In this document: positions 1 to 64,000 of the stretch, piece by piece
Layout of the letters: each line of letters begins with the position of its first letter
Numbering within the stretch: the first letter of the stretch is position 1
Assembly (NCBI RefSeq): GCF_001646785.1
Contig: NZ_LRRH01000037.1
Span: forward strand, 1-64,000
From: Rhodococcus phenolicus
Lineage (GTDB): Bacteria; Actinomycetota; Actinomycetes; Mycobacteriales; Mycobacteriaceae
Reading direction: 5' to 3'
DNA length: 64,000 nt
The notes under the pieces: model-generated
Told to the model about the DNA's origin: nothing
Databases searched by the model: none
The model's input: only the letters and a program-made list of their open reading frames with translations
Program-made: the position numbers and the translations under genes

Positions 1-1
1 C

Positions 2-520
2 AACGCCGCCGATTGCACCACCGCAGAAGCGCTGGCCGACGCCTTCCGGGTTTTCGACGGAGACGAGCACGCGACCGTGGCCGTTCTCCACGGCATGGGC
101 GGAACATTCTGCGCCGGTGCCGATCTGAAGTCGGTTGCCGGCGGGCTGCCCAATCGGTTCGCTCCCGACGGCGACGCTCCTCTGGGTGTGACACGGATGC
201 AACCGACGAAGCCGGTCATCGCCGCGATCGAGGGTCACGCCGTCGTGGGCGGGCTGGAACCGGCGGGGTGGGCGGACCTGCGGGTCGCCTCCGCCGATGC
301 GGTCCTCGGCCTGTTCTGCCGACGGTGGGGAGTCCCACTCATCGACGGTGGCACCGTCCGGCTTCCCCGCCTCATCGGTACGAGCCGGGCGATGGATCCG
401 ATCCTCACCGGCCGTCCCGTCGCGTCGGTGACCGCAGACGCACGCGCGGGCGCACAGCGTTTCACCGACGATGCCGGGCGCCACGGCGAGTTCACCGACC
501 GATCGATCGACCACCGGTAG
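2..520 (+). CDS. Enoyl-CoA hydratase (crotonase family), 5'-truncated by window, internal deletion
   Basis: Reading frame is open from the window edge, so the start lies upstream; 172 residues are visible. The crotonase core is clear: oxyanion-hole segment CAGADLK and the GGLE segment, followed by FCRRWGVPLIDGGTVRLPR, which is typical of one actinobacterial hydratase subgroup. After ILTGRPVAS the usual stretch with the EALAIGLVNRVV-type motif and the last helices is absent, and the sequence runs straight into GAQRFTDDAGRHGEF, which resembles the normal extreme C-terminus of this subgroup. I infer an in-frame deletion of roughly 70 residues near position 430. The product probably cannot fold or trimerise normally. 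It is followed 14 bp later by the AidB-like gene, so it may survive only as the leader of that operon. Confidence 0.75.
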   Translation, partial: NAADCTTAEALADAFRVFDGDEHATVAVLHGMGGTFCAGADLKSVAGGLPNRFAPDGDAPLGVTRMQPTKPVIAAIEGHAVVGGLEPAGWADLRVASADAVLGLFCRRWGVPLIDGGTVRLPRLIGTSRAMDPILTGRPVASVTADARAGAQRFTDDAGRHGEFTDRSIDHR

Positions 521-534
521 AAGGAGCAACGACA

Positions 535-2193
535 TTGCCTACACATCAGGTGACCAATCAGGTTCCACCGCTCGTCGATGTCGACGCAACGGACTCACCG
601 GTGATCGCCGGCGCGCTGCGCAGATCCCGAATGGACGCCTCGTCGGTGGAGGAGATTCGCGCCCTCGGCAGGTTCGCCGGCTCCGCCGAAGCGCTCGCCC
701 TGGGCGATCGGGCGGAGGCACACCCTCCGGTCCTGAAAACACACGACCGCTACGGCAATCGCATCGACGAGGTGGTGTACGACCCCGCATACCACCAGTT
801 GATGGGGCATGCGGTGCGCCACGGGCTGCACGCCGCCCCGTGGATGGATCCGCGCCCCGACGCGCACCTGATCCGTGCGCTGAAGTTCAGTGTGTGGAGT
901 CATGTGGACGCCGGACACGGGTGCCCGATATCGATGACCTACTCCGTCGTTCCCGCTCTCCGCGCGGCCCCGTCGCTGGCGTCCCTGTACGAACCGCTTC
1001 TGTGCGCAACTCGGTACGATCCGGAGCTGCGCGAGCCGATGACCAAACGCGGCCTCCTCGCCGGGATGTCGATGACCGAGAAGCAGGGCGGCTCCGACGT
1101 TCGGGCCAACACCACGGATGCGCTCCCTTGTTCCGACGGCACCTACCGCATCACCGGCCACAAATGGTTCACCTCGGCCCCCATGTCCGATCTCTTCCTC
1201 GTCCTCGCTCAGGCGCCGAACGGGCTGTCGTGCTTCCTCGTCCCGCGGGTTCTGCCGGACGGCACCCGTAACACCTTCAACCTGCAGAGGCTCAAGGACA
1301 AGCTCGGCAACCGCTCCAACGCCAGCAGTGAGGTCGAGTACGACGAGACGATCGGCTGGCCGGTCGGCGACGAGGGACGAGGCGTGAAGATCATCGTGGA
1401 GATGGTCAACCTCACCCGCCTCGATTGCGTCCTGGGCACTGCCACCGCCATGCGGACCGGTGTCGCGCAGGCAGCGCATCACGCTGCCCACCGTTCGGCG
1501 TTCGGGGCGCGTCTCAACGAGCAACCGCTGATGCGAAACGTACTGGCGGACCTCGCCGTCGAGGCCGAGGCCGCCACCACGGTCGCGTTGTGGCTCGCCC
1601 ACCTCACCGACCGCGCCGTCGGCGGCGACGATCGCTCGGCCCTCCTGCGACGAATCGGTCTCGCCGTCACCAAGTACCACGTGTGCAAACGGGGGCCCGT
1701 CCATGCGGCAGAGGCTCTCGAGTGCCTCGGGGGAAACGGCTACGTCGAAGAGTCCCGGATGCCTCGCCTCTACCGGGAGGCACCTCTGATGTCGATCTGG
1801 GAAGGCTCGGGCAACGTCGCCGCACTCGACGCCCTGCGCGCCCTCGCCAGGCAACCCGAGACACTCGGCGTCCTCCTCGACGAAGTCAAGAGCGCGGCGG
1901 GCGCAGACCGGCACCTCGACAACGCAGTGGCCCGACTCGAAAGGAGCCTGTCCGGGGTCGATCCCGCCGACCCGAACGCGCTGCAGTACAGCGCTCGCCG
2001 CATCGTGGGCGACATGGCTGCGGTTCTGCAGGGCTCCCTTCTCGTGCGGTTCGGCCATCCCGCGGTCGCGGACGCGTTCACCAGGACCCGCCTCGAGGGG
2101 GACCGGGGAGACGTCTTCGGTACCTTGCCCTGCCACGTCGACACCCGCACTCTGATCGACCGCGCCACCCCGAAGACAGGAGCACACCGATGA
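535..2193 (+). CDS. AidB-type acyl-CoA dehydrogenase
   Basis: 552 residues, close to E. coli AidB (541). The AidB-type hallmarks are present: N-terminal THQVTNQVPPL, MTEKQGGSDV, GHKWFTSAPMSD, LQRLKDKLGNRSNASSEVE, and the C-terminal CLGGNGYVEES and SIWEGSGN. The family is FAD-bound and has isovaleryl-CoA dehydrogenase-like activity; E. coli AidB also binds DNA in the alkylation response. Here the neighbours are two crotonases, so a branched-chain or unusual acyl-CoA oxidation role is more likely (inference). The TTG start is chosen because AAGGAG (521-526) lies 8 bp upstream and homology begins at once. The stop overlaps the next start (ATGA). Confidence 0.88.
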   Translation: MPTHQVTNQVPPLVDVDATDSPVIAGALRRSRMDASSVEEIRALGRFAGSAEALALGDRAEAHPPVLKTHDRYGNRIDEVVYDPAYHQLMGHAVRHGLHAAPWMDPRPDAHLIRALKFSVWSHVDAGHGCPISMTYSVVPALRAAPSLASLYEPLLCATRYDPELREPMTKRGLLAGMSMTEKQGGSDVRANTTDALPCSDGTYRITGHKWFTSAPMSDLFLVLAQAPNGLSCFLVPRVLPDGTRNTFNLQRLKDKLGNRSNASSEVEYDETIGWPVGDEGRGVKIIVEMVNLTRLDCVLGTATAMRTGVAQAAHHAAHRSAFGARLNEQPLMRNVLADLAVEAEAATTVALWLAHLTDRAVGGDDRSALLRRIGLAVTKYHVCKRGPVHAAEALECLGGNGYVEESRMPRLYREAPLMSIWEGSGNVAALDALRALARQPETLGVLLDEVKSAAGADRHLDNAVARLERSLSGVDPADPNALQYSARRIVGDMAAVLQGSLLVRFGHPAVADAFTRTRLEGDRGDVFGTLPCHVDTRTLIDRATPKTGAHR

Positions 2194-3227
2194 CCTCGTT
2201 CGACGACAACCCCGGCGCCCGGCCCTCCGCCTGGCGCGAACCTCTCACCGGCAGGAGCCAGTTCGCCGGCCGAACGCCGGCCGACCGCAGCATCGACTAC
2301 CGGACCCTGACCTACCGGGTCACCGACCGGATCGCGCGGATCACCTTCAACCGTCCCGAACACGGGAATGCCATCACCGCCGATACACCCGTCGAACTCG
2401 CGGCCGCGGTCGAGCACGCCGATCTCGACCCACGTGTCCATGTCATCGTCGTCTCCGGGCGCGGCAAAGGCTTCTGCGGTGGCTACGACCTGTCCGTGTA
2501 CGCCGAGAACGCGGATTCCCCGGAGGAACGGCCCGATCTCGCCGGAACCGTGATCGACCCGGTGGTGCAGGCACGCAATCACGATCCGTCCGGCACATGG
2601 GATCCCATGATCGACTATCAGATGATGAGTCGCTTCAATCGCGGTTTCGCCAGCCTCCTGTACGCGAACAAACCGACCGTCGCGAAACTGCACGGTTTCG
2701 CCATAGCCGGCGGCACAGACATCGCTCTGTACGCCGATCAGATCATCTGCGCCGACGACACCCGAATCGGCTACCCACCCACGCGCGTGTGGGGCGTGCC
2801 CGCAGCAGGGATGTGGGCCCACCGACTGGGCGATCAACGTGCCAAACGTCTGCTCCTCACCGGTGACAGCATCACCGGAGCCCAGGCCGCGGAATGGGGA
2901 CTCGCGGTCGAGGCCCCACCGGCGGACCTGCTCGACGAGAGGACCGAGAACCTCCTGGCCCGCATCGCAGCCGTACCGATCAATCAGCTGATCATGACGA
3001 AACTGGCCCTCAACAGCGCCCTGCTGGCGCAGGGAGTGGCCAACTCCGGCATGATCAGCACCGTTTTCGACGGTATCGCTCGCCACACCAGCGAGGGATA
3101 TGCCTTCCAGCTCCGATCGGCCCGAACGGGTTTCCGCAACGCCGTGGATGAGCGGGACGGGCCGTACGGGGAGGCCAGGCACCGCACCGATCCGGACGCC
3201 GGCCCGAACCGAGGCGCAGACCTGTGA
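2190..3227 (+). CDS. Enoyl-CoA hydratase/isomerase (EchA-like)
   Basis: 345 residues. Crotonase fold with RITFNRPEHGNAI near residue 52, oxyanion-hole segment GFCGGYDLS and HGFAIAGGTDIALYADQ. It is longer than a minimal crotonase (about 260) because of an insertion after the first oxyanion loop (residues about 105-145) and a C-terminal extension ending DGPYGEARH, a layout seen in some actinobacterial EchA proteins. The start overlaps the stop of the AidB-like gene by 4 bp, so the two are translationally coupled. Predicted role: hydration or isomerisation of an unsaturated acyl-CoA made by the upstream dehydrogenase. The substrate cannot be read from the sequence. Confidence 0.85.
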   Translation: MTSFDDNPGARPSAWREPLTGRSQFAGRTPADRSIDYRTLTYRVTDRIARITFNRPEHGNAITADTPVELAAAVEHADLDPRVHVIVVSGRGKGFCGGYDLSVYAENADSPEERPDLAGTVIDPVVQARNHDPSGTWDPMIDYQMMSRFNRGFASLLYANKPTVAKLHGFAIAGGTDIALYADQIICADDTRIGYPPTRVWGVPAAGMWAHRLGDQRAKRLLLTGDSITGAQAAEWGLAVEAPPADLLDERTENLLARIAAVPINQLIMTKLALNSALLAQGVANSGMISTVFDGIARHTSEGYAFQLRSARTGFRNAVDERDGPYGEARHRTDPDAGPNRGADL

Positions 3228-3314
3228 CCGCACATCGACCCGGCACGAGGGCGCCCTTCGAAACAGACCCGACCGCAGTACCGACTGGCAGAGCCTCCTG
3301 TGAGCGTCCGGCGC

Positions 3315-3701
3315 TCAGCCGCCCGAGCCGTAGGGCCTGGTGATGATCTCGAGGTAGTGCCCCGCCGGATCGAGGAAATAGGTGCCCCGGCCCCCGTCGT
3401 TGCGGTTGATGCCGTGTGCCGACTGCCGGGGATCGGCCCAGTGCTCCAGCCCGCGTTCGAGGATTCGCCCGTAGATGTCGTCGAAGTCGTTCTCCGACAC
3501 CAGGAACGCGTAGTGCTGCGGATGGATGTCGAGGTCGCCGGGAGGCTCGGCGAAGTCGAGGGTGACACCGTTGGCGAGCCGGACCGCGAGGAAACGACCG
3601 GCCGGCACCGGGTCCGGAAGCCCGAACAGGGTGGTGAAGAAGTACGCCGAGTGCTGCTTGTCTTTCGCGGCAACGATGGTGTGATCGAGCGAGATGGTCA
3701 A
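3315..3701 (-). CDS. VOC (glyoxalase/bleomycin-resistance) family protein
   Basis: 128 residues from the TTG at 3701, which has AAGGGG just upstream; an ATG at 3755 would add 18 residues but has no ribosome-binding site. One vicinal-oxygen-chelate domain with candidate metal ligands in LDHTIVA, QHYAFLV and GHYLEII. VOC proteins act as dioxygenases, glyoxalases, isomerases or antibiotic-binding proteins, and the sequence does not settle which. It is convergent with the crotonase operon and sits downstream of leuS, separated from it by a hairpin, so it is probably its own unit. Confidence 0.8.
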   Translation of the reverse strand: MTISLDHTIVAAKDKQHSAYFFTTLFGLPDPVPAGRFLAVRLANGVTLDFAEPPGDLDIHPQHYAFLVSENDFDDIYGRILERGLEHWADPRQSAHGINRNDGGRGTYFLDPAGHYLEIITRPYGSGG

Positions 3702-3813
3702 GGAAACCCCTTGCAGTTCGACGCCTCCATGCCTGACGCAGTCCGTCATCGACACGCGACGCTGTATCCAGAAGTACCGCCTCGTCTCCCGATCCGCAAG
3801 TAGGTCGCCGACG

Positions 3814-3855
3814 GCGAGGGACCCCGGCGACAGTCCGTCGCACAGGGTCCCTCGC
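3814..3855 (-). terminator. Stem-loop terminator candidate downstream of leuS
   Basis: Perfect 11-bp inverted repeat GCGAGGGACCC (3814-3824) and GGGTCCCTCGC (3845-3855), with a further GCGAC/GTCGC pairing inside the loop. It lies 24 bp past the leuS stop. There is no T-tract, as is common for actinobacterial terminators. Confidence 0.6.
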
Positions 3856-3878
3856 GGTCTCGAACGTGGCGTACCACG

Positions 3879-6728
3879 CTATTTCACGACATTGACCATC
3901 TTGCCGGGCACCACGATCACCTTGCGCGGCGCGGCACCGGCGAGCAACTCGACGATCTTCTCGTCCGCCAGCGCCGCCGCCTCGATCGCGTCGGGCTTCG
4001 CGTCGGCCGGAACCGTGATGCGGCTGCGCACCTTCCCGTTGACCTGAATCGGGTATTCGACGCTGTCCTCGACGAGCCACTTCTCGTCGACGACCGGGAA
4101 CGGGCCGTGCGCGAGCGACTCGGTGTGCCCGAACCGCGACCACAGCTCCTCCGCGAGGTGCGGAGCCACCGGCGCGAGCATCGACACGAGCGGCTCGACC
4201 GCGGCGCGCGGCGCTCCGTCCGGGTACGTCTTGGTGAGGTGGTTGGTGTACTCGATGAGCTTCGCGATCGCGGTGTTGTCCCGCAGATGCGCGTAGTCGT
4301 CGGACACGCCCTCGATGGTCCGGTTCAGGGCACGCAGCGTGTCCTCCGCCGGGTCGGCGTCGGTGACGCGCAGCGCGCCGGTCTCCTCGTCGATCGCGGC
4401 ACGCCACACCCGCTGCAGGAATCGGTGGGCACCGACGACGTCCTTGGTCGCCCACGGACGGGACTGGTCCAGCGGCCCCATCGACATCTCGTACACGCGC
4501 AGCGTGTCGGCTCCGAAGTCGTCGCAGATCTGGTCCGGCGCAACGGAATTCTTGAGGGACTTGCCCATCTTCCCGTATTCGCGGTCGACCTGCTCACCGT
4601 TGTGGAAGTACGCGCCGTCGCGCTCCTCGACCTCGTCGGCGGGAACGTAGACGCCGCGCGCGTCGGTGTACGCGTACGCCTGGATGTAGCCCTGGTTGAA
4701 CAGGCGACGGTACGGCTCCGAGGACGTGACGTAGCCGAGGTCGAACAGCACCTTGTGCCAGAAGCGCGCGTACAGCAGGTGCAGCACGGCGTGCTCGACG
4801 CCGCCGACGTACAGGTCCACGCCACCCGGGTCGTTCGGGCCGTGGATCTCCGGTCGCGGACCGGTCCAGTAGGCCTCGTTCTCCTTGGCGCAGAACTCGT
4901 CCGGGTTGGTCGGGTCGATGTAGCGCAGCTGGTACCACGAGCTGCCCGCCCACTGCGGCATGACGTTCGTGTCGCGGGTGTAGCGCTGCAGGCCGTCACC
5001 GAGATCGAGGTCCACCTCGACCCACTCGGTCGCCTTCGCGAGCGGCGGCGACGGCTCCGATGCGGCGTCGTCCGGGTCGAACGACACCGGTGCGTAGTCC
5101 TTCACATCCGGAAGCTCAACGGGCAGCATCGATTCCGGCAGCGGGTGCGGGCGGCCGTCGGCGGAGTACACGATCGGGAAGGGCTCGCCCCAGTAGCGCT
5201 GCCGCGCGAACAGCCAGTCACGCAGCTTGTACTGGATGGTGCCGGTGCCCGCACCGGACTCCTCGAGCTTCGCGACGATCGCCTTCTTCGCGTCCGCGAC
5301 GTCGAGCCCGTTCAGGTAGTCCGAGTTCACCAGCGCGCCGTCGCCGGTGTACGCCTCGGCGGTGACGTCGCCGCCGGCGATGACCTCGCGGATCGGCAGG
5401 CCGAACGCGGTCGCGAACTCCCAGTCGCGCTGGTCGTGGCCGGGCACGGCCATGATCGCGCCGGTGCCGTAGCCGGTGAGCACGTAGTCGGCGATGAACA
5501 CCGGCAGCTTCTCACCGTTGACCGGGTTCACGGCGTACGCGCCGAGGAAGACGCCGGTCTTCTCCTTGCTCTCCTGCCGCTCCAGATCGGACTTGGCGGC
5601 GATGGATGCACGGTATGCGGCGACGGCCTCGGCCGGGGCGGCGGCGCCACCGGTCCAGCGTTCGTCGACACCCTCGGGCCATGCGCCGGCGACGATCTCG
5701 TCGACCAGGGCGTGCTCGGGTGCGAGCGTCACGTAACTGGCACCGAACAGCGTGTCGGGGCGGGTCGTGAAGACCTCGATCGCGGCGTCACCGTGGCCGT
5801 CGACGGCGAACTTCACCTGGGCGCCGTGGCTGCGGCCGATCCAGTTGCGCTGCATCGTCTTGACCTTGTCGGGCCAGTCCAGGAACTCGAGATCGTCGAT
5901 GAGACGGTCGGAGTACGCGGTGATGCGCATCATCCACTGCCGCAGATTCTTCCGGAACACCGGAAAGTTGCCGCGCTCGGAGCGGCCGTCCGCGGTGACC
6001 TCCTCGTTGGCGAGCACGGTGCCCAGACCGGGACACCAGTTGACCAGCGAATCCGAGCGGTACACGAGGCGGTAGCCGTCGAGCGCGGCCAGCTTGTCGG
6101 CGTCCGACAGCGCAGCCCAGTCGCGGCCGTCGTCGAGCGAACGGACGCCGGACTCGAGTTCGGACTCGAGTTCCGAGATGCGGCGGGCCTTACCGGCCTG
6201 CGGGTCGTACCACGCGTTGTAGATGGTCAGGAAGATCCACTGGGTCCAGTGGTAGAAGTCGACGTCGGTGGTCGCGACGGCGCGACGCTCGTCGTGGCCG
6301 AGGCCGAGGCGGCGCAGCTGCCGCTTCATGTTGGCGATGTTCGCCTCGGTCGTGGTCCGCGGATGCGTACCGGTCTGCACCGCGTACTGCTCGGCGGGCA
6401 GGCCGAACGAGTCGTAGCCGAGAGTGTGCAGAACGTTGTGGCCCTGCATCCGGTGGTAGCGCGCGTAGACGTCGGTGGCGATGTAGCCGAGCGGATGCCC
6501 GACGTGCAGGCCGGCACCGGACGGGTACGGAAACATGTCCTGCACGAACAGCTTGTCGGCCGGCACGTCACCGGCCAGCGGGCCGACCGGGTTCGGCGCG
6601 TCGAACGTGCCGCGGTCGCGCCACAGTTCCTGCCAGCGCTGCTCGATCCGCCCGGCGAGCTCGGCGGTGTACCGATGCTGCGGGGTGGCGTCGGACGGCG
6701 GAGTGGAAGTCTGATCAGGACGAGTCAC
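3879..6728 (-). CDS. leuS: Leucyl-tRNA synthetase
   Basis: 949 residues, class Ia synthetase that charges tRNA-Leu in the cytosol. HIGH-type motif HVGHP at residues 75-79, preceded by the leucine-enzyme signature FPYPSGAGL. The CP1 editing domain is visible in the middle ([15 protein letters not shown]). KMSKS-type motif KMGKS at residues 720-724. The C-terminal domain ends in a [13 protein letters not shown]-type tail. The ATG at 6728 gives an N-terminus of normal length. The gene is single and essential. Its 5' side faces a divergent SdpI-like gene across about 100 bp, where both promoters must lie. Confidence 0.97.
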
Positions 6729-6833
6729 GGCGGTCGCTATCTACTTGGCTGACGTCTGTTACCTCCGACCAGGGTAGAACGTCACCGAACCCGACCGGAC
6801 CGGTGCCCGCGTCAGGGCGGTATCCTGGTCGCC

Positions 6834-7238
6834 GTGTTGATCGTCGCCATCGTGCTGTTCGTACTCGCGCTCGCTGTCGGTGTCGTCGCCGTCGCCGGGC
6901 TCACCGGACGGCTCGGGCGCAACCGCTGGGCCGGTGTCCGTACCGCCGACACCCTGCGCGACGACGAGACGTTCGCGCTGGCCAACAAGGTCGCGGCCCC
7001 CAGCATTCTCGGTTCCGCCGTGCTGCTCGTCGCCGGTGGTGTCGCCGCACTGACCCTGCCGACCGTCGCCGGTGTGATCGCTGTCGTCGTCACTGTCGTG
7101 GCGGCGCTCGCCACGGCCGGAGCCGGCGGATCCATCGCGGCACGTGTGGCCGCGGCGACCAAGCCCGACGAGACCGCGGGCTGCGGCACCTCCTGCGGGG
7201 CGTGCAGCCTCCGCGGCGCGTGCGAACCCACCGCATGA
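6834..7238 (+). CDS. SdpI-like membrane protein with Cys-rich tail
   Basis: 134 residues from a GTG. Three hydrophobic segments (about 1-22, 55-75, 80-105). The stretch GRNRWAGVRTADTLRDDETF followed by AN is the characteristic SdpI/YhfL-family signature between the first two helices. In Bacillus, SdpI gives immunity to the SdpC toxin, but most actinobacterial members have no known role. The C-terminal tail carries four closely spaced cysteines (CGTSCGACSLRGAC), which could bind a metal or form disulfides; this is outside the family core. The gene is followed 55 bp later by another small membrane-protein gene. Confidence 0.75.
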   Translation: MLIVAIVLFVLALAVGVVAVAGLTGRLGRNRWAGVRTADTLRDDETFALANKVAAPSILGSAVLLVAGGVAALTLPTVAGVIAVVVTVVAALATAGAGGSIAARVAAATKPDETAGCGTSCGACSLRGACEPTA

Positions 7239-7293
7239 CGACCCGGTAGCCGGGAACGTTCGCGGATCGTCCGGCAGTCCCTACGCTGAGCCC

Positions 7294-8256
7294 GTGACGA
7301 CCCACCGCATCATCGACCCCGCCGGTGCCCTGTTCGGCATCGCGCTTCCGCTCGTCACCGCCGTGGCCGCGGTACTGCTCACGGTCGTGTGGGAGCCTCG
7401 CCTCCCCGCCGAGATCGCGACGCACTGGTCCGGTCCGAATCCGGACGGGTTCTCCTCACCCATGTCGAACGCGTGGACGATGGCCCTGATCATCGTGCTG
7501 GTCGGCGGGGGATGCAGCGCCATCGCGGCCCTCGCGCAGGCCCTGCTGATGATGCGGCGCTACATGCTCGTCGTCGGTCTCGGCGTCACCGGGCTGCTGG
7601 CCACACTCCACGTCACGATACTGACAGCTCAGCTGGACCTGCCCGACGCGACGCAGGCGGAACTGCCGATGTGGTCCATCGGTCTCGGAATCCTGATCGG
7701 TGTCGCGACCGGCTTCGTGGGGGCCGCGCTGCTGCGGGACTACCGGGAGCGGGTGCCGGCGGCCGGCGCGCCCGACGCCCGGCTGCCGCGCGGTCGCGTC
7801 GAACTGCCGATCGTCGATCAGGTCGGGACGGGCACGCGCACCACCGCGGTGCTGGCTCTGGTGGTGCTGGGACCGGCCGTGATCGTGTGCGCCGCCGCCG
7901 GATCCTGGTGGCCGCTCGCCGTCTTCCTGCCGGTGGGGGTGCTGGTGCTGAGTCTGCTGCGGTTCCGCGTGACCGTCGACGAGGCCGGCATCCGCGTCCG
8001 CAACCTGGGCATGACAGCGATCGACTACGGCCTCGAGGAGATGATCGGCGCGAAGGTCACCGAGACCCGGCCGTTCCAGGACTGGGGTGGCTGGGGGCTC
8101 CGGTCGAAAGGTCGCGGCCGGTACGGACTGGTCACGAACACGGGCCCGGCCCTGGTGTTCACCACCGCCGGCGGGCAGGAGTTCACCGTCACCACGGATC
8201 GGGCGCAGGAGATCGCGGGGGCGCTCAACAGCCTCGCCGACGCGCGCGTCCGCTGA
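7294..8256 (+). CDS. DUF1648-type integral membrane protein
   Basis: 320 residues from a GTG. The N-terminus has a helix and then LPAEIATHWSGPNPDGFSS, the hallmark of the DUF1648 domain found in many SdpI-like proteins. Further helices lie at about 60-80, 90-110, 130-150 and a paired set at about 185-225. The C-terminal third is a soluble, PH-like portion ending in a Gly/Arg-rich loop and TNTGPALVFTTAGGQEF. It has the same orientation as the preceding SdpI-like gene, and a shared operon is plausible. Function unknown. Confidence 0.75.
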   Translation: MTTHRIIDPAGALFGIALPLVTAVAAVLLTVVWEPRLPAEIATHWSGPNPDGFSSPMSNAWTMALIIVLVGGGCSAIAALAQALLMMRRYMLVVGLGVTGLLATLHVTILTAQLDLPDATQAELPMWSIGLGILIGVATGFVGAALLRDYRERVPAAGAPDARLPRGRVELPIVDQVGTGTRTTAVLALVVLGPAVIVCAAAGSWWPLAVFLPVGVLVLSLLRFRVTVDEAGIRVRNLGMTAIDYGLEEMIGAKVTETRPFQDWGGWGLRSKGRGRYGLVTNTGPALVFTTAGGQEFTVTTDRAQEIAGALNSLADARVR

Positions 8257-8366
8257 CCCCTCGCACGGATCGAGCGGCGGAAACGGGGCACGGCGCCCGG
8301 GCCGGTCCGGTTCAATGGAACACGAATTTCCATGGAGCACAGTCGACCGGACCCCCGGAGGTTCCA

Positions 8367-9755
8367 GTGAGTCATCGGAAACGATCACATCCCGACGGAA
8401 TGCTCGCCCCCGCATACACGAGCCGCCTCGACACCGACCCGGTTCCCGCAGCGAAACTGCCGCAGGTTTCGATGGAACCGGACGCGGTGTATCGGTTCAT
8501 CCACGACGAACTGATGCTCGACGGCAGTTCCCGGCTCAACCTCGCGACCTTCGTCACGACGTGGATGGAACCGGAAGCGGGCCGCCTCATGGCGGAGACG
8601 TTCGACAAGAACCTCATCGACAAGGACGAGTACCCGTCGACCGCGGCGATCGAGGAACGCTGCGTGTCGATGGTCGCGGACCTGTTCAACGCGCCGGGGC
8701 TCACCGAGTTCGATCCGTCGTCGGCGACGGGTGTCTCGACGATCGGTTCGAGCGAGGCGGTGATGCTCGCCGGACTCGCACTCAAGTGGCGCTGGCGACA
8801 ACGTCACGAGGCGGCCGGACGGGACACCTCCCGGCCGAATCTTGTTCTGGGAAGCAATGTTCAGGTGGTGTGGGAGAAGTTCTGCCGATACTTCGACGTG
8901 ACGCCGAAGTATCTTCCGATGGAACGCGGACGCTACTCGATCACGCCGGAGCAGGTACGAGAAGCAGTGGACGAGAACACGATCGGCGTCGTCGCCATCC
9001 TCGGCACCACGTACACCGGTGAGCTGGAACCGGTGTCGGAGATCTCCGCGGTCCTCGACGATGTCGCCGCGTCGGGAGGCCCCGACGTGCCGCTGCACGT
9101 CGACGCGGCCAGCGGCGGATTCGTCGTGCCCTTCCTGCATCCCGAGCTCGAATGGGACTTCCGGGTACCGCGCGTGGCGTCCATCAACGTCAGCGGCCAC
9201 AAGTACGGCCTGACCTATCCCGGCATCGGGTTCGTGGTGTGGCGCGACCGCGAGGCACTGCCCGAGGACCTGGTGTTCCGAGTCAACTATCTCGGTGGCG
9301 ACATGCCGACGTTCACCCTGAACTTCTCGCGCCCCGGCAACCAGATCGTCGGCCAGTACTACAACTTCCTGCGGCTCGGGCACGCCGGCTATCAGCGGGT
9401 GATGACCACGCTCCGGACCACCGCGATCCGGCTGTCCCGGGAGATCGCCGGGATCGAGGGCATGAACGTGATCACCGACGGCACGGCCATCCCGGTCATC
9501 GCCTTCGAACTCACCGGCGATCCGGGCTTCACGGTCTTCGACGTCTCCCACGAACTGCGGGCCCGGGGGTGGCAGGTTCCCGCGTATACGATGCCGGCGA
9601 AGGCCGAGGACGTCGCGGTGCTGCGAATCGTCGTGCGCGAGGGGTTCAGTGCCGATCTGGCCCGGATGCTGCACCTGGACCTCGTGGAGGTGTGCGACGA
9701 ACTGCGCGCCAAGGGACCCGGAAAGCACTCGACGGAACAGCATTTCGCCCACTGA
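8367..9755 (+). CDS. gadB: Glutamate decarboxylase
   Basis: 462 residues, the usual length. PLP-dependent decarboxylase of group II: converts glutamate to 4-aminobutyrate and CO2, consuming a proton. N-terminal SRLNLATFVTTWMEPEA and DKDEYPSTAAIE are diagnostic of bacterial/plant GAD. The PLP lysine is K279 in NVSGHKYGLTYPG, and HVDAASGGFVVPF precedes it. The C-terminus ends with the conserved KHSTEQHFAH. The GTG start has GGAG 7 bp upstream. No antiporter (gadC) is adjacent, so use in acid resistance or in GABA-shunt metabolism is open. Confidence 0.95.
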   Translation: MSHRKRSHPDGMLAPAYTSRLDTDPVPAAKLPQVSMEPDAVYRFIHDELMLDGSSRLNLATFVTTWMEPEAGRLMAETFDKNLIDKDEYPSTAAIEERCVSMVADLFNAPGLTEFDPSSATGVSTIGSSEAVMLAGLALKWRWRQRHEAAGRDTSRPNLVLGSNVQVVWEKFCRYFDVTPKYLPMERGRYSITPEQVREAVDENTIGVVAILGTTYTGELEPVSEISAVLDDVAASGGPDVPLHVDAASGGFVVPFLHPELEWDFRVPRVASINVSGHKYGLTYPGIGFVVWRDREALPEDLVFRVNYLGGDMPTFTLNFSRPGNQIVGQYYNFLRLGHAGYQRVMTTLRTTAIRLSREIAGIEGMNVITDGTAIPVIAFELTGDPGFTVFDVSHELRARGWQVPAYTMPAKAEDVAVLRIVVREGFSADLARMLHLDLVEVCDELRAKGPGKHSTEQHFAH

Positions 9756-9760
9756 CGGCT

Positions 9761-9802
9761 GGTGTGCCTTTTCGGCGGCTCCCGGCGCCGAAAAGGCACA
9801 CC
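9761..9802. terminator. Bidirectional stem-loop between gadB and yqgE-like gene
   Basis: Perfect 17-bp stem (9761-9777 with 9786-9802) and an 8-nt loop, placed between two convergent genes whose stops lie 5 bp and 17 bp away. The stem contains AAAA/TTTT runs, so either strand yields a hairpin with a short U-run inside. Likely shared terminator. Confidence 0.8.
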
Positions 9803-9818
9803 GGGCCGCAGGCCCACG

Positions 9819-10427
9819 TCAGTTGCGTTCGACCTCGATGGGGTGCGTCGCGAGCAGAGCCAGCGGCAGCGGCTGGCGCCGCAGGACGCGGGCCCACAGA
9901 TCGGGACCGACCGGGACGAGGAGATCCTGCGGCAGCGCCGACAGGACCATCCAGTCGCGGTTCTTCAGTTCGCCGTCGAGTTGGCCGGCGCTCCACCCGG
10001 CATAGCCGGCGAAGATCCGGACGCCTTCGACGAGCGGTCCGACGACGTGCGGGTCGGAGTCGAGGTCGAGCATGACGACGCGACCGTCGATGCGGCGCAG
10101 TCCGGGTACGCCGTCGGCGGTTGCCCCGGCACGGAGGGTTCCCAGGCACAGTGCCGAGTCGCGCCGTACCGGGCCACCGACGAACAGGGCCTTCGGTTCG
10201 GCGGCGAGGGGCACCCACCGGGGCAGGACCGCACCGACCGCGGTGTCGCTCAGACGGTTGAGCACCACACCGAAACTGCCCGATTCGTTGTGTTCGACGA
10301 TGTAGACGACGGTGCGGCGGAAGGTGGGTTCGACGAGGTCGGTGGCCGACACCAGCAGGCTCCCGGCCCGCACGTTCGGTGTTGCCGGCGCCGTTCGGTC
10401 CTCGGGTTCGTCCTGGTGCTGCGCCAC
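9819..10427 (-). CDS. YqgE/AlgH family protein
   Basis: 202 residues. Family motifs: GSLLVSATDLVEPTFRRTVVYIVEH at the N-terminus, GVVLNR, LFVGGPV, and FAGYAGWSAGQLDGEL. YqgE/AlgH is a widely conserved single-domain fold; in Pseudomonas AlgH has been tied to alginate regulation, but the biochemical role is unknown. Mycobacteria carry one copy near leuS. It ends at the shared hairpin, and its start lies 21 bp from the stop of the upstream TetR gene in the same direction, so co-transcription is likely. Confidence 0.9.
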   Translation of the reverse strand: MAQHQDEPEDRTAPATPNVRAGSLLVSATDLVEPTFRRTVVYIVEHNESGSFGVVLNRLSDTAVGAVLPRWVPLAAEPKALFVGGPVRRDSALCLGTLRAGATADGVPGLRRIDGRVVMLDLDSDPHVVGPLVEGVRIFAGYAGWSAGQLDGELKNRDWMVLSALPQDLLVPVGPDLWARVLRRQPLPLALLATHPIEVERN

Positions 10428-10448
10428 CGGACCATCATCCCACTGTCG

Positions 10449-11186
10449 TCACTCCGATGCTCGTAAGCCCGGCTCACGATTTGCCGGTGCGGTCGTGAGC
10501 CCGGCCGTCCCGGCGAGGATCGCGAGGTGGTGCTCGAACAGCTCGTCGGCAGCTGTGAAGGTGCGCTCGCCGTACTGGCCGAACACTTCGAAACTCACCG
10601 TCCCGAACAGTGCGGTCCACAGCAGCACGGCCCGGGTCAGTGCCGCGTCGGGGAGATCGGTGCCGGTTTCGGCGCGGATCCGGTCGAGATCGGCGTGCAG
10701 GGCGCCGGGGATCTCGGCCGCGGCCGGCACATCCAGCGCGCCGGCCGCGTAGGCGCCGGTGAGGATCGCGACGAGACGGACCACGACCCGGGTACCGGGC
10801 TCGGTGGTCCGTTCGGCTGGCGCGCGGTACCCGGGCACGGGACTGCCGAACAACAGCGCGTAACGCGCGGGTTCGCGCAGTCCCCACCGCCGGACCGCGC
10901 GGGCGAGTGCACGGAAGCGTTCGGGCGCGTCGTTCGGGTCGACGACGGCCACGGCGGTGTCGACGGCATTGCCGAGTTCCTCGTAGGCGTCGACGACGAG
11001 GAGGGTGAGCAGTTCGTCGCGGTTTGCGACGTACCGGTAGACGGCGGACGACACGACGCCCAGGTCGCGTGCGACGGCACGCAGCGACAACGCGGCGGCG
11101 CCGTGCACGGCGAGGTGTTCGCGGCCGATGCGCAGGATGTCGGCCATCGTCTGCGCCCTGGCGCGGGCGCGCGGTGTCGTTGCCAT
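10449..11186 (-). CDS. TetR-family regulator of the adjacent epimerase-like gene
   Basis: 245 residues. N-terminal helix-turn-helix (LSLRAVARDLGVVSSAVYRYVANRDELLTLLV, residues about 35-66), with a C-terminal ligand domain of the WHG/TetR_C type (ALLFGSPVPGY). It is divergent from the NAD-dependent epimerase/dehydratase at 11340; the 153-bp gap holds a set of GAGCA/TGCTC palindromes that overlap the likely promoter of that gene. It is therefore probably an autoregulated repressor of that enzyme (inference from layout). An upstream start codon in the same frame has no better ribosome-binding site. Confidence 0.88.
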   Translation of the reverse strand: MATTPRARARAQTMADILRIGREHLAVHGAAALSLRAVARDLGVVSSAVYRYVANRDELLTLLVVDAYEELGNAVDTAVAVVDPNDAPERFRALARAVRRWGLREPARYALLFGSPVPGYRAPAERTTEPGTRVVVRLVAILTGAYAAGALDVPAAAEIPGALHADLDRIRAETGTDLPDAALTRAVLLWTALFGTVSFEVFGQYGERTFTAADELFEHHLAILAGTAGLTTAPANREPGLRASE

Positions 11187-11210
11187 GGTGCCGAGCCTGC
11201 CCTTCTCTGT

Positions 11211-11313
11211 GAGCACTGTCAACAAATGCGAGCACCGTAAGCAAATGTGAGCACTGCTCTTGACAGCGCGTGCGGGGTGGAGCATGCTCGATCCATTCCG
11301 AGAGCAGTGCTCA
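11211..11313. promoter_or_regulatory. Operator array and promoter between TetR and epimerase genes
   Basis: GAGCAC-type half-sites recur at 19-bp spacing at 11211, 11230 and 11249, each of the first two followed by a CAAATG block. Full palindromes GAGCA-N-TGCTC occur at 11249-11259 and 11302-11312, and GAGCATGCTC at 11280-11289. A TTGACA box (11260-11265) and CATGCT (11283-11288) with a 17-bp spacer form a candidate promoter for the rightward gene, flanked and overlapped by the palindromes. This is what an operator for the divergent TetR protein should look like. Confidence 0.7.
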
Positions 11314-11339
11314 CAATTCGAACGCAGAGCGAGGACACC

Positions 11340-12284
11340 ATGACGAATCTCCAGATCGTGTGCGGCGCCGGACCCATCGGCTGGACCGTGGCCCAGCAGC
11401 TCGCCGACGGGGGACGACGCGTCCGCGTCCTCACCCGCTCGGGGAGCGGGCCGGACCATCCGCTCGTCGAACGGGTTCGCACCGACGTCTCCGACCCCGC
11501 CGCCCTCTCCGCGGCGTTCGGCGACGACACCGTCACCGCCGTCCACATGTGCATCCACGGATCCGCCTACCGGGCCGATGCCTGGGAACGCGAACTCCCG
11601 CCCGCCGAACGCGCCGTCCTCGACGCGGCCGGGCGAGCCGGGGCCGTCGTCGTCTTCCCGGAGAGCCTCTACTCGTACAGCGAACCGGACCGGCTCATGG
11701 ACGAGGACTCGCCGCGCACCGCGACCACCGGCAAGCGCGGAATCCGCACCCGGCTGCTCGCCGAGCGGGCCGCACACGACACGCCGACGGTCAGCGTCGT
11801 CGCATCCGACTACTTCGGTCCCCGCGCCCTCAACGCCCACGCCGGTGAACGCATGGTTCCCACCATCCTCGCCGGCCGCACCCCGCGGGTGCTCGGCGCG
11901 GCGGACGTACCGCACTCGTTCACCTACGTACCGGACCTGGCCGCCGCGATGATCGCCGCCGCCGACACCCCCGCCGTGTGGAACACCGTCGTGCACGCAC
12001 CCACCGCACCCGCGGTCACCCAGCGCGAGATGGTCACCGCCCTCGCCACCGCGGCGGGCGTGCCCGTCCCGAAGGTGGGCACCATTCCCGCCTGGGTTCT
12101 GCGCGGCGGGGGACTGGTCAACCGCGACCTGCGGGAACTGGCGGAGATGATGTACCAGTTCACCGATCCGTTCGTCATGGATTCGCGGCGCAGCGAGCAG
12201 GCGCTCGGCGTGACGGCGACACCGCTGCCGACGGCGGCCGCCGAAACCGTGCGGTGGTGGCGCGAGCAGCGAACCGCGGCCTGA
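11340..12284 (+). CDS. NAD-dependent epimerase/dehydratase (atypical SDR)
   Basis: 314 residues. N-terminal Rossmann motif is short (VCGAGPIGWTVAQQLADGG, residues about 6-24), followed by RVRVLTRSG. The usual YxxxK active site is not obvious; the corresponding stretch is SLYSYSEPDRLMDEDSP, as in atypical SDRs that bind NAD(P) and act as reductases or sensors. It resembles SDRs annotated as NAD-dependent epimerases in actinobacteria. Its start has AGCGAGGA upstream. Divergent TetR regulation suggests an inducible detoxification or secondary-metabolic role. Confidence 0.8.
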   Translation: MTNLQIVCGAGPIGWTVAQQLADGGRRVRVLTRSGSGPDHPLVERVRTDVSDPAALSAAFGDDTVTAVHMCIHGSAYRADAWERELPPAERAVLDAAGRAGAVVVFPESLYSYSEPDRLMDEDSPRTATTGKRGIRTRLLAERAAHDTPTVSVVASDYFGPRALNAHAGERMVPTILAGRTPRVLGAADVPHSFTYVPDLAAAMIAAADTPAVWNTVVHAPTAPAVTQREMVTALATAAGVPVPKVGTIPAWVLRGGGLVNRDLRELAEMMYQFTDPFVMDSRRSEQALGVTATPLPTAAAETVRWWREQRTAA

Positions 12285-12316
12285 CACCCGTGTCTCGAAG
12301 CGCGCGGCGGGGGATA

Positions 12317-13606
12317 ATGTCGTGCATCGTGCAGGAGTCCAAGCGGCAGGCATGGCGATCCACAGCGACGGCTCTCCGTCACTCACCGGACCTCGCCCGG
12401 CTCACCACTGTCCGCTTCGCGAGCCAGTTCGGTGACGGACTGTTCCAGGCGGCCCTGGGCGGCGCGATCCTGTTCAATCCCGAACGGCACACCGATCCGG
12501 CCGCCATCGCCGCCGGGTTCGCAGTCCTGTTGCTGCCCTACTCGGTCGTCGGACCGTTCGCCGGTGCCCTGCTCGACCGGTGGGACCGACGCCTCGTGCT
12601 GCTGTGGGCCAACGCGCTGCGCGGCGCGTTCATCCTCGCCGCCGCCGCGGTCCTGCTGACCGGCGGCGGGGAGACCACGCTTCTGCTGTTGGCGCTCGCG
12701 GCGGTCGGCGTGAGCCGGTTCGTGCTCGCCGGGGTCTCCGCGTCGCTCCCGCACACCGTGGCGCAATCCTGGCTGGTACCCGTCAATTCCGTGCTCGCGA
12801 CCGTCGGCTCGGGGGTCTCGGCCGCGGGCGCCGCGGTCGCGGTGAGCACCATCGGGATCGTCGGCGCCGGTGACACGGGATCGGGAGTCGCGGTCGCGCT
12901 GGGGGCCTCGGGTTCGGTCGTCGCGGCGGCCGCCGCCGGAGGTTTCGCGAGGCACGGCCTCGGCCCGGACCGGACGTTGCCGCGCTCGGCACTCCGCTCC
13001 GTCGTCGACGGGCTCCGCACCGGCGCCACCGCGGTCTGGCAGGCCCCCGGCGTCACCGTCGCCATCATCGGAATCGGCACCCACCGAATCGTTTTCGGCA
13101 TCAACACCTTGATCATGGTCCTGGTGTTGCGCGGGAGCGACGCCGGCTCCGCGGCCGAGGGGCTCGCCGGATTCGGTGTTGCGGTCGCGGCGACCGCCGC
13201 GGGCATGCTCGTGGCCGCGATCGTCACCCCGATCCTCCTGCCCCGAGCCGGGCGGCCCCGCACGATCACCGGGGCACTGCTGACGGCCGCGATCGTGCAG
13301 CTGCTGTTCGTCACCCTCCTCACCCAGACCGCGCTGCTCGTCGCGGCTTTCCTGCTCGGTCTCGCCGGGCAGATCGTCAAGCTCTCGGGCGACGCCGCGA
13401 TGCAGATCGAGATCGACGACGCCCGGCGCGGGCAAGTCTTCGCACTCCAGGACACGGTGTTCAACATCGCGTTCCTCGCCGCGATCGCCGGTGCAGCCGT
13501 GTTCGTCGCCCCCGACGGCCGGTCGCCCTGCCTCGCCGTCACGGGCGTCGGGATCTATCTCGCCGGACTCGCCGGGGTGCTCGCGGTGCGCCGCCTCCGG
13601 ATGTGA
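12317..13606 (+). CDS. MFS transporter
   Basis: 429 residues with about 11-12 hydrophobic helices. The loop after the second helix (GALLDRWDRRLVLLWAN) matches the MFS A-motif region. A GTG four codons later is an alternative start; the ATG is preferred because GCGGGGG precedes it. The C-terminus is a short basic tail (VRRLRM). It follows the epimerase-like gene by 32 bp, so the two may be co-transcribed and controlled by the TetR protein. Substrate unknown; drug or metabolite efflux is the usual role. Confidence 0.82.
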   Translation: MSCIVQESKRQAWRSTATALRHSPDLARLTTVRFASQFGDGLFQAALGGAILFNPERHTDPAAIAAGFAVLLLPYSVVGPFAGALLDRWDRRLVLLWANALRGAFILAAAAVLLTGGGETTLLLLALAAVGVSRFVLAGVSASLPHTVAQSWLVPVNSVLATVGSGVSAAGAAVAVSTIGIVGAGDTGSGVAVALGASGSVVAAAAAGGFARHGLGPDRTLPRSALRSVVDGLRTGATAVWQAPGVTVAIIGIGTHRIVFGINTLIMVLVLRGSDAGSAAEGLAGFGVAVAATAAGMLVAAIVTPILLPRAGRPRTITGALLTAAIVQLLFVTLLTQTALLVAAFLLGLAGQIVKLSGDAAMQIEIDDARRGQVFALQDTVFNIAFLAAIAGAAVFVAPDGRSPCLAVTGVGIYLAGLAGVLAVRRLRM

Positions 13607-13670
13607 ACAAGCCCGGTTTGCTAGGTTCTCCTGGTTCGGCACACGAGTGCAGTTCCGTCAGGAGGCGTCC

Positions 13671-15170
13671 ATGTCCCGTCGCGCGGTGCTCACCTCACTG
13701 GCGCTCGCATCCCTGACGTTGCCGCTTCTCACGGTGCCTGCGAACGCCGAGGGCGCCGGTCCGGTGAACTCCTGCGGGGAGACCGGTTTCGATCCCGCCG
13801 CCGAGAAGCCCGGATCCGGGGGGCCGGTGATCGAGGTACCGCGCGTCCTGGAGTTGCCGGTGCCGTACCCGGAGTTCGTGCCGGTCGAGGTTCCGGGTCC
13901 CGCACCGGACACCACACGGGTGCCGCAGGCACCACTGCCCGCGGACCCGTGCACGGACCCGTGCCCGGAGACCGCGCCGGAATCCGATCCGATCGGGGAC
14001 GCCCCGGGAGGCAGCGGCTCGAGCGGTTCCGCCGGTTCCTCCTATCTCCCGCGCATCGAGATCGACCCGCGGCCCGAAACCATCCCGATCCCGATTCCCG
14101 GCGGGGAGGCCCCCGCGCCCCAGCCGGCACCGGTCCCGGTCACCCCGCCCGTCGAACCCGGACCGCCCGTCGGACGGCCGGGCACACCCGAGGTGGGCGC
14201 GGTCACCCTGGTGTCCCAGTTGACCGGTCCCGGCTCGGAGAACCGCACCGACGCCCGCTGGCAGGTCAGCGGCACCGACCTCGGGATCTTCTGGGAATCG
14301 GCGCCCGGTGAGGTGGCGGTCGCGTTCGGCGACACCTTCGGCCACGAGTGGGAACCTCCCGGCGGCGCGGGCGGCGACTGGCGCAGCAACGTTCTCGCAT
14401 TCAGCACCGACACCGACCTGTCCGACGGCATGACGATCGATTCGATGGTCCAGGACGGCCCGTGCCACGCCGCCGAGATCCTCGATTCGCGGCACGTGCA
14501 CAACTTCGAGACCACCGTCATCCCCACCTCGGGATTCGCGATCGGCGACCGGCAGTACCTCAGCTACATGTCCGTGCGGCGATGGAGCATCATCCCCGGC
14601 ATGTGGTACACGAACCTCGGCGGTATCGCGTGGTCCGACGACCACGGGCAGACGTGGACGAAAGATCAGCACGCCCGATGGGACAATCTGTTCGGCATCG
14701 GCCGGTTCCAGGTCGCGACGATGGTCCCGCAGGGAGACCACGTCTACATGTTCGGTACCCCCAACGGGCGCATCGGCACCGTCGGACTGGCCCGCGTCCC
14801 CACCGCGGACGTCCTGAATCCGACCGCGTACCAGTACTGGGTGGACGGCGAATGGGTGCCTGCCGCAGAGCATGTCGCGACCCCCTTGTTCGCGGGCGTC
14901 GCGTCGGAGTTGTCGGTGCGCTACGACGACGAACACGGTCGCTGGCAGATGGCCTACCTCGACCCGGTCGCCGGGTCCATCGTGCTCCGTCACGCCGCCG
15001 CCCCACAGGGCGAGTGGTCCGACCCGGCCGTTCTGGTGCGCACCTCCGACTACCCGAAGGCGTACGGCGGGTTCATCCACCCCTGGTCGGACGGCGACGA
15101 TCTGTACTTCACGATGTCCGAGTGGGACAGCTACAACGTCTACCTCATGCGGGCCCGCGTCACCGGTTGA
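13671..15170 (+). CDS. Secreted DUF4185-type protein with Pro-rich linker
   Basis: 499 residues with AGGAGG (13660-13665) before the ATG. A classical Sec signal peptide (SRRAVLTSLALASLTLPLLTVPANAEG) is predicted to be cut after ANA near residue 26. Residues about 45-180 are Pro/Gly-rich with several PxP runs and a Gly/Ser patch, probably a wall-spanning linker. The C-terminal 320 residues (from VTLVSQLTGPGSENRTDARW) look like the DUF4185 beta-propeller domain, with FGDTFG, WSDDHGQTW and the terminal DLYFTMSEWDSYNVYLMRA. In relatives this domain occurs in exported proteins, some thought to act on cell-wall glycans. A direct enzymatic role is not proven by the sequence. Confidence 0.8.
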   Translation: MSRRAVLTSLALASLTLPLLTVPANAEGAGPVNSCGETGFDPAAEKPGSGGPVIEVPRVLELPVPYPEFVPVEVPGPAPDTTRVPQAPLPADPCTDPCPETAPESDPIGDAPGGSGSSGSAGSSYLPRIEIDPRPETIPIPIPGGEAPAPQPAPVPVTPPVEPGPPVGRPGTPEVGAVTLVSQLTGPGSENRTDARWQVSGTDLGIFWESAPGEVAVAFGDTFGHEWEPPGGAGGDWRSNVLAFSTDTDLSDGMTIDSMVQDGPCHAAEILDSRHVHNFETTVIPTSGFAIGDRQYLSYMSVRRWSIIPGMWYTNLGGIAWSDDHGQTWTKDQHARWDNLFGIGRFQVATMVPQGDHVYMFGTPNGRIGTVGLARVPTADVLNPTAYQYWVDGEWVPAAEHVATPLFAGVASELSVRYDDEHGRWQMAYLDPVAGSIVLRHAAAPQGEWSDPAVLVRTSDYPKAYGGFIHPWSDGDDLYFTMSEWDSYNVYLMRARVTG

Positions 15171-15212
15171 GGACCCTGTTCCGCAGCGGAAAGCGTTGCG
15201 CGTCGACCGATA

Positions 15213-16271
15213 TCACGTCGACCGGTGGATACCGACCTCGGTGGCCTTGACGACGAACCACACCGGGGAACCGGGTGCGAGGACGAGGTCCGCGACCGCG
15301 GCGGCGGTGATCTCGGCGGCGAGACCGAAACCGGCGGCACGGACCAGCACCGTGGCTCCCCGGGCCTCGAGATCGGCGACGGTCACGCGGAAACTGTTGC
15401 GGGGGCTGCCGTGCGGTTCGTCGGCATACACCGCCACCGCGACCGGGGAGAACACCGCGACCGCACGTTCGCCGGGCCGGCACCCCTCGTCGACGGTGCC
15501 GTGGACGACGCCGAGGCCGGTGTCGAGGCCGTCGGCGACCACGGTGCCGGCCACCAGGTTCACACCGGCGATACGCGCCGCGAATGCGCTGCGCGGACGG
15601 GTGAGAACCTCACGGACCGAACCTGTTTCGACAACACTGCCACCGTCGACGACCGCGACGCGGTCGGCCAGAGCCAACACGTCGAGCGGGTCGTGGGTCA
15701 CCACGAGCGCCGTGCGGTCCTGCTCGCGCAGGATCCGGCGCAGCAACGAGCGGATCGCGGGTACGGCGGTGACGTCGAGCGCCGACATGGGTTCGTCGAG
15801 CATGAGCAGGTGCGGCCGGGCGGCGAGCGCGCGTGCGATCGCGACGCGCTGGGCCTGACCTCCCGACAACTCGTACGGACGGCGGTCCGCGAACTCCGTC
15901 GCATCGACGGCTTCGAGCCACCGCATCGCCTCGCGGTGTGCCTGCCCTCGGCGGGTGCCGGTGCTGCGCGGCGCGAACGCCACGTTGGCGACCGCCGTGA
16001 GATGCGGGAACAGCAGCGCTTCCTGCGCCAGCATGGCCACGGACCTGCGGTGCGGCGGCACATCGACGCCGGTTGCGGTGTCGGAGAGGACCCGATCACC
16101 GAGGGTGACGCGACCGGTGTCGGGGCGCAGCAAGCCCGCGACGAGATTCAGCAGCGTCGACTTCCCGGCACCGTTGGGACCCAGAATCGCCAGGACACCA
16201 CCGGATTCGACATCGACGGCGAGGTCGACGCCACGCGCCGCGACGCGGGCCCGCAGGTGCAGGGCACTCAC
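15213..16271 (-). CDS. modC: Molybdate ABC transporter ATP-binding protein
   Basis: 352 residues. Walker [10 protein letters not shown] at residues 31-39, ABC signature [15 protein letters not shown], Walker B LLMLDEP and the switch histidine in VVTHDP. The C-terminal TOBE domain (from [18 protein letters not shown]) binds oxyanion and is typical of ModC. It powers the ModB pore for molybdate import. The GTG start overlaps the modB stop (GTGA), so translation is coupled in modA-modB-modC. Confidence 0.95.
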
Positions 16272-17098
16272 AGCGCACCTGCGATGCGTCGTCCGCGCGC
16301 GGCGACCACGATCACGACGGCGACGAGCACGAGCAACAACGACAACGCCACCGCGGCGTCGGGATCGGTCTCGCGCTGCAGGTAGATCTCGAGCGGCAGG
16401 GTGCGGGTGACGCCCTGCAGGCTGCCCGCGAACGTGATGGTCGCGCCGAATTCACCGAGCGCACGGGCGAACGCGAGGACCGCTCCCGACGCCAGGCCCG
16501 GCAGCACGAGCGGCAGCGTCACGCGCCGGAACACGGTGGTGGGCCGCGCCCCGAGGGTCGCGGCGACGGTTTCGTAGCGGCGGCCCGCGGTGCGTAACGC
16601 GCCCTCGAGGCTCATCACGAGGAACGGCAGCGCGACGAACGTCTGTGCGAGGACGACGGCGGTGGTGGAGAACGCGATTCGGAGACCGAACGCTTCGAAG
16701 TGCTCGCCGAGCAGCCCGCGGCGGCCGAACGTGTAGAGCAGCGCGATACCGCCGACCACGGGCGGCAGCACCAGCGGCAGCAACACCAGCGACCGCAGGA
16801 CCGGAATGATCCGAAAGGTACTGCGCGCGAGGACCGCCGCCATCGGCACACCGAACAGGACACACAGCACCGTGCTGGCGAGCGCGGTGCGAAGGCTCAG
16901 CCCCAGCGCCTGCAGGGACGCCTCGGACGTGACGAGTTCGGGAAACCGCGACCAGTCGACGGCCAGCACCATCGACAGCAGCGGCAAGACGACGAACACA
17001 CCACCGACAGCGGCCGGAAGGTAGATCCAGGCCGGCAGACCGGTCGGAGCACTCGTCCGCACTCTCACGGCCCTCGGGTTGCCCGCCCGCGATCTCAC
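16268..17098 (-). CDS. modB: Molybdate ABC transporter permease
   Basis: 276 residues with five or six membrane helices. The cytoplasmic EAA loop that docks on ModC is visible as [20 protein letters not shown] followed by [12 protein letters not shown]. Further family motifs are [11 protein letters not shown] and [17 protein letters not shown]. The GTG start overlaps the modA stop. The transporter would move molybdate from ModA into the cytoplasm for molybdopterin cofactor insertion, fitting the molybdoenzyme gene nearby. Confidence 0.95.
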
Positions 17099-17880
17099 GG
17101 AGCTCCGAATCCGGCTTCCGCGAAGACCACCCGGGCTTCGTCACCGGTGATGTACCCGACGAACTTCGATGCGAGTTCCGGATTCCGGGAATCCTCGAGC
17201 AGCGCGATGGGGTAGGTGTTCACGGCATCGGCGGATTCCGGGAACGGCAGCGCGGTGACCTTGTCGCCGGCGGTCGTGGCGTCGGTGACGTACACGAGTC
17301 CGGCGTCGGCCTGGCCGGAGGTCACCTTGCCGAGCACGTCGGTCACCGACGACTCCTCGCTGACCGGCGTGATGTCGACGCCGGTCGCGGTCTCGAGCCG
17401 GGCGGTCGCGTTGCCACAGGGCACCTGCGGCGCGCACACGACGACGTTCAGGCCGGGCCGGGCCAGGTCGGCGAACGACGTGATGCCTTTGGGGTTTCCG
17501 GGTTCGGTGACGATCGTGAGGGTGTTGGTCGCGAAGTTCTCGGGCTCGCCCGAGACGGCACCGGCGGTGACCGCCTTGTCCATGTTCGCGGTGTCGGCGG
17601 AGGCGAACACGTCGGCGGGTGCACCCTGGGTGATCTGCGCGACCAGATCCGACGAGCCCGCGAAGTTGAACTCGACGGTGGTTCCCGGATGGGCGCTTTC
17701 GAACTGCGTGCCGAGTTCGGTGAACGTCGCTTTCAGTGACGCCGCGGCGAACACGGTGATCGCTTCGGCGTTCTCCGCGGTGGGGCCGGTGGTCGTCGAC
17801 GCCGAGTCGTCGCTCGTTCCGCACGCGGTCAGAGCGAGAACGGTTCCCGCAAGGGCTGCAACGAATTTCACGCGCTTCAC
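17095..17880 (-). CDS. modA: Molybdate-binding lipoprotein
   Basis: 261 residues. A lipoprotein signal with lipobox LTAC puts the lipidated cysteine at residue 20. The mature protein begins with a Ser/Thr-rich linker and then [17 protein letters not shown], the ModA start with its oxyanion-contacting serine; [13 protein letters not shown] supplies the second conserved Ser-Ser. C-terminal GLVYVTDA is also typical. The GTG start has GGAGG just upstream and overlaps the preceding stop. It delivers molybdate or tungstate to ModBC. Confidence 0.95.
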
Positions 17881-18281
17881 GACATTCCTCCGGGGGTTTC
17901 GATGATGACGGTCGTCGCCTTCACGACGGCTACCCCGATGCTGCCCGGTTCGAGACCGAGTTCGTTCACCGCTTCGGTGCTCATCAGGGAAACGACGCGG
18001 TGCGGACCGCACTGCATCTCGACCTGGGCCATGACGGTGTCGGCGACCACGCGTGTGACGATGCCGACGAACCGGTTGCGGGCCGAACTACCGACACCGA
18101 GCAGGTCCGGAGCGGCGTCGGCCTGGCCGCGCACGAACTGGGCGAGGACCTTGCCGTCGACGATCTTGCGGCCGGACTCGTCCTTGGTGGCGGCGAGTGC
18201 ACCCTGGTCGATCCACCGGCGGACGGTGTCGTCGCTGACACCGAGCAACGCCGCGGCATCGCGGATCCGGAGCGTCGTCAC
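17877..18281 (-). CDS. HTH/TOBE molybdenum-pterin-binding protein
   Basis: 134 residues. The N-terminus (TLRIRDAAALLGVSDDTVRRWIDQG, residues about 2-26) is a MerR/excisionase-type helix-turn-helix. Residues about 67-131 form one TOBE/Mop domain (ARNRFVGIVTRVVADTVMAQVEMQCG). Such proteins bind molybdate or molybdopterin and may regulate mod genes or store the oxyanion. It is the first gene of the leftward mod operon and overlaps modA by 4 bp, so it is well placed as an internal molybdate sensor. The GTG start is supported by the HTH beginning at once. Confidence 0.88.
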   Translation of the reverse strand: MTTLRIRDAAALLGVSDDTVRRWIDQGALAATKDESGRKIVDGKVLAQFVRGQADAAPDLLGVGSSARNRFVGIVTRVVADTVMAQVEMQCGPHRVVSLMSTEAVNELGLEPGSIGVAVVKATTVIIETPGGMS

Positions 18282-18369
18282 GACCGAGCCCTATCCGTAC
18301 CTGCGCTCAAACAGGCCCTGCCCATCCGCATATGCGTCACAGATCAGACAATATACCCGTGGATGCGAT

Positions 18370-21300
18370 TCAGTACACGTCGCGGACGTAGCGTTTGTCG
18401 GAGGCCAGCTTCTCGACGTACGCGTCGGTCGCATCGGCGTCGAGGCGTCCGTGCGTCTGCACGACCTCCCGCAGTGTCGCGTCCACGTCCTTGGCCATGC
18501 GGCTCGCGTCGCCGCACACGTAGAAGTGCGCACCGTCCTGCAGCCACTTCCACAGCCGTGCGCCGTGCTCACGCATACGGTCCTGCACGTACACCTTCTG
18601 CCGCTGGTCCCGGGAGAACGCCAGATCCAGCTTCGTCAGAAACCCGTCCGAATGCATCGACTCGATCTCGTCGCGGTACAGATAGTCGGTGTCGGATCGC
18701 TGGTCGCCGAAGAACAGCCAGTTCGAACCGGTGTGCCCGAGTTCGCGACGGTCGTGCAGGAACGCCCGGAACGGCGCGATCCCCGTACCCGGCCCGATCA
18801 TGATCATCGGGGTGTCCGAGGAGGACGGCGGGCGGAAGTGCGGGCTGCGCTGTACGAAGATGGGGATGTCGACGCCCTTGCTGTGGTCGGCGAGGAAGCT
18901 CGAGCACACACCGGCGCGTTCGTGCCCCTCGTACGCGTACCGCACCACCGAGACGGTCAGCTGTACTTCGCGTGGATCGGTCTTCGGGCTCGACGAGATC
19001 GAGTACATGCGCGGCTGCATCCGGGTGAGGACGGGCATCCATTCCTCGACGGGGGCCTTGAACGGGAACTCCGAGATCACGTCCATCGCCTGCCTGCCGT
19101 ACAGCCACCGTTGCAGTTCGATCTTGTTGCCGGGCCGGAGCAGCTTGCCCAGTTCCGAACTGTCGCTCTGCTTCTGGACGAACCGCAGCAGATCCTTCGT
19201 GACGCGGGTGATGTCGAGGAACCGGGTGGCGGCCTCGCGCAGCGGGATGGTCGGCATGTCGCCGAGTTCGATCGGCGATTCCGGGTCGAGCGCGGACACC
19301 TGCAGCCACTCGTCGACGGTCGCCGGCCCGTTGGTCGGCATCACCCCGAGGGCGTCGCCCGCCTCGTATTCGAAGGCCGGGTCGTACAGTTCGAATCCGA
19401 ACTGCCGCACATCCTTCGACGATCCCGCCCCACTGAGGGGTACGTTGCGGGTCAGCCGGGTCACGAGCGGGGACCTGCGGGTGAACACAGCTTCACGCAC
19501 CGATGCCGAAGCCGCCGACGAGGTCGATCCGGCTGCCCCCGTACCGGTTCCCCGGAACATCTCCTCCACGCCGTTGAGCCACGCGAACGCGGCATCCTGG
19601 TAGTCGGGTTCACACTCCACGCGGTCGGTGAGGCGGGTCGCGTCCAGCTCCGCGAGCCGCTCGTCGAGACGTCGTCCGTGACCGCAGAAATCGTCGTAGT
19701 TGGAGTCGCCGAATGCCAGGACCGCATAACGTGTTCCGGGAAGTCTGGGAGCATCCTCCCGGCTCAGCGCCCTCCAGAAGTCGCTTCCGTTGTCCGGGGC
19801 ATCGCCGTCACCGAACGTGCTGGTGATGACGAGCAGATCCTCCACCTCGGAGAGCGAGGTGACGTCCATGTCGTTCATACCCATGAGGGTCGCGGCCCGT
19901 CCGGATGCCCGGAGGCGGTCGACACACAGGTGCGCGAACTCCTCGGCGTTACCCGTCTGCGAAGCCCAGGCGACCACGATCGGCGAAGCCGGGATCTCCT
20001 CCTGCGAATCGGAATTCGAGTACCTCACCGCGACGGGGGCATGCGAGAACAGGCCCGCGAGCAAACCGTCGAGCCACACCCGCTTGGCGGGCGGGAACGG
20101 CGCGGACTCCGGCAACACCGGGACCGCCTCGGCCGGGGCGTTGCGCAGGCCGGCGAGCAGACCGGCCAGATAGACCTGCTCGTCGCCGTCGAACACCGGT
20201 GCGGCCTGCTCGTCGATTCCCAGGGCCGCGGCCAGACGGTCCACCGCCGGTGCCTTCGGCTTCGCCGGTTCAGGGGCCGACGCGACCTTCGTCAAGGACA
20301 CCGCGCACGCCTTGAACTCCGGCTGTTGCGATGCCGGATCGATCGCATCGTTGGTCACCGCATTGATCGCGAGGTACTCACCGTGGACATCGTTCCAGTG
20401 GAACGGTGCGAACGCCGTGCCGGGCAGCACCCGGTCGGTGACCACGGCAGGCAGCACGGCCTTCCCGCGACGCGACGCGATCTCCACCCGGTCACCGTCG
20501 GTGATCGAATACCGTTGCGCATCATCGGGATTGATCTCGACGAACGGTCCGGGATCGAGCTTGTTGAGCCTGGCGACCTTCCCGGTCTTCGTCAGGGTGT
20601 GCCACTGGTGCTGCACACGACCGGTGTTCAGCACGATGGGATGGTCGGCATCGGGCATCTCGGCGGGCAGCATGTGCGGACGCGCGAAGAACATCGCACG
20701 CCCGTTGCCGGTCGCGAAGGCCAGGCGCGGGACGGTGCCGTCATCCCGGACCAGCAGCGAGCGACTGGTCCCGTCGTTGAGGTAACGGATCGGGTTGCGG
20801 TCGCTGCCGGCATCCGGTGGGCACGGCCACTGCACCGGGCTGCTGCGCAACTGCTCGTAGGAGACGCCGCGCAGGTCGTACCCGGTCCTCGGGTTCCAGA
20901 ACTCCTTGAGTTCCTCGAAGATCTCCTCGGCGCTCGCGTAGGTGAAGGCTTCGGCGTACCCCATCTCGCACGCCACCCGCGCGATGATCTCCCAGTCCGG
21001 CAGTGCCTCGCCGACCGGGTCGACGGCCTGCTGCAGCAGGGTCAGGTTCCGTTCGGAATTGACCGCGACGTACTCGGATTCGGCCCACAGCGTGCCCGGC
21101 AACAGGATGTCGGCGTACGCGTTGGTTTCGGTCTCGAGGAACACGTCCTGCGTGATCACCAGTTCCGCGTTCTCGAGACCCTCGAGAACGGTTTTCCGGT
21201 TCGCGACGCTGGCAACGGGATTGGTGCAGATGATCCAGCACGCCTTGATCTCGCCGGCCGCCATCCTCTCGAACATCTCCACGGTGCCGCCACCCACGGT

Positions 21301-22455
21301 GGTGCTCAGCGTTCCGCGCGGAACTCCCCAGACGTCCTCGGTGAACTCGCGATCGGCTTCCGCGAGAACCGTGCGCTGTCCCGGCAGTCCCGGTCCCATG
21401 TAGCCCATCTCGCGGCCGCCCATGGCATTCGGCTGGCCGGTCAACGAGAACGGTCCGCTGCCGGTCCGGCAGATCGCGCCGGTCGCCAGGTGCAGATTGC
21501 AGATCGCGTTGGTGTTCCAGGTGCCGTGGGTGCTCTGGTTCAGGCCCATCGTCCAGCAGCTCATCCAGTCGCCGGCCTCACCGATCCACCGCGCGGCCGT
21601 TCGCAGATCCTCCTCGGCGATCCCGGTGATCTCCGCGACCGTCGCGGGCGGATAGTCGGCGAGGAACCCGGTCATCGCGTCCCAGCCGTCGGTGAATTCG
21701 GCGACGAATTCGTCATCGACGTGCCCGTTCTCGACGATCAGATGCAGCAGCCCGTTGAGCAGAGCCAGATCGGTGCCCGGGGAGATCTGCAGGAACAGGT
21801 CCGCCTTGTCCGCGGTCGCGCTGCGGCGGGGGTCGACGACGATGAGCTTCGCACCGGCCTTGACGCGGTCCATCATCCGCAGGAACAGGATGGGATGACA
21901 GTCGGCCATGTTCGCGCCGGTCACGAAGAAGACGTCCGCGTGATCGAAATCCTCGTACGACCCGGGCGGACCGTCCGAGCCGAGGGACTGCTTGTAACCG
22001 GTGCCGGCACTGGCCATGCACAGCCGCGAGTTCGATTCGATGCGGTTGGTGCCGATGAAACCCTTGGCGAGCTTGTTCGCCAGGTACTGCGCCTCGAGGG
22101 ACATCTGTCCGGACACGTACAGCGACACCGCGTCGGGACCGTGTGTGTCGACGATGCTTCTCAGACGCTGCGCGGTCTCGGTGATCGCCGCCGCGACCGG
22201 GACCGGCAGGGGAGCGCCGCCGCGCTCCTCCCGGCGGTATGCGGTCTCGAGGCGGCCGCCGGCGGCGAGCATCTCGGCGCTGGTGGCGCCCTTCGTGCAC
22301 AGCCTGCCGAAATTGGTGGGGTGGTCCTTGTCGCCGTACGCCTTCAGTACACGGCGGGTGCCGGTCACCGCATCGGTCGTGACGTCGAGCACCATGCCGC
22401 ATCCCACGCCGCAGTAGGAGCACGCAGTCCTGACCTTCGTGATGTCGCCCTGCAT
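18370..22455 (-). CDS. Assimilatory nitrate reductase fused to a sulfite-reductase-type flavoprotein
   Basis: 1,361 residues. Residues 1 to about 720 are a molybdopterin bis-MGD oxidoreductase: 4Fe-4S ligands C12, C15, C19 and C53, the NSRLCMAS segment, [12 protein letters not shown], and a C-terminal dinucleotide-binding domain ([19 protein letters not shown]). From about residue 830 a flavodoxin domain starts ([15 protein letters not shown]), followed by a CysJ-like FAD/NADPH reductase ([48 protein letters not shown]). One chain can thus pass electrons from NADPH via FAD, FMN and Fe-S to molybdenum. Actinobacterial relatives are annotated as bifunctional nitrate reductase. No nitrite reductase is in the window. 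It lies just upstream of the mod operon, which would supply its metal. Confidence 0.92.
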
Positions 22456-22645
22456 TGCACCGCCCCTCGTCCCGGCAGACCGTCCGATTCCGGCCGTGTT
22501 CCATGCTGCGGATGCGGTGTTGCGGGGGCATTAACAGGGGTGAGTCCCCCGTGACATCTGGCTCACGAAATCACAGGGGAGCGGGTGAGGGATCGGAAAC
22601 AGGCCCGAAGGATCCCGAAGGTCCGGCTCGGCGGTTTCGATCGGC

Positions 22646-24103
22646 TCAGCCGGCGGTGGCCTGCTCCGACCACCAGCGCCGCAGCTCGGTCTCGGCCTCG
22701 TCCCGCTCCAGCGGGCCGCGGTCCAGGCGCAGTTCCTTGAGGAAGTTCCATGCCTTGCCGACCTGCGGACCGGCCGGGATACCGAGGATCTCCATGATCG
22801 CGTTCCCATCGAGATCGGGACGGACCTTGGCCATGTCCTCCTTCTCGGCCAGCGCGACGATCCGTTTCTCGAGGTCGTCGTAGGTGGCCTGCAGCGCGGC
22901 CGCGCGGCGCTTGTTCCTGGTCGTGCAGTCCGCGCGCACCAGCTTGTGCAGCCGCGGCAGCAGGTGCCCGGCGTCGTGTACGTACCGGCGCACCGCCGAG
23001 TCCGTCCACTGCGCCTTGCCGTAGCCGTGGAACCGCAGGTGCAGGTACACGAGCTGCCCGATGTCCTCGACCATCTGCTTCGAGTACTTCAGTGCCTTCA
23101 GGCGCTTGCGCACGAGCTTCGCGCCGACGACCTCGTGATGGTGGAAACTGACCCCGCCGCCCGGCTCGTTCCGTTTGGTTCCGGGCTTGCCGATGTCGTG
23201 GAGCAGCGCCGCCCAGCGCAGCACCGCGTCGGGGTCGCCGTCTTCGAGATCGATGGCCTGCTGCAACACGGTCAGCGAATGCCAGTAGACATCCTTGTGC
23301 TGGTGGTGCTCGTCGATCTCGAGTTTCATCGCCGGGATCTCCGGCAGCACCCGTTCGGCGAGTCCCGTCTCGACCATGCATTCGATGCCGTCGACGGGAT
23401 AGTCACCGAGGATCAGCTTGTCGAGTTCGGCCTGCACCCGCTCGGGGCTGATCCGCAGGATCTCGTCGGCCATCTGCTCGATCGCCGTGTGCACCCGTTC
23501 GGTGAGGGTGAAGCCGAGTTGCGAGACGAACCGTGCCGCACGCAGCATCCGCAGCGGATCGTCGTGGAACGAGTCCTGCGGCAACGCCGGGGTGTCCAGG
23601 ACACCGGCGAGCAGCGCATCCATCCCACCGAGCGGATCGACGAAGTCCCCGACGCCGTCGGGCCCGATCCGCACCGCCATCGCATTGACGGTGAAGTCAC
23701 GGCGGACGAGGTCGTCCTCGAGCCGGGTGCCGTATTCGACGATGGGATGCCGGGTGACCCGGTCGTAGGCGTCGGTGCGGAAGGTGGTGATCTCGATCTG
23801 TTCGACTCCCTTGACGGCGCTGACCGTCCCGAAGTCGATACCCGTGTCCCACTGGTGGTCGACGAAGCCGTGCAGCAGTTCCTGAACCCGGCTCGGGTGC
23901 GCGTCGGTGGTGAAGTCGAGGTCGGTGCCGAGACGCCCGAGCAGAGCGTCGCGGACGCTGCCGCCCACCAGGTACAGCTCGTGACCGGCGGCGGCGAAAC
24001 GCTCACCGAGCGGCGCCAGCACATCCGACAGGGCACGCAGCGTGACATCGGCGCCGGCGAGCAACCGGGTGCGCCGATCGGCATCTGCGGAGGGAGAGTT
24101 CAC
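22646..24103 (-). CDS. cca: CCA tRNA nucleotidyltransferase
   Basis: 485 residues from the GTG at 24103, with AAGG about 10 bp upstream; a TTG at 24130 would add 9 residues. Nucleotidyltransferase core: [25 protein letters not shown] with the metal-binding acidic pair, and [10 protein letters not shown]. Then the RNA-binding domain ([14 protein letters not shown]) and a C-terminal HD phosphohydrolase domain ([16 protein letters not shown]). It adds or repairs the 3' CCA of tRNAs. It is divergent from the NUDIX gene, as at the equivalent mycobacterial locus. Confidence 0.95.
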
Positions 24104-24178
24104 GTCTTCGAACCTTACCGAGCCGGGCAAACGCGTGGTTCGACCGGCAGCGACGTCACGCCAACTACTATCGACAAG

Positions 24179-24775
24179 GTGTCGCCCGCCGAACGTGCCA
24201 ACCGCAACCGCCGCAGCTCGCGGCGGCGTGGCGGCAGCGGCGGATCAGCCGTCCGTTCCGGGTCGGATCCCGCCAAACCCCAGTTGAGGACGGTGCGGGA
24301 GACCTCCGCCGGGGGACTGGTCGTCGACGGTCTCGGTGGTCCTCCCGAGCAGTTGTGTGCCGCGCTGATCGGCCGCACCGACCGGCGCGGGCGACTTCTG
24401 TGGTCGCTGCCCAAAGGGCACATCGAGAAGGGTGAGACCGCCGAGGAAACGGCCATGCGCGAAGTCCACGAGGAGACGGGCATCCGCGGCAAGGTCCTGG
24501 CCGAACTCGGCAGCATCGACTACTGGTTCGTCACCGAGGGCCGGCGCGTGCACAAGACCGTGCACCACTATCTGCTCCGCTACCTCGGTGGCGAACTGTC
24601 CGACGCCGACATCGAGGTCACCGAGGTCGCGTGGGTGCCCCTGACCGAGCTGCGGTCGCGGCTCGCCTACGCCGACGAACGCAAACTCGCCGACGTCGCG
24701 GATCAATTGATCGCCGAGATGAGCCCCACGTGGCGGCGGCTCGGCGCCGGCGGACCGGAGGCCCGTCTCGGATGA
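24179..24775 (+). CDS. NUDIX hydrolase
   Basis: 198 residues. A basic, Ser/Arg-rich N-terminus (about 35 residues) precedes the domain. The NUDIX box lies within [23 protein letters not shown] and matches Gx5Ex7REUxEExGU. The GTG start has no Shine-Dalgarno sequence but lies about 8 bp after TACTAT (24166-24171), so a leaderless mRNA is likely. Substrate not deducible; nucleoside polyphosphates are usual. The stop overlaps the next gene (ATGA), so it leads an operon with the DUF6049-like gene and murJ. Confidence 0.9.
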
Positions 24776-27117
24776 CGCTGTTGATGCACCGGGCCGGTGC
24801 CGCGGTCCTTGTCGTGCTCGCACTCGTGTTCGCGACGGTCGGCGGCACCGTCGTTCTCGCGACGATGGGCGGCGCCACCGCACGCGCGGAATCGGACAAC
24901 ACCTCCCGGTTCCTGGAACTGGACATCGACGAGGTCACCCCGTCCGTCGTGACCGACGGCGGCGAACCGGTGGTGAAGGTGTCGGGGACCGTGCGCAACA
25001 TCGGGGACCGGGACGTCTCGGACGTCAGCGTGCGACTGCAGCGCGCACCCATGGTCACCGACACCACCGAACTGCGGACGACCCTGACCCTCGACCAGAG
25101 CGGCTTCGACACGGTCGGCGAATTCGAATCGATCGCCGACCTGCTCGAACAGGGCGACGACGAGCACTTCTCCCTCGAGATGCCGCTGCGGTCGGCGTCG
25201 GAACCGTCGCTGGGCATCGACACGCCCGGCGTGTATCCGCTGCTGGTGAACATCAACGGCACACCCGAGTACGGCGGGGAGGCACGTCTCGACGACGCCC
25301 GGTTCCTGCTCCCGGTGCTCGCGGTGCCCGGTGACGGCGATGACCTGCCGCCGGTGGCACCGCCGCAGGGATCCCCGGCCGTCGTGACGATGCTGTGGCC
25401 GCTGGCCGACGAGCCGCGGCTCGCGGCGGGTGTGGCCGGATCCGTGACCGAACCGGTGCGGCTCGTCGACGACGAACTGGCCACGTCCCTCGCGCCCGGG
25501 GGCCGCCTCGACGGGCTGCTCACGGCCGTGGAATCGGTCGCCGGCGACGAGAACCAGGGTCGCCTCGCCGGTGCCCTGTGCCTGGCGGTGGACCCCGATC
25601 TGCTGGTGACCGTGGCGAACATGACGCGCGACTATCTCGTCGTCGACGATCCCGCCGATCCGCTGGGCGACGCGCGCGAGGGTGAAGGCAAGGATGCCGC
25701 CACCTCCTGGCTGAACCGGCTGCGGACCGTCGCGTCGTCGATGTGCACGGTCGCGGTGCCGTTCGCGCAGGTAGATCCCGTGGCGCTGGCCGACGTGGCC
25801 GAATCGTCGCCGGCCGGGGCGTCGCTCACCGCGGCGGCGCTCACCGCACCCGCGGACATCGTCGACAACATCCTCGGCGTCACGTCCGTGCGCGATGTGG
25901 TGTGGCCGGACTCCGGTGTTCTCACCGAGAAGGCCGGGCTGCTGCTCGCCCAGGACGGTCCGGTGACCACGCTCCTCGCCGACAGTGCCGTCGACACCTC
26001 CACCGCCGCGTCTCCCGCCACGCGGGTGTCCGGTGTCGACGGACTCACCGCCGCACTCTTCGACAGCTCGGCTGCGGCGGCGCTCGCCGCGGTCGGAGAT
26101 CGGCCGTCGACACCGTCCTTCGTGCCCGAGTCCGCGCGCTACGACCTGGGCGAGGATTCGGCGACCGCTCGTCTGCAGGATGCCCTGGGGGCGATCGCCT
26201 GGCCTGCGCTGAACGGGACCGACGCGGCCGGCGCGGCGGACCGTTCCGTCCTGTTCGCACCTTCGCAAACGTGGACCCCGACCGAGGACGAGGCCACCGA
26301 CCTGTTGTCGTTGCTCGAGACCCTCGTCCGGGCAGGACTGGCGGTGCCGCGCCCGTTCGAGCAGGTCGTCGGTGCCGCCGCTGCCACCGTGGACGCCCCG
26401 GATGCCGCGCTCCTGTCGTATCCGGAGCAGGCGATCGTCGACGGTGCGTCGAACGTCGTGGTGGGACACGTCGCGGAACAGGCACCGCGTCTGGATGCGC
26501 TGCAGCTCGCACTCGTCGAGGACCCGCAGGCCCAGCTCACCCCCCAGAGGTTCCTGGCCCCGCTGCGCGAGGACATGCTGAGGTCGATGAGTCTGGCGGG
26601 CCGCCGCGGACCCGATCCGGGGGCCGCGGAGCACGCCGCCTACACACGGTCGACGGCCGTGGGGGAGGCCGTGGACCGGATGTTCGAAGGCGTGACGGTC
26701 CTCTCACCGGGCGGTGTCTACACGCTGACGTCCGAGCAGAGTCCCCTAGTGTTGGTCGCGCGCAACGATCTGCCCGTGGGCATCACCGTGCGGTTGCACG
26801 TGGACGCGCCCCCGGAGATGGAGATCACCGACATCGGGCCGACCCAGCTGCCGCCGCGCGGGAGCCGCACACTGACGGTGCCCACGCAGATCAGCGACTC
26901 GCGGAAGCTCGGTGTCGAGTTCGCTCTCACCACCGAGTCCGGGTTGTCTCTCGGCACGCCGACGAGTGTGACGGTACGTTCGAACGCATACGGCCAGATC
27001 CTCGCCATCGTCACCGGCTGTGCGGGGGCGCTCCTGCTGTTCCTGGCAGGCCGGCGACTTCTGCACCGGTTCCGCGGTGAACCGGATCCAGCCGACGAAG
27101 GGTACGAGAAGTCATGA
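24772..27117 (+). CDS. Large exported membrane-anchored protein (DUF6049-like)
   Basis: 781 residues. N-terminal signal anchor (residues about 8-40, ending TARAES) and a single C-terminal helix ([19 protein letters not shown]) followed by a short basic tail; the rest is predicted extracytoplasmic. An Ig-like segment near residues 50-100 ([24 protein letters not shown]) and another near the C-terminus are visible. It corresponds in position to M. tuberculosis Rv3909, upstream of MurJ. Both junctions are ATGA overlaps, which suggests stoichiometric production with MurJ and a role in envelope assembly (inference). Confidence 0.85.
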
Positions 27118-30100
27118 CCGGGAACCCGGCCCGAGACGGTCGCGGAGCGTCCACGGCGGACGTCGCGTCGGCACACGGCGCGGATACCGCACCGGTCCCC
27201 GTTTCGACTCGTAAGACCTCGGGTCTGCTCGCCGCGACCGGCTCCATCGCGATCGCCACACTCGTCAGCCGGATCACCGGTTTCTTCAAGCAGGTGCTGC
27301 TGCTGACGTTGCTCGGCGCGGGGGTCGCGAGTTCGTTCACGGTCGCGAACCAGATCCCGAACATGATCTCCGAGCTGGTGCTGGGCGCCGTGCTCACCTC
27401 GATCGTGGTTCCCGTGCTGGTCCGTGCGGAACGGGAGGACCCCGACGCCGGCGCCGCCTTCGTCCGTCGTCTGTTCACCCTGTCCGTGACGGTCCTCGCG
27501 ATCGCCGCCCTGCTCGCGACCGCCGCGGCGCCGTTCCTGGTGACCCGGTTCTTCCTCGACGACACCGGCAAGGTCTCGACGTCGCTGACGACGGCGCTGA
27601 CGTTCCTGCTGCTGCCGGCGATCCTGTTCTATGGTCTGTCCGCGCTGCTCACAGCGATCCTCAACACGCGGCAGGTGTTCAAACCGGGTGCGTGGGCGCC
27701 GGTGCTCAACAACCTCGTGGTGCTCGCGGTACTGATCCTGTACTTCCTGCTGCCCGGTGAGATCACCCTCGATCCGGTGCGGATGAGCGATCCGAAGCTG
27801 CTTCTGCTCGGCATCGGCGTCACCCTCGGTGTCGTCACCCAGGCGATGTCGCTGGTTCCCGCGCTGCGGCGCGAGAAGATCAGCCTGAAGCCGCTGTGGG
27901 GTTTGGACGACCGGTTGCGGCAGTTCGGCGGTATGGCCGCCGCGATCGTGCTGTACGTGCTGATCAGCCAGGCGGGCACGGTCTTCGCCACACACATCTC
28001 GTCGGGTGCCGACGAGGCCGGTCCCGCGATCTACAACAACGCGTGGGCCCTGCTGCAACTGCCGTACGGCGTGCTCGGCGTGACGTTGCTGACCGCGATC
28101 ATGCCGCGGCTGAGCCGCAACGCCGCGGAGGACGACACTCCGGCGGTCGTCGACGATCTGTCCGTCGCGACCCGTCTGACGATGATCGCGCTGATCCCGA
28201 TCGTCACGTTCTTCACGATCGCCGGCCCGCAGATCGGCACTGCCCTGTACGGGTACGGCAGCTTCGGTTCCGGGAACGCCGATCTGCTGGGGCAGGCGGT
28301 GAGCTGGTCGGCGTTCACGCTGATCCCGTATTCACTGGTCCTGATCCACCTGCGAGTGTTCTACGCGCGGCAGCAGGCGTGGACGCCGACGTGGATCATC
28401 CTGGGCATCACCGCTGTCAAGATCACCCTGTCCGCCGCGGCACCGGCGCTGGCGAGCGACGACGAACACGTGGTCCTGCTGCTCGGCGTCGCCACCGGCA
28501 TCGCGTTCACCGTCGGCGCGTGCATCGGCGGTTTCCTGCTGCATCGCACGCTCGGCAACCTGCAGATGTCGAACGTGGGCCGCACCGTGTGGAACGTGGT
28601 GATCGCATCCGCCGCGGCCGCCGCGGCGATCCTGCTCGCGGACCGGTTGCTGCAACTCGACGCGCTGAGCGAACGTTTCGGCGGTGTCGGATCGATCGTC
28701 CGCGTGGGTATCACCGGCGTGCTGATGATCCTCGTCGCGGTCACGGTCATGTGGGTGCTCAAGGTGCCCGAGATCCTCGCGATCACCGCCGCGGTGCGCC
28801 GGAAGGTCGACGCACTGCGCGGACGTGGTGCACCACCCGAGACCTCCGAGACAACGGATGCGGACGCGACCCGGGCGCTGCCGGCGAATCGTCCGGTCCC
28901 GGCCCGTCGCCCCTACCCGGAGAGCGACGCCGAGAAGACGATCGTGCTGCCGCGTCTCGACTACCTCTCGTACGGCGGCTCGCCGTACGACGCGATCACA
29001 GAAGTCATTCCCGTCATCCGGGACCGGCCCGGGGAACTCGATGCTCAGCAGCACCTCCCGTACCCTGGGCACCGGCAGGTTCGGCCCCCGGGTTACGGGT
29101 CGCAGCAGTTCACGGGGCCGGGCGATGCCCGTTTCCGCGCACGAGGTGGACGAGTCGAAGAAGAAGGAGTCAGGGTGAGCGACGACCACGCTGCCGGCAA
29201 GTCCACGATCGATGCCGCCGCACCTGCGGACCCGTCCGCACCCGCGGGCGAGTCCGCCCCGGCGAAGAACGCGCAGGCCACACCGCCGGCCGACGCCACC
29301 GAATCCTCGGACGGCGCCGCGCAGCGAGGCACCGCGAAGGCGGGCCCGGCGGACGCGGCGGCGAAGAACGCCGGAGCCGACGGCTCGAAGCGTCCCGCAC
29401 CGAAGAGCACCGCACGCCCGAAACGCGACCCCAACTACGACACCGGCGTGATCCCGATCGGCTCGCCGCAGCTTCCTCCGCTGCGCGTCTCCGGTTCGGC
29501 CCCGCGACCGCAGATGCGTGGACCCGAGCTCATCCCCGGTGCGTCCGTCGCCGGTGGCCGGTACCGGCTGCTCGCCCCGCACGGCGGTGCCCGCGGGCTG
29601 CGGTTCTGGCAGGCCCAGGACGTCAAGCTCGATCGTGAGGTCGCGTTGACGTTCGTCGACGCCGAGCAGCGCTCCGCGAACGTCACCGGCCCCGACGGAC
29701 CGCAGGCCATCCTGTCGCGCACCCTCCGGCTCGGCCGCATCAGCTCGCCCGGCCTGGCCCGCGTCCTGGACGTGGTCCGCGGCAGTTCGGGCGGCATCGT
29801 GGTGTCCGAATGGACACCGGGACGCTCGCTGCGGGAGATGTCCGGCACCGAACCGTCCCCGATCGGCGCGGCTCGCGCCGTGCGTGCGCTCGCCGCGGCA
29901 GCGGAGTCGGCGCACCGTGCCGGCAGCGCGCTGTCGATCGACCATCCCGACCGGATCCGTATCAGTGTCGCCGGCGACGCGGTCCTCGCCTTCCCCGCGA
30001 CCTTCGCGGACTCCGACGCGGTGTCCGACGTGCGCGGCCTCGGTGCGAGCCTGTACGGGCTGATCACCGCCAGGTGGCCGCTTCCCGATGCGACGGCACC

Positions 30101-31052
30101 GGGAACAGCGGCACCGAAGGGCGGGACCGTCGGCGGGATGACACCGGCCGACCACGGTGCCGACGGCACACCCGTGGAACCGCGGGTCCTGCGGCCCGAG
30201 GTGCCGTTCGAGATCTCGGCGGTCGCGGTCCGGGCGCTGCAGAACGACGGGGGCATCCGCACCGCGGCGACCGTGCAGCACATTCTCGATCAGGCTTCGG
30301 TCGTCGACCAGAAGACTGACATGATCCCGGCGCTGCGACTCGGGCAGCGGGCGGGCTCCGAACCGCATGCCCTCTCCGACCCGGAAGCGCTCGCCGAGAA
30401 GAAGAAGCGGTCCGAGCGGATGCTCATGGCACTCGTCGGACTCGGCATCACCACCGTGGTGCTGCTCGCACTGATCGGCTGGTGGATCGCGAACCTTCTG
30501 GCCGGTGGCAACTCCGACGAGCCGCTCACCAGCCAGGAATTCGGGCTCACGCCCACCGCGGAAGCACCCGAACCGGAGGCGGCTGCGGCACCGACCGCCG
30601 CCCCGGCCGCGGCCGGCCCGATCGAGGCGACGTCGGTGACGGTGTTCTCGCCGCAGGGAACCCCGGACTCGCCCGCGACCGCGCCTCTGGCGATCGACGG
30701 TGATTCCGGCACGCAGTGGAGCACCGACGCCTACTTCGACCCGTTCCCCTCGCTCAAGAACGGCGTCGGCCTGATGTTCGGCCTCGCGGATCCGGTAGCG
30801 CTGCAGTCGGTCTCGGTCACCACCGACGATCCGGGCACCGTCGTCGAAATCCGCAGTGCGCCTTCGGATCAGGCGTCGCTCGATCAGACACAGGTGATCG
30901 GTTCGGGCACCCTGGGTTCCGGCGTCACCGAAATCCCGATCACCGCCGAGGGCCGTACCTCGAACGTGCTGCTCTGGATCACCGATCTCGCCAGCAGCGG
31001 TGGCAGCAACAAGAGCACGATCGCCGAGGTCACCTTCACCGCAAGCGAATAA
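27114..31052 (+). CDS. murJ: Lipid II flippase MurJ fused to a pseudokinase and an external domain
   Basis: 1,312 residues. Residues about 35-560 are the 14-helix MurJ/MviN core (SRITGFFKQVLLL, SFTVANQIPNMISELVLGAVL, YNNAWALLQLPYGVLGVTLL). A long charged linker follows (about 560-805). Residues about 808-1080 form a kinase-like fold (GGRYRLLAPHGG) with no VAIK lysine, HRD or DFG motif, hence a pseudokinase. A single helix follows (about 1101-1130), then an external beta domain (from about 1169, TSVTVFSPQG). The arrangement matches M. tuberculosis MviN (Rv3910), whose phosphorylated pseudokinase domain recruits FhaA. A GTG at 29175 with AAGGAG (29164-29169) could give a second, 625-residue product. 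Starts inside the preceding stop (ATGA). Confidence 0.95.
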   Translation: MTGNPARDGRGASTADVASAHGADTAPVPVSTRKTSGLLAATGSIAIATLVSRITGFFKQVLLLTLLGAGVASSFTVANQIPNMISELVLGAVLTSIVVPVLVRAEREDPDAGAAFVRRLFTLSVTVLAIAALLATAAAPFLVTRFFLDDTGKVSTSLTTALTFLLLPAILFYGLSALLTAILNTRQVFKPGAWAPVLNNLVVLAVLILYFLLPGEITLDPVRMSDPKLLLLGIGVTLGVVTQAMSLVPALRREKISLKPLWGLDDRLRQFGGMAAAIVLYVLISQAGTVFATHISSGADEAGPAIYNNAWALLQLPYGVLGVTLLTAIMPRLSRNAAEDDTPAVVDDLSVATRLTMIALIPIVTFFTIAGPQIGTALYGYGSFGSGNADLLGQAVSWSAFTLIPYSLVLIHLRVFYARQQAWTPTWIILGITAVKITLSAAAPALASDDEHVVLLLGVATGIAFTVGACIGGFLLHRTLGNLQMSNVGRTVWNVVIASAAAAAAILLADRLLQLDALSERFGGVGSIVRVGITGVLMILVAVTVMWVLKVPEILAITAAVRRKVDALRGRGAPPETSETTDADATRALPANRPVPARRPYPESDAEKTIVLPRLDYLSYGGSPYDAITEVIPVIRDRPGELDAQQHLPYPGHRQVRPPGYGSQQFTGPGDARFRARGGRVEEEGVRVSDDHAAGKSTIDAAAPADPSAPAGESAPAKNAQATPPADATESSDGAAQRGTAKAGPADAAAKNAGADGSKRPAPKSTARPKRDPNYDTGVIPIGSPQLPPLRVSGSAPRPQMRGPELIPGASVAGGRYRLLAPHGGARGLRFWQAQDVKLDREVALTFVDAEQRSANVTGPDGPQAILSRTLRLGRISSPGLARVLDVVRGSSGGIVVSEWTPGRSLREMSGTEPSPIGAARAVRALAAAAESAHRAGSALSIDHPDRIRISVAGDAVLAFPATFADSDAVSDVRGLGASLYGLITARWPLPDATAPGTAAPKGGTVGGMTPADHGADGTPVEPRVLRPEVPFEISAVAVRALQNDGGIRTAATVQHILDQASVVDQKTDMIPALRLGQRAGSEPHALSDPEALAEKKKRSERMLMALVGLGITTVVLLALIGWWIANLLAGGNSDEPLTSQEFGLTPTAEAPEPEAAAAPTAAPAAAGPIEATSVTVFSPQGTPDSPATAPLAIDGDSGTQWSTDAYFDPFPSLKNGVGLMFGLADPVALQSVSVTTDDPGTVVEIRSAPSDQASLDQTQVIGSGTLGSGVTEIPITAEGRTSNVLLWITDLASSGGSNKSTIAEVTFTASE

Positions 31053-31103
31053 CCTCTCGCCGCTCACCACCGATTCCTCGATCGGATCGGTTACCATCCG
31101 CGC

Positions 31104-31685
31104 GTGCGAATTTTCGGGGGGATCGCAAAAATCGCCGTGTCCGATGCCGAGTTGTTGGCAGCGCATGCGGCCGGGGACGACCAGGCGTTCGCAACGCTGC
31201 TGCGCCGCCACTACGACCATCTGTGGCAGGTCGCGCGGCGAACCAGCTACTCGCCCGAGGACGCGGCCGACGCCCTGCAGGAGGCGCTGCTCTCGGCGCA
31301 CCGGACCGCGTCGTCGTTCCGGCAGGACGCGGCGGTACGCAGCTGGTTGCACACGATCGTCGTTCATGCCTGCCTGGACCGGATACGCCGCAACCGGGCC
31401 CGGCCCACGGTTTCCCTGTATCTCGAGGACGGCGACGAGCCGCAGTCCGCACGCAACCACATCGCCGAGGCCGAGACCGCACTCGATGTGGGCTCCGCAC
31501 TCGCTGCCCTACCCGAGGATCAGCGGGTCGCGGTGGTCGCGGTCGACATCGAGGGCTACTCGATCCGGGAGGCATCCCGGCGTCTCGGCGTTCCGGAGGG
31601 CACCGTGAAGAGCCGCTGCGCGCGCGGTCGCTACAAACTGGCCGTGCTTCTCGGCGATCTGCAGGACCCGGGGAACCGAACCTGA
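31104..31685 (+). CDS. sigM: ECF sigma factor SigM
   Basis: 193 residues. Region 2 (DQAFATLLRRHYDHLWQVAR, then DALQEALLSAHR) and region 4 (LPEDQRVAVVAVDIEGYSI, then RLGVPEGTVKSRCARGR). The position between murJ and an anti-sigma-like gene and the sequence match mycobacterial SigM. The GTG at 31104 lies about 7 bp after TTACCAT, so the message may be leaderless; a second GTG at 31137 begins exactly at the conserved SDAELLAAH and could be the real start. It directs envelope-related or late-growth genes in mycobacteria. Confidence 0.92.
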   Translation: MRIFGGIAKIAVSDAELLAAHAAGDDQAFATLLRRHYDHLWQVARRTSYSPEDAADALQEALLSAHRTASSFRQDAAVRSWLHTIVVHACLDRIRRNRARPTVSLYLEDGDEPQSARNHIAEAETALDVGSALAALPEDQRVAVVAVDIEGYSIREASRRLGVPEGTVKSRCARGRYKLAVLLGDLQDPGNRT

Positions 31686-31740
31686 CTCCGGACCGTCTAA
31701 TTGTGATGAGAGGGCATCGAATAGCCGAGGAGGACTTCGC

Positions 31741-32427
31741 ATGAACGAGGGCGACCTGCCGCGTCCGCCGTACCCTGCGGACCTGCTCGCCGACCTTCAC
31801 GCGGGTGTGCTCGACGACGATGTCGCCGAGCGCCTGTGGCCGCTGGTACGCGACGATCCCGACGCCATGGCCGTGATCGACGCTCTCGACGGCGTGCAGC
31901 AGCGCCTGCGGGTTCTCGCGGATCCGGATACACCGGGCACCGAGGCGATGCCCGCGGCGGTTGCGATGCGACTCGACGACGCCGTCCTCGATGCCGTGCG
32001 CACCCGGCGGCGCCGGCGCCGCGTGTTCGCGGGGGCGGTCGCCGGGGCTGCCGCGGCCGTCGTCGCGGTGGTGGTGTTCGTGATCGTCGGGGGGATCGGC
32101 CCGGCGGCGAGCGACGGCCCGATCGCGCCGATCGCGGCCGGTCCGGACGACGCCGCCGCACTCGAACCGGACACTCTGCGCAGCCTGGTCGGCTCGTCCG
32201 ATCTCGGGCCGCTGTCCGACGACCGTGCGCTCGCGGAGTGCTTGACCGCCAACGGGATCGACCCCGCCCTCCCGGTGCTCGGGTCCAGGACGATCGGTTA
32301 CGGCGACCGGGACGCGGTCGTGCTGCTGGTGCCCGGCGAGGCGCCTCCCCGGCTCACCGCCGTTGTGGTCGGAACAGAGTGCGACGCAACGCATCCCGAG
32401 ACCCTGTACGTGACCACCATAGGGTGA
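31741..32427 (+). CDS. Anti-sigma-M factor (RsmA-like) membrane protein
   Basis: 228 residues, with AGGAGG 8 bp before the ATG. Cytoplasmic N-terminal domain (about 100 residues, PADLLADLHAGVLDDDVAERLW), a basic RRRRRR stop-transfer patch, one membrane helix (VFAGAVAGAAAAVVAVVVFVI) and an external domain of about 110 residues with two cysteines. This is the anti-sigma layout: the inside domain holds SigM and the outside domain senses. No zinc-binding HxxxCxxC motif is visible, as in mycobacterial RsmA. It follows sigM by 55 bp. Confidence 0.85.
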   Translation: MNEGDLPRPPYPADLLADLHAGVLDDDVAERLWPLVRDDPDAMAVIDALDGVQQRLRVLADPDTPGTEAMPAAVAMRLDDAVLDAVRTRRRRRRVFAGAVAGAAAAVVAVVVFVIVGGIGPAASDGPIAPIAAGPDDAAALEPDTLRSLVGSSDLGPLSDDRALAECLTANGIDPALPVLGSRTIGYGDRDAVVLLVPGEAPPRLTAVVVGTECDATHPETLYVTTIG

Positions 32428-32434
32428 GTCCCGA

Positions 32435-32992
32435 TCAGCGATCCGCGACCGGCAGCAGCAGTTCGAGGATTCTGGCCCGCAGCGCGGGTGTGTCGTCCTC
32501 CGCGGCGATGAGACTGCCGAACAGCGCCGCACCCGCCGCCATCACGAGGACCGCGCGCGCGTCGAGTGCATCCCGGTCCGTGCCGTCGGAGAACAGCGCG
32601 GTGCTCGGCCCGCTGAAGGTGCGCCACAGAGCATTGCGCAGATCTTCGTGGTCGCGCAGCGCGGTGAGCAGTCCGGGTAGGGCGGCCCGGACGTCGGGGC
32701 GGGCGAAGAGTTCGGCGCTGCCGGTGACCACCCATTCGATCCATCCGCGACGGTCGATGCCGTCGTACGGTTCGAGATCCGGCGCGGATCCGAGCAGGGC
32801 GTCGAGCACGAGGTGCTCCTTGCCGGACCAACGGCGGGTGAGGGCGGCGCGACCGACGCCTGCGCGGGCGGCGATACCGCGCATGCTCAGCCGCTCCCAG
32901 CCGACCTCGACGAGCATTTCCCGGGTCACCGCGAGGACTTCGGTGTCGATACGCGGTTCGCGCGGGCGGCCGGGGGGAGGAGCCACGGACAT
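32435..32992 (-). CDS. TetR-family regulator
   Basis: 185 residues. Helix-turn-helix at residues about 22-60 (GWERLSMRGIAARAGVGRAALTRRWSGKEHLVLDAL), then a short ligand-binding domain. It is divergent from the flavin oxidoreductase gene, with 99 bp between the chosen starts. An ATAC/GTAT inverted repeat overlaps its own start codon, so it probably represses itself and the neighbour. It ends 8 bp from the convergent anti-sigma gene and marks the left edge of an insert absent from the mycobacterial order. Confidence 0.85.
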   Translation of the reverse strand: MSVAPPPGRPREPRIDTEVLAVTREMLVEVGWERLSMRGIAARAGVGRAALTRRWSGKEHLVLDALLGSAPDLEPYDGIDRRGWIEWVVTGSAELFARPDVRAALPGLLTALRDHEDLRNALWRTFSGPSTALFSDGTDRDALDARAVLVMAAGAALFGSLIAAEDDTPALRARILELLLPVADR

Positions 32993-33015
32993 ACTGTTTG
33001 TATCTTTTCGGTATG
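32990..33015. promoter_or_regulatory. Candidate TetR operator
   Basis: CATAC (32990-32994) and GTATG (33011-33015) form an inverted repeat, with an inner ATAC-N5-GTAT (32991-33003). It overlaps the start codon of the TetR gene and lies upstream of the divergent oxidoreductase. Confidence 0.5.
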
Positions 33016-33091
33016 CGATGTGATCTACGGCATCGCGCAGGGGTTATAGTTGAACGACATTTACGATACCACTGGCATCGAAAGTAGGGCC

Positions 33092-34291
33092 ATGTCTCCG
33101 TCGCGTCCCACAGTGTTCGAACCGGCTCGACTCGGACCACTCACGCTCCGCAACCGCATCGTCAAAGCGGCCACCTTCGAAGGGGTCATGCCGCACGGCG
33201 CGATCACCGACGAACTCGTCGAGTTCCACGCCGAGGTCGCTCGCGGCGGCACGGCACTGACCACCGTCGCCTACTGCTCGGTGTCCCCGGAAGGTCGCGT
33301 CCACCGCGACACCATCGTCCTCGACCGCGACAGCATCCCCGGCCTGCGCCGCCTCACCGACGCCGTCCACGCCGAGGGCGCCCTCGCCTCGGCACAGATC
33401 GGACACGCCGGTCTCGTCGCCAACCAGATCTCCAACGGCGTCAAGACACTCGCACCGTCCACCCGCATCAGCCCACCCGCCATGGGTCTCGTCCGCGGAG
33501 CCACACTCGCACAGCTCGACCAGGTCGTCGAGGACTACGAGCACGCCGCCCGCAACGCCGTCGAGGCAGGCTTCGACGCGCTCGAGGTGCACCTCGGACA
33601 CAACTATCTGCTCAGCTCGTTCATGAGCCCCAACCTCAACAAGCGCAGCGACCGCTACGGCGGAACCCTCGAGAAGCGCAGCGCATTCCCGCGCCGGGTG
33701 CTCGAGGCGGTACGCAAGGCCGTCGGCGACAAGATCGCGATCATCGCGAAGTTCAACATGACCGACGGCGTACCCAAGGGCCTGTGGCTGAACGAGTCCC
33801 TGCCCATCGCCAAGATGATCGAAGCCGACGGTCACATCGACGCGATGGAACTGACCGGCGGCAGCTCGCTGCTCAACGGCATGTACTTCTTCCGCGGCGA
33901 GGTACCGCTGCGAGAGTTCATGGCCTCCCAGCCGAAGGTCGTCGGCTGGGGCCTGAAGTTCTACGGTCCCAAGATCTTTCCGACCTATCCCTTCGAGGAG
34001 GGCTTCTTCCTGCAGGAAGCACGGCAGTTCCGGGCCGAACTGAAACTGCCGATCATCCTGCTCGGCGGCATCAACCGGCTCGACACCATCGAGCACGCAC
34101 TCGACGAAGGCTTCGAATTCGTCGCGATGGGCCGGGCGCTGTTGCGCGACCCCTCGGTGGTCGACAAGTTCCGGTCCGAGCAGGCCCAGGAAGGCCTGTG
34201 CATCCACTGCAACAAGTGCATGCCGACCATCTACACCGGCACCAGGTGCGTGATCCGCGAGACGCTGCGCGAGACGCCTCGGACGGTCTGA
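33092..34291 (+). CDS. NADH:flavin oxidoreductase (Old Yellow Enzyme family)
   Basis: 399 residues. TIM-barrel FMN enzyme: FEPARLGPLTLRNRIVKAAT at the N-terminus, the ALASAQIGHAGLVANQ segment, GFDALEVHLGHNYLLSSFMSP with the substrate-binding HxxN-type pair, and phosphate-binding EFVAMGRALLRDP. The C-terminus has a Cys cluster, CIHCNKCMP then GTRC, seen in a subgroup near the dienoyl-CoA reductases; whether it holds Fe-S is unclear. The ATG at 33092 fits homology; a TTG at 33050 has AGGGG 8 bp upstream and would add 14 residues. Probably controlled by the divergent TetR protein; likely reduces enones or nitro compounds. Confidence 0.85.
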   Translation: MSPSRPTVFEPARLGPLTLRNRIVKAATFEGVMPHGAITDELVEFHAEVARGGTALTTVAYCSVSPEGRVHRDTIVLDRDSIPGLRRLTDAVHAEGALASAQIGHAGLVANQISNGVKTLAPSTRISPPAMGLVRGATLAQLDQVVEDYEHAARNAVEAGFDALEVHLGHNYLLSSFMSPNLNKRSDRYGGTLEKRSAFPRRVLEAVRKAVGDKIAIIAKFNMTDGVPKGLWLNESLPIAKMIEADGHIDAMELTGGSSLLNGMYFFRGEVPLREFMASQPKVVGWGLKFYGPKIFPTYPFEEGFFLQEARQFRAELKLPIILLGGINRLDTIEHALDEGFEFVAMGRALLRDPSVVDKFRSEQAQEGLCIHCNKCMPTIYTGTRCVIRETLRETPRTV

Positions 34292-34327
34292 TCCGGGGCT
34301 ATCCTGCATCACCATGGGTGAGGCACG

Positions 34328-37290
34328 GTGACGGCGCCACCGGTACACGTACAGGTGAACGTGCTCGGTCCCGTCACCGTGCTCGTCGCGGGGCAGCGGA
34401 TCAGCGGGATCGGGCCCGGCCGGCTCGCGGTCCTCGCGCGGCTCGTGACCGCCCACGGTCGTCCGGTGACCGCGGACCGGCTCGTCGACGACCTGTGGGA
34501 GGGAACCCCACCGGCCAAGGCCCCGGCCGCGCTGCAGGCCCACATCTCCCATCTGCGCGGGCTGATCGAACCCGTCCGCGCAGCGCACGCCCCGGCACGC
34601 CGTCCGCGTCGCTACTGCCTGCCCTGAGCGCCCTCGTCGACGCCGACCCGGGCCGGGAACGCGCCGTACGGCTGCTCGCGCTCGCCCGGTACCGGACCGG
34701 GGGACAGGCCGAGGCTCTCGCGACGGTGCGCGCGTCGAAGCGGTACCTCGCCGACGAACTGGGTCTCGATGCGGGCCAGGAACTTCAGGCCCTCGAACGG
34801 GATCTGCTCACCGGTGACGTTGTCGCCGGTGCGGCGACACCCGCGGCCGTCCCGACCGGCCGCCCCGACGAACTGGCCGCCCTGCTCGACGAGGCGGACC
34901 GCGCCCTCCACGGCACCCGCGTCGTCTGGCTGTCCGGCGACGCCGGCGCCGGCAAAAGCCATCTCCTCGGCGCCGCAACGGCCGAACTGTCCCACCGCGG
35001 CTGGCGCGTCACTCGCGGTAACTGCCCGGAGAGCGACGGCGCGCCACCGGCATGGCCGTGGACCGAACTCCTGCGGCGCGCCGCAACCGCCTACGGGGAC
35101 CTGCCCGCGAATCTCGAACCGCTGATCACGTCCACGTCGGATCCCGTCGACGTGTTCCGCCTCGGCCACGCTCTCGGGAACTTCCTCGCCGAACTCGCAG
35201 GGCCCGCACCGCTTCTCGTGGTCCTCGACGATCTGCACCGTGCCGACGAACTCACCCTGCACCTGCTGCGCCTGGTTCTGGAGGTTCTCGACGACGCGCC
35301 GGTCCTGATGATCACGACCCACCGCACAGCCGCTTCCGGCACCGGCCTGGCGGCAGTCCAGGTTGCCGCGAGCGGCCGCGACGGCCGGCATCTTCCGTTG
35401 GGCCCGCTGACCGACGACGGTGTCGTCGCCGTCCTCGGCGCGTGCGGCGTCACGGGACTGCCTCCGGCCGAGTTCACCGTCCTGTGCGAGCGATCCGACC
35501 GGAATCCGCTGTACGTCACCGAGTTCGCACGACTCGTCACGGACGAGGGTGCGGCGGCACTCGAACACGGCCTTCCCGCCGGAATCGCCGACCTCGTCCG
35601 CCACCGCCTCCGGCACCTGCCGGACACGACGATCCAGGTACTGCGGGCGGCGGCGGTGATCGGCCGGGACGCGGATCTGGACGTCCTCGCCGGTATGTAC
35701 GGCACCGGTCCCGAGCACCTTCTCGACGCGCTCGAGCCCGCGCTCGCCGCACGAGTGCTCACCGAACCCGCACCCGACCGGATCCGCTTCACACACAGCC
35801 TCGTCCGCGACACCCTGTACGAAGACCAGTCGCGCAGCCGGCGGGTCAGGTTGCACGCCGCGGCGCTCGCCGCGATCGCGAACCTGCGTCCGCACGACGT
35901 CTCGGCGCTCGCGCACCACGCTGCGTTGTCCGCGACCCCCGCCACCGCCCACATCGCCGTCGAACATCTGGTGGAGGCCGCCCGCCGGGCCGACGCGCAC
36001 GGCACGTACCTCGACGCCGCGGCCCTGTGGAACTCGGCGGTCGCCGCCCACGAAATGTCCTCACGCACCACCGAAGCCGAACTCTGCGCGCTGCTCGCCG
36101 CGCAGACCGGAGCGCTCGCGCGCAGCGGTGACATCGTCACGGCACGCGCGGCGCGGGCCCGTGCCGTCGACGTGGCCCGTCGTCACCGCGACACGGACGC
36201 AACGATCGCGGCGCTCACCGCATGGGCCGCTCCGGTCACGTGGACGATCCGCGTGGAGCCCGGCGCCGACCGGCACATCCTGGACCCGATCGAGTCCGTG
36301 CTCACGACACCCGGGCTCGGCGACCGGGACCGGGCACTGCTCCACGTCGCCCGGGCCTTCGAACTCGAAGGACCGGACTCGGCCGGCGCGCTCGACTCGG
36401 CGCGACAGGCGTGGGCGCTGGCCCGCGCGGGCAACGACGCGGCGGTGCGGTGCCGGGCCCTCAACGCACTCGGGTACCTCGCGTACGGGCCCGATCCGGT
36501 CGGGCAACGACGGGAGATCGCCGCGGACCTGCTCGCCGAGGCGGCGGCCGCCGGAGACACCGCGTTCCAGGCACAGGCCCATTTCCAGTGGTTCCTGGCG
36601 GCCGCCGCCGAAACCGCGCTCGACGAGGCACGCGAGCACGCAGACCTGGCGGTGCGGTACGCGTCCGGCCGGCAGCTCACCCAGCTGATCGGTGTGCTCG
36701 CACTCTTCCGTTCGGTGATGCGCCTGCTCGCGGGAGACGCTGCCGGAGCACTCGCCGGCTACGACGCGATCACCGCCCGGCTCACCGCCGAGGGCACCGC
36801 ATCCGCTCAGTGGATCGGCACGATCGGGCGTATCGGTGCCGGGGTCCTTCGCGGGGATCTCGCCCCGCTGGTCGCCGAACTCACCGCCGTCGAAACCGCC
36901 CGGCCCCACAGCGTCAGGTTCCCGCTCGTGCTGGCGCTGCTCGACGCCGGTGACGAGGACCGTGCACGCGGCCTGTGGGAAGCCCACCGGCCGCATCCGC
37001 GCGACTACTACTGGCTTGCGATGACCACGCTGCAGGCGCTGGCCGCCGCCCGTCTCGGCGACATCGAGACCGCCCGGACCTGTCACGACGCACTACAGCC
37101 GTTCAGCGGACGCATCGCCGGCCTCGATTCCGGTTCGTTCTGTGCCGGACCGGTGGACGCTGCGCTCGCCGAGACCTCGGAGCTGCTCGGCGACGACGCT
37201 GCCGCCGCCCGGTACCGGAGCGCGGCCGGTTCCCTCACCGCGGCACTGGAACGCCGGTTGCAGGATCCGGCGTGGGCGTCGTGGTGCTGA
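34328..37290 (+). pseudogene. SARP/AfsR-type AAA regulator broken by an out-of-frame deletion
   Basis: The first 99 codons (GTG 34328 to TGA 34627) encode the winged-helix DNA-binding domain of SARP regulators (VNVLGPVTVLVAGQRISGIG, LVDDLWEGTPPAKAPAALQ, HISHLRGLIEP). Immediately downstream, in another frame, the end of the BTAD domain resumes (LPALSALVDADPGRERAVRL, ELGLDAGQELQALERDLL), then an AAA ATPase with Walker A GDAGAGKSHL and a long TPR-like helical tail to 37290. About 90-95 residues of the BTAD middle are missing and the frame changes near 34585-34625. The 3' part stays open for about 890 codons, so the lesion is recent, or the tail is still made from an internal start. Its end overlaps the convergent membrane-protein gene by 56 bp. 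Confidence 0.8.
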
Positions 37291-37927
37291 CACCGGCGCG
37301 CACAGCACCGAGAATGTGGACACCGATCGCGGCGAACGCGAGACCCCGCGGGATCTCGATCACCAGTCCGGCCACACCCGGGAGCGTCGGGATCGGCAAC
37401 ATGAGCACCACCGCGCCCGCCGCGAGGGTGACGCCGATCCAGACCTGCACGGCTCGCGAGCGGATCAGTGCGACCCCGAACGCCAGCATGCTCACCATCA
37501 TCACCAGGCCACTGCCCAGCTGCAGCGCCACGTAGGCGGGATTGTCGAGGAGGGTGTCGGCGCCCGACACGAGATGCGCGGTCTCCGGATCGTGCGCGAA
37601 CGGAACCGCAACGAAGGCCTCGATCGCCAGGTGCATGAACGCGACGAGGGTCGACGACACCATGTACACGGCGTAGGCGACGAGGCCGAGAACACCCGCT
37701 CGCCGCGACACCCACGCGTACAGCGCGGGCAGCCCCAGCAACTGCAGCAAGGTGCCGATCAACAACAGGTACTGGGGGAGGGGATTGACGGGCAGGGTGA
37801 GCGCCGCCACCGAATGCGCGGCGCCGTCGACGACCGGATGCATGACCCCGCCCGCGAGATTCACCGGGAACGCGACCACCACAGCCGCGGCGCCGAGTCG
37901 ATACAGGAGTGAAGGAGTAATCGTCAT
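37235..37927 (-). CDS. Integral membrane protein of unknown function
   Basis: 230 residues. Six hydrophobic segments are visible (about 10-30, 45-68, 73-95, 125-150, 155-175, 180-205). A luminal loop carries GGVMHPVVDGAAHS and another FAHDPETAHLVSGADTLLDN. No enzyme motif recognised. The chosen ATG at 37927 follows a weak ribosome-binding site. The 3' end overlaps the end of the regulator pseudogene. The gene lies at the right edge of the accessory insert. Confidence 0.65.
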   Translation of the reverse strand: MTITPSLLYRLGAAAVVVAFPVNLAGGVMHPVVDGAAHSVAALTLPVNPLPQYLLLIGTLLQLLGLPALYAWVSRRAGVLGLVAYAVYMVSSTLVAFMHLAIEAFVAVPFAHDPETAHLVSGADTLLDNPAYVALQLGSGLVMMVSMLAFGVALIRSRAVQVWIGVTLAAGAVVLMLPIPTLPGVAGLVIEIPRGLAFAAIGVHILGAVRAGVSTTTPTPDPATGVPVPR

Positions 37928-38105
37928 GCGACGAGCATCGACCGGTGAACTTGCCGAAAACTTGCCGCCTGCCTGCCGGAACCGGCGGAGTGTGGCGTGA
38001 CGCACGGCACGACCGGAACAAGACCCTCTACCCTGTTGTTGATTCTTTCGTCGCGGCGCACGACGCGCATCGCACCACCAGTCACAGACGAACCGGAAGG
38101 CCCGA

Positions 38106-39074
38106 ATGACCACTCCGCCCACGATCCACGACCTGATCATCGTCGGTTCGGGCCCGGCCGGATATACGGCCGCGGTGTACGCAGCCCGCGCCGAACTCGC
38201 CCCGCTCGTCTTCGAGGGCACCCAGTTCGGTGGGTCCCTCATGACAACCACCGAGGTCGAGAACTTTCCCGGTTTCAAGGACGGCATCATGGGCCCCGAG
38301 CTCATGGAGCAGATGCGCGAGCAGGCGCTTCGCTTCGGCGCCGACATCCGCACCGAGGACGTCGACGAGCTCGACGTCACGGGAGAGATCAAGACGGTCG
38401 TCGCGAACGGTGAGACCTACCGTGCCCGCGCGATCATCCTGGCGATGGGCGCCGAGCCGCGGTACCTCGGCGTGCCCGGCGAGGAGCGGCTGCTCGGCCG
38501 CGGCGTCAGTGCCTGCGCGACCTGTGACGGCTTCTTCTTCCGCGATCAGGACATCGCGGTGATCGGCGGCGGCGACTCCGCGATGGAGGAGGCCACCTTC
38601 CTCACCCGCTTCGCGCGCAGTGTCACCCTGATCCACCGCCGCGACGAGTTCCGCGCATCGAAGATCATGCTCGAGCGTGCCCGCGCCAACGAGAAGATCC
38701 GCTTCGTCACCAACACACAGGTCGTCGAGGTGCAGGGCGAGAACAGCGTCACCGGCCTCGTCCTCGAGGACACGGTCACCGGGGAGCGCAGCGACCTCGC
38801 CGTCACGGGCCTGTTCGTCGCCGTCGGGCACGACCCACGCAGCTCCCTCGTCGCCGGCCAGGTCGACCGCGACGACGCCGGATACGTTCGCGTGCAGTCG
38901 CCGACCACGGCGACGTCCGTGGCGGGCGTGTTCGCCGCCGGCGACCTCGTCGACCGCACCTACCGGCAGGCCATCACCGCGGCGGGCACCGGCTGTTCCG
39001 CGTCCATCGACGCCGAACGCTGGCTCGCCGAGCACGCCGTCGCCGACCTGTCCGCCGCCTCTGCCGAGGTCTGA
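38106..39074 (+). CDS. trxB: Thioredoxin reductase
   Basis: 322 residues, the usual low-molecular-weight type. FAD-binding [16 protein letters not shown] at residues about 14-29, redox-active C137-A-T-C140, NADPH-binding [13 protein letters not shown] and the C-terminal FAD motif [23 protein letters not shown]. It uses NADPH to reduce the thioredoxin encoded 41 bp downstream. In mycobacteria the same pair follows the sigM/anti-sigma genes directly; here a 5.5-kb insert separates them. GGAAGG precedes the ATG. Confidence 0.97.
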
Positions 39075-39114
39075 TCCGCCCACTCGTTCCGCCCATCCGA
39101 ATCCAGGAGACATC

Positions 39115-39438
39115 GTGGCCAACACCATCACCATCACCGATTCCTCGTTCGTCGAGGACGTCCTTCAGTCCGACAAGCCGGTCCTCGTCGATTTCTGGGC
39201 CACCTGGTGCGGTCCGTGCAAGATGGTCGCCCCCGTCCTCGAGGAGATCGCCGGTGAGCACAGCGACAAGCTGACCGTCGCCAAGCTCGACATCGATGCG
39301 AATCCGTCGTCGGCTCAGGACTACAAGGTGATGTCGATTCCCACGATGATTCTGTTCTCCGGCGGCAAGCCGGTGAAGACGATCGTCGGCGCCAAGGGCA
39401 AGGCGGCGCTCCTGCGCGACCTGGGCGACGTTCTGTAG
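39115..39438 (+). CDS. trxA: Thioredoxin
   Basis: 107 residues from a GTG with AGGAG upstream. Active site WCGPC with C32 and C35, the conserved cis-proline in SIPTMILFSGG and the buried aspartate in VLVDFWATW. It is the protein-disulfide reductant fed by TrxB immediately upstream. It corresponds to mycobacterial TrxC by position. Confidence 0.97.
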   Translation: MANTITITDSSFVEDVLQSDKPVLVDFWATWCGPCKMVAPVLEEIAGEHSDKLTVAKLDIDANPSSAQDYKVMSIPTMILFSGGKPVKTIVGAKGKAALLRDLGDVL

Positions 39439-39591
39439 TAGCGTCCCACCGATCGACGCCCGGCGAAGGACACAGCGGTTCGCCCACGGATGCGCCCGGA
39501 TTTCTCCAGTTCCGGGCGCATCTGCGACAATCGAGCGATGCTGCGTGCCCCGCGCCGGGCACCATCAGGTCAGCACGGAAAGGCCCGAGAC

Positions 39592-40767
39592 ATGCACCGA
39601 CTGCGTCACGGCGACCACGGACCCGCTGTCGCCGAGATCCGCAGCACCCTCGCCGGTTTGGGCTTTCTCCACGACGCCACCGCACCCCGCGACTGGGTCG
39701 GTTCCGACGTCGTGTTCGACCGTGAACTCGACGGCGCCGTGCGCGCCTTCCAGCAGCAGCGGGGCCTGCTCGTCGACGGGGTCGTCGGCCCCGCGACCTA
39801 CCGGTCACTGAAGGAGGCGTCGTACCGTCTCGGCGCCCGCACCCTGATCTACCAGCTGTCGGCCCCGCTCTACGGTGACGACGTCGCAGCGCTCCAGACA
39901 CGACTGCAGGACCTGGGCTTCTACGTGGACCGGGTCGACGGCTACTTCGGCCCGCGCACCCACGAGGGTCTCAGCTCGTTCCAGCGCGAGATCGGCCTCG
40001 CGTCGGACGGTATCTGCGGTCCCGAGACACTGCGGGCACTGGACCTGCTCGGCACCCGCGTCTCGGGCGGGTCGCCGCACGCGATCAGCGAGGAGGAGCT
40101 CGTTCGCCGCTCCGGTCCGCAGCTGAGCGGCAAGCGGATCGTCATCGATCCCGGCCTCGGCGGCAAGGACCACGGCGTGATCGTCCGCAGCCGACACGGT
40201 GCCATCTCCGAGGCGGACATCCTGTGGGACATGGCCCGGCGGCTGGAAGGGCGGATGGCCGCCACCGGCATGGAGACATTCCTGTCCCGGCCGTACCACT
40301 CGAACCCGACGGACATCGAACGCGCCGGCACCTCGAACGCGTTCGGTGCGGACCTGATGATCTCGCTGCGCTGCGACTCCAGTCCGAATCCGTCCGCGCG
40401 GGGAATCGCCAGCTTCCACTACGGCAACTCACACGGCTCGGAGTCGATGATCGGGCAGGTCCTCACCGGCTACATCCAGCGGGAGGTCGTCGCCCGCACC
40501 GCGCTGCAGGACTGCCGCAGCCACGGCCGCACGTGGGACCTGCTGCGGCTGACCAACATGCCGACCGTGCAGATCGACCTCGGTTACCTGACCAACCCAC
40601 ACGACGCGACGCTGCTGGCGGATCCGCGGTCGCGGGACGTCATCGCGGAGGCGATACTCATCGCCGTCAAGCGCCTGTATCTGCTCGGACAGGACGACCA
40701 GCCGACCGGCACCTACACGTTCGCCGAGTTGCTCGCCGAGGAACTGTCCATCACCGAGACGCGCTGA
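39592..40767 (+). CDS. cwlM: CwlM-type amidase-fold regulator of peptidoglycan synthesis
   Basis: 391 residues. Two peptidoglycan-binding repeats (residues about 3-70 and 85-150, with LDGAVRAFQQQRGLLVDGVVGPATY and a second THEGLSSFQREIGLASDGICGPETL-like unit), then an amidase_3 domain (KRIVIDPGLGGKDHG to about 365). No signal peptide, so it is cytoplasmic like mycobacterial CwlM. That protein is phosphorylated by PknB near its C-terminus and activates MurA; the matching segment PTGTYTFAELLAEEL with candidate threonines is kept here. The ATG is preceded by AAAGG; an ATG at 39538 is an alternative start. A strong terminator follows. Confidence 0.93.
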   Translation: MHRLRHGDHGPAVAEIRSTLAGLGFLHDATAPRDWVGSDVVFDRELDGAVRAFQQQRGLLVDGVVGPATYRSLKEASYRLGARTLIYQLSAPLYGDDVAALQTRLQDLGFYVDRVDGYFGPRTHEGLSSFQREIGLASDGICGPETLRALDLLGTRVSGGSPHAISEEELVRRSGPQLSGKRIVIDPGLGGKDHGVIVRSRHGAISEADILWDMARRLEGRMAATGMETFLSRPYHSNPTDIERAGTSNAFGADLMISLRCDSSPNPSARGIASFHYGNSHGSESMIGQVLTGYIQREVVARTALQDCRSHGRTWDLLRLTNMPTVQIDLGYLTNPHDATLLADPRSRDVIAEAILIAVKRLYLLGQDDQPTGTYTFAELLAEELSITETR

Positions 40768-40788
40768 GCGGTCTCACCCCGCACATCG

Positions 40789-40826
40789 AAGCACCGCCGG
40801 CTCCGGGCCGGCGGTGCTTCTCTTTT
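40789..40826 (+). terminator. Rho-independent terminator of trxB-trxA-cwlM
   Basis: Perfect 12-bp stem AAGCACCGCCGG (40789-40800) with CCGGCGGTGCTT (40808-40819), 7-nt loop, then CTCTTTT. Confidence 0.9.
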
Positions 40827-40839
40827 GCGTGACACCGCT

Positions 40840-40855
40840 TGTTTCACGTGAAACA
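40840..40855. other. parS site 1 (perfect)
   Basis: TGTTTCACGTGAAACA, the full 16-bp consensus bound by ParB, between the cwlM terminator and the GNAT gene stop. Confidence 0.95.
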
Positions 40856-40864
40856 GCGAGTCGA

Positions 40865-41560
40865 TCAGCGAGCTCCGACCGGGGTCCGGCTGCCGTCGAG
40901 TTCCGCGATCGTGATCGATGCGGCCTCGATGAGCCGGTCGAGTGCGGCCTCGACCTCTTCCTTCCATCCGTGGTCCCGATCCAGTTCGAGACGCAACCGG
41001 GGAAAGCGAGGATGAGGGGCCACCACTTCGAACCCCATGTCCTCGAGAAATTCCGCCGAGATCATGCACTCGGCGGGGGAGCAGTCGAGTGCCGCCGTCG
41101 CCGAGGGAACCCCGGTGTTCGGTTCGGCATCGTCGACGGTGCGGATCCCGAACGCCTCGAGCGCGCGCACGTTGCGGCGGACCAGATCGTCCACGACCGC
41201 GCGGATCAGTCCGGTCCCCAGATCGAGGTCGTCGGCGAGCGGTTCGATCCGCATGCTCGTCAGCAGGATGGCGTCGGCGCTGACCGGTGAGGTCGGGAAC
41301 AACTGGGCCCGCGGAACCATGTTGGGGGGAGCGTAGAACGCGCACCCGGCCGGCTTGTCGTCGACCGTCGCGAGCTGAGCGCAGGAGCCCCACTGCAGCA
41401 TGACCATCGACAGCCACGCCTCCTTCTCGAACTCCGGATCGCAGTAGTCGCGCGCACCGCGGACAGCTCCCGGATCCATCTCCCAGAACACACAGCGCCG
41501 CGCATGCGCGGGCAACTGGTCGATTCCACTCAGCGTGAGTGATGTGACTCGAGTCGACAC
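40865..41560 (-). CDS. GNAT-like acetyltransferase (conserved parB neighbour)
   Basis: 231 residues. The acetyl-CoA fold is recognisable around AQLATVDDKPAGCAFYAPP, LLTSMRIEP and GLGTGLIRAVVDDLVRRN-like helices, with a tail rich in acidic and Leu residues. The same gene sits downstream of parB in mycobacteria (Rv3916c position). Substrate unknown. It is 57 bp downstream of parB in the same direction and may be co-transcribed with parAB. Confidence 0.82.
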   Translation of the reverse strand: MSTRVTSLTLSGIDQLPAHARRCVFWEMDPGAVRGARDYCDPEFEKEAWLSMVMLQWGSCAQLATVDDKPAGCAFYAPPNMVPRAQLFPTSPVSADAILLTSMRIEPLADDLDLGTGLIRAVVDDLVRRNVRALEAFGIRTVDDAEPNTGVPSATAALDCSPAECMISAEFLEDMGFEVVAPHPRFPRLRLELDRDHGWKEEVEAALDRLIEAASITIAELDGSRTPVGAR

Positions 41561-41617
41561 CGGTCTACTTCGCCTCCACGTCCGTATTCTCGACTGTCGT
41601 CCTGCATGGGCGGCCCG

Positions 41618-42808
41618 TCAAGAAGGATCGACCTGGGACTCCATCATCGTCACGATGCGCTGCAGATCGTCGACCGATCCGAACTCGACGACGATCTTGC
41701 CTTTGCGCTTGCCGAGACTCACGGTGACTCGGGTGTCGAAGGAACTCGACAGCCGTTCCGCGACATCCTGCAGACCGGGCATCTGGATCGGTTTGCGCCG
41801 CTGTGCCGGCGCGGCGGCGGGTCCGTCGCCGCGGTTCGCCAGCATCACCGCTTCCTCGGTGGCACGCACCGACATGCCCTCCGCGACGATGCGCGCGGCC
41901 AGGACTTCCTGGGCGTCGGCGCCGGCCTCGAGGGACAGCAGGGCACGCGCATGTCCGGCGGACAGGACTCCGGCGGCCACCCGGCGCTGCACCGCGACCG
42001 GAAGCTTGAGAAGCCGGATCATGTTGGTCACGACGGGGCGCGACCGCCCGATGCGCGTCGCCAATTCCTCGTGGGTCACCTCGAACTCTTCGAGCAGCTG
42101 CTGATACGCGGCGGCTTCCTCGAGCGGGTTCAACTGGACACGGTGAATGTTCTCGAGCAGGGCGTCGCGCAGCAGCGCGTCGTCCTCGGTGTCGCGGACG
42201 ATCGCAGGAACCGTTTCCAGACCGACCTCTTGGCAGGCCCGCCAACGGCGCTCGCCCATGATGAGCTGGAAGCGGTCGTCGTCGATGCGGCGGACCACGA
42301 TGGGCTGCATGAGCCCGAACTCACGGATCGAATGCACCAGCTCCCCGAGCGCTTCCTCGTCGAACACCTGACGGGGCTGCTTCGGGTTGGCTTCGATCCG
42401 GTCGATCGGCACCTCCACGTACACCGCCCCGGTGGGGGAGGGGAGGGGCTGCTCCGTGGTAACGGCCGGGGTCGGTGTTCCGTCGCCGATGATCACGTCC
42501 GCGGCGGCGGAACCGAGACCGGTGGACGGGATCGTCATACCGGACGCCCCGCCCGCCTTACGCGAGGAGCCGTTCTTGGCCGGAGCCGTGTTCTTGGCGG
42601 GGGCGGTGTTCTTGATCGGCGCCGTCCCCGTGGGGGCGGGGGGAACCGGCGCGGTCGGTGCGGGCGCAGAGGTCGCTGGTGATGGCGGTACCGTCGCGGT
42701 CCGGGTCCCGGCGGGTGCGGTCGCGGGGACCGGAGGTGCTTCGACCGGCCCGGTCGGGATGAGCGCTGCCAGACCCCGTCCGAGACCACCCTTGCGTGTC
42801 GCGCTCAT
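41618..42808 (-). CDS. parB: Chromosome-partitioning protein ParB
   Basis: 396 residues. An Ala/Pro/Thr-rich N-terminal stretch (about 20-115) is longer than in many ParB proteins. The CTPase/ParB N domain follows, with [14 protein letters not shown] near residue 128 and the GERRWRA motif near 183. Then the parS-binding HTH ([23 protein letters not shown]) and a C-terminal dimerisation domain. It loads on the parS sites around this locus, spreads as a CTP clamp and is moved by ParA. The start overlaps the parA stop by 4 bp. Confidence 0.96.
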
Positions 42809-43776
42809 TCGTTCCCCTGATTCTTGTGGTGACCTCGCGCCGCCAGTTCGCGCCCTGCGTCGAGGTAGCTCATCGCACCGCGCGATCCTGGATCGTAGTC
42901 GAGAACGGTCATTCCGTACCCGGGAGCTTCGGAAACTTTCACGCTGCGGGGAATGACGGACCGCAGGACCGCGTCACCGAAGTGGGAACGCACCTCGGCG
43001 GCGACCTGATCAGCGAGCTTGGTGCGCCCGTCGTACATGGTCAGCAGCACGGTCGAGACGTGCAGTTCGGGATTCAGGTGCGACTGCACGAGTTCGATGT
43101 TGCGGAGCAACTGGCCCACGCCTTCGAGGGCGTAGTACTCGCACTGGATGGGGATCAGCACTTCCTTCGCCGCGACGAGCGCGTTGACGGTCAGGAGTCC
43201 CAGCGACGGCGGGCAGTCGATGATGACGTAGTCGTAGTCGCGGTCACCGAGCGCAGCCGGAGTCAGCGCGTTCTTGAGCCTGTTCTCACGGGCGACCATC
43301 GACACCAGTTCGATCTCCGCACCGGCGAGATCGATCGTCGCGGGGATGCAGAACAACCGCTCGCTGTGCGGGCTCTGCTGGACCGCCTCGGAGGCCTTCA
43401 CCTCACCGAGCAGAACCTCGTAGCTCGACGCGATTCCCGAGTGGTGCGGGACGCCGAGTGCGGTACTCGCGTTGCCCTGCGGATCCAGATCGACGACGAG
43501 CACGCTCAATCCCTGCACCGCGAGCGCGGCCGCCAGGTTCACGGTCGACGTGGTCTTGCCGACGCCGCCCTTCTGATTCGCAACGGTGAAGATTCGTCGT
43601 TCGGTCGGCTTCGGCAACGCGTTCGTGGAACTGGGGTGGAGGACCTGGCTCGCACGGTGGGCGGCGGCCCCGATCGGAGTGTCCGCGGCGGAAATCCCGT
43701 CGAACGGCACCGGGAAGAAATCGTCGTCGATGGCTTCGGTTTCACGTGAAACAGCGGACTCGGATCCACCCGACAT
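42805..43776 (-). CDS. parA: Chromosome-partitioning ATPase ParA
   Basis: 323 residues. Deviant Walker A KGGVGKTT at residues 69-76, Walker B-type [10 protein letters not shown] and the DLDPQGNAS motif. An N-terminal extension of about 60 residues precedes the ATPase; residues 9-14 (VSRETE) are encoded by a parS-like site. AAGGAG lies 7 bp before the ATG at 43776. It moves ParB-parS complexes in origin segregation. Codes leftward with parB as a two-gene unit. Confidence 0.96.
43738..43753. other. parS-like site 2, inside parA
   Basis: GGTTTCACGTGAAACA, one mismatch from consensus, embedded in codons 9-14 of parA. Confidence 0.85.
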
Positions 43777-43960
43777 TGAACGCTCCTTTATCGTCGACCC
43801 GCCCTCCGGGACGGTCGGCGTTGAAGTGGTTGAGGCGTGAGATCGAACATCTCGACGCGACGTCCGAGGTCCGCCGACCACCGTTGTCGCGTCGTCCCCT
43901 CTTTTCGCTCAGTATTCCATCTCGCATTCTAGGGCGACACGGTGACATCGCAGACTTTTC

Positions 43961-43976
43961 GGTTTCACGTGAAACA
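43961..43976. other. parS-like site 3
   Basis: GGTTTCACGTGAAACA, one mismatch, in the parA upstream region. Confidence 0.88.
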
Positions 43977-43994
43977 CACAGAAGTCGGGATCGA

Positions 43995-44010
43995 TGTTTC
44001 ACGTGAAACA
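43995..44010. other. parS site 4 (perfect)
   Basis: TGTTTCACGTGAAACA, full consensus, 18 bp after site 3. Confidence 0.95.
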
Positions 44011-44284
44011 TGCGCCCCGGATGGTCGGACGGCCGCCCACTTCAGGGCCGCCGTCGCGCCATGAACGGCAGGACTCCACGTGGATCACCGAAAGCTGATG
44101 CGCAGGCACATCTTTCGATTTTCGAATAGTCAAATCTATTGTCTTCCAAAGATTCTTGTAGAGACGGATACCGAAGCGCCCGCAGGTAGCCGTCACAGTG
44201 ACGAAATGAACCGACCCCCGAGGTACCACCGCGATCGATCCCGATTTCGCCCTATCACCCTACGGAAGACCACGGCACGGAGAT

Positions 44285-44353
44285 CTCGAGAGAATTACTC
44301 GAGCTCGAGATGCTCGAGGAACTCGAGGTTTCGCCGCGCCGGAAAACCTCGAG
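44285..44353. repeat. Cluster of six CTCGAG hexamers
   Basis: CTCGAG at 44285, 44298, 44304, 44313, 44322 and 44348, outside any gene. The same hexamer is clustered in oriC (50024-50403). Confidence 0.8.
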
Positions 44354-44392
44354 GCACGGAAGTCGGCATCCAGCACCGCGCTCACAAGAAGA

Positions 44393-44425
44393 ACCCCTCC
44401 GCTTCCCGGTGGGGAGGGGAGGGGT
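44393..44425 (-). terminator. Stem-loop downstream of rsmG
   Basis: ACCCCTCC (44393-44400) pairs with GGAGGGGT (44418-44425), with extra CCC/GGG pairing inside. It is 25 bp past the rsmG stop and precedes the weak parS-like site. Confidence 0.6.
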
Positions 44426-44429
44426 CCGA

Positions 44430-44445
44430 TGTTTCACGTGGAACG
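44430..44445. other. Degenerate parS-like site 5
   Basis: TGTTTCACGTGGAACG, two mismatches, just downstream of rsmG. Confidence 0.6.
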
Positions 44446-44450
44446 TGCGC

Positions 44451-45131
44451 TCACCGCTTCTTGCGTCGCCGAGCCGGACGGGCCATCCGTTCGGCCTTCA
44501 CCACGATGGTGGGTACTTCGAGAAGACCTGCCCCGCACTCGAGCACCTCGAGGCCGCCGGCCCCGAGTCGCGCGAGCTCCTCGCGGTCGCGATCGATCTC
44601 CTCGGCCGCGGAGCTTCCCTTGAGCGCCAGCATCCGGCCGCCCTCACGGATCAGGGGCAACGACCACTTGGCGAGCTTCGCCAGGGGCGCGACCGCACGG
44701 GAGGTGACGACGTCCGCGCCGCCTGCCTCCTGCAACACCCCCGGTTGTTCCGCCCGCCCGCGGACCACCAGAACGTTCTCGAGTCCGTGGGTTTCGACGA
44801 ACTCCGCGAGGTAGACCGAGCGGCGCAGGAGCGGCTCCACGAGGGTGATCTTCAGGTCCGGACGCGCGATCGCCAGGGGGATACCGGGAAGACCGGCCCC
44901 GCTACCCACGTCGACGACGGTCTCGTCCTTCTCGATGAGTTCGCCGAGCACGGCGCAGTTGAGCAGATGGCGGTCCCACAGGCGCGGGACCTCACGGGGC
45001 CCGATGAGCCCACGCTCGACCCCATCGGTCGACAGCGACCGGTGATACTCCTGCGCGAGTGCGAACCGCTCCCCGAACACCTGATGCGCGACCTCGAGGA
45101 CGCGTTCCTCGTCATGTTCCACGTGAAACAT
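44451..45131 (-). CDS. rsmG: 16S rRNA (guanine-527-N7) methyltransferase
   Basis: 226 residues. SAM-binding [18 protein letters not shown], the preceding [12 protein letters not shown] motif and [12 protein letters not shown] are diagnostic of RsmG/GidB. It methylates G527 of 16S rRNA in the 530 loop; loss gives low-level streptomycin resistance in several bacteria. The ATG at 45131 has GGGAGAGG just upstream and yields the N-terminus MFHVEH, which is a parS-like site read as codons. In-frame ATGs at 45149 and 45158 are alternatives. Basic C-terminal tail ([10 protein letters not shown]). Confidence 0.94.
45115..45130. other. parS-like site 6, at the rsmG start
   Basis: TGTTCCACGTGAAACA, one mismatch; it begins inside the rsmG start codon and encodes residues 2-6. 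Confidence 0.85.
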
Positions 45132-45179
45132 CCTCTCCCGGCGACCCATTGCCCACAAACAACGGGGGCCTCATACGAA

Positions 45180-45214
45180 CGGAGGGGCCCGACGTCGCCG
45201 TCGGTACCCCTCCG
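45180..45214 (-). terminator. Stem-loop terminator downstream of jag
   Basis: CGGAGGGG (45180-45187) with CCCCTCCG (45207-45214), plus inner CCGACG/CGTCGG pairing. It ends the leftward rpmH-rnpA-yidD-yidC-jag unit, so rsmG likely has its own promoter. Confidence 0.7.
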
Positions 45215-45245
45215 CTGACAGTTGTCACCGAATTCCAGTGGTGAA

Positions 45246-45794
45246 TCAGTCCTTGATGACGACGACGCGTCGCTGCGGCTCGGCGCCCTCGCTCTCGCTG
45301 GACACGCCCGCGACCTTCGCCACGGCGTCGTGCACGATCTTGCGTTCGAACGGCGTCATCGGGGCGAGCGACTCGCGCTCCCCGGACTCCAGCACGCGCT
45401 GTGCCGCCGCGGTGCCGAGTTCGGTCAGCTCCGCACGCTTGCCCGCACGCCAGCCGGCGATGTCGAGCATCAGTTTGCTGCGTTCACCGGTGGCCTGCTG
45501 AACCGCCAGCCGAGTCAGTTCCTGCAGCGCATCGAGCACCTCGCCCTGGCGGCCGACGAGCTTCGTCAGGTCGGAACCGCCGTCGATGCTCACGACCGCG
45601 CGATCGCCCTCGACATCGAGATCGATGTCGCCGTCGAAATCGAGCACATCGAGAAGCTGCTCGAGGTAGTCGCCGGCGATCTCGCCTTCCTCGACCAGGT
45701 AGTCGTCGTCCTCGGTGTCGAGGTCCGCGTCGAGCTCCGCGGATTCGGCGGTCACGTCGATGTCCTCCTGTGCCTTGTCCAGGTCACTGGCCAT
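45246..45794 (-). CDS. jag: Jag/KhpB RNA-binding protein (KH and R3H domains)
   Basis: 182 residues. Acidic N-terminus (about 45 residues), then a KH-like domain with the GRQGEVLDALQELTRLAV loop (GxxG type) and a C-terminal R3H domain (SLAPMTPFERKIVHDAVAK). Jag/KhpB proteins bind RNA and influence envelope growth in Gram-positives. It lies 22 bp downstream of yidC in the conserved operon. Confidence 0.93.
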   Translation of the reverse strand: MASDLDKAQEDIDVTAESAELDADLDTEDDDYLVEEGEIAGDYLEQLLDVLDFDGDIDLDVEGDRAVVSIDGGSDLTKLVGRQGEVLDALQELTRLAVQQATGERSKLMLDIAGWRAGKRAELTELGTAAAQRVLESGERESLAPMTPFERKIVHDAVAKVAGVSSESEGAEPQRRVVVIKD

Positions 45795-45816
45795 GGTTCG
45801 CCCTCTTCTACTTCGG

Positions 45817-46914
45817 TCAGCGCCGCTTGCGCTTGGAGTTCTTGGAACCGCCCTGATTCTTCTGCGTCGTCGATCCGGAGCCCCCCGAGGGCTTCACCGG
45901 TCCATCGCTCGCAGCGGGCTTCTCGAGCGAGATTTCGCCCTCGTCGCTCGACGCGTCGTCGGAGGCCGCAGAGGTCGCGGTGGCTCCGCCCTTCTTCTTC
46001 GTACGATCCGGCCGAGCGCCCGGCTTCGGCGCGTTCTCGTTACGACGCGCGACCACAGCCGCCTTCTTCTCGGCTTCCTCCTGGTCGATCTTCCGGAAGA
46101 CGAGGTGCTGCTGGCCGTACGTCCAGATGTTGTTGCTCACCCAGTAGATCAGGATGGCGATCGGAAGGAACGGACCACCGACGAGCACACCGAGCGGGAA
46201 GACGTACAGCGCGAGCTTGTTCATGATCGCGGCCTGCGGGTTCGCGGCTGCCTGCGCACTCTGCCGTGCGACCGACGCGCGGGAGTTGAAGTGCGTGGCG
46301 ATGCCGGCGATGACCATGAGCGGAATCGCGACGGCGGCGATCTGCCAGCGGGTGGGGATACCGCCGAACGGCGCGAACGCTTCGAGCGAGGCCATCGGCT
46401 GCGTGATCCACGCGGAGATCGGCGCGCCGAACAGGCGGGCGCTCAGGAAGGACTGCACATCCTCCGGGCTGAACGCGTAGTTACCGATCTGGGCGTTGGT
46501 CACCGGGTCCAGGCCGAGCTGTCCCATGCCGGTACCGGTGCGGTTGAACGAACGCAGCACATGGAACAGACCGATGAACACCGGCACCTGCAGCAGAACC
46601 GGCAGGCAGCCCATCAACGGGTTGAAACCGTGCTCCTTCTGGAGCTTCTGCATCTCGAGCGCCTGCCGCTGGCGATCGTTCGAGTACTTCTTCTGCAGCG
46701 CCTTGATCTGCGGCTGGAGTTCCTGCATCTGCCGCGTCGTGCGCACCTGCTTGACGAAGGGCTTGTACAGGATCGCCCGGAGGGTGAACACGAGGAACAC
46801 CACGGACAGGGCCCAGGTGATGCCGCTGTCGGGACCGAGGAATGGGATCGCGGCGAAAACTTTGTGCCAGACCCACAGGATCCAGGACACGGGATAGTAG
46901 ATGAAGTCGAGCAC
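45817..46914 (-). CDS. yidC: Membrane protein insertase YidC
   Basis: 365 residues. Five-helix YidC/Oxa1 core: first helix near residues 5-20, [26 protein letters not shown] around 30-55, [17 protein letters not shown] near 105, and later helices at about 195-215 and 240-270. The coiled-coil cytoplasmic loop ([20 protein letters not shown]) is present. A long basic C-terminal tail (from about 285) with Lys/Arg clusters probably contacts ribosomes. Inserts membrane proteins with or without SecYEG. Confidence 0.95.
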
Positions 46915-46965
46915 GGCTCTGTGTACTCCTCTGGTCGTCCATGATCGCCACCCACGGCGTCGGTC

Positions 46966-47259
46966 TCAGGTCTTCACACGCCCGTCGAGAACTCGGTCGG
47001 GCGAGCGGGGCCGACGATCGGGCACCGGATCCCACCCACCAGGGTGCCAGGGCGCACACTTGAGCAGGCGCACGATCGCCAGAGAAGACCCGACGACGAC
47101 ACCGCGCGTGCGCAGCGCCTCCACGGCGTACTCGCTGCACGTAGGGGTGAATCGGCAGGTCGGCATCCGCATGGGCGACACATACGTGCGGTACAGCTCG
47201 ATGCAGAAGATCAGCGCCCGGGCCGGCGCGGATCGGATCCTCGACCAGGCGGCAGTCAT
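46966..47259 (-). CDS. yidD: YidD membrane-insertion factor
   Basis: 97 residues. The family core ELYRTYVSPMRMPTCRFTPTCSEYAVEAL, then RGVVVGSSLAIVRLLKCAPWHPGGWDPVP, is complete with its three cysteines. An amphipathic N-terminal helix associates with the membrane near YidC. Its start overlaps the rnpA stop, the usual arrangement. Confidence 0.94.
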   Translation of the reverse strand: MTAAWSRIRSAPARALIFCIELYRTYVSPMRMPTCRFTPTCSEYAVEALRTRGVVVGSSLAIVRLLKCAPWHPGGWDPVPDRRPRSPDRVLDGRVKT

Positions 47260-47633
47260 GCCGAGTGCTCCGACGGCTCGAACAGGCCGAGCTTGGCGAG
47301 ACCCGAACGGACCTGCCGGTCGAGATCCCGGGAGGTCGCGGTGGCAGCACCGGGAAGAGCGCGAAGGACGACGTCGGCGTCGGACGGGACGTCGCTCACG
47401 ATCCCAGCGCAGATATGACGAAGCCGGCGGGCGACTCGATGTCGAATCACCGCCGGCCCGACAGCCTTGCTCACGACCAGCCCGAAGCGAGGGCCGTCGC
47501 TGTTCACCACGAACTCGGACCTATCCCGCTCGATCGCATGTACGACGAGATCGCGCCGTCCTTGCCTGCGGCCGTGTCGGACTGTCTCGGAGAAGTCCGC
47601 GCGACGGCGCAGGCGGTGCGGCTCAGGCAGCAT
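47256..47633 (-). CDS. rnpA: Ribonuclease P protein component
   Basis: 125 residues. Basic protein with RRADFSETVRHGRRQGR near the N-terminus and the RNA-binding signature AVIRHRVARRLRHI (the RNR motif region of RnpA). Binds RNase P RNA and aids tRNA 5' maturation. 22 bp from rpmH; overlaps yidD by 4 bp. Confidence 0.94.
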   Translation of the reverse strand: MLPEPHRLRRRADFSETVRHGRRQGRRDLVVHAIERDRSEFVVNSDGPRFGLVVSKAVGPAVIRHRVARRLRHICAGIVSDVPSDADVVLRALPGAATATSRDLDRQVRSGLAKLGLFEPSEHSA

Positions 47634-47654
47634 CCCGAGCTCCCGTTACGGGGA

Positions 47655-47798
47655 TCAGGCGGTGAGGGAGGCGCGGCCCTTGCGGCGACGCGCCGACACG
47701 ATCGAGCGACCCGCACGGGTACGCATCCGGAGACGGAAGCCGTGAACGCGCGCGCGGCGGCGATTGTTCGGCTGGAACGTCCGCTTGCCCTTGGCCAC
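47655..47798 (-). CDS. rpmH: 50S ribosomal protein L34
   Basis: 47 residues from the GTG at 47798, with GAGGAG 8 bp upstream. [20 protein letters not shown] and the [18 protein letters not shown] core are the L34 signature. It heads the leftward rpmH-rnpA-yidD-yidC-jag unit; a candidate minus-strand -10 element (TAAATGTTAG) lies about 50 bp upstream. Confidence 0.97.
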
Positions 47799-48032
47799 GG
47801 TCGACACTCCTCGAAGTTCTGTGACGCCTGCGGGCGTCAGCGGTCTAACATTTACGGAAATCGCACGACCCGCACCGGACGAGGCTGTGAAGCAACGCAG
47901 CACGGATCCGTCACTGCCGTATGAGTGACTGTTCGAGGCTACTCGGAGCGGGACGCGAAATCAAACCGCGCAACCTCGGCGGACGCAACCCGACACGCCG
48001 CCCCGCAGCGGTTCTCCATGTCACGCAATACA

Positions 48033-48048
48033 TGTGATAGCGATCACG
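48033..48048. promoter_or_regulatory. CRP/GlxR-like binding site upstream of dnaA
   Basis: TGTGATAGCGATCACG fits TGTGA-N6-TCACA with one mismatch in the last base. It lies immediately upstream of a TAGGCT -10-like box in the dnaA direction. Confidence 0.6.
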
Positions 48049-48324
48049 TGCGGTGTAGGCTCCCTTCATGGCTTCGCAGGGGACGCATCTTCACGCGCAT
48101 CAGCCGCCGTTGTCGCCGCCGTGCCACCGTCGATGTGCCCGGCCACCGGTCCCGGGCCTCACTCGAGAACGACCCTGATCGGACCGCTGTCCCGGGCCCG
48201 CACGGCGGTTCGTCGAGCAGCGGCACCGACGGTGTGCCGCACCGGGCCCGCAGGTTCACCCGAAACAGATCGTTTATCTGCACCCTGCAACCTCCGCGCG
48301 TCGCGGCAGGGCGTGGCACCATGC

Positions 48325-48353
48325 TTGTCCACACCTGTGGATAATTGTGTGGA
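48325..48353. promoter_or_regulatory. DnaA boxes in the dnaA leader
   Basis: TTGTCCACA (48325-48333) and, inverted 2 bp later, TGTGGATAA (48336-48344, perfect TTATCCACA on the minus strand); a third TTGTGTGGA begins at 48345. Likely autoregulation of dnaA. Confidence 0.8.
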
Positions 48354-48386
48354 AATTCGAACCGATGGACAGTGGAGGACAGCTAC

Positions 48387-49991
48387 GTGACCGACGAGCC
48401 GAACGCGCTGGCCGATGTGTGGTCGGACGTCGTCGCCGAACTCACCGTCGACGGCGGTGCACTGACCAAGGGCCAGAAAGCATGGCTTGCGCTGGTCAAA
48501 CCGCTGACACTGGCACAGGGATTCGCGTTGCTGTCGGTGCCGTCGTCGTTCGCGCAGGAGGCCATCGAACGCGACCTGCGTGAACCGATCCTGCGCTCGC
48601 TCAACCGTCATCTGGGCCATCGTGTGGAAGGACTCGGTGTTCGCATCGAGCCCACCGAGGACACCACCAACCCCAGCGAGGACCCGTACGCGGTCCCGCG
48701 CGACACCCTGCCGCTGGAGGGCCTGCCCCTCGAGTCCCGGCCGGCCGAGCCGCGTACCCGCAAGCCGAGCCCGCGCGACATGGTCCCGCCCTTCCGGCAC
48801 CGTCGCCTGGCCTCCCTCGACCACGAGGTGCTCGAGGTGGAGGCCGGCGAACTCGAGGAGGTCGACGACGACCGGGAGGCCATCACGGCGGTCCGTGAGT
48901 CGTGGCCGTCGTACTTCACCCAGCCGCCCACCCACAGCGCTCCGGCGCCTTCCGGGGGCAGCAGCAGCCTCAACGCGAAGTACACCTTCGACACCTTCGT
49001 CATCGGTGCCTCGAACCGTTTCGCGCACGCCGCGGCGGTCGCGATCGCGGAGGCACCGGCCCGCGCCTACAACCCCCTGTTCATCTGGGGTGCATCCGGG
49101 CTGGGCAAGACCCATCTGCTGCACGCCGCCGGCCACTACGCACAGCGCCTGTTCCCGGGCATGCGGGTCAAGTACGTCTCCACCGAAGAGTTCACGAACG
49201 ACTTCATCAACAGCCTCCGCGACGACCGGAAGGTGGCGTTCAAGAAGCGCTACCGCGAGACCGACATCCTGCTCGTCGACGACATCCAGTTCATCGAGGG
49301 CAAGGAGGGTATCCAGGAAGAGTTCTTCCACACCTTCAACACCCTCCACAACGCGAACAAGCAGATCGTCGTGTCGTCGGACCGGCCGCCGAAGCAACTC
49401 GCGACGCTCGAGGAGCGCCTGCGCACCCGGTTCGAGTGGGGCCTGATCACCGACGTGCAGCCGCCGGAACTCGAGACCCGCATCGCGATCCTCAGCAAGA
49501 AGGCCCGGATGGACCGGCTGGACGTCCCGCACGACGTACTCGAGCTGATCGCCAGCCGGATCGAACGCAACATCCGCGAACTCGAGGGCGCTCTGATCCG
49601 CGTCACGGCCTTCGCGTCGCTGAACAGGCAGCCGCTCGATCTCACACTCGCCGAGGTGGTGCTGCGCGATCTCATCCCCGACTCCACGGCACTCGAGATC
49701 AATTCGGCCACGATCATGGCCGTGACCGCGGAGTACTTCGGTACCTCGATCGACGACCTCTGCGGCCCCGGTAAGGCCCGGCCGCTGGCGCAGGCACGCC
49801 AGATCGCCATGTACCTGTGCCGGGAGCTGACGGACCTGTCCCTGCCGAAGATCGGGCAGACGTTCGGCCGGGACCACACCACAGTCATGTACGCGGACAA
49901 GAAGATTCGCAAGGAGATGACCGAGCGGCGCAAGGTCTACGACCAGGTGCAGGAACTCACGGCACGCATCAAGCAGCGGTCCAAGCGCTGA
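48387..49991 (+). CDS. dnaA: Replication initiator DnaA
   Basis: 534 residues from the GTG with GGAGG 8 bp upstream. Domain I (about 1-90), a long acidic/Pro-rich domain II (about 90-200), AAA+ domain III with Walker A GASGLGKT at residues 235-242, Walker B LLVDDIQF, and arginine-finger region; domain IV ends with the DNA-binding [14 protein letters not shown]. It melts oriC, located on its 3' side. An ATG-less upstream extension in the same frame is not supported. Confidence 0.98.
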
Positions 49992-50009
49992 CAGACGCAT
50001 CACACATCG

Positions 50010-50041
50010 AACGGGTCCGGGCTCTCGAGTCCGGACCCGTT
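50010..50041 (+). terminator. dnaA terminator stem-loop
   Basis: ACGGGTCCGG (50011-50020) pairs perfectly with CCGGACCCGT (50031-50040), extended by one A-T pair. The 10-nt loop contains a CTCGAG. Followed by CCGTTTG. It starts 19 bp past the dnaA stop. Confidence 0.75.
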
Positions 50042-50403
50042 CCGTTTGTCCACAATCCGTGCACAGGCTCTGCACACCTGTGGGTCATCCCGAATCTCGA
50101 GATCGCAGAACATCCTCACACCTGTGGACTAGCATGTGCAGAACGTGGAATCTCTGTGGACGAACGGTGCACCGAACGTGGATAGTCTCGAGATGTTCAC
50201 ATTCATCCTCGAGTAGTCCTCGAGTTCATCCTCGAGTAATCCACCCCGCCGGACGGTGCTTCACCAGCGTAGACGGTCGTTGGTCCACAGATTCCACACC
50301 CCCTATTACTGCTTTTGAGTTTCTTTCAAGAAAAACTCTTTTGAAAACAGGGGTGTGGAGCACTCGAGTCCACAGGCCTCTCGAGAGCGCGTCCTCGCTC
50401 GAG
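50024..50403. repeat. Cluster of nine CTCGAG hexamers in oriC
   Basis: CTCGAG at 50024, 50096, 50187, 50208, 50219, 50231, 50363, 50380 and 50398. Two of these lie in a near-direct repeat beginning TTCATCCTCGAGTA (50203 and 50225). Confidence 0.85.
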
Positions 50404-50561
50404 CCCTCGGCTTTCCAAGCCGGAGCCGAAGGCATAACGTGAAGCGACGATCCTCGATGCCGCGTCCCGGTGTCGGGGCCTTGTGTCAGACTTCTTAGGA
50501 CTTGTCAGCCCCCGGACGTGCGCAGGAGCACGTCAGCTCGGACGAGAGGATCCACCGGCAG
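50042..50561. other. oriC (dnaA-dnaN intergenic region)
   Basis: About 520 bp without a gene. DnaA-box-like 9-mers: TTGTCCACA (50046), TGTGGACTA (50123), TGTGGACGA (50155), CGTGGATAG (50178), TGGTCCACA (50281), GAGTCCACA (50366), in both orientations and mostly one or two bases from TTGTCCACA, as in other actinobacterial origins. It also contains an AT-rich block at 50303-50349 and eight of nine CTCGAG copies in a cluster. The last 100 bp before dnaN carry its leader. Confidence 0.9.
50294..50358. other. Candidate DNA-unwinding element bounded by an inverted repeat
   Basis: CCACACCCC (50294-50302) and GGGGTGTGG (50350-50358) enclose about 47 bp that is strongly AT-rich (50303-50349), with an inner GAGTTT/AAACTC pair (50317-50322, 50333-50338). 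By far the most AT-rich stretch of the origin. Confidence 0.7.
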
Positions 50562-51746
50562 ATGGAGCTTGGAACCATGAAGTTTCGTGTTGCTCGCGAG
50601 GACTTCGCCGACTCTGTCGCATGGGTGGCACGGAGCCTTCCGTCACGTCCTCCGGTCCCCGTGCTCGGCGGTGTGCTGCTCGCAGCCGAGGAGCAGGGCC
50701 TGACCGTCTCGGGCTTCGACTACGAGGTCTCCGCGCAGGTGCACGTCTCGGCCGAGGTGATCACCCCCGGCCAGGTGTTGGTGTCGGGCAAGCTGCTCGC
50801 GGACATCACCCGCGCCCTGCCGAACAAGCCCGTCGACGTCGTGCTCGACGGCACCCGCGTGCTCATCAACTGCGGCAGCGCGAAGTTCTCGCTGCCGACG
50901 ATGCCCGTCGAGGACTACCCGCAGCTGCCGGAGCTGCCCCAGCAGACCGGGTCGCTGCCGGTCGACGTGTTCTCCGAGGCCATCAGCCAGGTCGCGGTCG
51001 CGGCGGGCAAGGACGACACGCTGCCGATGCTCACCGGCATCCGCGTCGAGATCGACGGCACCGATATGGTCCTCGCGGCCACGGACCGGTTCCGTCTCGC
51101 GGTGCGCAAGGTCGAGTGGATGCCCACTACCGAGGCCACCAGCTCGGCCGTGCTCGTTCCCGCCAAGACACTCTCCGAGGCAGCGAAAACCGTTGGCGGA
51201 TCCGGTAACTCGCCGGTCCAGCTCGCGCTGGGCAGCGGTTCCGCGGTCGGTGCGGACGGGCTCCTGGGCATCGTCGCCGACGGCCGCCGCACCACCACAC
51301 GCCTGCTCGACGCCGAATTCCCCAAGTTCCGTCAGCTGCTGCCGAACGAGCACACCGCAATGGCCACGGTCGAGATCGCACCGCTCGTCGACGCCATCAA
51401 ACGCGTCGCGCTGGTCGCCGAGCGTGGCGCTCAGGTACGACTCGAGTTCGCCGACGGTGGCCTGCTGCTGTCGGCCGGTGGCGACGACGCCGGCCGCGCC
51501 GAGGAATCGTTGCCCGCCGAGTTCTACGGTGAGCCGCTCGTGATCGCGTTCAACCCGGGGTACCTGCTCGACGGCCTCGGCTCGCTCCACACCGAGAAGG
51601 TCTCGTTCGGCTTCACCACGTCGAGCCGTCCGGCCGTGCTGCGCCCGGCTCTCGACGAGGAGCCGGAGCCGGATGCGTCGGGCACGTTCGCGGCCCCGGA
51701 GAGCGACTACACCTACCTGCTGATGCCTGTGCGTCTGCCGGGCTGA
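50562..51746 (+). CDS. dnaN: DNA polymerase III beta subunit (sliding clamp)
   Basis: 394 residues from the ATG at 50562; the ATG at 50577 (MKFRVARED) is nearly as likely, with GGAG 9 bp before it. Three clamp domains of about 120-130 residues each: [14 protein letters not shown] in domain [16 protein letters not shown] opening domain II, and the C-terminal [12 protein letters not shown] with the hydrophobic partner-binding pocket. Ring-shaped processivity factor. Confidence 0.97.
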
Positions 51747-51771
51747 CCGGCACGGACCAGGTGAGCGGCCC

Positions 51772-52989
51772 GTGTACGTTCGCACCTTCTCACTGCGCGA
51801 CTTCCGATCCTGGGACGCCGTCTCGATGGACTTGGCTCCGGGACCGACGGTGCTGCTCGGGCGCAACGGCCACGGCAAGACCAACCTGCTCGAGGCGCTG
51901 GGATACCTCTCGACCCTGACCTCGCACCGGGTCTCCGGCGACGCGCCGTTGCTGCGGGCCGGCACGTCGCGGGCGCTGGTGAGCGCACACGTCGTCAACG
52001 CGGGCCGGGAGCTGGCCCTGGATGTGGAGATCAACGACGGCAAGAGCAACCGCGCCCGGATCAACCAGTCGCCGACGCGTCGTCCCCGGGAGATTCTCGG
52101 GATCCTGCGGACCGTGCTGTTCGCCCCCGAGGACCTGCCGCTGGTCCGCGGGGATCCCGGTGAGCGCCGCCGCTTTCTCGACGAGTTGCTTACCACCCGT
52201 ATCCCCAGGCTGGGGGGCGTCCGCGCGGACTACGACAAGGTGCTGCGGCAGCGGTCGGCGCTGCTGAAGACCGCCGGGGGCGCGCTCCGGCGGGGTACGC
52301 GATCGGCGGACGGTGCCGGAGCGCTGGCGACCCTCGACGTGTGGGACGGCCACCTGGCGTCGCACGGTGCCGAACTGCTCGCGGCGCGCATCGCGCTGCT
52401 GCACGATCTGGCGCCACACGTGGCCGCCGCGTACCGGTCGATCGCGCCGGAATCGCGTCCGGCACTGCTGCGCTACCGCAGCAGCCTCGGTGACGCCCTC
52501 CCCGGGGAGTTCGCGGATCCGGCCCGCCGTCCCGAACCCGGCGACCGCGACACCATCGAGGCGGCGTTCGGCGCGGCGCTGGCGGCCGCCCGGACCCGGG
52601 AGATCGAGCGCGGTGTCTGCCTGGTCGGCCCGCACCGGGACGAACTCGAGTTGATCCTGGGCGACCAGCCCGCGAAAGGCTATGCCAGCCACGGGGAGTC
52701 GTGGTCGTATGCGTTGTCTCTGCGGCTCGGGGCATTCGAATTGCTTCGGTCCGAGGGCACCGATCCGGTGCTCATGCTCGACGACGTGTTCGCCGAGCTC
52801 GACCGGCGGCGGCGGACCGCGCTCGCGGCGGTGGCGGCGTCGGCCGAACAGGTCCTGATCACCGCGGCGGTTCCGGAGGACGTGCCGACGGAGCTGTCGG
52901 GTGCACGCTTCTCGGTGCGTGCCGAGGACACCGATCGGGGCCGGCTGTCGGTGCTGACCCGAACCGAGGTCGAGGAGGTGCGGCCGTGA
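51772..52989 (+). CDS. recF: DNA repair protein RecF
   Basis: 405 residues from a GTG. Walker [10 protein letters not shown] at residues 30-38, RecF-specific [20 protein letters not shown], and the Walker B/signature end [11 protein letters not shown]. An SMC-like ATPase that helps load RecA at gaps with RecO/RecR. The stop overlaps the start of the next gene (GTGA). Confidence 0.97.
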
Positions 52990-53552
52990 GTGACGAGAAC
53001 GCAAGCAGTTCTCCACATCATCCACAGGATGATCCACAGGAACCGTTGCGCGGCATCGATCTTGCGCGACGCGCTCTCGAGGAGGCTCGAGCGGCGGCGA
53101 AGGCGAGCGGCAAATCCGTCGGGCAGGGACGTGCGTCACGGGGCCCGCTGCGGCCGCGTCGCCGGCGCCGGGGATGGTCCGGTCCCGGTCCCGACGAGCG
53201 CGACCCGCAGCCGTTCGGTGCGCTGGTGAACTCGCTGTCGAAGCAGCGCGGGTGGGCCGGGCACGTGTCGGAGGGCACGGTGCTGGGCAGCTGGCCGCGT
53301 GTGGTCGGTGAGGACATCGCCTCCCACGCGTCGCCGACGACGTTGCGCGAAGGTGTGCTGCACGTGTCGGCGGAGTCCACGGCGTGGGCGACGCAGCTGA
53401 GGATGATGCAGTCCCAGATTCTCGCGAAGATCGCCGCGGCGGTCGGGCACGGGGTGGTCAAGGAGCTGCGGATCACCGGTCCGACCGCGCCGAGCTGGCG
53501 CAAGGGCGAGCGGCACATCCGCGGCCGCGGACCGCGGGACACCTACGGCTGA
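52986..53552 (+). CDS. dciA: DciA family (DUF721) helicase-loading protein
   Basis: 188 residues from the GTG overlapping the recF stop. Flexible, charged N-terminus (about 75 residues, RRRRRG patch), then the DUF721 fold: [41 protein letters not shown] and [17 protein letters not shown]. DciA is the ancestral loader of the DnaB helicase. The 5' end of the gene carries three DnaA-box-like repeats (53009-53038). Confidence 0.9.
53009..53038. repeat. DnaA-box-like TCCACA repeats inside dciA
   Basis: TTCTCCACA (53009-53017), TCATCCACA (53018-53026) and TGATCCACA (53030-53038): three TCCACA cores within 30 bp of the dciA coding start. Confidence 0.55.
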
Positions 53553-53632
53553 CGAACCGTAGATTTATCTATAACCGAGTGTTACGTTAAAAATCGTCCG
53601 GCGCCGGTGGTGGGCCGCCGGGCGTCAACCGG

Positions 53633-53667
53633 CGACGAAAAATCTTGTGATACACCAATTTTCGTCG
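53633..53667. promoter_or_regulatory. Inverted repeat upstream of the EphD-like hydrolase
   Basis: CGACGAAAA (53633-53641) and TTTTCGTCG (53659-53667), 17-nt spacer, ending 22 bp before the hydrolase start. Upstream sequence (53562-53595) is AT-rich with TATAAC. Operator or attenuator candidate. Confidence 0.55.
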
Positions 53668-53689
53668 ACCATCTCACTCGGGAGGTCAT

Positions 53690-54583
53690 GTGTCCACACT
53701 TGCCGTCACCCGCGACTCGGTCCGGCTCGAGGTCGTCGTCGAGGGTAATCCGCACGGTCCGACGATCGTGCTGGTGCACGGCTGGCCCGACACGCACGCC
53801 CTGTGGGACCACGTCGTGCCGCTCCTCGTCGGCGAATTTCGCATCGTGCGATACGACAACCGCGGTGCCGGGGCCTCGAGTGTCCCGTCGCGCGTGCGGG
53901 ACTATCGGCTCGAGGAACTGGCGCAGGACCTGTTCGCGGTCGTCGATGCGGTCGGCGCCGGCGAACCGGTGCACCTGCTCGGCCACGACTGGGGTGCGGT
54001 GGTGTGCTGGGAAGCGGTGTGCGACCCCGGCGCGGCCGGACGCATCGCCTCGTACACGTCGGTATCCGGTCCGAACCTGGATCACCTGGGCCTGTGGTTG
54101 CGCAGAAGCGTGCGCGCCGGCCGGTTCGCGGGGCCGCTCGCGCAGTCCGTCGCCTCGGCGTACACGCTGGCGTTCCAGCTTCCCGGCGTTCCGGTCCCGG
54201 TGCTGCGATGGGCGCTCGCCCGGAACTGGCCGCGGTTCGTCGGCCTGTTCGACCGCGCCGATCCGTCGGTGATCTCGTCGGCGCCGACCCTCGCCGACGA
54301 CATGGTGCACGGACTGAAGTTGTACCGCGCCAACATTCGTCGTCGGCTGGCCTCGCCGCGCGAGCGCGTCACCGACGTGCCCGTCCGGCTCGTGCTTGCC
54401 GGCCGCGACCGGGCGGTGCGGCCCGCCGGATACGAGGACACGGGCCGGTGGGTGCCGAATCTGCAACGAGAACACCTCGATGCGGGACACTGGTCGCCAC
54501 GGACCCACCCGGGTGACCTTGCCCGTCTGACCGGGGAGTTCGTCCGGCAGACGGTCGAGCCGGAGTTGGTGCGGCAAATTTGA
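53690..54583 (+). CDS. Alpha/beta hydrolase, EphD-like (epoxide hydrolase class)
   Basis: 297 residues from the GTG with GGAGG 4 bp upstream. Oxyanion motif HGWPD at residues 30-34, RYDNRGAGASSVP, nucleophile elbow GHDWGA with Asp100, and His267 in DAGHWSP. An Asp nucleophile points to epoxide hydrolase or dehalogenase chemistry. It matches the N-terminal half of mycobacterial EphD, including TSVSGPNLDHL and GRWVPNL, but lacks the C-terminal SDR domain of that fusion. It is inserted between dciA and gyrB with its own promoter-like region and an inverted repeat. Confidence 0.85.
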   Translation: MSTLAVTRDSVRLEVVVEGNPHGPTIVLVHGWPDTHALWDHVVPLLVGEFRIVRYDNRGAGASSVPSRVRDYRLEELAQDLFAVVDAVGAGEPVHLLGHDWGAVVCWEAVCDPGAAGRIASYTSVSGPNLDHLGLWLRRSVRAGRFAGPLAQSVASAYTLAFQLPGVPVPVLRWALARNWPRFVGLFDRADPSVISSAPTLADDMVHGLKLYRANIRRRLASPRERVTDVPVRLVLAGRDRAVRPAGYEDTGRWVPNLQREHLDAGHWSPRTHPGDLARLTGEFVRQTVEPELVRQI

Positions 54584-54681
54584 TGCGCCGAGCCGCGCGA
54601 TCGCCGCTGCGTGGCAATGAGCGGTGCCGCAAGCCCGTCCTGTGTCGCCCCCGGCAGTTGTCGTTGCTGCAAGTAGGATGA

Positions 54682-56778
<2,097 letters not shown>

Positions 56779-56790
56779 TGCTGCTGTGAC

Positions 56791-56834
56791 AGCAGGGTAG
56801 ATGTTGTGTCGTAAATCACAGCATTTACCCTGCT
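56791..56834 (+). terminator. gyrB terminator, 18-bp stem
   Basis: Arms 56791-56808 and 56817-56834 with an 8-nt loop. The two non-identical positions are G-T and T-G, so the RNA pairs along all 18 positions with two wobbles. Followed by ATTTC. It separates gyrB from the kinase operon. Confidence 0.85.
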
Positions 56835-57107
56835 ATTTCAGCGTGTCGGTGGCAGGCGCGATGGCGCGGCCACGTTACCCGTGAGTACTATCTGGTGCGA
56901 TCGTGTGTTCGCGATTGTCGATCGGGGGACGGCGGTGACCGGGGTGTTGGGAGGTTCTTCCATATTCCCTGTATGTCCCGCTAAGGTGCCCTCACCCAGG
57001 AACGCCTCATTCGACTGCATCCACGCGGTACCTCGCGCTCGATCGTCGATCGTGTCGTGTGGAATGCAGTGCGGAGTCGTGATCGGGGTGGAAGGAGAGC
57101 TTGATCC
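56835..57107 (+). promoter_or_regulatory. Leader and putative promoter of the conservon operon
   Basis: No gene. TTCCAT (56958-56963) and TAAGGT (56982-56987) with an 18-bp spacer form a weak sigma-A-like promoter about 120 bp before the kinase start. GGAAGGAG (57090-57097) is the ribosome-binding site. Confidence 0.45.
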
Positions 57108-60100
57108 ATGAGTGACGATTCGCCGCCCCGGCAGCGGTGGTGGAACATCGAGGGGTGGGGTCTTCGCTGGAAGGTCACCGCAGTACTCGCTATCCCGGTA
57201 ACGGTGGCGATGGTGCTCGGTGGTCTGCGCATCCAGGAGGAACTGTCCAACGCTGTCCACTTCTCGCAGGCTGCCGACCAGGTCGCGCACGTCCCTGCAC
57301 TCGTCGACTTCGGTACCGCACTCGGCACTCTCGCGGGCACGACCGCGGCGGGACTGAGCACGCCGGAAGAAGTCGCACGACTCGACGAAACACTCGAGAA
57401 GGTCCGTACCGTCTCGATGAATCCCGAGCTCGACCCGGTCATCGCGGCGGATCTGACCCGCGTGCTGGCCAGCGCCGAAGCTCTCCGTGACCAGATGAAG
57501 GCCGGCCAGGTCCCGATCACCGACCTGAACCAGCGCACCACCGAGATCCGCAGCGACATGTCCAACATCGTCGGCGCGATCGTCGACCCCATCGAGGACG
57601 AAGGGGTGTTGCTCGAGGGCACCCGCCTCGTCGATGCCTGGGCCACCCAGCGTTACCTGTTCGATCAGGTCATGGGTATGGTCGCGATCCTCCGCGACCC
57701 GAATCAGCCGGGCACCGAGCTTGTTTCCGCTTCCGGAGCCGAGCTCGCCATGCTCGAGACGCTCGCGCGTTCCTACCCGCTGGCCGACGGCCAGATCGAG
57801 GAACTGCGCAACCTGGTGAAGACTCGATCCGACATGGTGGACGCGGCCGCGGACGGGCCCCTGCCGCTTCTGAACCTCCGCACGTCGATGATGCGGAGCC
57901 TCGAGATCTACGGGTCGCTGATCCAGCAGGCCACCGAGGGCATCACCACCACCGTCGAGGACCGTGCCGGGGAAACCCGCTCGGCCGCGTTGCGCGACAC
58001 CGCGATCGTTCTCGCGACGCTTCTCGCCGCACTCGTGCTGGCGCTGCTGGTGTCGCGCTCTCTCGTCGGCCCGATCCGCCGGCTGCGCTACGGCGCCCTC
58101 AAGGTCGCCCGGCAGGAGCTGCCCGAGGCCGTCGACCGCATCAAGCTCGGCGACAACATCGAGGACATCGAGTTCACGCGCGTTCCGGTGCACACCACCG
58201 AGGAGATCGGCCAGCTCGCCCGCGCTGTCGACGACATGCACGGCCAGGCACTGCGTCTCGCCGGTGAGCAGGCACACCTGCGCCTGCAGATCAACGAGAT
58301 GTTCGAGACGCTGGCGCGGCGCAGCAAGTCGCTCGTCGAGCAGCAGCTCGGCCTCATCGAGCGACTCGAGTACGAGGAGAAGGATCCGGGCCGTCTCGAG
58401 AGTCTCTTCCGTCTCGACCACCTCGCGGCCCGTATGCGCCGCAACGGCGACAACCTCCTGATTCTCTCCGGCACCCGGGTGCGTCGCGGCCATTCCGCAC
58501 CGGTTCAGCTCGGCGACATCCTCCGCGCGGCGATGTCCGAAGTCGAGGACTACCAGCGCGTCCAGATCGGCTCGACGCCGGACGGCGCGCTCAGCGGTGC
58601 CGTGGCGACCGACATCGTCCACCTGCTCGCCGAGCTCGTCGACAACTCGCTGCGCGCATCTCCGCCGGACAGCAACGTCACGTTCAGTTTCGCGCGTGCC
58701 GTCGACGGTGGTCTGCTCGTCGAAATCGCCGACCGCGGAATCGGTATCCCCGCCGAGGAACTCGACGTGATCAACCACCGCCTGTCCCAGGGCGGCGAGG
58801 TCGGTCCCGACTCGGCGCGTCACATGGGTCTGTTCGTGGTGTCGCGGCTCGCGGACCGGCACGGTCTCACCGTGCGGCTGCGTCCGACCTTCGACACCGC
58901 GCGCAACCCCGGTATCACCGCAAGCGTGCACATCCCGGACGTTCTGCTCGTCTCGCCGCTTGCGCTGTCTCAGACGGGTCCGCAGCCGTGGCGCGGCGCC
59001 GAAATGCAGGACGACTTCCAGGAACAGCCGGCGCTCCCGCGCCCGGAGCGGGAGACGCCGCAACTACCGGCCTCGGCGCGGCACGGAAACGCGTCGGGCG
59101 AGATCCCGCAGGCCCGTCCCGCGATCTCCGGCGAGCTTCCGGCTGCGCCGGCCCGCTCGCAGGCGCCGTCGTTGCAGAAGCCCGAACAGAACGGTCACCA
59201 CCACGCGGCCAACGGCCGGCCGGTGGACGGGCTCCCGCAGCGTGAGCCCGGTGCGACCCCGGGTCTGCCGCGTCGCCAGCCCGGCGCGACCCCCGGTCTG
59301 CCGACCCCGCAATCGCCTACGGCGCCTTCACCTTCGCCGGCACCGGCACCCCGGATTCAGCCCGATGCGGCCGCGGCGCTGGCTTCTGCGCTCCCGTCGC
59401 GTCAGCGGCCGCCGGTCGAGCCGGATCAGGAACGAACGGCGGTCACGCCGAGCATTTCCGATTCGGGTCTGCCGCAGCGTTCGCAGGACGCAGGTCTGCC
59501 CCAGCGTCAGCCGGGAACCACGCCGGGTCTGCCCCAGCGTTCGGTCTCGCCGCAGTCTGCACCGCCGCAGCCTGTGTCCCCGCAGCCTGTGTCCCCGCAG
59601 TCCGTGCCGCAGCGCCAGTCGCCCCCGCCGGGTCTGCCGCAGCGTCAGCCGGGTGCGACGCCCGGCCTGACTCCGGCTCCGTCGGCGTCCGGTGCGACTG
59701 CGCCGTCGGTGTCCGAGCCGGTCGCCCCGGCACCGGTCGGTGGCCTGCCGCAGCGTTCGCAGGACTCGGGTCTGCCGCAGCGTTCGCAGGACGCAGGTCT
59801 GCCCCAGCGTCAGCCGGGAACCACACCCGGTCTGCCGCAGCGGCATGCCCAGCAGCCTGTGAGTCGGCCCGAACCGGTCGTCGAAGCTCCGGTCGATGCC
59901 GCTACCCGCGCGCCCGAAGGTGGACCGATCACCGGTCTGCCGCAGCGCCGGCCCGGCGCGACTCCGGGTCTGCCGCAGCGTGAGCCGGGAGCGACTCCCG
60001 GTCTGCCGCAGCGTCACTCGGCGCCGGGCGAACCGGCCCCCACCAGTGGTGCGGCAGCCTTCGCGGGTCCTTCGACGCAGTCGGCTCCGAGCATCGCCAA

Positions 60101-60590
60101 CGGCGACTCGGTGTCCCCGCACAGTGAGGCCAGCCAGGCCGCGCGGCATCGGTACCGGACGAACTCGGCGAAGACTGCCTCGTTCTTCCAGCCCCGTGGC
60201 GACACCGGAGCCATCCGGCGCCCACCTGCGGGCACGCCGATCTTCACCGACATGATGTCGGATTGGCTCGTCGACCCGACGAGTCTGCCGGAGGACCGAC
60301 GCAAGCGAGAATGGACGTCGCCGGCTGACGCAGGATGGCAAGCGGCACAGCGCGCGACCGAGGTTCCTGTGGAGGATCACACCACCGCAGGTCTGCCTCG
60401 GCGCGCTCCCGGTCACCGGCTGGTGCCGGGTGCGGTCGAACCCGCGGCACCCGCGGAACGGCCTGCCATCCGCAGGCGCGACCCGGAATCCATCCGGGCG
60501 AACCTCAGCCGTCACCAGCAGGGCGTCCGCAACGGCCGGTCTACTGTGAACGCGACCACACGTGAGAACGACGAACAGGGAGTTCGATGA
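57108..60590 (+). CDS. cvnA: Conservon sensor kinase (CvnA-like) with nitrate-sensing-type external domain and GLPQR tail
   Basis: 1,160 residues, ATG with GGAAGGAG 10 bp upstream. First membrane helix about residues 22-42; an external all-helical NIT-like domain (about 45-300); second helix about 305-325; HAMP-like segment; a histidine-kinase-type helix with H438 in [15 protein letters not shown]; and a GHKL ATPase ([39 protein letters not shown]). From about 630 to the end the protein is Pro/Gln/Arg-rich with many GLPQR units, closing with [15 protein letters not shown] and an [19 protein letters not shown] tail typical of CvnA. First gene of a four-gene conservon; its stop overlaps cvnB (ATGA). 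Confidence 0.9.
59229..60020 (+). repeat. GLPQR-coding repeats, including a 59-bp perfect direct repeat
   Basis: Repeating units encode GLPQRxPGxTPGLPQR-type blocks. Bases 59463-59521 and 59766-59824 are identical over 59 bp, and a shorter copy of the same unit stands immediately before the second (about 59746-59772). Purely coding, inside the kinase gene. Confidence 0.9.
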
Positions 60591-61003
60591 ACATTGATCA
60601 CGGATCCGACGTAACTCGTCCTTTGGACTGGTTGGTATCGAATTTCGCTCGCGAGGTTCCCGGTGTGTCCCACGCCGTGCTCGTGTCCGCCGACGGCCTG
60701 CTCATGGCTGCCAGCGCGCACCTTCCGGTCGACCGCGCCGAGCAGCTCGCTGCGGTGACGTCCGGTCTCGCCAGCCTGTCCAACGGCGTGTCGCAGCTGT
60801 TCGACGGCGGCGGCGTCCTGCAGTCCGTTGTCGAGATGCAGCACGGTTACCTGCTGCTCATGAGTGTCGGCGACGGCTCTCATCTGGCTGCGCTGACCGC
60901 GTCGGAGTGTGACATCGGACAGGTCGGTTACGAGATGGCGCTCCTGGTCGACCGCGTGGGAGCGTCGGTCGAGGCGACCCCGCGGGTCGGCCAGGGGTCC
61001 TGA
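60587..61003 (+). CDS. cvnB: Roadblock/LC7 domain protein (CvnB-like)
   Basis: 138 residues. Roadblock/LC7 fold: [31 protein letters not shown], then [19 protein letters not shown] and [18 protein letters not shown]. Such proteins act as regulators of small GTPases, as in MglB and Streptomyces CvnB. ATGA overlap with the kinase gene. Confidence 0.93.
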
Positions 61004-61016
61004 CGTCGAGGTGGCC

Positions 61017-61391
61017 ATGGAATCGCGCAAACCTGAGTCGGTTCCGGATCAGCCCAGTCTGGTCCGTCCGTACTCACTGACTTCGGGGCGGACGAGTCCC
61101 GCGGTCGAACTGGCGTTGGAGGCGTTGATCCAGGCGATCCCGGGTACCGATGATCGGGCCCGGGACCTGGACAACATCAACGCCACCATTTTGGAGTTGT
61201 GCAAGGAGTCCCCGTCGGTAGCCGAGATCGCTGCTCGGGTGGGTGTGCCAATCGGGGTGGCACGCGTCCTCGTCGCTGATCTCGTCGAGGCCGGACATGT
61301 CCAGATCTTGGCCACGCTCAAAGACGATTCGAGCGACGCCGAGCGTCGTGAGCTGATTGAAAGGGTCCTCAGTGGACTTCGCGAACTCTAA
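61017..61391 (+). CDS. cvnC: DUF742 protein (CvnC-like)
   Basis: 124 residues. SLVRPYSLTSGRTSP and a winged-helix-like segment (SVAEIAARVGVPIGVARVLVADL) then GHVQILA are the DUF742 signature. The usual end LERVLSGLREL is present. A GTG six bases earlier is an alternative start. Middle component of the conservon; its 3' end overlaps the GTPase gene by 20 bp. Confidence 0.92.
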   Translation: MESRKPESVPDQPSLVRPYSLTSGRTSPAVELALEALIQAIPGTDDRARDLDNINATILELCKESPSVAEIAARVGVPIGVARVLVADLVEAGHVQILATLKDDSSDAERRELIERVLSGLREL

Positions 61392-61959
61392 CGACCCCAA
61401 GCGGGTGACCTCGACCAAAATCGTGATCGCCGGCGGCTTCGGTGTCGGAAAGACCACGTTGGTGGGGGCGGTGTCGGAGATCGTCCCGCTGCGCACGGAA
61501 GCCTTGGTGACCAACGCCAGCGACGGCGTGGACAACTTGAGTGCTACGCCGCAGAAGGCCACGACGACCGTCGCCATGGACTTCGGTCGCATCAGCCTGG
61601 CCGAGGATCTCGTGCTGTACCTGTTCGGTACGCCGGGACAACATCGGTTCTGGTTCATGTGGGACGACCTCATCCGCGGCGCCATCGGGGCGATCGTTCT
61701 GATCGACACCCGTCGCCTGGACGAGAGTTTCGCCGCCGTCGACTTCTTCGAGGCGCGGAATCTCCCGTTCATCGTCGCGATCAACGAGTTCGACGATGCT
61801 CCGCGGTACCCGGTGGAGGACATCCGGCAGGCGCTGGCCGTCTCGGCCGAGGTTCCGATCGTCTCGATCGACGCCCGTGCGCGTGAGTCGGCGAAGTCCG
61901 CTCTGGTCACCGTCACCGAATACGCGTTGAGGAAGTTGCATCAGCCGGTGGCTCGGTAG
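61372..61959 (+). CDS. cvnD: Conservon small GTPase (CvnD-like)
   Basis: 195 residues from the GTG with AAGGG upstream. Walker A GGFGVGKTT at residues 21-29, switch-II-type FGTPGQHRFWFMWDD and the base-recognition motif NEFD in place of NKxD. Streptomyces CvnD proteins are membrane-associated G-proteins acting with CvnA-C. The stop overlaps the start of the following MHYT-like gene by one base, which ties that gene to the operon. Confidence 0.92.
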   Translation: MDFANSNDPKRVTSTKIVIAGGFGVGKTTLVGAVSEIVPLRTEALVTNASDGVDNLSATPQKATTTVAMDFGRISLAEDLVLYLFGTPGQHRFWFMWDDLIRGAIGAIVLIDTRRLDESFAAVDFFEARNLPFIVAINEFDDAPRYPVEDIRQALAVSAEVPIVSIDARARESAKSALVTVTEYALRKLHQPVAR

Positions 61960-62768
61960 TGGACGCTGACGTTCAGCTCTTCTCCATGGGGTCGTGGGTG
62001 GTGGTGCTGGCGTTCGCGACGTCGTCGATCGGTTTGCTGGTCGGGCTCGTGTGCGCCAGGAAGGCACGTTTCGCCGCCACCGAACGGAGGTGGCTGTCCT
62101 GGTTGCTGCTCGCCGCCTCGGCCGCCGGTGGCGTGGGGGTGTGGCTGGCGCTGCTGCTCGCCGTCGCCGGGTTCGGGGTCACCGGCAGCGTCGTGCGTCA
62201 CGATCTGCTGACCATCGCGTTCTCGCTGGCGGTGGCCCTGGTGAGCTCGTTCGTCGCGATGGTCGTCTCGGTTTCCCGGGGCGGGCATTCTCCCGGCCGG
62301 CTGCTCGGCGGCGGGCTGCTGTTCGGTGCCGGGATCTGCGTGGTGTTCCTGTCCCTCATGTGGTCGGTGCGACTGCAGGGCACGTTCACCTTCGACACGA
62401 CGTTCGTCCTCGCGACCGCCGCGGTGTCGCTCGTGGTGGCGTTCTCGTTCCTGTGGCTCGTCGAGGTCGCCGGTAGTTTCCTCCTGCGCCTGTGCGGCAG
62501 TGTCGTCACGGGCGCGGCGGTTCTCGGCGTCTACTTCCTCGGAATGGCGGCGGTCGACGTGACGCCGGACGCCACGATGCCGATGCCCGGCGGGACCGAG
62601 TTGTTCTCGGTCCTGTTCGTTGTGTTCGTCGTCGGCATGGTGGTCATCACGGTGCCCATCGTGCTGGCCCTCATGGACCCCGATCGGGTTGCGGCGCAAC
62701 TCGAGCGGGAGGCCGACCAGTGGGTGGCCGACCGCGGTGCGAACGAGGGCGGGGCCCGGGTTCCGTAG
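61959..62768 (+). CDS. MHYT-like seven-helix membrane protein lacking the MHYT histidines
   Basis: 269 residues from a GTG that shares a base with the cvnD stop. The N-terminus FSMGSWVVVLAFATSSIGLLVGL and the overall helix pattern match its neighbour at 62928, including GGVGVWLALLLAVAGFGV, MWSVRLQGTFTFDTTFVLA and GVYFLGMAAVDVTPDATMPMPGG. The three sites where the MHYT motif should be read LLLA, LSLMW and VYFLGM, with no histidine at any. It thus kept the fold but lost the putative metal ligands. Coupled to the conservon by overlap, so likely a signalling partner rather than a sensor (inference). Confidence 0.75.
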   Translation: MDADVQLFSMGSWVVVLAFATSSIGLLVGLVCARKARFAATERRWLSWLLLAASAAGGVGVWLALLLAVAGFGVTGSVVRHDLLTIAFSLAVALVSSFVAMVVSVSRGGHSPGRLLGGGLLFGAGICVVFLSLMWSVRLQGTFTFDTTFVLATAAVSLVVAFSFLWLVEVAGSFLLRLCGSVVTGAAVLGVYFLGMAAVDVTPDATMPMPGGTELFSVLFVVFVVGMVVITVPIVLALMDPDRVAAQLEREADQWVADRGANEGGARVP

Positions 62769-62927
62769 GCGTTCCGCGTCGCGACAGCCCGCCCCTGTTT
62801 ACAAACCGGTTGACTGGTATATGTTGGTCCCGCTGCCGCGGGGGGCAGAGGGCTGCAGCCCGTTTCGGCCGGTGTGGCACGTCACCACCATGCGGTTCAT
62901 ATTTTCGTGCCGAGGTCGAGGGTCAAG

Positions 62928-63761
62928 ATGTCGCACGAAATGCATCACTTCTCCATGGGAACGTGGGTGCTCTTTCTCGCTTACGCCACTTCTGTCATCG
63001 GTTCGTACGTGGGCCTGTCGTGTGTCCGTCAGTCGGCCAACGCGAAGGTCGGCCAGCGTACCGGCTGGATCGCCCTGGCGGCGGTCGCGATCGGTGGTAT
63101 CGGTATCTGGCTCATGCATTTCATCGGCATGATGGGGTTCGACGTCATCGGTTCGCCCGTCCGCTACGACCTGCCGTTGACGCTCTTCTCGGTGGTGCTG
63201 GCCGTCGTTGCGACCATGGTCGGTCTCTGGATTGCCGGTTTCGGGGACACGGTCCTCGACAAGATCCCGTCGGTGGCCCGGCTGCTGATCGGCGGAACGA
63301 TCATGGGCCTGGCGGTGAGCCTCATGCACTACACCGGCATGGCCGCGCTCCGCATTCAGGGCACCGTCGAACACGACACGGTGTTCGTGGTGGCATCGGT
63401 GATCATCGGTCTCGTCGCGGCGAACGCGGCGCTGTGGCTCGGCCGCGTCTCCGAGAAGTTCGTCGTGCGTATCCCGGCCGCGCTGGTCATGGGCCTCGCG
63501 GTCGTCGCGCTGCACTACACCGGCATGGCCGGTGTGGAGGTCACGGTCGATCCGACCGCGCCGAGGCCGGGAGGCATGACCGTCCTGTCGCTGTTGTTCC
63601 CCGCGTTCATCCTCGGCATCCTCGTGCTGGCCCTGTCGATCCTCGTTCTCGGCCTGACCCTGAGCCGGGCCGACGTCGAGCTCGAGGAATCCGTCGCGCG
63701 GTGGAGCGCCGGGAGCGAGAACACGACTCCCGCTGCTCCCGGCAACGTTCCGACCGTCTGA
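62928..63761 (+). CDS. MHYT-domain membrane sensor protein
   Basis: 277 residues from the ATG with GAGG upstream. About seven helices with three intact motifs: MHFIGM (H64), MHYTGM (H134) and LHYTGM (H196). MHYT domains are proposed to bind copper and sense gases such as O2, CO or NO. Here there is no GGDEF or kinase domain attached; the C-terminus is a 30-residue soluble tail (VELEESVARWSAGSENTTPA). A 159-bp gap upstream contains TTTACA and TATATG boxes, so it may have its own promoter. Paralogue of the preceding gene. Confidence 0.88.
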   Translation: MSHEMHHFSMGTWVLFLAYATSVIGSYVGLSCVRQSANAKVGQRTGWIALAAVAIGGIGIWLMHFIGMMGFDVIGSPVRYDLPLTLFSVVLAVVATMVGLWIAGFGDTVLDKIPSVARLLIGGTIMGLAVSLMHYTGMAALRIQGTVEHDTVFVVASVIIGLVAANAALWLGRVSEKFVVRIPAALVMGLAVVALHYTGMAGVEVTVDPTAPRPGGMTVLSLLFPAFILGILVLALSILVLGLTLSRADVELEESVARWSAGSENTTPAAPGNVPTV

Positions 63762-63838
63762 TCACCGGTCCCGCGGATTCCCGCGCGTAACGTGACGGAA
63801 GAAAGTGCCGTCCTTCTCGGTGTTCGCTGACCTGCACC

Positions 63839-63844
63839 TATAGA
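63839..63844 (+). promoter_or_regulatory. -10 element of a gyrA promoter
   Basis: TATAGA 74 bp before the gyrA start, in the 156-bp gap after the MHYT gene. It suggests that gyrA has its own promoter, independent of gyrB. Confidence 0.55.
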
Positions 63845-63917
63845 CTCGGGTGGTTGCGAGACGTCCACCGGGCGACGGTCCCGGGCAGACGTTCGAGCCG
63901 AGTAGAAGAAGGAGCTC

Positions 63918-64000
63918 ATGACCGACACCACGTTGCCGCCGGAGGGGCCGGGGCACGACCGCATCGAGCCCGTCGACATCCAGCAGGAGATGCAGAGCAG
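63918..64000 (+). CDS. gyrA: DNA gyrase subunit A, N-terminus (runs off the window)
   Basis: 27 residues visible from the ATG with GAAGGAG upstream. TDTTLPPEGPGHDRIEPVDI followed by QQEMQ is the usual N-terminus of mycobacterial-type GyrA. The catalytic tyrosine and quinolone region lie beyond the edge. Confidence 0.93.
   Translation, partial: MTDTTLPPEGPGHDRIEPVDIQQEMQS

Follow-up and report, generated by a model that had tools for sequence, protein, structure and literature searches.

MHYT membrane proteins as a probable accessory of conservons: a locus between gyrB and gyrA of Rhodococcus phenolicus

Between gyrB and gyrA of Rhodococcus phenolicus lies a conservon (cvnABCD) whose accessory is probably of a third kind: an MHYT membrane protein with seven helices. 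Gene neighbourhoods suggest that MHYT proteins travel with conservons, of which they may be one missing signal input. In Streptomyces coelicolor, two kinds of accessory proteins have been proposed as sensory input for CvnA, CvnF8 with a GAF domain and the P450 CvnE (PMC13343842, PMC8510531), and CvnF8 binds and stimulates CvnA8 (PMC13343842). These conservons share with the present locus the A-B-C-D order and the adjoining accessory gene, but the accessory is a GAF or P450 protein there and a seven-helix MHYT membrane protein here. The term MHYT is absent from the main text of both papers.

A conservon followed by two MHYT genes

The window, i.e. the whole stretch of 64,000 nucleotides that was analysed, displays the order described by the first-pass annotation, gyrB, cvnABCD, two MHYT genes (M1 and M2) and gyrA, which open reading frames and Pfam/NCBIfam matches confirm together with the gene overlaps (Table 1). 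Its claim of proximity to oriC is supported by dnaA, dnaN and recF, found at 48-53 kb. CvnA has two hydrophobic spans, HAMP (25.3 bits, cut-off 25) and HATPase_c (53.5 bits, cut-off 26.4) domains and a proline-rich tail with GLPQR repeats. CvnB, CvnC and CvnD are the expected conservon members, with AGGFGVGKTT as the P-loop of CvnD, and the four genes are separated by gaps of -4, 7 and -35 nt (i.e. overlaps of 4 nt for cvnA/cvnB and 35 nt for cvnC/cvnD). The start of M1 overlaps the cvnD stop by 1 nt (TAGTG), an arrangement present in all ten loci of genus g1 that were measured, and M2 begins 159 nt after M1. A search for defence systems returned zero matches.

Table 1. Coordinates of the features of the locus within the window
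Feature	Position	Strand	Description
gyrB	54682..56778	+	Upstream flank; ORF; GyrB homologues in 120/121 genomes of the family
Strong hairpin past gyrB stop	56776..56848	+	Core stem 56791-56808 / 56817-56834; no T run
CRP-like palindrome TGTGTCGTAAATCACA	56805..56820	.	9/10 of TGTGA-N6-TCACA; within hairpin, 287 nt upstream of cvnA
cvnA	57108..60590	+	Membrane histidine-kinase-like; HAMP 314-378, HATPase 500-610, outer domain ~aa 44-296
cvnB	60587..61003	+	Roadblock/LC7, PF03259 83.2 bits; same class as GAP MfpD
cvnC	~61011..61391	+	DUF742, PF05331 117.9 bits; start GTG 61011 or ATG 61017
cvnD	~61357..61959	+	Small GTPase, PF03029 108.6 bits; start TTG 61357 or GTG 61372 (alignment)
M1	61959..62768	+	Degenerate MHYT protein; 7 helices + C-terminal helix
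M2	62928..63761	+	Intact MHYT protein, three motifs
Conserved block TGACCTGCACCTATAGACTCGGGTGGTTGCGAGAC	63828..63862	+	Ahead of gyrA; probable gyrA promoter region
gyrA 5' end	63918..64000	+	NCBIfam GyrA; continues past window edge

The outer part of CvnA, which had been likened to a nitrate/nitrite (NIT) sensor, is predicted by structure modelling to be an extracytoplasmic, all-helical domain with a NIT fold, 12% identical to the NIT domain of NasR (PDB 4akk). The likeness holds for the predicted fold but not for profiles: Pfam and NCBIfam scans of this CvnA detected no NIT domain (PF08376; Pfam up to E <= 10), and hhalign against NIT-bearing CvnA was negative (1.7%). The fold match stands alongside negative profile searches.

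M1 and M2 are homologous (39% identity over M1 residues 4-258) and correspond to the histidine-less paralogue and the intact MHYT protein recognized in the first-pass annotation. M2 matches Pfam MHYT (PF03707) in three stretches with 128.2 bits, above the cut-off, and keeps eight of the eight Met/His positions, while M1 reaches 18.0 bits, under the 21-bit cut-off, and reads ALVVFMYM at these positions (2/8), with zero His at the three motifs. In the model of M1 (pLDDT 86.7), seven long hydrophobic helices (13-37, 42-70, 83-104, 112-135, 147-170, 174-197 and 215-239) are followed by a C-terminal one (243-263). For neither protein was there a P450 or GAF hit at E values of up to 1, which sets them apart from CvnE and CvnF. 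A solved MHYT relative was found neither by sequence nor convincingly by fold (best E 0.023), which is not evidence of a new fold.

Association of MHYT proteins with conservons across genomes

The first-pass annotation had made its idea of a single system depend on linkage of the MHYT pair to cvn genes in other genomes, and such linkage was found. MHYT genes occur in 30 of the 46 genomes having CvnD and in one of the 75 without (odds ratio 139, p 1e-15, kinship uncorrected), the single exception (G056) being a cvnA-cvnB-MHYT arrangement. An MHYT gene lies at most 118 nt downstream of CvnD in 28/93 CvnD loci; conversely, 38 of the 61 MHYT places in the family are directly downstream of CvnD and 23 are not, two of the latter being conservon remnants. 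Elsewhere, MHYT is directly upstream of cvnA, as in L132 and in all nine f33 loci read (taken from the best-scoring of the 20 f33 genomes with a match), or divergent from it (L135-L137). It has been retained after loss of cvnD from the operon in L041, L134 (cvnB-cvnC-MHYT at a contig start) and L190. In an MHYT tree, from which seven further loci and L051 were omitted, rows cluster by class far beyond shuffled labels. These neighbourhoods show MHYT and conservons to be inherited together, in three arrangements of their genes.

The association is not obligatory. Conservon genes are missing from the flanks of MHYT in 20/38 loci read (9/18 and 11/20), some of these flanks ending at contig ends (e.g. 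L167), and from three plasmid records. Of the 56 genomes with a match in the order, 26 belong to genus g45, both of whose loci read are unlinked, so that unlinked MHYT may be commoner than the sample suggests. MHYT is itself dispensable, being absent from 6/19 conservons at the gyr locus and from 16/46 CvnD genomes.

The Met/His positions differ by class. With L051 excluded (a draft with gyrA in four pieces and the first MHYT not found) and eight near-identical named loci and L047 omitted, all eight residues are kept in 0/20 first MHYT proteins at the gyr locus, 13/13 extra copies, 9/9 proteins of family f33 and, L136_1 being counted as of the divergent type, 14/20 first MHYT proteins downstream of other conservons. 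The six degenerate ones in this last class imply that the accessory does not always serve in gas sensing. Metal- or gas-binding residues have been lost from the cvnD-coupled copy while its gene was kept and the extra copies stayed intact; L061 (R. opacus or relatives) carries one degenerate MHYT. A PDR-type C-terminal tail pattern, seen in 17/21 gyr rows, 5/21 other first rows and 0/33 others, was considered as a hallmark of the first MHYT and dropped as evidence, for it may only reflect descent; L011, L013 and L014 read APDR, outside the pattern used, and the draft of L051 is fragmented.

The gyrase locus and competing explanations

The terminator claimed after gyrB is indeed a strong hairpin (-45.1 kcal/mol; shuffled sequences average -26.0; z -6.4), a position also folded in 21 relatives, but as it has no T run its identity as a terminator is putative. 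A CRP-like site with at least nine of ten matches is found in 15/26 gyr loci and in 1/26 control upstream regions; the expectation of 0.2 is an underestimate where a palindrome forms part of a stem, since the shuffles behind it do not preserve hairpins, and a fairer figure is 15 sites in 8,777 bp versus eight in 434,034 bp elsewhere (kinship uncorrected). In the window alone, three sites against 1.1 expected are not significant. As to the fresh promoter claimed before gyrA, a conserved block, probably the gyrA promoter region, is present there; the sole sigma-70-like match lies before M2 (62798-62825), near chance level (0.4 expected). Of 27 gyr-conservon loci, 20 have the 20-nt block TATAGACTCGGGTGGTTGCG before gyrA with 19-20 matches and seven have it with 15-17. 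In seven loci with adjacent gyrB and gyrA (gaps of 45-461 nt), it has 8-10 matches in six and 18/20 in Speluncibacter (L166, gap 461 nt); its absence wherever the genes are adjacent is thereby ruled out, and the block can occur without a conservon at the locus.

An alternative is that the conservon regulates gyrase or supercoiling and that its location reflects this function, like the mfp conservon of Mycobacterium (MfpE-D-C-B-A), in which gyrase is acted on via the pentapeptide protein MfpA (PMC13015309, PMC9769811). We find this unlikely, despite evidence in its favour. The comparison of gyrB-gyrA intervals proposed in the first-pass annotation revealed that a conservon is kept there in 19/121 genomes (7/7 of g1, 6/6 of g22, 4/6 of g24 and 2/7 of g10); adjacent genes were seen in seven of the loci read. 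The mfp conservon is nested in the MHYT-conservon clade as sister to an MHYT conservon (support 98/97; AU p 0.0065 and 0.012, for a group picked after seeing the tree), which implies that mfpA occupies the former place of MHYT. Furthermore, this genome encodes an MfpA homologue (59% identical), and MfpA-like genes are commoner with CvnD (31/46 genomes versus 27/75 others, p 0.001, kinship uncorrected). However, the gyr-type clade is distinct from the mfp clade, and although both loci have four core genes including a CvnD-type GTPase plus a fifth, that fifth gene is MfpA in mfp, which is not at gyrB-gyrA in the loci read, and MHYT here, where MfpA-like genes are on other contigs. MfpA as partner of the gyr conservon found no support: such genes are absent from 6/7 g1 genomes and present in 13/19 gyr-conservon genomes versus 45/102 others (p 0.08; 121 genomes). 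A hairpin and CRP-like site after gyrB and a distinct block before gyrA point to separate transcription units, and in L024, L164 and L165, from the same genera, gyrB and gyrA are adjacent and the gyr locus is empty of conservon. A one-time insertion between the two genes is compatible with the data (support 92/78 in one tree); the best mixture-model tree splits the gyr rows (AU p 0.32 for gyr rows held together).

The view that M1, M2 and CvnD form one redox or gas complex, sensing at CvnA (nitrate/nitrite) and at MHYT, agrees with the cvnD-M1 overlap, the MHYT linkage, the NIT fold and the intact M2. It is nevertheless quite unlikely, as M1 is without binding residues, MHYT persists in operons without CvnD and M2 stands apart downstream with a promoter-like site ahead of it; the first-pass interpretation, which took this form, is partly supported, and the observation behind it holds. 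Neutral hitch-hiking of an MHYT gene that happened to sit 3' of an ancestral cvnD, with M1 decaying, would fit the fast evolution of M1 (45-54% identity to most Rhodococcus relatives and 84% to R. zopfii, versus 94-98% for CvnD) and the gyr loci lacking MHYT. Purifying selection on M1 (dN/dS 0.13-0.34 in 5/5 pairs), the co-occurrence of MHYT with CvnD, the three arrangements of MHYT and conservon genes, the retention of MHYT in shortened operons and the M1-cvnD overlap in the ten g1 loci measured make it the least probable explanation of all.

A possible signalling route and its significance

If MHYT proteins are conservon accessories, as we favour, the MHYT protein would dock on CvnA in the membrane and tune its ATPase/kinase state, by analogy with what has been published for CvnF8, and CvnA would then act on the GTPase CvnD by way of the GAP CvnB and the GEF CvnC. 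In this genome, the copper-dependent input that responds to gas would be M2, and M1, devoid of the known binding residues, would be a fixed structural partner (a pseudo-receptor) with which M2 may pair or compete; we infer this division of labour from residue patterns. A bolder version, in which MHYT is a widespread copper/gas receptor on CvnA, M1 and M2 form a two-part receptor signalling redox or gas via the G protein to gyrase, and the receptor gave way in Mycobacterium to the gyrase-binding effector MfpA, encoded at an unchanged place in the operon, strikes us as very doubtful.

CoxC, NbdA, MucR and DgcW have seven predicted membrane segments and three MHYT motifs (PMC11347149), and M2 is alike, with all eight Met/His, while M1 has lost the motif residues. 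Those proteins fuse MHYT to LytTR or GGDEF-EAL, whereas here it stands alone beside a G-protein module. CoxC responds to CO and requires copper (PMC11347149). According to the same S. coelicolor papers, accessories go with CvnA without a NIT domain (PMC13343842, PMC8510531); MHYT, in contrast, also accompanies Pfam-NIT CvnA elsewhere (4/4 f33 loci scanned, L132, L135 and L136) and, here, a CvnA with a predicted NIT fold missed by Pfam.

The chemistry of MHYT has been demonstrated for one member (copper and CO), O2 and NO having been proposed. With a receptor class of known chemistry encoded alongside conservons in several families, conservon input becomes directly testable. That the mfp conservon, studied for mfpA, descends from an MHYT-bearing one suggests the place at which a sensory arm disappeared. 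The gyr-locus lineage, a natural series in which the gene for a sensor is retained although its binding residues are lost, could allow sensing to be separated from signalling.

A conservon and two MHYT genes at the gyr locus

In the window, gyrB is followed by cvnA, cvnB, cvnC and cvnD, then by a degenerate MHYT gene (M1), an intact one (M2) and gyrA. This is the gene order that the first-pass annotation had claimed, and the proximity to oriC that it also proposed is borne out by dnaA, dnaN and recF, which precede gyrB together with a DUF721 gene. The core is a normal conservon, an actinobacterial G-protein system in which CvnA is kinase-like, CvnB a Roadblock/LC7 protein, CvnC a DUF742 protein and CvnD a small GTPase. 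Its genes are tightly packed up to M1 (intergenic distances of -4 nt for cvnA/cvnB, 7 for cvnB/cvnC, -35 for cvnC/cvnD and -1 for cvnD/M1), and gaps of 159 and 156 nt follow between M1 and M2 and between M2 and gyrA, respectively. CvnD is 100% identical to that of R. zopfii, its best named match. Full CvnA length varies widely among relatives.

A survey of the GTDB family that took one genome from each species (121 in total) places CvnD no more than 10 kb downstream of gyrB in 18 genomes. In G066, two contigs (L020, L021) share this arrangement between them, which brings the count to 19/121, a lower bound as further split contigs could conceal more. By genus label, these are all seven g1 genomes (Rhodococcus sensu stricto), all six of g22, four of the six of g24 and two of the seven of g10 (Prescottella group). 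MHYT genes accompany the gyr-locus conservon in 13 of the 19 (g1 7/7, with two or three copies; g24 4/4; g22 2/6; g10 0/2), for example in R. zopfii, R. ruber, R. yananensis, R. coprophilus, R. opacus, R. koreensis, R. tibetensis and R. triatomae, and are missing from it in R. oryzae, R. maanshanensis, R. spelaei and Prescottella defluvii. The comparison of gyrB-gyrA intervals that had been proposed finds the conservon in other species; gyrB directly beside gyrA also occurs within the same genera (L024, L164, L165).

A hairpin of high stability (z -6.4) lies directly 3' of gyrB in the window. Inside the post-gyrB hairpin, a TGTGA-N6-TCACA palindrome is found with at least 9/10 matches at 15 of 26 gyr loci, compared with one among 26 other conservon upstream regions (15 in 8,777 bp versus 8 in 434,034 bp elsewhere), and is absent from the R. 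opacus group. This motif is the one given for CRP in the available part of PMC4117774, and its retention at gyr loci suggests that the operon would be under cAMP-CRP-type control from a predicted site. The palindrome is kept while the outer stem of the hairpin varies between species. The single control hit belongs to Speluncibacter, whose conservon (L055) falls in the same clade as the gyr type and has a degenerate MHYT, and is located away from gyrB. A conserved 20-nt block stands ahead of gyrA and is probably its promoter region. Of 27 gyr-conservon loci, 20 match it at 19-20 positions and the other seven at 15-17; where gyrB and gyrA are adjacent, there are 18 matches in Speluncibacter (L166, 461-nt gap) and 8-10 in six other loci. 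Either the conservon may have left the gyr locus in Speluncibacter, or the block may be older. In R. ruber, the block lies 1417 nt ahead of the matched GyrA part, against about 60 nt typically, which may point to an in-frame insertion, for instance an intein, near the start of its gyrA.

Features of the window and related loci
Feature	Location	Remark
M1	window 61959-62768 (+)	degenerate MHYT
M2	window 62928-63761 (+)	intact MHYT
Gene between DUF721 gene and gyrB	window 53690-54583	matches N-terminal half of NCBIfam NF004514 (SDR family oxidoreductase), under cut-off
cvnA tail	window about 59000-60500	long proline-rich run of GLPQR-type repeats
CRP-like palindrome	window 56805-56820	equivalent place in relatives
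R. ruber gyrA region	L049, about 12400-13913
MfpA-like gene L152	G000 (window's genome):C157:655-1260	59% identity to mycobacterial MfpA
MfpA-like gene L153	G000:C3:114711-115238	46% identity to mycobacterial MfpA
Second conservon without MHYT, L191	G031:C1:3489000-3499000	cvnD followed at about 1.5 kb by an MfpA-like gene; genus label other than g29
Type II topoisomerase-like gene pair, Amycolatopsis pithecellobii	L127:3-2163	about 5 kb from MHYT conservon, opposite strand

Linkage of MHYT genes to conservons

Within the 121 family genomes, a same-strand MHYT homologue follows CvnD by no more than 118 nt at 28 of 93 CvnD loci (28 genomes, eight genus labels), and 38 of 61 MHYT places are just downstream of a CvnD. 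MHYT is present in 30 of 46 genomes with CvnD versus 1 of 75 without (odds ratio 139, p 1e-15, a statistic that ignores kinship), the exception being G056, which has cvnA-cvnB-MHYT and in which no cvnC or cvnD was found.

At the level of the order, 56/249 genomes have an MHYT match. The 18 loci fetched from 16 of these 56 divide evenly into nine beside conservon genes and nine without any. In the former, MHYT is downstream of cvnD (L128, L130, L131, L133), behind cvnC without cvnD at a contig start (L134), ahead of cvnA (L132) or divergent from it (L135-L137). Both loci fetched from g45, the largest genus with matches (26 genomes), are unlinked (n=2). In the class, matches occur in 65/246 genomes, and 20 loci fetched from outside the order comprise nine MHYT-cvnA-B-C-D arrangements and 11 loci without conservon genes. 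All nine belong to one family, f33, in which 9/9 fetched loci were linked, the sample being nine of the 20 f33 genomes with a match, chosen among the best-scoring. The order cvnABCD-MHYT is present in Amycolatopsis sacchari and A. pithecellobii, and the plasmid MHYT genes of Embleya, Nonomuraea and Streptomyces are unlinked (3/3). The suggested co-occurrence of cvn and MHYT genes is seen as linkage in family, order and class, beside MHYT loci without conservon genes. Three shortened conservons have kept MHYT, L041 (G078), L134 (G227) and L190 (G056), all without cvnD and the last also without cvnC.

Motif decay and the relation to mfp

The three MHYT motifs together contain eight Met/His positions, whose fate differs between copies. 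All eight are retained in none of the 20 first MHYTs (those next after cvnD) at gyr loci, L051 having been dropped from this count, and M1 itself has two Met and no His. They are intact in 13/13 extra copies at the same loci, in 9/9 f33 copies and in 14/20 first MHYTs that lie downstream of conservons outside the gyr locus; the remaining six, all degenerate, come from Speluncibacter (L035) and the Nocardia group (L036-L040). Unlinked copies retain the three His in 15/15 cases and all eight positions in 10/15. Judged by dN/dS in five pairs (0.23, 0.18, 0.20, 0.13 and 0.34), M1 is no pseudogene. In the MHYT tree, M2, M3 (a further copy at gyr loci of relatives) and unlinked Rhodococcus copies form one clade (support 99), which adjoins the M1 clade (94 when Speluncibacter is included). 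The simplest account of this topology would be an old duplication followed by residue loss in one copy, with an uncertain rooting of the M1/M2 split because M1 sequences evolve fast.

In concatenated CvnA-D trees, four conservons of the mfp type, the mycobacterial form with mfpA as fifth gene (L121, L126, L129, L147), nest within the MHYT-bearing clade I as sisters to L031 (support 99/98 in one tree and 98/97 in another). Holding the clade-I MHYT conservons together without mfp was rejected in two analyses (AU p 0.0065 and 0.012), for a group picked after the tree was seen. In view of this nesting and rejection, mfpA most likely replaced MHYT at the fifth position. In three of the four mfp-type conservons, mfpA comes immediately after cvnD, and L121 (Mycobacterium sp.) has no MfpA-like gene within its 20.6-kb locus. 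One genome, G326, has both an MHYT conservon (L128) and an mfp conservon (L129); its genus label, g29, would be Mycobacterium to judge from the tree. The available part of PMC13015309 reports mfpA solely in that study's Mycobacteriaceae. On similarity at E <= 1e-25, MfpA-like genes are not Mycobacterium-restricted, being found in 58/121 family genomes and 18/31 genus labels. The window's genome has two such pentapeptide genes, unlinked to the conservon.

A possible mechanism and what is new

In the scheme that we propose, CvnA would sense outside by its NIT-fold domain and within the membrane via its MHYT partner, and its state would set CvnB and CvnC, which would in turn switch CvnD; the assignment of GAP and GEF activity follows published work on mfp (PMC9769811 and PMC13015309). 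MHYT would act on CvnA rather than on CvnD, since it outlives cvnD in the L041, L134 and L190 operons and CvnF8 offers a precedent; CvnD is encoded elsewhere in the genomes of L041 and L134. M2 might be a gas sensor by analogy to CoxC, as described in the available part of PMC11347149, and M1 might be a pseudo-receptor, which is the least secure step.

A literature search, with most subscription journals outside its coverage, returned no paper on MHYT with a conservon or on MHYT with Rhodococcus and, judged by titles and abstract openings, none on a conservon between gyrB and gyrA. Within the literature searched, what is new is the MHYT accessory class of conservons, its decay series and its link to mfp.
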